A stretch of 23,124 nucleotides of DNA, taken from a virus. Shown piece after piece: positions 1 to 23,124 of this stretch (positions are counted from its first letter, which is position 1; every line of letters begins with the position of its first letter). Location of the stretch: positions 1-23,124 of IMG/VR virus record IMGVR_UViG_3300005095_000145; one strand, 5' to 3'. Both the position numbers and the translations under genes were made by a program. Under the pieces are notes generated by a model that was given only the letters and a program-made list of their open reading frames with translations, made no database searches and had not been told where the DNA came from.

Positions 1-25
1 TATTCTAAATTTTTAAGGAGTAAAA

Positions 26-1054
26 ATGTTAAAAGAGTATTCTTCATCTAAAAAATATTTTAATCCTGATGGAATTAATAGCTTAGATGAGAAGATATAT
101 GGCAGTAATCCTACAGGTTTTATTGATTTTAATAGAAGTAAATATTCCTGGGCTAAAAATACTTACGATCTGATGTTAGCTAATACCTGGTTTCCAAGTG
201 AAGTAAATACAGCTAATGAGAAAAAGCAATTTGAATTATTAAGTGATAATGAGAAGATGATTTATAAACTAACTTTTGCTCAACTTAGTTTTAATGACTC
301 TATCCAAAGTTTTTATCTAACAGATTTTTTAAAATTTGTATCTAATTCTATTATTAAAGCTACTCTTATCAAACAAGCAGAACAAGAAGTATTACATAGT
401 AATTCTTATGCTGTTTTACTCGATGCTGCAGGAAATTCTGATGAAGTATTTGATTTATATAGAACTAATGATAAATTAAAAGAGAAAAACCAAAGAATTT
501 CTGAGCAATTTGCAAGATTTATAGATTATAAAGGTGTTAATAATATGCTACTTAGTGCAGTAGCAAGTATAAATTTGGAAGGAATTTATTTTCTATTAGG
601 TTTTAGTTTTATTTATACCTTAGGAGATAAAGTAGCTGGTGCAAGAGATATGATAGCATTTATTAGTAGAGATGAAATCAATACACATCTACCTTTATTT
701 GCTAACATATTTAAAACCATTCAAAAAGAAAATAAACTTAGTTCTAATGTTATAGATATTGCTTATAAAATGATTAAAGAAGCGGTAGATATAGAATTAG
801 ATTATGGTAAATATTTAATTAATGAATATCCTATTATGGGATTAACTGAAGAATTATTAGAAAAAACTATTTATAATTATGCTAATGATAGATTAGAAAA
901 AATTGGACTTGACCCTATATTTCCTAAAAATAAAACTACATATCTTCAAAAACTTGTAGATAAGCATCTAAATATGAATACTGTTAAAACTAATTTCTTT
1001 GAAGGTAATGTTAAAACTTATGCTAAAAGTAGCATTAATTTGGATGATTTTTAA
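26..1054 (+). CDS. nrdB: Class I ribonucleotide reductase, small (beta, R2) subunit
   Basis: The R2 subunit holds the di-metal/tyrosyl radical used by the large subunit (NrdA) to reduce ribonucleotides to deoxyribonucleotides; phages carry it to feed genome replication. At 342 aa it has the length of the short Campylobacterota-type NrdB. Ligands can be placed: D91 in FNDSIQ, E121 and H124 in EVLHS, radical Tyr Y128 four residues after that His, E185 in NLEGIYF, and E217/H221 in RDEINTH. The last pair is odd: R2 proteins normally have E-x-x-H, here there are three residues between them, as if one residue were inserted. The start is an ATG with AAGGAG at 15-20. No nrdA is in the window, so it either lies upstream or comes from the host. 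A 26-aa peptide follows nine bases after the stop. Confidence 0.93.
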   Translation: MLKEYSSSKKYFNPDGINSLDEKIYGSNPTGFIDFNRSKYSWAKNTYDLMLANTWFPSEVNTANEKKQFELLSDNEKMIYKLTFAQLSFNDSIQSFYLTDFLKFVSNSIIKATLIKQAEQEVLHSNSYAVLLDAAGNSDEVFDLYRTNDKLKEKNQRISEQFARFIDYKGVNNMLLSAVASINLEGIYFLLGFSFIYTLGDKVAGARDMIAFISRDEINTHLPLFANIFKTIQKENKLSSNVIDIAYKMIKEAVDIELDYGKYLINEYPIMGLTEELLEKTIYNYANDRLEKIGLDPIFPKNKTTYLQKLVDKHLNMNTVKTNFFEGNVKTYAKSSINLDDF

Positions 1055-1063
1055 GGAAATACT

Positions 1064-1144
1064 ATGGAATGTATTGGATTTATGGCTATAGGTTTTTTGA
1101 TTGGAGTATTATTTATATTATATTTTAAAAATATTATCTTATAA
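1064..1144 (+). CDS. 26-aa single-pass membrane peptide
   Basis: A very short ORF (MECIGFMAIGFLIGVLFILY, then FKNIIL) begins nine bases after the nrdB stop and has an AAGGA ribosome binding site at 1053-1057. Residues 4-20 form one strongly hydrophobic segment, followed by a single Lys, so a membrane peptide is likely. It ends exactly at the bidirectional terminator that separates it from the opposing operon. Function is unknown. Small phage membrane peptides include holin/spanin-like and superinfection proteins, but nothing here identifies one. It could be a chance ORF; the good RBS, position and codon use argue for a real gene. Confidence 0.5.
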   Translation: MECIGFMAIGFLIGVLFILYFKNIIL

Positions 1145-1169
1145 AGAGATAGAGTAAAATCTATCTCTT
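1144..1169. terminator. Bidirectional terminator between convergent operons
   Basis: A 9-bp stem (1144-1152 pairing with 1161-1169) with an 8-nt AT-rich loop lies between the + strand nrdB unit and the - strand virion operon. On the - strand the stem contains the stop codon of the 63-aa gene (1161-1163). U-runs on either side are short, so efficiency is uncertain. Confidence 0.55.
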
Positions 1170-1352
1170 CTTAGCCATCTTTTTAAATGTCTTAGCAAGG
1201 CAAGCTCTCCTACGAGTTGTAGGATTTTTACTATTACATCCTTTTTTAATACAAGCTTGAGTAACTCCCTTAAATCCTTCTCTTTTACAATATGCAGTAA
1301 ATGCTCCTGGTTTTTTAACTGCTTTTTGGATCCATTTAATATCTTTTGCCAT
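1161..1352 (-). CDS. Small basic phage protein (SKNPTTRRRA motif)
   Basis: A 63-aa, very Lys/Arg-rich protein with four Cys residues. The pattern WIQKAVKKPGA near the N-terminus and NPTTRRRACLAKTFKKM near the C-terminus matches a family of small phage proteins I recall as KPGA...RRRA..AKTLKKM. These usually sit among virion or lysis genes and have no assigned role; nucleic-acid binding or a minor virion role is only suggested by the charge. Its ATG overlaps the amidase stop by one base (TAATG), so the two are translationally coupled. It is the last gene of the leftward operon, and its stop lies within the terminator stem. Confidence 0.75.
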   Translation of the reverse strand: MAKDIKWIQKAVKKPGAFTAYCKREGFKGVTQACIKKGCNSKNPTTRRRACLAKTFKKMAKKR

Positions 1353-2098
1353 TATATAACTCCTTGTGATTTAAGATATTCTAATGCTTCTCTTCCCTCA
1401 TTAGGAGATTTAGCAGCTATTTGTGCGTGATAATAAGCATTAGAAATAGTAGGATAACGAGATTTTAAATACTGAACTACTCTAACTAAAGCTCTCTTTT
1501 GAGCCTCAGTTAATTTATCCCATCTACCTTTCCCTTTATATCTACCTGTTAACTCTATCCCTATAGCTTCACTATTATATTTACCTGCATGATAAAATTT
1601 ATCATCTAACCCTTTTACTATATGTATTCTACCTTTTCTATCTATAGTAATATGAGCTCCTATACCTTTTTTTCTAATTCTTGGATCTTCTGGATGATAG
1701 CCATAACCTTCTGTTCTATGGAGAATAATAGTAGTTGTTTTCTTCCTTTTACCGTGATGAAGTTGAGGTATATCATAAATCTTTACATCAAATCCTTTAA
1801 AAGCTTCTTTTAAATCTTTAGGAAGTTTAATGCTTTCAGTAGAGTTATTAATATCCTTAATAGGATTATTAATGCCCTTAGTAGAATATTGAGCTAAATC
1901 TAAAGAATCCTGAGAAATCTTAGGATCTGATGGAGTAGATAATTTAGGTGGAGAAGTTTTAGGGATATCCTCACCTAAAATTATCCTCTTATAAGCAGGC
2001 ATAGGGAGTTCTATGCCTATAGTATCTTCCATTAAAGAAATATCAGAATCTTGTCTAATATTATCCCATTCTAAAATATGTGCTAAATTTTGTATCAT
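1352..2098 (-). CDS. N-acetylmuramoyl-L-alanine amidase (Amidase_2/T7 lysozyme-like endolysin)
   Basis: This 248-aa protein should cleave the amide bond between N-acetylmuramic acid and L-alanine in peptidoglycan, for lysis or entry. The catalytic domain occupies about residues 105-248. It includes TTTIILHRTEG with first zinc ligand H127, the GIGAHITIDRKGRI core strand, HAG at 170-172, GIELTG at 180-185, and YYHAQ with second ligand H224. K230 matches the catalytic Lys of T7 lysozyme. The usual third zinc ligand (Cys or Asp two residues after that Lys) is not evident: the sequence is KSPNEG. Residues 1-100 are polar and Ser/Pro/Asn-rich with no signal peptide, perhaps a virion-anchoring part. 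The start overlaps the 1207-aa gene stop (ATGA), so it may be virion-associated rather than a free endolysin. Confidence 0.87.
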   Translation of the reverse strand: MIQNLAHILEWDNIRQDSDISLMEDTIGIELPMPAYKRIILGEDIPKTSPPKLSTPSDPKISQDSLDLAQYSTKGINNPIKDINNSTESIKLPKDLKEAFKGFDVKIYDIPQLHHGKRKKTTTIILHRTEGYGYHPEDPRIRKKGIGAHITIDRKGRIHIVKGLDDKFYHAGKYNSEAIGIELTGRYKGKGRWDKLTEAQKRALVRVVQYLKSRYPTISNAYYHAQIAAKSPNEGREALEYLKSQGVI

Positions 2099-5000
2099 CT
2101 CAATCCTTGTCCTAAATTAGGTAAATTAGGATTAAAAATTAAAACACTTGTTCCGTGTTCATATCTTTTAGCATTAAATATAATACCATCATATCCTCTC
2201 TCAGCTAATAGATCCTGGAGTTCTTTAGATAACTCTGGAATAGTTGTTCCATTAGGAGCTTCTCCTTCTTTTAAAATAGTAATAGCTTTAGTTAGAGTTG
2301 TTAGAGGATTATAAGTCTTAAGACTTAATACAGGTAATAATCTTAGTTTAAATACTCCTTGCTTAACATGTCTATATTGTCTATTATATCTATGAGAACG
2401 TTGAGCCTGTTTAAATCTATCTACACTACCTCTACCAAGTTTAAAATATGTTCCTCCATTATTTACTATAAAATTCTCCCAATCCCAATTCTCTGGAGTT
2501 CCGTGTTCTAAGAAATAAAATTGTTCTCTATGTCTCAAAGAATTCAATACCATTTGTCTAAGAGACTCTTGAACTTCTGGAGTTTGAAGTTCTGTATAAA
2601 TATGACTATATTCTCTAATAAAATCATCTACTATAGGATTAGCATATCTAAACCAATGTCCTACTCCTCCATATTTTATAATATTCCCATTTTCATCAGT
2701 AATTTGAGTCTTTCCTTCTCTAAGTTGAGCTGATCTTTTATTAGTATTAATATATCTTCTAACTGCTCTTTGATATAAATTACGAGGATTTTGAGCTATA
2801 TCTATAACATATCTTGCAAAATCAGCTAAAAGATTAGAATTAAGAGCTGAATCTTCTATAACCCTTGCTAATTCATTAGGATCTATAATTACTCTATTTA
2901 CTCTTTTAGATGCATTAAAAGCATTTACTACATCTGTATTATTTAATTTAAGTAAAGTCCAAGCAGTTGTATATGGCTGATTACTTTTTTGAGCTATTTG
3001 CCATATAGTTTTTCTTTTATCTTCTGGAAGCCTATAATAATTAGCCAAAAAATTATATTCAGCTACATTTTCAGGAGATAATTCTCTATCTTGTCTAAAA
3101 GAAGTAGGAGTTAGATCTAATTCTTTTGATACTTCTTTTCTAAGAGAATCTACTTGCTGTTTTAACTCATTAGCTGAATGTCTATTTAATGCAGCTAATA
3201 CATCTATTAAAGAGAAAGTAGTATCTGGAATTTGAGGATTAACTCTAACATTATCTAATAATTCTGATGCTCTTGTTTGAGCTTCTACATCTCTTGGAAT
3301 AACTACTTCTGATGGATTAGAAGGCATTTGAGGTGTTTGAGTAGTTGTAGAAGATGCTAACCTATCTAAATCTCTTTGAACAGCTGTTATAGCTTCTTGA
3401 GTAAATATACTTCTTTGTTGTTCATTTAATTTTCTCCAAAAATCTACTATTTCTTCTCTTCTTACCTTACGATTAGAAGCTTTCCCAAGAACTGAAATAG
3501 CTTTTCTTTCCATTAAATATTTAGCACCTTTAGTTCCTGTTAAACGCATTTTAGAAATTAAATATAAGAAAATTCGAGAAGCAACAAAAACTTTAAATCT
3601 TTCAAATAAATCTGCAGATAATCCTCCTCTATCTAAAGAAACATTACCAAGTCTTAAAGAAGCCATAAAATTATCTACAGAAAAGACTTTATTAAAATCT
3701 TCTATCATTTTTTGAAGGTTTTGACCTTCTATAGATACAAATTCTTTATTTTGGAGATTTCTAAGAATATAATCCCATCTTATATCTTCTATAGGAGTAT
3801 CTTCAAAGAAAGATTTTATAACTAATTTCTCAAATTTTTGAGTAGAAGGCATTCCTATTAATTGAGCTAAATCTCTAAAAGAATAAGATTCATTTAATGT
3901 TCTAAGAGATTTTAAAGCACTATCTTCAGTAATTCTACCATTATCTAGAGATGCTAAAATATTCCCAAGTTTAGATTTTATAAATCTTCTTGCATTACTA
4001 TAATCTTGCAAAGTCTTTTCTACTACAGTATATTCTTCAGGAGGTAATCTATCTTTTAAAAGATTTCTAATAGTAGTTAAAGTATCTCTAACTTTAGAGA
4101 CTACTAATTTATCCTGAATAGATTCAGAAGCAATAGTAAATCTTTTATATAGATCTATCATATCATATGTAGAGAGTTCAGAACCTATAAAATTACGCAA
4201 TTCATTTTGCCATCTTGAAGGTAATTCCTGATAAAGTTCCTCAAATCTTGGAATAGTATATCTATCATTTGTATGAATAACTCTTAAATAATAATTTTGT
4301 AGATCATTAAGATTACTATCAGCTAATCTAATAGAAGCTATTGCTCTATTAGCTACTTCAGTTATATTCTGAGGAGTATAGATCCTCTTAGCTCCTATAT
4401 TAGTAGTTTTAGTAATAGATGTAGATGCTTTAGGTTCTATTTCTGTTATATCTTTAACAGTATTTACTAATCCTTCTTTTCTTTTTAACCATTGAATAAT
4501 TACTTCTGGATTAGTCTTACCATAGTTAATAAGTTCAGAAGCTGAATGTTTACCAGATAAATCAAATAGAGATTCTAACAATCCTCCCCAATCTATATCA
4601 AGATAATTTTTCTTCGCTTGCTCAAATGTGGCAGGTGGAGGAGTTTGAGTAGAATCTTCTACATATTTAGAAAAATTTTTAATATAGTTCTCATATACTT
4701 TTTCAACAGGAACATTAAATTGATCTGCATAAAATTCTATTACTTTATGAGCAGATGCTGGGTTTAAATTACCCATTAAATCATCCCAAGGTCTTCTTAT
4801 TTGAGTAAATAATTTCTTAACTAACTTAGGATTTTCTACTAATTTAGCTGCAGCTATACCTAATGTTCCTCCTAAAGCTCCTGCAGTTAATGAATCTTCA
4901 ACATCTGAAGTAGCTCTGGCATTTATATAAGCAAGAGCTGAATTTAAAGCAAATATTCCAGCTTTAGTTTGAACTGAAAGAGGTATAGTAGCCATATCTA

Positions 5001-5718
5001 TTGCCATAGATCCTGCTGTAAATGAAGACAAGAAACTTGGATCTTCTCTGGATTGATATAAAATCTGATTAAATGTCTGGAGTTTATCTACTAACTCTTT
5101 ATGCCTCTCATTATCAGGATCTCCTCCTAATAAATAAAATAAATCAGAAGTAGTAACTTTTAAACCATTCCAAGCATATTCTAATCCTGCTACAAAATCA
5201 TCAGCAGGAACTCCTTTATTTTCAGCTATAAGTCTAATAGCTCTTTTAGCATATTTAACCTGCTTAGCCTCTTGTTTTAGATATGAAACTATCTCATCTG
5301 GAGTATATCCTTCTTTAAGAGCTGAGTCTATGTCATATTTTTTAGTCTTTTTAATATATGAAACTATCTCATCTGGAGTATATCCTTCTTTAAGAGCTGA
5401 GTCTATGTCAAGATATGGTTGTTTAGATTGCTCATAAAGTTTCTGAATAAATTCAGCTTTTTTAGGGGCTTTCTTAGAAATAGTATTAATATAAGACTCT
5501 ACAAAATAATTATCCCATTGTGTAGGAGTAGTTTGAGGAGGATTAACTTCTTGAGAATTAGTTAAAATTTGTTGAGAACTATCCTCTCCTTGAGTATATT
5601 TAGGAGGAGTCTGAGTAGTTTGAGGAATTAAATCTAAATCTTCTTTAGTCATAGGTTTATAAAGTCCTGCATTTAATAGTGAAGTAGTTTTATTTTGTTC
5701 TAAACCTGCTTTCATCAT
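2095..5718 (-). CDS. Giant virion protein with C-terminal ADP-ribosyltransferase-like region
   Basis: A 1207-aa protein encoded directly after the portal (ATGA overlap) and before the amidase, where podoviruses keep ejected internal or polyvalent virion proteins. The N-terminal region has two near-identical 25-residue repeats (about residues 104-146), each with SALKEGYTPDEIVSY, a helix-turn motif common in such proteins. The middle is long, helical and unrecognised, with one Ala/Gly-rich, mildly hydrophobic stretch near residues 225-295. The C-terminus (about 1065-1200) has FLEHGT, a GGTYFKLGRGS segment and GYDGIIFN...TSVLIFNP. The order HGT, later G..F, then GYDGII and a closing F-x-P strand resembles phage ART/PARP-like domains. 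If so, it could ADP-ribosylate a host target on infection. The domain call is from motifs only. Confidence 0.7.
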   Translation of the reverse strand: MMKAGLEQNKTTSLLNAGLYKPMTKEDLDLIPQTTQTPPKYTQGEDSSQQILTNSQEVNPPQTTPTQWDNYFVESYINTISKKAPKKAEFIQKLYEQSKQPYLDIDSALKEGYTPDEIVSYIKKTKKYDIDSALKEGYTPDEIVSYLKQEAKQVKYAKRAIRLIAENKGVPADDFVAGLEYAWNGLKVTTSDLFYLLGGDPDNERHKELVDKLQTFNQILYQSREDPSFLSSFTAGSMAIDMATIPLSVQTKAGIFALNSALAYINARATSDVEDSLTAGALGGTLGIAAAKLVENPKLVKKLFTQIRRPWDDLMGNLNPASAHKVIEFYADQFNVPVEKVYENYIKNFSKYVEDSTQTPPPATFEQAKKNYLDIDWGGLLESLFDLSGKHSASELINYGKTNPEVIIQWLKRKEGLVNTVKDITEIEPKASTSITKTTNIGAKRIYTPQNITEVANRAIASIRLADSNLNDLQNYYLRVIHTNDRYTIPRFEELYQELPSRWQNELRNFIGSELSTYDMIDLYKRFTIASESIQDKLVVSKVRDTLTTIRNLLKDRLPPEEYTVVEKTLQDYSNARRFIKSKLGNILASLDNGRITEDSALKSLRTLNESYSFRDLAQLIGMPSTQKFEKLVIKSFFEDTPIEDIRWDYILRNLQNKEFVSIEGQNLQKMIEDFNKVFSVDNFMASLRLGNVSLDRGGLSADLFERFKVFVASRIFLYLISKMRLTGTKGAKYLMERKAISVLGKASNRKVRREEIVDFWRKLNEQQRSIFTQEAITAVQRDLDRLASSTTTQTPQMPSNPSEVVIPRDVEAQTRASELLDNVRVNPQIPDTTFSLIDVLAALNRHSANELKQQVDSLRKEVSKELDLTPTSFRQDRELSPENVAEYNFLANYYRLPEDKRKTIWQIAQKSNQPYTTAWTLLKLNNTDVVNAFNASKRVNRVIIDPNELARVIEDSALNSNLLADFARYVIDIAQNPRNLYQRAVRRYINTNKRSAQLREGKTQITDENGNIIKYGGVGHWFRYANPIVDDFIREYSHIYTELQTPEVQESLRQMVLNSLRHREQFYFLEHGTPENWDWENFIVNNGGTYFKLGRGSVDRFKQAQRSHRYNRQYRHVKQGVFKLRLLPVLSLKTYNPLTTLTKAITILKEGEAPNGTTIPELSKELQDLLAERGYDGIIFNAKRYEHGTSVLIFNPNLPNLGQGLR
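5281..5410 (-). repeat. Tandem 75-bp coding repeat in the giant virion protein
   Basis: Bases 5281-5335 and 5356-5410 are identical over 55 nt and are offset by exactly 75 nt (25 codons), so the repeat stays in frame. The nucleotide identity, not just protein identity, indicates a recent duplication of the GYTPDEI helical module. Confidence 0.9.
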
Positions 5719-7517
5719 AATGCTTCTCCTGATACTCTATTAGTTCTATTTTGCACATTAGTTAAACCCTCAACATTAGGATGCTTAGTAGCTTGTCCTA
5801 AAAGAGCCTGATATTCTGGCTGAGGTTGCAACATTTCAGCAGTTTCCTCAAAAATTTTAGCAATTTCTGGAGAATATTTAGTTTTAGTCATTTGAACTGA
5901 TAACGCTGCTATTTTTGCATAACCTGCCGGATTAACAGTCATTAACATCTGACCTGCATTACCATTTAAAATAGTTTCTATTAATAATTGAGCTTTCTCA
6001 TCTTCTTGATGTGTGTTAACACTCTCTACAAATAATTCTACATCTAAATTTGCTAAATCAGTATCTGGATCTGATAAAGGAGTAACTATTATATTACCAT
6101 TCTCATCTCTTAACGGTTGTTGAGTTTGAGGATCATATTCTTCTTCATAAAAATATTCTCCTGTTAGAGGATGTTGTAATGGTCTATTAATCTCTACAAA
6201 TTTAGTTGAATTAAACTCATCAGAAATAGAAAAAATCTGATGAGCTCTATAAAATTGTTGAACTAATTTAATAGTATTCCATCCTTGAAGTCTATAAAAA
6301 GTATGTAGAGCATCGTCTATATAATTTAATCCTACAATAGATGCTTGTTGTTGCAATTGAACTTTTTTACCTGAGTCAGATGCAAATGCCATACCTAAGA
6401 AAGAGTCATTTATTCCAAGAACTTTTTGAATTCTATCAAATGCCCTATCTATTATGATATATTGCTGTTGTATCTCAGCATTTAGTTTATCGAGCTTAAT
6501 TCCATTAATATCTAAGACTTTAACTATAGCATTTACTCTATTAAATGCTTTTTTAAATTGCTCAAAATCTTCTACTGCATTCTCTTGAACTAATACTCTG
6601 TTAGTATTTACAAGAAATTGAATTTGAAGTAATGCTTGATTTATAGCATTCTGAGATTCATATACATCATTAAAAACTCCATAATACTCAGCTTTAGAAG
6701 ATTGAATGAGTTTAGTTACAGTATATGGAGATTTTACTTTAGAATAAGAAATATCAGTTTTAGATAAGATATGATCTCCAGACCAATAAACAGACCAAGT
6801 TCTTCCTTTATCATCGTGCCATATAGTATGAACTATTAAATAATTATCAAGTTGATTATATCTACCATCAAATTTATTATTAAAAGTAAACTCAAACTCT
6901 GCTTCTTTTATATCTAAATGATTATCATACGGCTCTAATTTTGTCCAAGTATATGGAAATAATTTCTTAACTGTTTCTTTAGGTAACCATTTAAATCTAT
7001 GTATAAATCTTGCATCTGAATAGTCAAGTTTTCGAGACATTGGATCTAATACAAGTTCATATGAAGGAACATGCTCTTTAATTACTTCATATATAGGTCT
7101 CCCAAACTCATCTTTTTTATTAGTAGATCTTATGAAAGTATAAGCACAAAATAGTCCAGAAAGAAACCCATCCATTTTTATAGTATCAGCAAGCTGTTTA
7201 AAATTATTTTTATAGTCTATATATTTAATTACATCATTAAAAATTTGAGCAATCTGAAGATCTTCTTTTCTTACAGGAGCTACTCTAATAGTGTTAATTA
7301 CATTAGAATAATACCCTATAAGTTGACGAGTAAAGAGTTTGATAATATTAAAAGTTTCAGGAGGTTGTCCTATCTCTCTAATATATGCTTCTTGCTCAGG
7401 AGTATATTGTCTATTATGAAACATATCTTCTATTAAATTAGCCTTATCTCTACTCTCTTGATATGTCTCATATCCTACTTGAAAGGAATCTTTTAAATTA
7501 TCTATAGTTAATTTCAT
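5715..7517 (-). CDS. Portal protein (P22-like podovirus portal family)
   Basis: At 600 aa this is in the usual range for P22-type portals, which form the dodecameric ring through which DNA is packaged and ejected. Family-like features are: N-terminal DMFHNRQY and FNIIKLFTRQLIGYY; the region PSYELVLDPMSRKLDYSDARF, typical of the portal wing; DVYESQNAINQALLQ; and FLGMAFASDSGKKVQLQQQASI, resembling the sequence that precedes the crown. The C-terminus is Gln-rich. It sits ten bases after the 583-aa gene and overlaps the 1207-aa gene by ATGA. TerL is 13 kb away on the other strand, an unusual separation, as terminase and portal are often adjacent. Confidence 0.85.
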   Translation of the reverse strand: MKLTIDNLKDSFQVGYETYQESRDKANLIEDMFHNRQYTPEQEAYIREIGQPPETFNIIKLFTRQLIGYYSNVINTIRVAPVRKEDLQIAQIFNDVIKYIDYKNNFKQLADTIKMDGFLSGLFCAYTFIRSTNKKDEFGRPIYEVIKEHVPSYELVLDPMSRKLDYSDARFIHRFKWLPKETVKKLFPYTWTKLEPYDNHLDIKEAEFEFTFNNKFDGRYNQLDNYLIVHTIWHDDKGRTWSVYWSGDHILSKTDISYSKVKSPYTVTKLIQSSKAEYYGVFNDVYESQNAINQALLQIQFLVNTNRVLVQENAVEDFEQFKKAFNRVNAIVKVLDINGIKLDKLNAEIQQQYIIIDRAFDRIQKVLGINDSFLGMAFASDSGKKVQLQQQASIVGLNYIDDALHTFYRLQGWNTIKLVQQFYRAHQIFSISDEFNSTKFVEINRPLQHPLTGEYFYEEEYDPQTQQPLRDENGNIIVTPLSDPDTDLANLDVELFVESVNTHQEDEKAQLLIETILNGNAGQMLMTVNPAGYAKIAALSVQMTKTKYSPEIAKIFEETAEMLQPQPEYQALLGQATKHPNVEGLTNVQNRTNRVSGEAL

Positions 7518-7527
7518 CCTCTACTCC

Positions 7528-9279
7528 TTATTTTATCCAAAAAGAATCTAACGGCTTACGATTCTTTTTAATAGTCTGAGTCTGGGTTTGAGTTTGGTCT
7601 GGAGTCTGGGTCTGAGTTTGAGTTTGAGTCTGGGCATAAGGAAGTTTCTGAGAAATTTTAGCAAATAATCTCTTAGTTTTATCTAATTCTTTCTTACCGT
7701 TGAGATATGTATAAGGAACATAAGGTAGAACTGAATTTAAATTATCCTCAGCATTTTGAATAAGTTGTGATGTAAATCCAGAAAGAGATGCTAAAAATGA
7801 CTCTTTATTATTCCAATTACCTCCAGTAACTATCTCAGTTCTTCTCTCAAACTCTGCATCTGTTAATTGTTGTCCAGACATAGTTAAAATATAATCAGCT
7901 ATTTGTTGTCCTAATTTAGATTTAAATTGCCATCTTCTAAATTGTGCTAATAATTTTTCTCTATCTTCTGGATCATCTTTAGAAAGATATAAAGATCTAA
8001 AATTTGCTAATTTATTTAAATCGTCAGTAACTTTATACCAAGCATTACGTGGTAGGGATTCTGCTTCCTTTAGAAGTTCAGTAAATCTTTTAGCTAAAAT
8101 AGGAAGCTTCATTATCTGTTTTTTCTGATCTATAGGTATAGTTATGCCCTCTTTCTTATTTTGAGCCTCTATTTTCTTAGTTATAGCAAAAATCTCCTTA
8201 GGAACTCTGCGAGAAAGATCTATATATGGCAGAGTTTCAAGTAATCTCTGCTCAATTTCAGGAGATACAGGCTGATTATTTTTAAGTTTAGCTATAGTTT
8301 CTTTTAATTGAATCTCAGCTTTTTTAGTATCTAATTCAGCTTTTTTAACTTTTAATTGTTCTTTAATTACTTCATTTTGTAATTTTTGTTGTTGTAACTG
8401 AGCTTTTGGATCTGGATGTTTATTAGCATAATAAGTAAGAAAATCATCTATTGTAGCATTAGGATTCTCTTGTCTATATTTTTCATATTCCTCAAGTATA
8501 GCTTTAGGTTGAAGAGATTGAGCCTCTATTGCTGCTAAATCTGCTTCAGTTTTAGCAGGGTAGATATTTTGCTGATATTTAGCTTGAGCCTGCACAGCTT
8601 TGGCTTGTTCTTCTTTAGCCTCATAAATTTCAGGAACATCAAAAGCACCAGATAAAATATCCATCATCTTCTTAAGTCTCTTTTGAGCTGCTTCTCTTGT
8701 TTGCGAATCTACATAAGAATAAAAACCATTAGTATTAACTATATGAGGTGTAGGAACTATTTTAGTAGTTCCATCTGCAAGAACTGCTTTAAAATATAGA
8801 GATTGCAATGCTTTTTGCACATTAGGATCAGCTAATTTAGCTCTATTTAGTGGAAGTTTTTCAAGTTTCTCTATCTCATCTATATCTTCCTTTGAAAGAG
8901 GATCTATAGGTAATAGAGAATTAACTTGAAAAGCATCCACTAATCTCTGCTTAAGTATAGGATTATTTAGCAAAACTCTATTAGCATCAGATGCTCTCCC
9001 AGCTAAGAGATAAGCAGTTGTTGTGGTCATAGCATCTTTTGAGAGAAGATCTTCCATAACTTGAGATTTTTGAAGGGCAGTCATTAATTGTTGATTTAAC
9101 ATCTCTTCTTGAATAGCTAATGCTTTCATTCCTCTAATATTTGGGACATACTCTCCAGTTTGTGCATTAAGCTCAAAACCCTGCACATAATTTTTTAATC
9201 TTTGTTGCCTTTCTCTTCTAATATCAGTATTTCTTTCCATCCCAAGTCTAATGCCTTGAGAAAATCCTTCTAATGCCAT
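7528..9279 (-). CDS. 583-aa coiled-coil protein with a C-terminal TQ repeat
   Basis: I do not recognise this protein. It is Gln/Ala/Lys/Glu-rich and predicted mostly helical, with a long coiled-coil-like stretch at about residues 225-330 (QAKAVQAQAKYQQN and KLQNEVIKEQLKVKKAELD). Near the C-terminus are (TQ)4-5 runs either side of TPD, encoded by a GT/TC-rich simple repeat at about 7580-7640, then a basic end. Such proteins between small internal virion proteins and the portal are usually structural or ejected (compare T7 gp15/gp16 by position only). The ATG start begins MALEGFSQGIRLGMERN. The gap to the portal gene is only 10 nt, so they are co-transcribed. Confidence 0.75.
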   Translation of the reverse strand: MALEGFSQGIRLGMERNTDIRRERQQRLKNYVQGFELNAQTGEYVPNIRGMKALAIQEEMLNQQLMTALQKSQVMEDLLSKDAMTTTTAYLLAGRASDANRVLLNNPILKQRLVDAFQVNSLLPIDPLSKEDIDEIEKLEKLPLNRAKLADPNVQKALQSLYFKAVLADGTTKIVPTPHIVNTNGFYSYVDSQTREAAQKRLKKMMDILSGAFDVPEIYEAKEEQAKAVQAQAKYQQNIYPAKTEADLAAIEAQSLQPKAILEEYEKYRQENPNATIDDFLTYYANKHPDPKAQLQQQKLQNEVIKEQLKVKKAELDTKKAEIQLKETIAKLKNNQPVSPEIEQRLLETLPYIDLSRRVPKEIFAITKKIEAQNKKEGITIPIDQKKQIMKLPILAKRFTELLKEAESLPRNAWYKVTDDLNKLANFRSLYLSKDDPEDREKLLAQFRRWQFKSKLGQQIADYILTMSGQQLTDAEFERRTEIVTGGNWNNKESFLASLSGFTSQLIQNAEDNLNSVLPYVPYTYLNGKKELDKTKRLFAKISQKLPYAQTQTQTQTQTPDQTQTQTQTIKKNRKPLDSFWIK

Positions 9280-9299
9280 ATCTATCCTTTATGCTAAAT

Positions 9300-9926
9300 T
9301 TACTTCAACCAAGAGTCTAATGCACCATACGGTGAACGCTGTATAGTAGTAAAGTAACCACCTAATTTACCTATAGCATTTCCTATAGTATTATATTGTT
9401 GACCTAATGCTTGCCCATATCCTTGCATTGTAGTAGATAAATTAGCAGATACATTAGACATACCTCCAGCTATTTGAGTATTTTGACCTAAGCCAAGCCC
9501 AAGGAATTGTGATTTCATAGCCACTGCTTTATCTTCCGCATTAGCTTGAGATAAAGCTTTTTGAATCTCTCCTTGAAATGTAATATCCTTATAGAGACTT
9601 GCTTCTAATCCTGAATTAGCTATATGTCTTTGAGCCATCATTTGAGACAACTCTTCCTGCGTTTCTTGCATAGCTTTCTGGATAGCTTGCCTCTCTTTTG
9701 CTGAAATCTTATCGCCAGTCAGGTTTTTGAAGTAAGTTCCTAAATCTTCTTGGAGTGAGCCATAAACTTTATACCAATCTTTATACATCTGCTTATAAAA
9801 ATTAAGTTGCTCTTTTTGTATACCTACTGCTTCTTTATAAGCATCTGCCATTTTAGACATACCTTTATATTGATAATACCCTTCTATACCTCCAAATATC
9901 CCTCCAAGCAAATCACCAAATCCCAT
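9300..9926 (-). CDS. Internal virion/DNA-ejection-like protein, 208 aa
   Basis: The start MGFGDLLGGIFGGIEGYYQY is Gly-rich and amphipathic. A helical Gln/Lys-rich middle follows (KEQLNFYKQMYKDWYKVYGS; QEELSQMMAQRHIANSGLEAS), and then a Gly/Asn/Ser-rich tail (QGYGQALGQQYNTIGNAIGKLGGYF). This layout is common in podovirus internal virion proteins that pass into the host membrane during DNA ejection (T7 gp14-like or P22 gp7-like roles). The membrane-active ends fit that, but I have no homology proof. It lies in the leftward virion operon with a 1-nt gap after the upstream gene. Confidence 0.65.
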   Translation of the reverse strand: MGFGDLLGGIFGGIEGYYQYKGMSKMADAYKEAVGIQKEQLNFYKQMYKDWYKVYGSLQEDLGTYFKNLTGDKISAKERQAIQKAMQETQEELSQMMAQRHIANSGLEASLYKDITFQGEIQKALSQANAEDKAVAMKSQFLGLGLGQNTQIAGGMSNVSANLSTTMQGYGQALGQQYNTIGNAIGKLGGYFTTIQRSPYGALDSWLK

Positions 9927-9927
9927 T

Positions 9928-10302
9928 TTACAGCCTTTCTAAGTAATTTTTTTGAGTAAGTTTTGAAAATAATCTATCTATATGAGGTTCAAAAGTCTGT
10001 CCTATAACTATCTTTTTAGGAAACATAGCAAATAGATGATCTAAAAAAGTTTTAAAAAGATATCTATATTTAGGTAAGAGATAGATTTGAATTAAAAAAA
10101 TATATCTATCTGAGTGGGGTTTATAAGTAGCAAAGCCTATTAATTTAGATTTAAATTTAACTATTACTGTTTTTAAAGTAGGAGGTATATAAAAAGCTAT
10201 GTATCCTTTTGTAGAAAGATAGTAGTCAGCTACCAGGGGTATGATAGGATTATATCTATAAGGTAATGGTAATTCTATGAGTTTTAGTTGTTGAGACATC
10301 AT
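9928..10302 (-). CDS. 124-aa protein of unknown function, first gene of the virion operon
   Basis: Not recognised with certainty. The mixed alpha/beta pattern, with KTVIVKFKSKLIGFATYKPH, YIFLIQIYLLPKYRYLFKTF and KIVIGQTFEPHIDRLF, vaguely resembles small GNAT-fold phage proteins (beta strand, loop, beta strand, then a helix), but no acetyl-CoA-binding RxxGxG/A motif is visible. It opens the leftward operon, about 60 nt downstream of an extended -10 promoter. The ATGATG start is preceded on the - strand by AATAAGGTTAT, a weak AAGG ribosome binding site. Confidence 0.6.
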   Translation of the reverse strand: MMSQQLKLIELPLPYRYNPIIPLVADYYLSTKGYIAFYIPPTLKTVIVKFKSKLIGFATYKPHSDRYIFLIQIYLLPKYRYLFKTFLDHLFAMFPKKIVIGQTFEPHIDRLFSKLTQKNYLERL

Positions 10303-10369
10303 ATAACCTTATTGAAAATAGATCTATTTGTATGGGAGTTCTGGAAGAGTCCTATGTTATTGCTATTTT

Positions 10370-10378
10370 ATTATAGCA
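10370..10378 (-). promoter_or_regulatory. Extended -10 promoter for the leftward virion operon
   Basis: On the - strand the sequence TGCTATAAT is a perfect extended -10 element (TG-N-TATAAT). Transcription would start near 10363 and read through all the leftward virion genes. No good -35 box is visible, as expected for extended -10 promoters. It lies at the edge of the decamer repeat block. Confidence 0.55.
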
Positions 10379-10380
10379 TA

Positions 10381-10520
10381 TGAAGGAAATATTAGGAAGG
10401 AGTTGGAGATTAGTTGAAGTTATTAGGAATTTGAGGAAATTTGAAGGAAATTTGAGGAATCTGAGGAGATTTGAGGGAATTTGAGGAGATTTGGGGAAAT
10501 TTGAGGAGATTTGAGGAAAT
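10381..10520 (+). repeat. Decamer repeat array, consensus TTGAGGAGAT
   Basis: From 10431 to 10520 the sequence is nine copies of a 10-nt unit (TTGAGGAAAT, TTGAGGAGAT, TTGGGGAAAT and so on), with one 11-nt and one 9-nt unit that cancel out. More degenerate units extend left to 10381. A 10-nt period puts every copy on the same face of the helix, and the strand is purine-rich. It sits in the divergent intergenic region, so operator or origin functions are possible. There is no gene on either strand; the ORF at 10579-10776 is low-complexity. Confidence 0.85.
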
Positions 10521-10680
10521 TAATTAGAAATCTTCGAAATATTATGATACTCCGAAATCTTGGTAATATTGGAAATTATTGAAATCTGGGAAGTGTAGGG
10601 AATGGGATATATCCCCCGCTTACCCTCCCCTACCCTTCCTTGCAACCCCTTACATCTCCTCAAATTTCCCCAAATTTCCT
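10484..10680. repeat. 27-bp inverted repeat around the divergent control region
   Basis: Bases 10484-10510 match the reverse complement of 10654-10680 at 26 of 27 positions, so the decamer block reappears in opposite orientation. Between the arms is a perfect 12-nt palindrome (10604-10615, GGGATATATCCC) and a GC-rich pyrimidine run. The remaining part of this 624-nt gap (10681-10926) holds two TTGACACAT copies (10727, 10801) and two copies of CATATTATCTAATAT (10691, 10807). The second TTGACA (10801-10806), with TATATT at 10825-10830 (18-nt spacing), could be an additional rightward promoter. Confidence 0.8.
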
Positions 10681-10857
10681 AAAATTTTCTCATATTATCT
10701 AATATTTTGCTACATTTCCTCGAATTTTGACACATTTACCCACACTTTTTACCCAACTTCTCCTAATATTCTTTAATATTCATACCAAATCAACCAAATC
10801 TTGACACATATTATCTAATATACTTATATTTTTTAATATACTGCCTAAACACAAAAG

Positions 10858-10892
10858 ATTTAATTGAATTCTAAGCTAACCTTAGATATTAT
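10858..10892 (+). promoter_or_regulatory. Promoter of hairpin gene A (TCTAAG-type)
   Basis: The -35 is TTGAAT (10864-10869), then a 17-nt spacer and -10 TATTAT (10887-10892). The spacer is itself an inverted repeat, TCTAAG-N5-CTTAGA (10870-10886). The 18-nt block 10858-10875 matches the corresponding blocks of the gene B and gene C promoters at 16 of 18 positions each. The predicted leader is about 28 nt and ends with AGGAGG at 10915-10920. Confidence 0.7.
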
Positions 10893-10926
10893 CTATATAT
10901 TTATAAATTTTAATAGGAGGTGCTAA

Positions 10927-12288
10927 ATGAATACTAAAACTAATACTAAATTAGAATTTAAGAGCACTTACTATGAAATAATAGTAAGTGCTCTAAGAGA
11001 AATAAATGAAAAAGACTACAACAGATTTTGTAGTCTCCCAATAGGAGGCTACAAAAGATTTAAAATATTAGAGGCAAATTTGCCTCTAATAGAGGCAAAT
11101 ATAAATAAATATATTGTAATTAAAAAGGAGGTAGTTGAGGCTTTTGCAGCCTATAACTACCTCAAAAAATTACCTCTACAAAGCTTAGACTTTGTAGAGT
11201 ATACTTTAGAATGTAGCAAAAGGGGGATAATTTCCCCTTTTGCTACTAAGAAAGATTTAGCAGTTTGGGACAAATTGTCCCAAACTGCTAATACATATAC
11301 TCTAAAAACTAAGGACGTGTCTTTTGAGCACGTCCTTAGTTTTTTAATAGAATATTTAGAAAGAGCCCCTAAGTGGGCTCTTTCTATTTTAAACAGTCTC
11401 CCTAAAGATTGGAGGGAGACGCACGACCTCTTAGTAGCTACTAAAAGGCTACTAAGAGGTCTTTATAATTTAAAAGAAGAGCATAAAGATATAAAATATG
11501 CTCTTCTTTTAAAAATTTATAAAAAAGGTCTACACAAAATAATTGTAGACCTTTTAAAATTAAGGAAAAGGGGAGACTTTACAAAAGTAAAGTCTCCTTA
11601 TTTAAAAAAGTTTTTAAAAGATCCGCACGCTTTTATAGAGCGTGGGGATCTTGTAAAAATTTGGTTAGAAGAAAAATTAGAGGGGATAGAGATCCCCTCT
11701 AATTTTGCAAAATCCATTCCTCTCTACTTAAATAATCTAAGTAGAGAGGATATTATAGAGATTGTGGAGTATGCTAATAAACATACTCCACAAAAATTTA
11801 AACTAAATTTACCAACCCTAAGAGTGGGTAGATACACTCTTAGGGTTGTGGATGAAGATGAATTCGAGAACTTGGCAGCCGGTTATATAACCGAATGCTG
11901 CCAAGTCCTCGAATATGCGGGGGAAAGCTGTATGAAAAAAGCCTATAAATCCCCGGATGCGGGGATTTTAGGCTTTTTTGAAAATGATAAGCTCATCGCC
12001 CAAAGTTACATTTGGGTGGATGAAGAGAATAAACTATTAGTATTAGATAGCATAGAGTGTGTAGCTAAAGTTAGCTACAGCTCTATAGCTAATCTAATAC
12101 TAAGATTAGATAAGGAGATATTTCCTTATCTAAATTTAAATATAGCCATAGGTGCTACATCATATGGCATTACGCCAAAAATAATAGAAAAATTAGGGGA
12201 TGCCGTTAAATACGAGATGTCCCCTAATCAAAGATATAACCCCGCGTCTTATACAGACGCGGATAAAGTTTGGGTAATAGAGAATTAA
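10927..12288 (+). CDS. Hairpin gene A: 453-aa protein encoded by tandem inverted repeats
   Basis: Function unknown. The first 300 residues are helical, Lys/Leu-rich and without recognisable motifs. The last 150 look like a folded domain: GRYTLRVVD at about 302, TECCQVLEYAGESC with C324, C325 and C335, then AGILGFF, AQSYIWVD at 358-365 and LVLDSIE at 371-377. I have seen a similar CC..G..C / AQS.hW / hDSIE pattern in uncharacterised phage proteins, but cannot name the family; PcfJ-like is a guess. The reading frame is intact despite the extreme secondary structure of the DNA, and codon use matches the phage, so it is translated or was until recently. The ATG follows AGGAGGTGCTAA (AGGAGG at 10915-10920, 6-nt spacing). 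The stop TAA sits in the centre of a perfect 30-nt palindrome. It is convergent with hairpin gene B. Confidence 0.85.
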   Translation: MNTKTNTKLEFKSTYYEIIVSALREINEKDYNRFCSLPIGGYKRFKILEANLPLIEANINKYIVIKKEVVEAFAAYNYLKKLPLQSLDFVEYTLECSKRGIISPFATKKDLAVWDKLSQTANTYTLKTKDVSFEHVLSFLIEYLERAPKWALSILNSLPKDWRETHDLLVATKRLLRGLYNLKEEHKDIKYALLLKIYKKGLHKIIVDLLKLRKRGDFTKVKSPYLKKFLKDPHAFIERGDLVKIWLEEKLEGIEIPSNFAKSIPLYLNNLSREDIIEIVEYANKHTPQKFKLNLPTLRVGRYTLRVVDEDEFENLAAGYITECCQVLEYAGESCMKKAYKSPDAGILGFFENDKLIAQSYIWVDEENKLLVLDSIECVAKVSYSSIANLILRLDKEIFPYLNLNIAIGATSYGITPKIIEKLGDAVKYEMSPNQRYNPASYTDADKVWVIEN

Positions 12289-12301
12289 TTCTCTATTACC
12301 C
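10961..12301 (+). repeat. Tandem hairpin array filling gene A
   Basis: Consecutive inverted repeats read by eye (outer limits; stem bp): 10961-10994 (14), 11026-11056 (13, one G-U), 11067-11090 (12, perfect), 11128-11163 (9+5), 11174-11199 (10), 11213-11246 (13), 11257-11291 (17), 11304-11344 (16), 11357-11386 (12), 11396-11420 (7), 11425-11461 (14), 11469-11513 (17), 11523-11555 (12), 11572-11597 (11), 11618-11652 (13, one mismatch), 11673-11706 (15), 11718-11750 (13), 11762-11793 (12), 11813-11848 (14), 11862-11914 (7+10+7), 11935-11979 (11+8), 11999-12016 (6), 12037-12103 (12+3+6+9), 12106-12133 (11), 12145-12168 (6), 12192-12228 (9), 12242-12262 (8), 12272-12301 (15). Roughly half of all bases are paired. 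Two groups contain a third copy of the arm (11014-11021; 11091-11100), allowing alternative pairing. Confidence 0.95.
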
Positions 12302-12357
12302 TTTTTATTTTTCCTATATATCATATTTTTTAATATCACATATAGGAAAAATAAAAA
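12272..12357. terminator. Terminator of gene A plus a shared bidirectional hairpin
   Basis: A perfect 30-nt palindrome (arms 12272-12286 and 12287-12301) carries the gene A stop codon and is followed by a T-rich run (12302-12312): an intrinsic terminator overlapping the CDS. A second stem, 12302-12319 with 12340-12357, is 18 bp and perfect. Its 20-nt loop contains a smaller hairpin (12323-12327 with 12332-12336). The second stem lies between the two convergent genes and can work in both directions. Confidence 0.8.
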
Positions 12358-12385
12358 AGCCTAAGTTCTAAACTTAGGCTTTTTT
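12353..12385 (-). terminator. Intrinsic terminator overlapping the end of gene B
   Basis: A 15-bp perfect stem (12353-12367 with 12371-12385) with a 3-nt loop contains the gene B stop codon (12361-12363) in one arm. On the - strand it ends in a run of six T. Six bases are shared with the 18-bp stem on the gene A side, so the two hairpins compete. Confidence 0.8.
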
Positions 12386-12831
12386 GAGATAATGTTTTTT
12401 AAGGACTTGCAGCAGCAGCAAGTCCCATCGCTACAAGGAACTTTTAGTTCCTTGTAGTTTTTTTGATAAAACTTTCTAAGGAACAAGAGTTCCTTAGAAA
12501 GATAATTTAGAGCCTCTAATCCATAGAGGCTCTCATTTAAAGAAGAACTCTTGCCCCATGGCAAGAATCCTATTTTTATTTCACTTTTATCAAGGGCAAT
12601 TTTTAATTGCCCTTGATTGTTATTATAGGCACTACCAATTGGTAGTGCCTCTTTAATATATAATTCACTTAAGAGCTTTATTAAAGCTCTTAAGTATTTT
12701 ATTTTATAGAGGACATCTAAAATGCCCTCTACTTCTAATAATTTCTCCTTTTTAGGAAGAAAGAGGTAAATCTCCCTCTTCCCTCCTAAAATCTCTTCTT
12801 TTAAAAAATTTAAAATCTCTACTCTTTCCAT
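12361..12831 (-). CDS. Hairpin gene B: 156-aa protein encoded by tandem inverted repeats
   Basis: Not recognised. The start is taken as ATG 12829-12831, eight bases after AGGAGG; the in-frame GTG nine bases upstream lies inside the ribosome binding site and cannot be the start. The protein is helical and Leu/Lys/Glu-rich (IKYLRALIKLLSELYIKEA; ALNYLSKELLFLRKFY). Near the C-terminus is the Cys cluster VPCSDGTCCCCKSL (C133, C138-C141), produced by a TGC run lying in the loop and arm of a hairpin; metal binding is possible but unproven. It is divergent from gene C, sharing a back-to-back promoter, and convergent with gene A, sharing terminator sequence. The same ribosome binding site (AGGAGGTGC) and promoter design tie it to A and C. 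Confidence 0.75.
   Translation of the reverse strand: MERVEILNFLKEEILGGKREIYLFLPKKEKLLEVEGILDVLYKIKYLRALIKLLSELYIKEALPIGSAYNNNQGQLKIALDKSEIKIGFLPWGKSSSLNESLYGLEALNYLSKELLFLRKFYQKNYKELKVPCSDGTCCCCKSLKNIISKKPKFRT
12403..12815 (-). repeat. Tandem hairpin array filling gene B
   Basis: Stems, in + coordinates (bp): 12403-12425 (8), 12431-12457 (12), 12472-12501 (13), 12509-12533 (10), 12549-12566 (7), 12589-12617 (13), 12627-12650 (12, perfect palindrome), 12667-12695 (14), 12707-12731 (10), 12751-12790 (16), 12799-12815 (7). Loops are 0-8 nt. The 12707 stem has one, and the 12751 stem two, positions that are A-C on the + strand but G-U in the - strand mRNA. These stems are therefore fully paired only in the gene B transcript. 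Confidence 0.93.
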
Positions 12832-12865
12832 TTTTTGCACCTCCTTAAAATTTAATTTATATTAG

Positions 12866-12900
12866 ATTATATCTATTATTTTCTTAGAATTTAATTAAAC
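12866..12900 (-). promoter_or_regulatory. Promoter of hairpin gene B (TCTAAG-type)
   Basis: On the - strand: -35 TTAAAT (12889-12894), TCTAAG at the start of a 17-nt spacer, and -10 TATAAT (12866-12871). The 18-nt block (12883-12900) matches the gene A block at 16 of 18 positions. The -35 abuts the gene C -35, so the two promoters are back to back within a dyad (TTCTTAGA at 12881-12888, TCTAAGAA at 12901-12908, with TTAATTAA near the centre). The leader is about 28 nt. Confidence 0.7.
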
Positions 12901-12923
12901 TCTAAGAATCTATCTACTATAAT
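12889..12923 (+). promoter_or_regulatory. Promoter of hairpin gene C (TCTAAG-type)
   Basis: The -35 is TTAAAC (12895-12900), followed directly by TCTAAG (12901-12906), 11 nt, and a perfect -10 TATAAT (12918-12923). The 18-nt block 12889-12906 matches that of gene A at 16 of 18 positions. The leader is about 25 nt and contains ATAGGAGGTGCA (12941-12952) just before the ATG. Confidence 0.72.
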
Positions 12924-12954
12924 ATAAATGTAATTAAATTATAGGAGGTGCACG

Positions 12955-13350
12955 ATGAATAAATTAATTTTAAATCTTAAAAGTCCTATCTCAATAAATA
13001 GGACTCAAAAATTATTGGAGCAAGTTTGCTCCAATATAGGTAAAAAATGGGCTATATGGTATAGCCCATCTAAGAATTTCTATTATGTCAAGATAAACGG
13101 GATATATAATCCCGTTTATCTTAATGATCTATTAAGGTTAGCTTCCTGGCTTAACCAGGAAGCTATCGCATACCAAATGGTATGCGATATCCACCATGCC
13201 AAAGGCATGGTGGGGTTAAAAGCGTGGAGATGGGAATTTATCCCATCTCTATTTACTAAGAAAGCTTCTAAAAAAAGAGGATTCGTCCTATTATCCACAC
13301 ATAAGACGAATCCTCCTAAAATAGATTATTCTATTATGCTCACCACCTAA
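12955..13350 (+). CDS. Hairpin gene C: 131-aa protein encoded by tandem inverted repeats
   Basis: Not recognised. It has an N-terminal beta/alpha-like pattern (LILNLKSPISINRTQKLLEQV, then KKWAIWYSPSKNFYYVKINGIY), a helical middle (LNDLLRLASWLNQEAIAYQMV), a CDIHHAKGM segment and a Trp-rich KAWRWEF. It lacks the charged helices of A and B. The ATG is 6 nt after AGGAGG (12943-12948), and the stop (13348-13350) lies in the loop of the final hairpin. The reading frame is open through ten hairpins, and the RBS and promoter are shared with A and B, so it is very likely translated. The antisense ORF at 13116-13298 is a by-product of the palindromes. Confidence 0.75.
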   Translation: MNKLILNLKSPISINRTQKLLEQVCSNIGKKWAIWYSPSKNFYYVKINGIYNPVYLNDLLRLASWLNQEAIAYQMVCDIHHAKGMVGLKAWRWEFIPSLFTKKASKKRGFVLLSTHKTNPPKIDYSIMLTT

Positions 13351-13364
13351 GCAGTGGTGGGCAT
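12982..13364 (+). repeat. Tandem hairpin array filling gene C
   Basis: Stems (bp): 12982-13005 (8), 13013-13036 (11), 13047-13069 (10), 13090-13122 (14), 13139-13165 (11), 13165-13188 (11), 13191-13213 (10), 13227-13249 (9), 13277-13315 (11), 13336-13364 (11, with one U-G pair in the mRNA). A small 5-bp stem lies at 13321-13334. Loops are mostly 2-6 nt, and neighbouring stems are almost contiguous between 13139 and 13213. Confidence 0.94.
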
Positions 13365-13417
13365 TAACTATCTTCTTTTTATTATCCTCCTCCATTCCCT
13401 CCAATTCCCTCTATTTC

Positions 13418-13595
13418 TTAATATAGGATATAAATTATTCATAATCTGAAACTTTTTAAAATTCCTTCATAATCGTTCAAAATTGCCTCTAAAATCCATT
13501 TTCTTATAACTACTGCTACCTTACCCTTAGTAAACCTCAAAAACCCTCAAATTTGGCTATTTATTAATATAGGATAGGAATTATTCATAATCTGA
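13418..13595 (+). repeat. Pair of 32-nt direct repeats
   Basis: 13418-13449 and 13564-13595 are identical at 30 of 32 positions (TTAATATAGGATA...TTATTCATAATCTGA). Just after the first copy (about 13461-13500) is a degenerate copy of the arm of the large hairpin at 15537-15668 (CCTTCATAATCG...GCCTCTAAAAT). Confidence 0.8.
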
Positions 13596-13609
13596 GAAAT
13601 AGCTATTGC

Positions 13610-13746
13610 TTTAGTTAGGTTTTGATGGAATCTGATGGAAATCTTTTGAATTTAGTTAGGTTTTGATGGAATCTGATGGAAATCTTTTGAATTTAGTTGG
13701 GTTTTGATGGAATCTGATGGAAATCTTTTGAATTTAGTTGGGTTTT
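13610..13746 (+). repeat. 41-bp tandem repeat, 3.3 copies
   Basis: Units at 13610-13650, 13651-13691 and 13692-13732, plus a 14-nt partial unit to 13746. They differ mainly at one site (TTAGTTAGG versus TTAGTTGGG). Each unit contains TGATGGAATCTGATGGAAAT, itself a short internal duplication. No role is evident; near-identity suggests recent expansion. Confidence 0.92.
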
Positions 13747-14158
13747 AGTCAGAAGTTTCCTGGATTCTGATAATAGTGTGTAAATTCGTAACAAATTTAA
13801 AATTATGTAGGGTGTCTTAAAATGATTTTAGTGAAATAAAAAATCTTATAATTTAATATAAAAATTTTTAATTTTCAATTATAAGAAAAACTTATAATTA
13901 AATCTTCGAATTACGACACCCAGCAGTATCCCTCTCAAGTCACTGATGTCCCATATATTGGTAGTTTATATTAAATATAAAAAATTTTAATTCTGTATTA
14001 TAAGAAAAACTTATAATTCTCAAGAGCAGTTAATCCCATTTTTTCATTATTTTATGGAAGAGTTAGATAACACAGTCCTGCTGTGATTGACCGGTGTGCT
14101 GAAAATTGCGGGAAAGTATAGATAAGATCTTGATGGTTAGGTTAAAGATCGAAAATTT

Positions 14159-14302
14159 TTGTATACCCCCACCGAAAATAGGAAGGGAGAGGCATCTTTT
14201 GCAATGGCTGGAAGATGCGATGAATTGAGAGGTGGAAAATGGATTCGGAAAATTTACTGGTGAAATTTTAACATACCCCATTGAAAATTTGGGGGTATAC
14301 AA
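14159..14302. repeat. 144-nt segment bounded by 12-bp inverted repeats (TTGTATACCCCC)
   Basis: 14159-14170 is the exact reverse complement of 14291-14302. Inside is a 7-bp hairpin (14192-14198 with 14212-14218). Just upstream is CACAG-TCCTG-CTGTG (14071-14085). Related GTATACCCC sequence recurs near 15190. It could be a folded RNA or a small mobile or regulatory element. The long - strand ORF here has no ribosome binding site and unnatural composition. Confidence 0.6.
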
Positions 14303-14369
14303 TTGTATAGGTTACCTTTTTTAGCGCTATCAACACGATTGAGTTATACAGACTTAACGTTAATGATTC

Positions 14370-14657
14370 GTTAACCTTTCGTTAATGGATGGTCAAAAAA
14401 TTTAGAAATGTTAGATAAATCCTGGTTAATCTTTTGTGAACATTTGTTCATAAGAATTCGAAATTTTTAGAAGACTTTTCTAAAGTTGAAAAATTTTTAA
14501 GTCAAACAGACTCAGAAGTATAGGGGTTTTAAAAAAAATGTGTGAAAAATGTGTGAAAAATATGTCAAAAATTCCGGCTAAATCACCTAAAAAATACTCC
14601 GATTTATACTCAAAGTTCGATGTAGTAGGCTCGGAAAAAGGTTAACGAAAGGTTAAC
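14370..14657. repeat. 16-bp inverted repeat GTTAACCTTTCGTTAA, with a third copy at 15205
   Basis: 14370-14385 is the exact reverse complement of 14642-14657, and a variant (ATTAACCTTTTGTTAACC) occurs at 15205-15222. Each site has two GTTAA half-sites 11 nt apart, spaced about one helical turn, as expected for a protein binding site. The interval also holds a small tandem repeat of AATGTGTGAA (about 14538-14561). Confidence 0.7.
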
Positions 14658-14691
14658 AGAGGTTGGGGGTAGGCGATACTTTAGCGTGTTG

Positions 14692-14812
14692 GGTCCTGCA
14701 AAAAAATCTTAGAATATTCAAATTTTTTAAAAGATTAATGAAAAGTTAATGAGATGTGTAAAAAATGTGATTTAGAGGGGTGTCTTAGAAACCCCCATTT
14801 TCGTGCAGGACC
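14692..14812 (+). ncRNA. Possible structured RNA closed by a 9-bp GC-rich stem
   Basis: GGTCCTGCA (14692-14700) pairs exactly with TGCAGGACC (14804-14812). Inside is a 5-bp GGGGT/ACCCC hairpin (14777-14781 with 14791-14795). It is one of the few GC-rich stems in an AT-rich noncoding region. No promoter or terminator is clear, so RNA status is speculative. Confidence 0.3.
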
Positions 14813-15410
14813 TGGTCAATTATAACCCCCCCGCACTATAAGAAAAACTTATAATTGTAGAGACTCGAAGAATTGGGAGGTGGAGAAGAAGCATTGTTAG
14901 GAGTGCTAAAAAGTTGTTTAAAACTAAGAAGGGGGTTTTTTGGAGGTTGTATAGTCTAAGAGGCTCTTAGGGTATACTATTTTGCTATTGAAAATGTATC
15001 AGGACCCCTATATAGCTATGTGCTGGTGTGTCTCAGAAGAAAATATTTATTACTGTTTACCTATTTGAAATATAAAAGTCAAAAAAATCAATATTTTGAA
15101 AATAATCCCATATATTGGGATAAAGAATTTCAATAAAACCATAAAATCATATTATTAACTTTTTAAAAATCTTAAAATTTAATATATTTGTATACCCCTA
15201 TGTTATTAACCTTTTGTTAACCAAACTGATATACCTTTTTAAAAACGACTTGTATAAAGAAATTTTTTAGCACCCTCGAACAAAAAAATGGGGTTATACA
15301 AACTTCAACTAACTTCGAATTAGATCAACAAATTTCAAAAATTCTTCTCCTTCCCCCAATTCAACAAATTTCAAACAAATCCCCACGATTCAAACCTCTG
15401 ACTACAACAA

Positions 15411-16045
15411 GCAAATAGCTCTAACCACAAGCAAATAGCTTTAATTCTAAGCAAATAACCAACTACAACAAGTGAATAGCTCTACAACAAGCAAATAGCC
15501 AACTACAACAAACAAATCTGTAATGTTATAGTTATTTTTATAATCCCTTCATAATCGCACAAAAACCCCTCTAAAATCAATTTTTATTTCTTACTAATAC
15601 CTACATAGCACTAAAGGATAAAAATTAATTTTAGAGGCAATTCTGTGCGATTATGAAGGGATTATAAATAAATATCCAAACCTCTGACTACAACAAGCAA
15701 ATAGCCTTAATTCTAAGCAAATAGCTCTAACCACAAGCAAATAGCTTTAATTCTAAGCAAATAGCCAACTACAACAAGCAAATAGCTCTAATTCTAAGCA
15801 GATAGTTAAGTTTCCATACAACTCTAAGCAGATAACTCTAATTACAAGCAAATAGTTACAACTCTGACTACAACAAATGAATAGTTACAACTCTGAGCAA
15901 ATAGCTTTAACTACAACTTCATTTATATTTTAATATTTCTCCAACATTGACTTTCATTTTATATTATCATAATATATTATCAATATTAACTTTAGAGAGA
16001 CATTAGATGGAGACTGAGTGAACCTCTGACTACAACAAGCAAATA
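15411..16045 (+). repeat. Iteron-like array, 20-nt period, core GCAAATAGC
   Basis: Core copies (GCAAATAGC and close variants) begin at 15411, 15431, 15451, 15472, 15491 and 15511 (block 1), then at 15697, 15717, 15737, 15757, 15778, 15798, 15828, 15848, about 15877 and 15897 (block 2), with a lone copy at 16039. Linkers alternate between types such as CTCTAACCACAA, TTTAATTCTAA and CAACTACAACAA. CTCTGACTACAACAA starts several groups. The 20-21 nt spacing is two helical turns, typical of iterons bound by a replication initiator. Block 1 and block 2 flank the large hairpin at 15537-15668. Confidence 0.88.
15537..15668. repeat. Large hairpin (25 + 19 bp arms) between the two iteron blocks
   Basis: 15537-15561 pairs perfectly with 15644-15668 (25 bp). 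After a 6-nt internal loop, 15568-15586 pairs with 15619-15637 (18 of 19 bp). The terminal loop is 32 nt. A third, degenerate copy of the arm is at 13461-13500. Placed between iteron arrays, it is a candidate origin structure or cruciform. Confidence 0.9.
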
Positions 16046-16102
16046 GCCATACAAATTCATAATGTTATAGTTATTCTTATATCCTCTTCATTATATCCTC
16101 TT

Positions 16103-16210
16103 CATCATATAGCTCCTGTTAAATTTTTATTATTGACATATTAATTATTTTTATTTTTTGTGATATAATTTTAATGTCAATAATAAAAATTTAACAGGAG
16201 CTATATGATG
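16103..16210. promoter_or_regulatory. Perfect 37-bp inverted repeat enclosing the KilA-N gene promoter
   Basis: 16103-16139 is the exact reverse complement of 16174-16210, with a 34-nt centre. The centre contains an extended -10, TGATATAAT (16161-16169), pointing to the gene. The right arm contains the start of the transcript, the ribosome binding site (CAGGAG, 16195-16200) and both candidate start codons. The inner ends of both arms are TTGACAT/ATGTCAA. TTGACA at 16133-16138 is 25 nt from the -10, too far to be its -35, and is better read as an operator half-site. A transcript entering from the left would fold the RBS into a 37-bp stem, whereas one started in the centre would not. Confidence 0.9.
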
Positions 16211-16825
16211 AAAACAAATCAAACAATGACGATCGATTTTAGTTTAGGGCAGTTACAAGTAAAGCATAAAACTGCAATGATTGAATTAGACGGATTTATT
16301 GAATTAGTAAATAAATATAGATTAAAAAGTGGATTAAAACAAATTCATTTCAGAGATTTAATGAAAAGAGATAGTATTCAGGAATTTATAACATTATTAG
16401 GAGATAAATGTTATATACCTCGTAAAGGTAGGGCAAAAGGATATCTTTCTCTTGAACTTGCAATTAGAATAGCAATAGATATGAGCCCGCATTTTGCAAA
16501 AGAGGTAATTCAGATATTCATCGAACATAAGATACTTCACTTGAGAGATATCTCTGGAGATAATTACATAGAATTAAATGCTATGTTGGCTCTAAAAGCA
16601 GAAGAAGTATTAGGAAAACCAGCACATAAGGGTCACTATATAAACATAGCTAAGAAGATAAAAGAAAGAGTATCTAAAGAATTAGGAGAAGTAGATAATT
16701 GGAATGTAGCTACTTCTGCACAATTAGCAGAGAGAACAAGGATAGAAGAAGCTTTAACAACTATGCTAAAAGCAGGAGTAGTCCATGACTGGGATCACTT
16801 AAAAGAATTAGTAGATAAGGTATAA
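16205..16825 (+). CDS. KilA-N domain protein (phage regulator/antirepressor type)
   Basis: A 206-aa protein. Residues about 22-112 match the KilA-N DNA-binding domain: IELDGFIELVNKYR, FRDLMKRDSIQEFI, then YIPRKGRAKGYLSLELAIRIAIDMSPHF, the typical KGR.KG..LA..lA...SP.F core. The C-terminal part (140-206) is helical and charged and not recognised. KilA-N proteins of phages act as DNA-binding regulators or antirepressors. The start is ATGATG; the second ATG (16208) is better spaced (7 nt) from CAGGAG, so either may be used. It precedes the primase/helicase gene by 33 nt and is probably co-transcribed with it. The long inverted repeat at its promoter could be its own operator. Confidence 0.82.
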   Translation: MMKTNQTMTIDFSLGQLQVKHKTAMIELDGFIELVNKYRLKSGLKQIHFRDLMKRDSIQEFITLLGDKCYIPRKGRAKGYLSLELAIRIAIDMSPHFAKEVIQIFIEHKILHLRDISGDNYIELNAMLALKAEEVLGKPAHKGHYINIAKKIKERVSKELGEVDNWNVATSAQLAERTRIEEALTTMLKAGVVHDWDHLKELVDKV

Positions 16826-16858
16826 TAATCTCTCAAATTTTAACTTAAGGAGACAAAG

Positions 16859-19768
16859 ATGAAAGTATCTAAAATAATTTCACTACCCTTCTCTATTCAT
16901 AGAGATCCTAAGACTTCTAAAAAAATTTATAGGACACCTAACCAATCACATTTCTCACCTCCTCCATATAAATGGCTAAAAGCTCCCTCTTTAACACATA
17001 TAGTTAATCCACCAGCTTCACCATATTTATCATATGCTTTTATACCTTCTCAATTCCACTTAGTTATAGATTTCGATGATCTTTCAATCTACGACTCTCT
17101 ACCTAAACATATCTATAGCTATTTCTTAGAGACATTTCATTCAATAGATCCTCAAATTCTTTCTAAATCTCTATATCATCCGTCTCATATCTATTTTAAA
17201 CAGACTTCATATTTTAAAAAACATTTCACTCAGCCTAATAGAGAACACATAGCCTCAGTTAAAATAGATATTCTCAAGGGAAATTCCTTGATTTTCTTGC
17301 CATATCCAAATAATCATACTAAGACTTTGCATCCTTCATACCTTTCTAATTATCCTCTTTTAAATTACAACAAAATCCCTACTCAATTTATTACATCTCT
17401 AATGCTTCCTATTCCTAATGAGGTAGTAGATTATTTGTTAGAACTAAAAGGTATTACTCCTACTTCTTCTTTTTCCTCTACTTCTTCTACATTCCCTACC
17501 TCTTCTCTTATTCCTCCTAATCCTTTTATATCTGCAGATGTAGAAGGATATTACTCTTATCTCCTCTCAAATATCGACTATTCTAATCCAGATTTTAGTT
17601 CTATTAAACAAATTCTTAAAGATATAACACCTAATAGATTTAAAAGTTTTCTAAGGAAGCATATCTACTCTCCAAATGCTATTCCAGAAGGAGAAGGAAT
17701 AGCTTATCTGCAGGCACTTATCTCTAAATTAGGACAAGATAAGACTTTAGATCCTTTACTTATAGCTAAGTTTATAGTTATAATAACACTAAAGCTCTGG
17801 CAGAATCCATTGCCAATAGATAGATTAAAGACTTGGTTGCACTATCTACCTAAACAACATTATTCTGATGGTAGTGCTGTTATAAAATATATGGATACAT
17901 TAACTAATAAAGAGGAGTATATGGAAGACTATAGAGAAAAGATTAATAATTATATCACTCAGTTACAAAATGTAATAACAGCTAAAGAATCTCAAGACAA
18001 ATCTCAAGATCATCCTCAGGATCATTCTCATTCTCAAAATCCAAACCATTTCCAAGACCAAGCTCAGTCTCCAGACCAATCATTAGATGGTTTAAAACTT
18101 CAATACACAGAAGAGGAACTCTCTGATCTTATAGTGAGACCTTACTCCTCTCCTATGAAAGATATAGTTATTCTATTTAAAACTAACTCTAATAAATTCT
18201 ATACAGTTCATCTCTTTATCCACGATAATAACTATTATTTAACAATCCCTGCCTTAAGAAGGGTATTAGTTAAAGCTAATAGCATTACTTCAGTATTCAA
18301 TTATTTTAAATTATCAGAATTAGAGATCTTTAAAAGATCTACTCTTAACCCTGATATTTTTATAAGAGTGCCTAAGAAAATAAAAATAGAAATATTTAAA
18401 AAACTCTTTACTTCTAATATTCCAGCAGTTATTAATCTTTTTAAAGATATCTCTTCTCCTAATGGTTTTCAGATCTCTGAGGAAGGGATTAATATCTATA
18501 ACATTCAACCACCTCAAGGAAAATTTAGAGATTATCTTCTTGCTAAATATGGAGTAGACTCAGACAACACTCACTTAGAAATAGTTAAAGCAGTTAAATC
18601 TAAATTTAAATTATTCCGCTCAGATGTAGAAGCTCTTGAGTATGATAAAGAGATTTTGCAGCGTCTAAAAGAAAAATTACCTAATTTTTATCTTCTCTTA
18701 ACATCTCTAACTGTAGATAATGCTCAATTTTATGGTAGAACATCTCCTGATTACACAAGACTTTTGACTAATATCTTATATTTTTTCTATTATAAAGCAT
18801 TAACTTATGCTTACTCTCCTATTGTATTTCAACTCTCAGGAAATTATGGGACTGGTAAAGATACTATAATAGACTATTATCTTAAAACAATATTCTCAGA
18901 TATTGGGATAATTTCTAATCAAGATTCTAAATCATCTTTTAACTCTCATTACATTACTAAAGCAATAGTTAAAATAGAAGAAGCTTCAAGAGTTAAAAAT
19001 ATGATTAATTTTGTTAAAAAATTATCTGGATCTCAATTTCTTATTTATAATGAAAAAGGAAAACCTCAATTGAGTGTCAGGAATATTCTAACTCTCTTTA
19101 TTACTACAAATGAACCATATGTTGCTATTGAACATAAAGATGATAGAAGACTTGTGTTATTATCTTCTTTTACTGGTTCTAATATTATCAACAATCCTGA
19201 CTATTCTATAGAAGGAGTAATGGAAGAATGTGGGATGTATAGTGATTCTATACCTCCTATAATAGAATTTCTAAACTCTATAGAACTTCCAAGAAGAGTA
19301 GAGCTTATTTATTCTAATGCTGTAAATTGGGGAAGGAGTTTTAGAGATACTGCCTTTAGAGATGAGCAGACTTTATCAACAGGAGCAGATGAGGCAGTTC
19401 TCTTAAAAAATCATATAATGGAACTTCATAAGTATCTTCTAAATGGAGTAAATGTAAATGAGTTAGATACATTTAAAGAAGTATTAGATAATATAGCTCA
19501 ATATTATTATTTAGATCCACATAAAGGAGTAGTAATACTTCCTATTTATAAACCACATTTAAAACATACCCTACGCTTAGAGGAGATTATTAATAATCCT
19601 TCTATAATAGCAATAAGAGAAGCTGGACTTAGAAATTATGTTAAAGATAAAAAATTAAATGTTTTTAATAAAAAATTTCAAGCTTTAGAATTTACTATTA
19701 ATGAGTATGATTTTTATAAAAATAGAGTACTTGAGGCATTTAAAGAAAGGTTATTAAAATTAGAATAA
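16859..19768 (+). CDS. Primase-polymerase / SF3-type helicase (D5-like replication protein)
   Basis: A 969-aa replication protein. The C-terminal ATPase has Walker A GNYGTGKDT (G661-T669), a Walker B-like IVKIEEAS (E707/E708), FITTNEPY (747-754, sensor/motif C) and DDRRL (761-765, probable arginine finger). This set is typical of phage D5/DUF5906-type SF3 helicases, which unwind origins as hexamers. The N-terminal 200 residues look like an AEP primase-polymerase: LVIDFDD with D71/D73, and VKIDIL with D137. The histidine motif between them is weak (PSHIYFKQT), so primase activity is less certain. Two low-complexity linkers (about 200-222, Ser/Thr/Pro; about 378-410, SQDxxQD-type) separate the modules. 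An AAGGAGA ribosome binding site precedes the ATG. Confidence 0.85.
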   Translation: MKVSKIISLPFSIHRDPKTSKKIYRTPNQSHFSPPPYKWLKAPSLTHIVNPPASPYLSYAFIPSQFHLVIDFDDLSIYDSLPKHIYSYFLETFHSIDPQILSKSLYHPSHIYFKQTSYFKKHFTQPNREHIASVKIDILKGNSLIFLPYPNNHTKTLHPSYLSNYPLLNYNKIPTQFITSLMLPIPNEVVDYLLELKGITPTSSFSSTSSTFPTSSLIPPNPFISADVEGYYSYLLSNIDYSNPDFSSIKQILKDITPNRFKSFLRKHIYSPNAIPEGEGIAYLQALISKLGQDKTLDPLLIAKFIVIITLKLWQNPLPIDRLKTWLHYLPKQHYSDGSAVIKYMDTLTNKEEYMEDYREKINNYITQLQNVITAKESQDKSQDHPQDHSHSQNPNHFQDQAQSPDQSLDGLKLQYTEEELSDLIVRPYSSPMKDIVILFKTNSNKFYTVHLFIHDNNYYLTIPALRRVLVKANSITSVFNYFKLSELEIFKRSTLNPDIFIRVPKKIKIEIFKKLFTSNIPAVINLFKDISSPNGFQISEEGINIYNIQPPQGKFRDYLLAKYGVDSDNTHLEIVKAVKSKFKLFRSDVEALEYDKEILQRLKEKLPNFYLLLTSLTVDNAQFYGRTSPDYTRLLTNILYFFYYKALTYAYSPIVFQLSGNYGTGKDTIIDYYLKTIFSDIGIISNQDSKSSFNSHYITKAIVKIEEASRVKNMINFVKKLSGSQFLIYNEKGKPQLSVRNILTLFITTNEPYVAIEHKDDRRLVLLSSFTGSNIINNPDYSIEGVMEECGMYSDSIPPIIEFLNSIELPRRVELIYSNAVNWGRSFRDTAFRDEQTLSTGADEAVLLKNHIMELHKYLLNGVNVNELDTFKEVLDNIAQYYYLDPHKGVVILPIYKPHLKHTLRLEEIINNPSIIAIREAGLRNYVKDKKLNVFNKKFQALEFTINEYDFYKNRVLEAFKERLLKLE

Positions 19769-19777
19769 GGATCTAAT

Positions 19778-20221
19778 ATGGAAAATAAAGAGATAGATTT
19801 AACTACAGAGGATATAGCTTCTTCTCCTCCTACTTCAAATATTGTTGCAGAAGTAGAAAAAATCTCTGAAGCTGAGAAATCTCTTAGACAGAGATTAAAA
19901 AAAGATAATGTTATTATAAGCAGAGAGCCTGAGTTTAATATAATCCTACCTAAAATAGCTCTATTTCAGATTCTTTTAAAATCTATAGATGCTCTTTATA
20001 TGCAATTTGAAGAATATAAAGAGTTTATGAGTCTTAAAGATCTTAAAGAAATAGTTACTCTTCTTCAACAACTTATAGATATAACTAATAAATTTGAAAT
20101 TACTTCAACAGAAGAGATGGAATCTATTTTTCAACAGCTTTCTGCCAAATTATCTGATACTCTTATAATTCCTGAAAGTCCGGATATTCCAGAAGTTGAT
20201 GTAGAACTTCTGCTTAAATAA
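19778..20221 (+). CDS. 147-aa coiled-coil protein in the terminase small subunit position
   Basis: Not recognised by motif. It is acidic, with disordered ends (N-terminal SSPPTSN; C-terminal IIPESPDIPEVDVEL) and a helical centre (SEAEKSLRQRLKKDNV; KIALFQILLKSIDALYMQFEEY; LKEIVTLLQQLIDITNKF) consistent with coiled-coil oligomerisation. It starts 9 nt after the helicase stop with an AAGG ribosome binding site and ends 8 nt before terL. The location directly upstream of TerL and the oligomerising helices suggest a small terminase, but no helix-turn-helix is visible. A replication accessory protein is an alternative. Confidence 0.6.
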   Translation: MENKEIDLTTEDIASSPPTSNIVAEVEKISEAEKSLRQRLKKDNVIISREPEFNIILPKIALFQILLKSIDALYMQFEEYKEFMSLKDLKEIVTLLQQLIDITNKFEITSTEEMESIFQQLSAKLSDTLIIPESPDIPEVDVELLLK

Positions 20222-20229
20222 GGATAAAT

Positions 20230-21759
20230 TTGAGTAAAGTAGATTTAAAAGAGCTAATATTAGATCCTTTATGGAGATATAATAATCTCTATTACATTAA
20301 AGATAAATGGGGTAAACTTAGAATTTTAAGAATGAATTATGCTCAGTGGTATGTTGAGAAAATTTCTTCTCATTCTCGCAAGATTATTTTAAAATCCAGG
20401 CAGCAAGGGATTTCTACCTATTATCTTATGCGAAATTTAGACTATTGCCTCACTACTCCAGGAATTGAGGTAGGAATTCAATCTTATGGATTAGATGAAA
20501 CTGCTAAGCTTCAAAATAGAGTTAAGATAATGTTGGATCATCTTGATCCTCTTTTTTATAAAATTTTTGGTGTAGAGATAATCAAATCTAATGCTAAGGA
20601 AATAGTATTTTCTAATAATAGTTCTCTTAAGATAGGTAATTTTAGAGGAGATACTCTACAAGCTTTGCATATCTCTGAATATGCAAAAATTTCTAAGCGT
20701 TATCCAGAGAAGGCTAAAGAGATTAAAACAGGTGCTTTGCAAGCAATAGCTAAAGGAAATCCTATATCTATAGAATCTACAGCAGAAGGACAAGAGGGAG
20801 AGTTTTATGATCTTTGGAGTGTATCTGTTAGGAAACTTATAAATGATTCTATATCTTCTTTAGACTTTTTTCCTATTTTCTTATCTTGGTTAATAGATCC
20901 AGATTGTACTCTTGATGACCCTAAAGCTAAGATAACTCCAGAAGCATTAGAATATGAGAGAATGCTTAAAGAAAAACTTCCTAATGTAACTTTAACTGAA
21001 CAGCAACTTAAATGGCTTTCTGCTAAATTAGATGAGCTTGGAGAAGATTTTAATAGAGAATATCCAGCAACTCCAGAACTTGCATTTAAAGAAGCAGTAG
21101 AAGGAACATATTTTAAACATCAATATAAAGTTATGTTAAGAGATAGAAGAATAGGTAATTATCCACCTAATCCTAATTACCCTGTAGATGTAGCTTATGA
21201 TTTAGGAATCAACGATGAATTTGTGATGATTTTCTCTCAACTTATAGATAATGAGCCACGTATTATTTATGAGTATCATAATTCTGGTTATTCTTTAGAA
21301 TGGTATATAGAGAATGTATTATTCTCCTTAAAAGATAGGTTTGGATGGAAGTTTCGTTATCACTATCTCCCACACGATGTTAAAGTTAGAGAGCTCTCTA
21401 CTGGACTTACAAGACTCCAGACTTTCCAGAGATATGGAATATATAAAACTATAATAGTTCCTAAATTACCTTTTATAGATACTATTCAAGCAGCAAGATC
21501 TCTTTTAGTAAATTCGAGAATACACGAGCCTAATTGCCCTAATCTTATTAAGGCGATCCAAAATTATAGAAAGCGTTATGATGAAAAATTAGGAACTTTT
21601 GTAGATACAGGAACTCCAGATGTCCACGATATTCATTCTCATTATGCTGCAGCACTTAGATATTTAGCCCTTGGGTATGGTTATCATTCTATTTCAAGAA
21701 AACCTCAGATAAAATCTGCGATTATTGAAGAAAAAGATCTACCATTTGCTACTCTTTAA
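20230..21759 (+). CDS. terL: Terminase large subunit (packaging ATPase/nuclease)
   Basis: A 509-aa packaging motor. The N-terminal ATPase has IILKSRQQGIST (residues 52-63, Walker A-like with R57), LHISEYAK (146-153, Walker B with catalytic E150) and ESTAEG (182-187, coupling motif). The C-terminal RNase H-like nuclease has VAYDLGIND with D324, LPHD with D383, and VHDIHSHYAAALRY with D467. The start is TTG at 20230, 5 nt after AAGGA (20220-20224); the next in-frame Met is about residue 35 and would shorten the N-terminus before the Walker A, so TTG is preferred. It is transcribed with the replication genes rather than with the portal, an unusual arrangement. Confidence 0.92.
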   Translation: MSKVDLKELILDPLWRYNNLYYIKDKWGKLRILRMNYAQWYVEKISSHSRKIILKSRQQGISTYYLMRNLDYCLTTPGIEVGIQSYGLDETAKLQNRVKIMLDHLDPLFYKIFGVEIIKSNAKEIVFSNNSSLKIGNFRGDTLQALHISEYAKISKRYPEKAKEIKTGALQAIAKGNPISIESTAEGQEGEFYDLWSVSVRKLINDSISSLDFFPIFLSWLIDPDCTLDDPKAKITPEALEYERMLKEKLPNVTLTEQQLKWLSAKLDELGEDFNREYPATPELAFKEAVEGTYFKHQYKVMLRDRRIGNYPPNPNYPVDVAYDLGINDEFVMIFSQLIDNEPRIIYEYHNSGYSLEWYIENVLFSLKDRFGWKFRYHYLPHDVKVRELSTGLTRLQTFQRYGIYKTIIVPKLPFIDTIQAARSLLVNSRIHEPNCPNLIKAIQNYRKRYDEKLGTFVDTGTPDVHDIHSHYAAALRYLALGYGYHSISRKPQIKSAIIEEKDLPFATL

Positions 21760-21763
21760 GTAA

Positions 21764-21935
21764 TTTTTAAGATTTTATCTGTTATAATTACAACAGATAT
21801 CGGGAATTTCCCGATGAGATCTTTAAAAATCCAATGTTAGCTCTGAGATGAGGGGAGATTTTAATGCACCTCCTATATTTCCATAACCTCCTCCTATCTC
21901 CCCTCTTCTCAGGGCTAACCTGAAAATCTTAGAAA
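21764..21935 (+). ncRNA. Structured RNA element/leader with anti-Shine-Dalgarno-like loop
   Basis: A closed multi-hairpin fold is visible. The outer stem pairs 21764-21776 with 21923-21935 (13 bp, one G-U). Inside are hairpins 21776-21783 with 21792-21799 (8 bp), 21799-21806 with 21808-21815 (8 bp) and 21836-21858 with 21897-21919 (23 positions: one G-U, one mismatch). The last has a 38-nt, largely unpaired loop with TGCACCTCCTAT (21865-21876) and ACCTCCTCCTAT. The first is the exact 12-nt complement of the gene C ribosome binding site and matches genes A and B over 11 and 10 nt. TATAAT at 21783-21788 could start a shorter RNA. It may act in cis on the next gene or in trans. Confidence 0.6.
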
Positions 21936-21954
21936 TTTCTTAAAAGGATCTATT

Positions 21955-22656
21955 ATGACAACTTTTACTCTCAACAGACCAATCAAAACTCCTATGGGAG
22001 AGTTGATGTATGTATTTATTAAAGGGGAGGGTAGGAATACTGCAATGGCTGGACAGCCTGAGAGAATGCAGTATGTAGCCTCTATTAGATTTAAGGAAGG
22101 ATCTCCAGAGCATAAAGAATTTGAAGCTCAACTCTGGGATCTTTGGAGAGAATATCAAGAAAAAACTGGTTTCAAAGGAAAGCCAGCTAAAACTGATAAA
22201 GGTGAGTATATGATAGGACTCAAGAAGGAATATATTTCTGAAGGATCAGGAGAGATAGATCCTGAGACAGGGCAGGTTAGAAAAATTCCTTCTGGTTATG
22301 TATTAGCTAATTTCAAAACTAATACTACTTGGGCTGATGGTAATCCTAAAGTAGTAAAGGTTTTTGATTTTAAAGGTAGAGATATTACTGAAGCCTATCA
22401 AAATGTTGATTGGGCTATTGGTAATGGAACAATAGGTAAAATTTATGGAGTAGCTTCTGCTAATAATGCAGGAGGAAAACATAAAATTAGTCTTTATCTT
22501 TCTGGAGTTCAAATAATTAAGAATCTGCAAAAATATTCTCCAGATGGAATAGCTGATGTAGATCAATATGATGATGGTGAAGAGATAGATTTCAATGAAT
22601 CTACATCAGATGCTGAGAATGTAGAAAAAGTTATTGATGCCAGAGACCTTCTATAG
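21955..22656 (+). CDS. Phage ssDNA-binding-type protein
   Basis: A 233-aa protein with the build of phage ssDNA-binding proteins of the T7 gp2.5/DUF2815 kind: an N-terminal beta-rich region (GELMYVFIKGEGR; QYVASIRFKEGS), a central GYVLANFKTNTTW...KVVKVFDFKGRDI part, a KIYGVASANNAGGKHKISLYLSGVQII strand set, and a strongly acidic tail (DVDQYDDGEEIDFNESTSDAEN) of the kind that binds replication partners. It should coat ssDNA during replication and recombination. The acidic tail is followed by a short VEKVIDARDLL end, so the acidic stretch is not strictly terminal. AAGGAT precedes the ATG. The last three codons and the stop are inside the first hairpin of a repeat array. Confidence 0.7.
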   Translation: MTTFTLNRPIKTPMGELMYVFIKGEGRNTAMAGQPERMQYVASIRFKEGSPEHKEFEAQLWDLWREYQEKTGFKGKPAKTDKGEYMIGLKKEYISEGSGEIDPETGQVRKIPSGYVLANFKTNTTWADGNPKVVKVFDFKGRDITEAYQNVDWAIGNGTIGKIYGVASANNAGGKHKISLYLSGVQIIKNLQKYSPDGIADVDQYDDGEEIDFNESTSDAENVEKVIDARDLL

Positions 22657-22875
22657 GTCTCTGAGCTTTAGCTAAGAAGACCTTCTATAGGTCTCTGAGC
22701 TTTAGCTAAGAAGACCTTCTATAGGTCTCTGAGCTTTAGCTAAGAAGACTTCTATAGTCTGAGCTTTAGCTAAGAAGACCTTCTATAGGTCTCTGAGCTT
22801 TAGCTAAGAAGACTTCTATAGGTCTCTGAGCTTTAGCTAAGAAGACTTCTATAGGTCTCTGAGCTTTAGCTAAAA
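22641..22875 (+). repeat. Seven-unit hairpin array after the ssDNA-binding gene
   Basis: Units begin at 22644, 22678, 22712, 22746, 22776, 22810 and 22843 (34, 34, 34, 30, 34, 33 and about 32 nt). Each has AGAGACC...GGTCTCT (or a shortened AGACT form) as one hairpin, and an imperfect CTGAGCT-TT-AGCTAAG as a second. The first unit spans the stop codon of the preceding gene and looks like its transcription terminator stem (8 bp, 22641-22648 with 22656-22663). The array therefore seems to be an amplified terminator-like hairpin. No T-run follows any unit, so strong intrinsic termination is doubtful. Confidence 0.92.
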
Positions 22876-22895
22876 ATAAATTAAGGAGGTAAAAA

Positions 22896-23124
22896 ATGAT
22901 AAAGTTTATAACTTCTGATAATAAAGAAGTGACTTTAGATAGAATTAGAGTTTGTGAGGATTGTAGTTCTGTGGATTTCTTGAATTTAACTCCACATACT
23001 ATTAGAGTAAAAATTAGAGATAATATTTATGATATTCCTCCATCTGGAGTAGTAGCAAGAGTAAAAACTGAAGAAAAAGAAATAGGTAAGATTTTAGGAG
23101 TTCCTTTGATTGAGAGGAAATTTT
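22896..23124 (+). CDS. NLTPH-family phage protein (3' truncated by the window end)
   Basis: The ATG at 22896 follows AAGGAGGT (22883-22890), and the frame is open to the window end (76 codons seen). The sequence contains FLNLTPHTIRVKI, PPSGVVARV, then EIGKILGVPLIE. This matches the NLTPH...PSG.VARV...GIPV pattern of a widespread, functionally uncharacterised family of small phage proteins. The N-terminal 20 residues include VCEDC, a possible extra element. It lies downstream of the hairpin array and probably has its own translation control. Family recognition is from memory. Confidence 0.7.
   Translation, partial: MIKFITSDNKEVTLDRIRVCEDCSSVDFLNLTPHTIRVKIRDNIYDIPPSGVVARVKTEEKEIGKILGVPLIERKF

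What the first reader, a model, noticed from the sequence alone, without database searches (positions are those of the whole stretch)
10927..13364. Three genes whose coding sequences are chains of tandem perfect hairpins
Seen directly: genes A (+), B (-) and C (+) contain about 28, 12 and 10 consecutive inverted repeats with 6-30 bp of stem and mostly 0-11 nt loops, almost without gaps. In gene A about 375 bp of stem fall in 1,375 nt by hand count, so about half the bases are paired locally. I see nothing like it in nrdB, terL or the primase gene. An open frame kept through such structure implies strong selection for both protein and fold. Inference: the mRNA (or single-stranded DNA) is itself functional, for example as a compact nuclease-resistant transcript, dsRNA decoy, translation timer or packaged RNA. 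I know of no described phage system with this layout.
Basis: partly seen in the sequence, partly recalled or inferred. Interest (0 to 1): 0.95.

Follow-up and report, generated by a model that had tools for sequence, protein, structure and literature searches.

The report
Phage genes written as hairpin chains
Three neighbouring genes of an uncultured podovirus-like phage, run by one shared control sequence, are built almost end to end from short near-perfect fold-back sequences laid over working protein code; nothing comparable was found in about 2.1 million bases of related DNA, and no such case from a phage turned up in a limited literature search, which suggests that the messenger RNA itself has been shaped for a job.

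Summary
Genes A (+), B (-) and C (+) hold 48 tandem hairpins. Perfect stems of at least 7 bp cover 43-44% of each ORF, against 3-6% in dinucleotide or synonymous-codon shuffles and 3-15% in the other genes. There are 29 stems of at least 10 bp here and 3 in the rest of the window; sense-strand folding z is -9 to -19. The hairpins are not repeats of one another. In gene A, the only one with relatives, they are neither insertions nor bypassed: its C-terminal GNAT-like domain keeps every invariant residue of its family, as often inside stems as outside. The chain follows transcripts rather than a DNA block: in all three genes it begins about 27-40 nt after the start codon, ends in a terminator hairpin holding the stop codon, and is nearly absent from the leaders. 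The genes share a 5' leader found nowhere else in the window. Other family members and the fetched relatives lack hairpin-coded genes. Best reading: a co-regulated gene set whose mRNAs are selected to fold into hairpin chains, probably as protection (inferred). Main rival: palindrome formation and correction by template switching, as proposed for hairworm mitochondria, the closest precedent. Only one metagenomic contig shows this.

The parts
10801..10830 (+). sigma-70-like promoter (TTGACA-18-TATATT) upstream of gene A
   Evidence: consensus scan, 11 of 12 matches, best of 36 in the region (30.7 expected by chance, so weak evidence)
10859..10923 (+). shared 5' leader of gene A: TTTAATTGAATTCTAAG, about 39 nt, AGGAGGTGC Shine-Dalgarno
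   Evidence: 17-nt element matches without mismatch only at the three hairpin genes; SD string AGGAGGTGC at the three genes plus one stray copy at 21866 without leader or ORF
10927..12288 (+). gene A, 453 aa, hairpin-coded; C-terminal GNAT-like domain of a rare phage protein family (T-x-CCQ-x4-AGE[ST]C ... AQS[WY]xW)
   Evidence: GNAT-like by fold search on a low-confidence model
10961..12301 (+). hairpin chain A: 27 hairpins, stems up to 17 bp, first strong stem at nt 35 of the ORF, last one is the terminator
11809..12279 (+). conserved domain of A (codons 295-451), stem density reduced (27-36% against 56% in the N-terminal part)
12272..12301 (+). terminator hairpin of A, 15-bp perfect palindrome containing the stop codon, followed by CTTTTTATTTTT
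12302..12357 (.). A/B tail-to-tail gap: both genes carry the same 3' trailer TTTTTATTTTTCCTATAT, giving a 26-nt arm pair
12353..12385 (-). terminator hairpin of B, 15-bp stem containing the stop codon
12361..12831 (-). gene B, 156 aa from the ATG after the SD (159 aa from an upstream GTG); no relatives found
12353..12791 (-). hairpin chain B: 12 hairpins
12837..12899 (-). shared 5' leader of gene B (TTTAATTAAATTCTAAG ... AGGAGGTGC)
12890..12951 (+). shared 5' leader of gene C (TTTAATTAAACTCTAAG ... AGGAGGTGC); overlaps the leader of B head to head, forming a near-palindrome 12881-12908
12955..13350 (+). gene C, 131 aa; no relatives found
12982..13365 (+). hairpin chain C: 9 hairpins, first at nt 28 of the ORF, last is a terminator-like hairpin (13336-13364) with the stop codon in its loop

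Best explanation
A, B and C are a co-regulated set of accessory phage genes whose mRNAs have been selected to fold, piece by piece as they are made, into an almost continuous chain of short hairpins from just behind the start codon to the terminator. Shown: the hairpins, their limits, the shared leader, and protein conservation through the stems in gene A. Inferred: the transcripts are made and translated, and selection acts on the RNA. The most likely benefit is that the message offers little single-stranded target to ribonucleases or to base-pairing guides (decay enzymes, infection-triggered RNases, RNA-targeting CRISPR or antisense RNA) while the ribosome, which can unwind stems, still reads it. 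Template switching during replication may supply and repair the perfect stems; selection on the mRNA would then keep them in these three genes only.
For: Density about 30 standard deviations above nulls in A; z -9 to -19. The chain follows transcripts in both orientations: stem cover 0% over 177 nt of A leader and start, 10% over the B/C leaders, 3% downstream of C, against 38-46% from codon 11 to the terminators. The three genes share a leader found nowhere else in the window. Stem cover is 56% in the unconserved part of A but 27-36% in the conserved domain, as expected when two demands compete. Observed density is about 78% of what the protein sequence of A could carry at all, and its amino-acid sequence is itself bent towards stems: 15.5 possible stems >=12 bp per kb against 4.7 after shuffling residues. 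Stems of the most constraining codon register (third to third) are 10 of 40 against 45% in the null. Sense strands fold slightly better than antisense in all three genes, and G.U outnumber A.C mismatches 6 to 3 (not significant). Ribosomes can read such stems (PMC8861025).
Against: G.U pairs make up only about 1% of stem pairs and 5% of predicted pairs against 12-14% in control genes; selection on RNA alone should tolerate more. Unpaired stretches show no missing nuclease motif that would name an enzyme. No expression data, no host, no second example; translation is inferred, most weakly for B and C, which have no known relatives.
Confidence: 0.42

Rival explanations
1. Mutational origin: a template-switch (quasi-palindrome correction) process keeps writing and repairing perfect inverted repeats in this stretch; the proteins tolerate them and the hairpins have no function. 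This is the explanation its authors lean to for hairworm mitochondrial genes.
For: Near-binary perfection: 37 of 48 hairpins flawless, 13 mismatches in 592 pairs, few G.U; 3 single-mismatch stems against 29 perfect ones; structure almost as strong on the antisense strand. Template switching can make and mend perfect stems in one event (PMC8794818), and hairworm genes show the same perfection and register bias (PMC6649704).
Against: It should not respect gene limits, yet leaders and downstream DNA are almost free of stems while coding parts are near saturation in all three genes; the other genes of the same replicon are normal; stems sit strictly in tandem. It would need a locus-specific process, or recent import of the whole cassette from a replicon prone to it.
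Confidence: 0.33
2. DNA-level function: the stretch must form hairpins or cruciforms as single-stranded or supercoiled DNA (replication, transfer, packaging or nuclease protection).
For: Both strands fold almost equally well; Watson-Crick perfection suits DNA.
Against: The stems follow transcript limits and skip the untranslated leaders; no replication or transfer gene was recognised in the cassette; hairpin sequences are unrelated, so no common binding site.
Confidence: 0.1
3. Translation control: the hairpin chain slows ribosomes to give low or delayed product or to pace co-translational folding.
For: Strong predicted folding, mean -17 to -20 kcal/mol per 60 nt, with a hairpin about every 45 nt; the initiation region is left open.
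Against: One or two stems would suffice; saturation of three unrelated genes is excessive; density does not follow domain limits except to fall where the protein is conserved.
Confidence: 0.1
4. Artefact, inserted palindromic elements (as in Rickettsia), or hairpins skipped by the ribosome (byp-like).
For: Single metagenomic contig without reads.
Against: Three ORFs remain open; conserved residues CCQ, AQS, W363, Y384 and D444 of gene A are encoded in or across stems without alignment gaps; hairpins share at most 8 nt with one another.
Confidence: 0.03

Closest known systems
Coding palindromes in mitochondrial genes of Nematomorpha (Mikhailov et al. 2019, PMC6649704)
   Same: Perfect inverted repeats laid over conserved protein-coding sequence; both arms encode conserved residues; almost no imperfect stems; third-to-third codon register under-used.
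   Different: There: stems of >=15 bp, mean 43, up to 142; 110 repeats over four ~15-kb genomes, many genes; repeats sometimes overlap. Here: stems 6-17 bp, strictly tandem about every 45 nt, near saturation, only three co-regulated genes of a phage, bounded by leader and terminator.
[quoted passage not shown] PMC3950689)
   Same: Long coding RNA with pervasive folding, linked there to escape from RNA sensing.
   Different: GORS belongs to RNA genomes; here it is the mRNA of three genes of a DNA phage, with nearly G.U-free stems in strict tandem.
Template-switch-made RNA hairpins (PMC8794818)
   Same: A mechanism able to make and repair perfect stems in one step.
   Different: Described for RNA genes, not for continuous chains in protein genes.
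Rickettsia palindromic elements; byp elements of Magnusiomyces mitochondria
   Same: Hairpins inside ORFs.
   Different: Those are repeated inserted elements (byps are skipped by the ribosome). Here hairpins are unrelated to each other, are not insertions, and encode conserved residues.
Microcystis phage MaMV-DC ORF68L family (unnamed)
   Same: C-terminal domain of gene A, 30% identity over 157 aa, same invariant motifs.
   Different: Those relatives have ordinary coding sequence with no hairpin chain.

Membership tests
Nematomorph-type coding palindromes | perfect inverted repeats inside protein-coding genes | tested here: met
   29 perfect stems >=10 bp in three ORFs against 0-2 per shuffle
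Nematomorph-type coding palindromes | both arms encode conserved residues of a functional protein | tested here: met
   gene A only: invariant residues fall in stems as often as chance (8.7 of 20 against 41%), in left and right arms
Nematomorph-type coding palindromes | binary perfection, no excess of imperfect stems | tested here: met
   37 of 48 perfect; 3 single-mismatch stems against 29 perfect
Nematomorph-type coding palindromes | long stems (>=15 bp, mean 43) scattered over many genes of the genome | tested here: not met
   longest perfect stem 17 bp; only three genes of the replicon affected
RNA-level selected structure (GORS-like) | folding far below sequence-order-preserving nulls along the sense RNA | tested here: met
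   z -18.6, -12.9, -9.4
RNA-level selected structure (GORS-like) | covariation across relatives that keeps pairing | not testable with these tools
   no hairpin-coded relative found
RNA-level selected structure (GORS-like) | sense-strand asymmetry (G.U tolerated, A.C not) | tested here: inconclusive
   6 G.U against 3 A.C mismatches; sense folds slightly better
Inserted palindromic elements (Rickettsia palindromic element / byp) | repeated, inserted, dispensable hairpin units | tested here: not met
   hairpins unrelated to each other; no insertions against relatives of gene A; stems encode invariant residues
GNAT acetyltransferase-like domain (gene A) | GNAT fold | tested here: inconclusive
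   the 50 PDB matches listed are nearly all acetyltransferases of the GNAT kind, E from 1e-4, but on a model of mean pLDDT 50; no Pfam or NCBIfam match

The most novel reading that the evidence does not exclude
A DNA phage runs a dedicated class of armoured genes: a regulon, marked by a common leader, whose messages are written as continuous hairpin chains so that they outlast or escape RNA-cutting or RNA-guided host defence while remaining translatable. This would be a mode of gene encoding not described before.
Probability: 0.3. Interest if true: 0.95.

Novelty: new variant of a known kind. Interest (0 to 1): 0.85.

Why it matters
Whether by selection or by mutation, three genes have been driven close to the limit of how much self-pairing a coding sequence can hold, while one of them demonstrably keeps its conserved protein motifs. 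If selection on the mRNA did this, it would reveal an RNA-protection strategy in DNA phages and a practical rule for stable messages. If mutation did it, it would be a compact, testable bacterial system for the palindrome-writing process suspected in hairworm mitochondria, a question left open since 2019.

Tried and rejected
Palindromic insertion elements: rejected, hairpins unrelated and not insertions. Ribosomal bypassing: rejected for gene A, invariant residues lie in stems. Known RNA families or tRNAs: none. General property of this phage: rejected, other genes at background. General property of the gene A family: rejected, relatives in MaMV-DC, L004-L006, L093, L095-L098 have no chain. 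Mere consequence of protein sequence or composition: rejected by codon shuffles. Motif avoidance in loops to name a nuclease: nothing usable, ACA is even enriched in loops. Terminator-like sites in excess (27 against 3.5) follow from the hairpins themselves. One other stem-dense stretch (L146 9701-10600, peak 0.41) proved to be a mostly non-coding AT-rich gap not far upstream of a terminase gene. My own first count of zero internal G.U pairs was an effect of too strict a rule and was replaced. Searches for the shared leader in viral and genome collections gave nothing. No defence-family match for A, B or C. Host not identified: nrdB and primase searches were uninformative. Literature searches with phage and hairpin terms gave no phage precedent, but that library lacks most subscription journals and preprints.
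Full report
What is there. The window is a whole virus record of 23,124 bases, a podovirus-like phage: P22-type portal protein, 44-48% identical in portal to named phages such as Vibrio phage VPMS1 and Pseudoalteromonas phage PH1 and up to 57% to other IMG/VR contigs. Between its late structural genes and its replication and terminase genes lies a 2.4-kb cassette with three ORFs: A (10927-12288, +), B (12361-12831, -) and C (12955-13350, +).

The hairpins. Non-overlapping perfect stems of at least 7 bp with loops up to 20 nt cover 44, 43 and 43% of A, B and C. Dinucleotide shuffles give 3-4%, synonymous-codon shuffles 5-6%, and the other twelve genes 3-15%. With stems of at least 10 bp the count is 17, 6 and 6 against 0-2 in 300 codon shuffles, and 3 in all the rest of the window. 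Folding in 60-nt windows gives z = -18.6, -12.9 and -9.4 on the sense strand and nearly as much on the other strand; the other genes tested lie between +1.3 and -3.2. Allowing mismatches, 48 hairpins with about 592 pairs are found, 37 of them flawless, with 13 mismatches in all: 6 G.T, 3 A.C, 2 T.T, 1 G.G, 1 A.G. The stems share no more than 8 nt with one another, so this is not a repeat family.

The hairpins follow transcripts. Stem cover (at least 8 bp) is 0% in 177 nt around the leader and start of A, 10% in the 183 nt of back-to-back leaders of B and C, and 3% downstream of C, but 46, 38 and 44% from codon 11 to the end of the terminator in A, B and C. The short A/B trailer gap is the exception (61% over 51 nt), because the two genes carry the same trailer tail to tail. 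The first hairpin begins about 27-40 nt behind each start codon. Each gene ends in a terminator-like hairpin that contains its stop codon. All three genes carry the same 17-nt leader element, TTTAATTNAANTCTAAG, found without mismatch nowhere else in the window, followed by about 37 nt and the Shine-Dalgarno string AGGAGGTGC. They are therefore one regulon or cassette family, although the proteins A and B, and B and C, show no similarity.

The protein is real, at least in gene A. The last third of A is 30% identical to the C-terminus of Microcystis phage MaMV-DC ORF68L (E 8e-6) and related to proteins in five IMG/VR contigs, an Alkaliphilus plasmid (weak, E 8e-3) and a Chloroflexi MAG. All 20 positions invariant in a six-row alignment are intact in A, and 8.7 of them, counted by codon fractions, fall in stems, as chance would have it for 41% stem cover. 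The hairpins are thus translated rather than skipped, and are not inserts. A structure model built from few sequences (mean pLDDT 50) matches GNAT acetyltransferases; this is a lead only. The relatives have no hairpin chain. B and C have no relatives in any library; that they are coding rests on their open frames, ribosome sites and shared leader.

Conflict between code and stem. An upper bound computed from the protein sequences shows that ordinary proteins could carry stems over 31-48% of their length by codon choice alone, so the layout is possible without wrecking a protein. But A has 15.5 possible stems of at least 12 bp per kb against 4.7 when its residues are shuffled, so its amino-acid sequence has been bent too. 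Real density is about 78% of the bound in A. It is 56% in the unconserved N-terminal two thirds and 27-36% in the conserved domain. Stems in the most constraining codon register are under-used (10 of 40 against 45% in the null), as in hairworm mitochondria (PMC6649704).

How rare. In 153 other loci, 2.1 Mb in all, including most of about 37 genomes of portal relatives, only one stretch exceeded 0.21 stem cover in 500 bp, and it lies in a mostly non-coding gap. Neither the gene A family nor the leader was found in the relatives or collections searched, within the limits of those searches.

How it may work. Two readings stay open. (1) Selection on the mRNA: the message folds into a chain of hairpins as it is transcribed, leaves the start site open, and so offers little single-stranded target to RNases or guides. 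The limits of the chain, the shared regulation, the saturation and the drop over the conserved domain favour this. (2) A palindrome-writing process, most likely template switching, which makes and mends perfect stems at a stroke (PMC8794818). The rarity of mismatches and of G.U pairs favours this, and the authors of the hairworm study lean to conversion for that reason. Against (2), the process would have to act on three coding parts only and spare their leaders and the rest of the replicon. The two can be combined, template switching supplying perfect stems and selection keeping them in these genes. I put 0.42 on selection at the mRNA level, 0.33 on mutation alone, and 0.1 each on a DNA-level role and on translation pacing.

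Comparison with what is known. The nearest precedent is the coding palindromes of nematomorph mitochondria, which share perfection, conserved residues in both arms and register bias, but are much longer and are spread over many genes. I therefore call this a new variant of a known kind rather than a member. GORS in RNA viruses is a functional analogue only. No phage case was found in the papers searched.

Limits. One contig without reads, host unknown, no expression data, no hairpin-coded relative and so no covariation test. The protective function is inferred.

Noticed in passing
window 10428-10516 and 10648-10736: 89-nt imperfect inverted repeat (72%) made of 10-nt purine-rich repeats (GAAATTTGAG) with their complement, in the gap upstream of gene A's promoter.
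   Followed up: no
window 13366-16200: 2.8 kb mostly non-coding gap with several repeat families: three 41-nt direct repeats (13610-13746), AAGCAAATAGC repeats (15388-16051), a 51-nt 90% inverted repeat (15537-15668) and a 48-nt 94% inverted repeat just before the KilA-N-like gene (16101-16212). A replication origin or regulatory region is possible.
   Followed up: no
window 22645-22875: Tandem repeat of about 36 nt (AGACCTTCTATAGGTCTCTGAGCTTTAGCTAAGA), six to seven copies, each able to form hairpins, between two genes.
   Followed up: no
L146 9957-10281: Non-coding gap upstream of a terminase gene in a relative (contig 3300023439_000002) with a 22-bp GC-rich hairpin, a 15-bp perfect palindrome and an 88-nt duplication; origin- or terminator-like.
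   Followed up: partly
L003, L004-L006, L097: MaMV-like cyanophage loci show a mildly raised hairpin density (3-4% against about 1%) with AAGGGGCC palindromes, at least partly in gaps between ORFs.
   Followed up: partly
window 9928-10302 (-): 124-aa ORF directly next to the cassette that by eye looks like a second small acetyltransferase-type protein; no family match.
   Followed up: no

Follow-up and report, generated by a model that had tools for sequence, protein, structure and literature searches.

A perfect 39-bp inverted repeat at the start of a KilA-N-like phage gene: a candidate translational silencer of read-through transcripts

We find that the predicted promoter and start codons of a KilA-N-like gene in a tailed phage are spanned by a 39-bp perfect inverted repeat, and we propose, with moderate confidence, that this repeat acts in cis as a translational silencer of read-through transcripts. 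RNA polymerase would start at a promoter in the spacer between the two arms, giving an mRNA that begins at the spacer-side end of the right arm. Lacking the left arm, this local mRNA would keep its Shine-Dalgarno sequence (SD) and AUG open and would be translated. A transcript started further upstream would carry both arms and form a perfect 39-bp helix burying the SD and both start codons; such read-through RNA would yield no KilA-N protein, and its helix might also be cut by RNase III. KilA-N synthesis would thereby be tied to the local, host-type promoter.

The window (the whole stretch of DNA that was analysed) is a 23,124-base virus record, a fragment of a tailed phage whose gene set includes a P22-like portal, terminase large subunit, amidase and class I nrdB, and which also encodes a gp2.5-like ssDNA-binding protein and a primase/helicase-like protein. 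Because the phage NrdB is 67% identical to the proteins of one Sulfurovum and one Campylobacteraceae genome, the next in the scan being about 32% or less, the host is likely to belong to the Campylobacterota, an assignment that rests on nrdB, a single gene that can be acquired. Searches of viral contigs using KilA-N alone, the terminase alone or the arm pattern found no close relatives of the phage. The KilA-N gene was absent from the examined DNA of 80 terminase-aligned loci (at most 50% identity; ten as whole records), and none of 397 genomes from the class of a Sulfurovum genome gave a KilA-N match.

The gene itself (16205..16825, + strand, 206 aa) starts at ATG 16205 or 16208 behind an SD, AGGAG, at 16196..16200 (+ strand), and is KilA-N-like as judged from its sequence, matching phrog_6095 with E 3.7e-31. 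Homologues of the protein occur in Vibrio and Salmonella phages. The window protein falls under the cut-off for Pfam PF04383 (E 0.054, 13.8 of 23.8 bits), and a 35% identical homologue from Vibrio phage 1.054.O passes it (E 6e-8, 32.9 bits). Homologues in Salmonella and uncultured phages (loci L006, L009, L204 and L205) are often single genes on the strand opposite to the structural genes, and their placement in these four loci is cargo-like; several relatives are annotated as 'amidase', a label for which the analysis gave no support. Downstream of KilA-N lies the primase/helicase-like gene (DUF5906; 16859..19768, + strand; PF19263 E 6e-12).

The original prediction described two 37-bp arms, 16103-16139 and 16174-16210, as exact reverse complements around a 34-nt centre, and the left arm as an antisense copy of the ribosome binding site (RBS) and start codons. 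Both statements were confirmed, the right arm containing the SD AGGAG and the ATGs at 16205 and 16208. The perfect arms run two bases further outward on each side, giving 39 bp (16101-16139 / 16174-16212), and if three internal mismatches are allowed they extend to 48 nt (16101-16148 / 16165-16212, 94%). The right arm (16174..16212, + strand), with the stretch ATGTCAATAATAAAAATTTAACAGGAGCTATATGATGAA, corresponds to the predicted 5' UTR, the SD and both KilA-N ATGs, and its outer edge lies just beyond the second ATG; the left arm (16101..16139) is the exact reverse complement of all of these. Between them, the 34-nt spacer that would form the loop (16140..16173, + strand) holds the promoter core, an A/T-rich tract followed by an extended -10.

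For spacers of up to 300, this is the longest perfect inverted repeat in the window; the next two have 25 and 22 bp. Sixty simulated first-order Markov sequences with matching composition reached no more than 17 bp, and the longest perfect arm in 1.09 Mb of other phage loci (spacer up to 100) was 22 bp. A 39-bp inverted repeat is far beyond chance. An assembly or amplification chimera is unlikely, because a fold-back would continue past 39 bp, where the complementarity ends and the outer flanks are unrelated. We also rejected an intrinsic terminator, as no U-run stands behind either arm: AAAACAAATC follows the right arm and, on the other strand, AGAGGATATA follows the left. At the gathering threshold, no known RNA family matched the repeat.

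The extended -10 box in the spacer, TGATATAAT (16161..16169, + strand), is a motif match to the Campylobacter jejuni consensus TGxTATAAT. About 89% of C. jejuni promoters show periodic A/T-rich sequence and no clear -35, followed by TGxTATAAT (PMC3656092), and transcription starts 4-8 nt past the -10 (PMC3847290). By its motif, the spacer would therefore carry the main promoter type of the Campylobacterota, whose activity and start we infer here. Taken with the C. jejuni spacing, the position of TGATATAAT puts the predicted start at about 16175-16177, next to the spacer-side end of the right arm (16174). No extended -10 occurs in the spacer in the leftward direction; the one present is on the + strand. 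A TTGACA in the left arm (16133-16138) was rejected as a canonical -35, lying 25 bp from the -10. Across the window, TGNTATAAT sites are neither rarer nor commoner than chance (4 found, 3.1 expected); one of the four is in the spacer and two more stand at expected promoters, at 10370 (upstream of a leftward operon) and 21780 (upstream of the ssb-like gene). The TGNTATAAT boxes at 21780-21800 and 10360-10380 lie within short inverted repeats (ATCTGTT-AACAGAT and GCTAT-ATAGC), which are possible operators and could be chance.

We compared the predicted folding of read-through and local transcripts. A read-through RNA (16095-16240) folds with -59.6 kcal/mol (z -13) and an SD unpaired probability of 0.000 in silico, whereas an RNA starting at 16175 has no greater structure than its shuffles. 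The predicted cost of opening the RBS is 34-35 kcal/mol (35.4) for transcripts starting at or upstream of 16101, and about 2-3 kcal/mol (2.4) for those starting at 16120-16185; shuffling the left arm brings the mean cost to 7.4 kcal/mol. One of the functions suggested in the original prediction was an insulator that prevents read-through transcripts from being translated. The anatomy (a host-type -10 and a start at the arm edge) and the folding (35.4 versus 2.4) speak for it, although the principle turns out to be already known. The RBS of the primase/helicase-like gene opens at 7.4 versus 6.4 kcal/mol and is unchanged by upstream sequence. Because that gene is served by an RBS of its own that shows no such change, it could remain readable on read-through RNA, and the block would be specific to KilA-N.

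To place this effect on a common scale, we took the difference in RBS opening cost between a 150-nt leader (read-through) and a 30-nt leader (local). The difference is 33.0 kcal/mol for KilA-N, 19.3 and 18.0 for two other genes in the window, B and C, and at most 3.5 kcal/mol for the other window genes tested. Among 600 gene starts from 81 other phage loci, the median was 0.4, the 99th percentile 7.2 and the maximum 12.9. The fifth-ranked of these background cases is an HNH-type endonuclease ORF in an insert interrupting the nrdB gene of locus L002; it resembles the sequestration seen with T4-type intron endonucleases, which suggests that the measure detects sequestration of the intended type. 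In this locus (IMGVR_UViG_3300028030_000011, an uncultured phage; 9020-10858), nrdB is split after codon 56 by about 825 bp, and the insert, probably a group I intron, holds the HNH-type endonuclease ORF at 9278-9790 with its RBS partly sequestered.

Genes B and C are divergent, with complementary RBS regions and TATAAT boxes of both strands between them (12831..12957), following the same logic as KilA-N. Opening their RBSs costs 21.3 versus 1.9 kcal/mol for B and 21.0 versus 3.0 kcal/mol for C (read-through versus local). The RBS core GGAGGTGC is common to both genes in the intergenic region 12841-12955, and the near-palindrome TTCTTAGAATTTAATTAAACTCTAAGAA mid-way between them may be an operator. 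As independent proof of selection for insulation, however, the pair is weakened by the background. The strongest background cases, two homologous scaffold-like genes at 7059 of L054 and 7133 of L055 (both - strand), also have an RBS sequestered in long transcripts and a TATAAT in the loop, and on reading the sequence these too, like B/C, resemble divergent pairs whose RBSs are alike. Two similar RBSs placed back to back can produce sequestration as a side effect. KilA-N differs from B/C in having no gene behind the left arm, an extended -10 on the + strand only, and complete identity between the arms.

The region of genes A-C (10927-13370) is also rich in smaller palindromes. Of the window's 41 perfect short-loop hairpins (arm 9 or longer, loop 12 or shorter) it contains 33, which cover 975 of 2444 bases in coding sequence, and a terminator-like scan gave 27 there against 3.4 expected. 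In Nematomorpha mitochondria, perfect inverted repeats have been described inside protein-coding genes (PMC6649704).

Silencing of this kind presupposes transcripts that enter the repeat from upstream. Read-through from gene C or from the non-coding region beyond it is plausible, because no rightward terminator-like site occurs between 12695 and the KilA-N gene; rightward transcription of the 2.7-kb non-coding region is itself putative. This region (13350-16100), which holds no convincing gene, contains iteron-like ACAAGCAAATAGC repeats, a tandem repeat with 41-nt spacing at 13610-13746 and a second long hairpin at 15537-15668 (51-nt arms, 90%), and it looks like an origin or regulatory region. 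The second hairpin tells against a silencer, in that it stands before no gene, so that a role in translation cannot be assumed for long hairpins in this region. The possibility that the hairpin is a trait of the KilA-N family was rejected, since none of the 18 relatives with a usable upstream region has a sequestering hairpin at its RBS.

The left arm is probably a newcomer, copied from the right arm by a template switch. The stretch before it (16048-16094) is a diverged copy of 15509-15555 (81%). Two related copies, at 13453-13502 and 15535-15584, stay alike for about 30 bases past a common CTTCAT, whereas in the copy beside the KilA-N repeat the likeness ends close to where the left arm starts; this suggests, modestly, that the arm is the later arrival. 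Two tandem copies of TTATATCCTCTTCA (16077..16104) adjoin it, and the last TTCA of these forms the first four bases of the left arm, a possible fitting microhomology at the copy junction. In replication, one template-switching event can create a perfect stem (PMC8794818); the hairpins described in that work belong to microRNA and rRNA genes, whereas here such an event is proposed for a phage leader. We infer either that a recent template switch made the left arm or that repeated switching keeps the arms identical. Under an extended form of the latter, active switching would maintain the identity of the arms and might flip the loop, a mutational process rather than selection for pairing would maintain the silencer, and the same process would have built the hairpins of genes A-C; we consider this improbable. 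A shared palindrome-generating process had been raised in the original prediction, and it survives to the extent that the same type of template-switch event could make both, but the KilA-N repeat differs in shape. The perfect identity of the arms makes this locus useful for following the formation and retention of palindromes in phages.

The main rivals to a silencer are a replication-origin function and a neutral, recent palindrome. As DNA, the repeat could be part of an origin, a single module comprising the iteron-like repeats, both long hairpins and the primase gene, where KilA-N may bind. The iteron-like repeats at 15393-16051 agree with this, as does the primase/helicase-like nature of the next gene. 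Also in its favour, the sequence in front of the KilA-N hairpin has a diverged copy, and the second long hairpin (15537-15668) comes after that copy. However, an origin does not require arms that match a 5' UTR and start codons, and the coarse GC-skew profile has sign changes in the area but nothing sharp; we regard this reading as unlikely. Alternatively, a recent template switch may simply have made an inverted copy of the gene's 5' end, with no or nearly no selection. All 39 of 39 pairs are Watson-Crick, as expected from one recent copying event, and such events are known to yield perfect hairpins (PMC8794818). The tandem repeat ending in TTCA offers microhomology at the outer junction, and genes A-C demonstrate many perfect palindromes in this genome. 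Nothing, however, would make a neutral copy end at the predicted transcription start, where the inner edge lies, and neutral long palindromes tend to be lost, which leaves this account rather unlikely.

The remaining alternatives fare less well. Were the arms two operator copies through which the KilA-N protein represses its own promoter in the spacer, the position of a DNA-binding protein gene beside a symmetrical promoter region would be the usual layout of autoregulation, and KilA-N-type proteins are DNA-binding by family. Yet a dimeric site needs far less than two perfectly symmetrical 39-bp arms set 34 nt apart, and 14-mers of the arms (up to 1 mismatch) recur in the window no more often than those of shuffled arms, so that the operator option of the original prediction now appears quite improbable. 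We think it very improbable that a divergent gene, of the kind seen in the B/C pair with its complementary RBS regions, once lay here and left its 5' region behind as the left arm. Read leftward, the arm does still present an RBS and ATGATG, but no leftward gene stands behind it, the frame stopping after five codons (MMKRI); the spacer lacks a leftward extended -10, and the 100% identity over 39 bp compares with 74% over 53 nt in B/C. The idea of an invertible promoter, in which the spacer would flip between the arms and switch KilA-N on and off, drew on a directional promoter motif flanked by inverted repeats, whose TATAAT would point left after inversion. Against it, a 34-nt spacer is very short for site-specific recombination, no recombinase was found among the proteins of the 23-kb fragment, and there is no leftward gene to switch on. 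Template switching is known to invert loops, though rarely (PMC8794818), and we give a switch of this kind almost no credence.

A silencer of read-through transcripts has known counterparts. In phage T4, long transcripts of gene e started upstream hide the SD and AUG in a helix, and shorter ones from a promoter just upstream of the gene are translated; the leaders of I-TevI, I-TevII, I-TevIII, segB and the phage Aeh1 mobE gene are similar (PMC3014915; PMC2988022). In Bacillus subtilis, a very large hairpin (20+ pairs) has been proposed to block translation of read-through RNA of sigG, and it cannot form on RNA from sigG's own promoter (PMC5942855). Silencing has been demonstrated for gene e of T4 and for I-TevI; for the other phage genes and sigG it has been proposed. 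If the KilA-N repeat works as we propose, start-site hiding of the T4 type would also be used by a phage with a P22-like portal and a probable Campylobacterota host, there combining a host-type promoter in the loop with a long perfect helix. Expression of a KilA-N-type protein, a kind of protein about whose part in phages little is known, would be tied to one promoter, and the locus would provide a clean two-transcript test case.

As in the gene e and I-Tev leaders, the promoter is placed, here by motif, such that local transcripts lack the 5' strand of the helix. In the T4-type systems, however, local transcription usually starts from a phage late promoter, and it is early messages that are silenced. 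Here the motif is of the host sigma-70 type, so silencing would fall on messages made at other times or started elsewhere. The T4 cases concern lysozyme and homing endonucleases and the best of them have been measured, while the present one concerns a KilA-N-type gene with a perfect 39-bp helix and was analysed in silico. The sigG gene, for its part, is a bacterial chromosomal gene behind a known operon that is the source of read-through, whereas KilA-N is a phage gene. We conclude that the KilA-N hairpin is best explained as an unusually strong member of this known regulatory kind.
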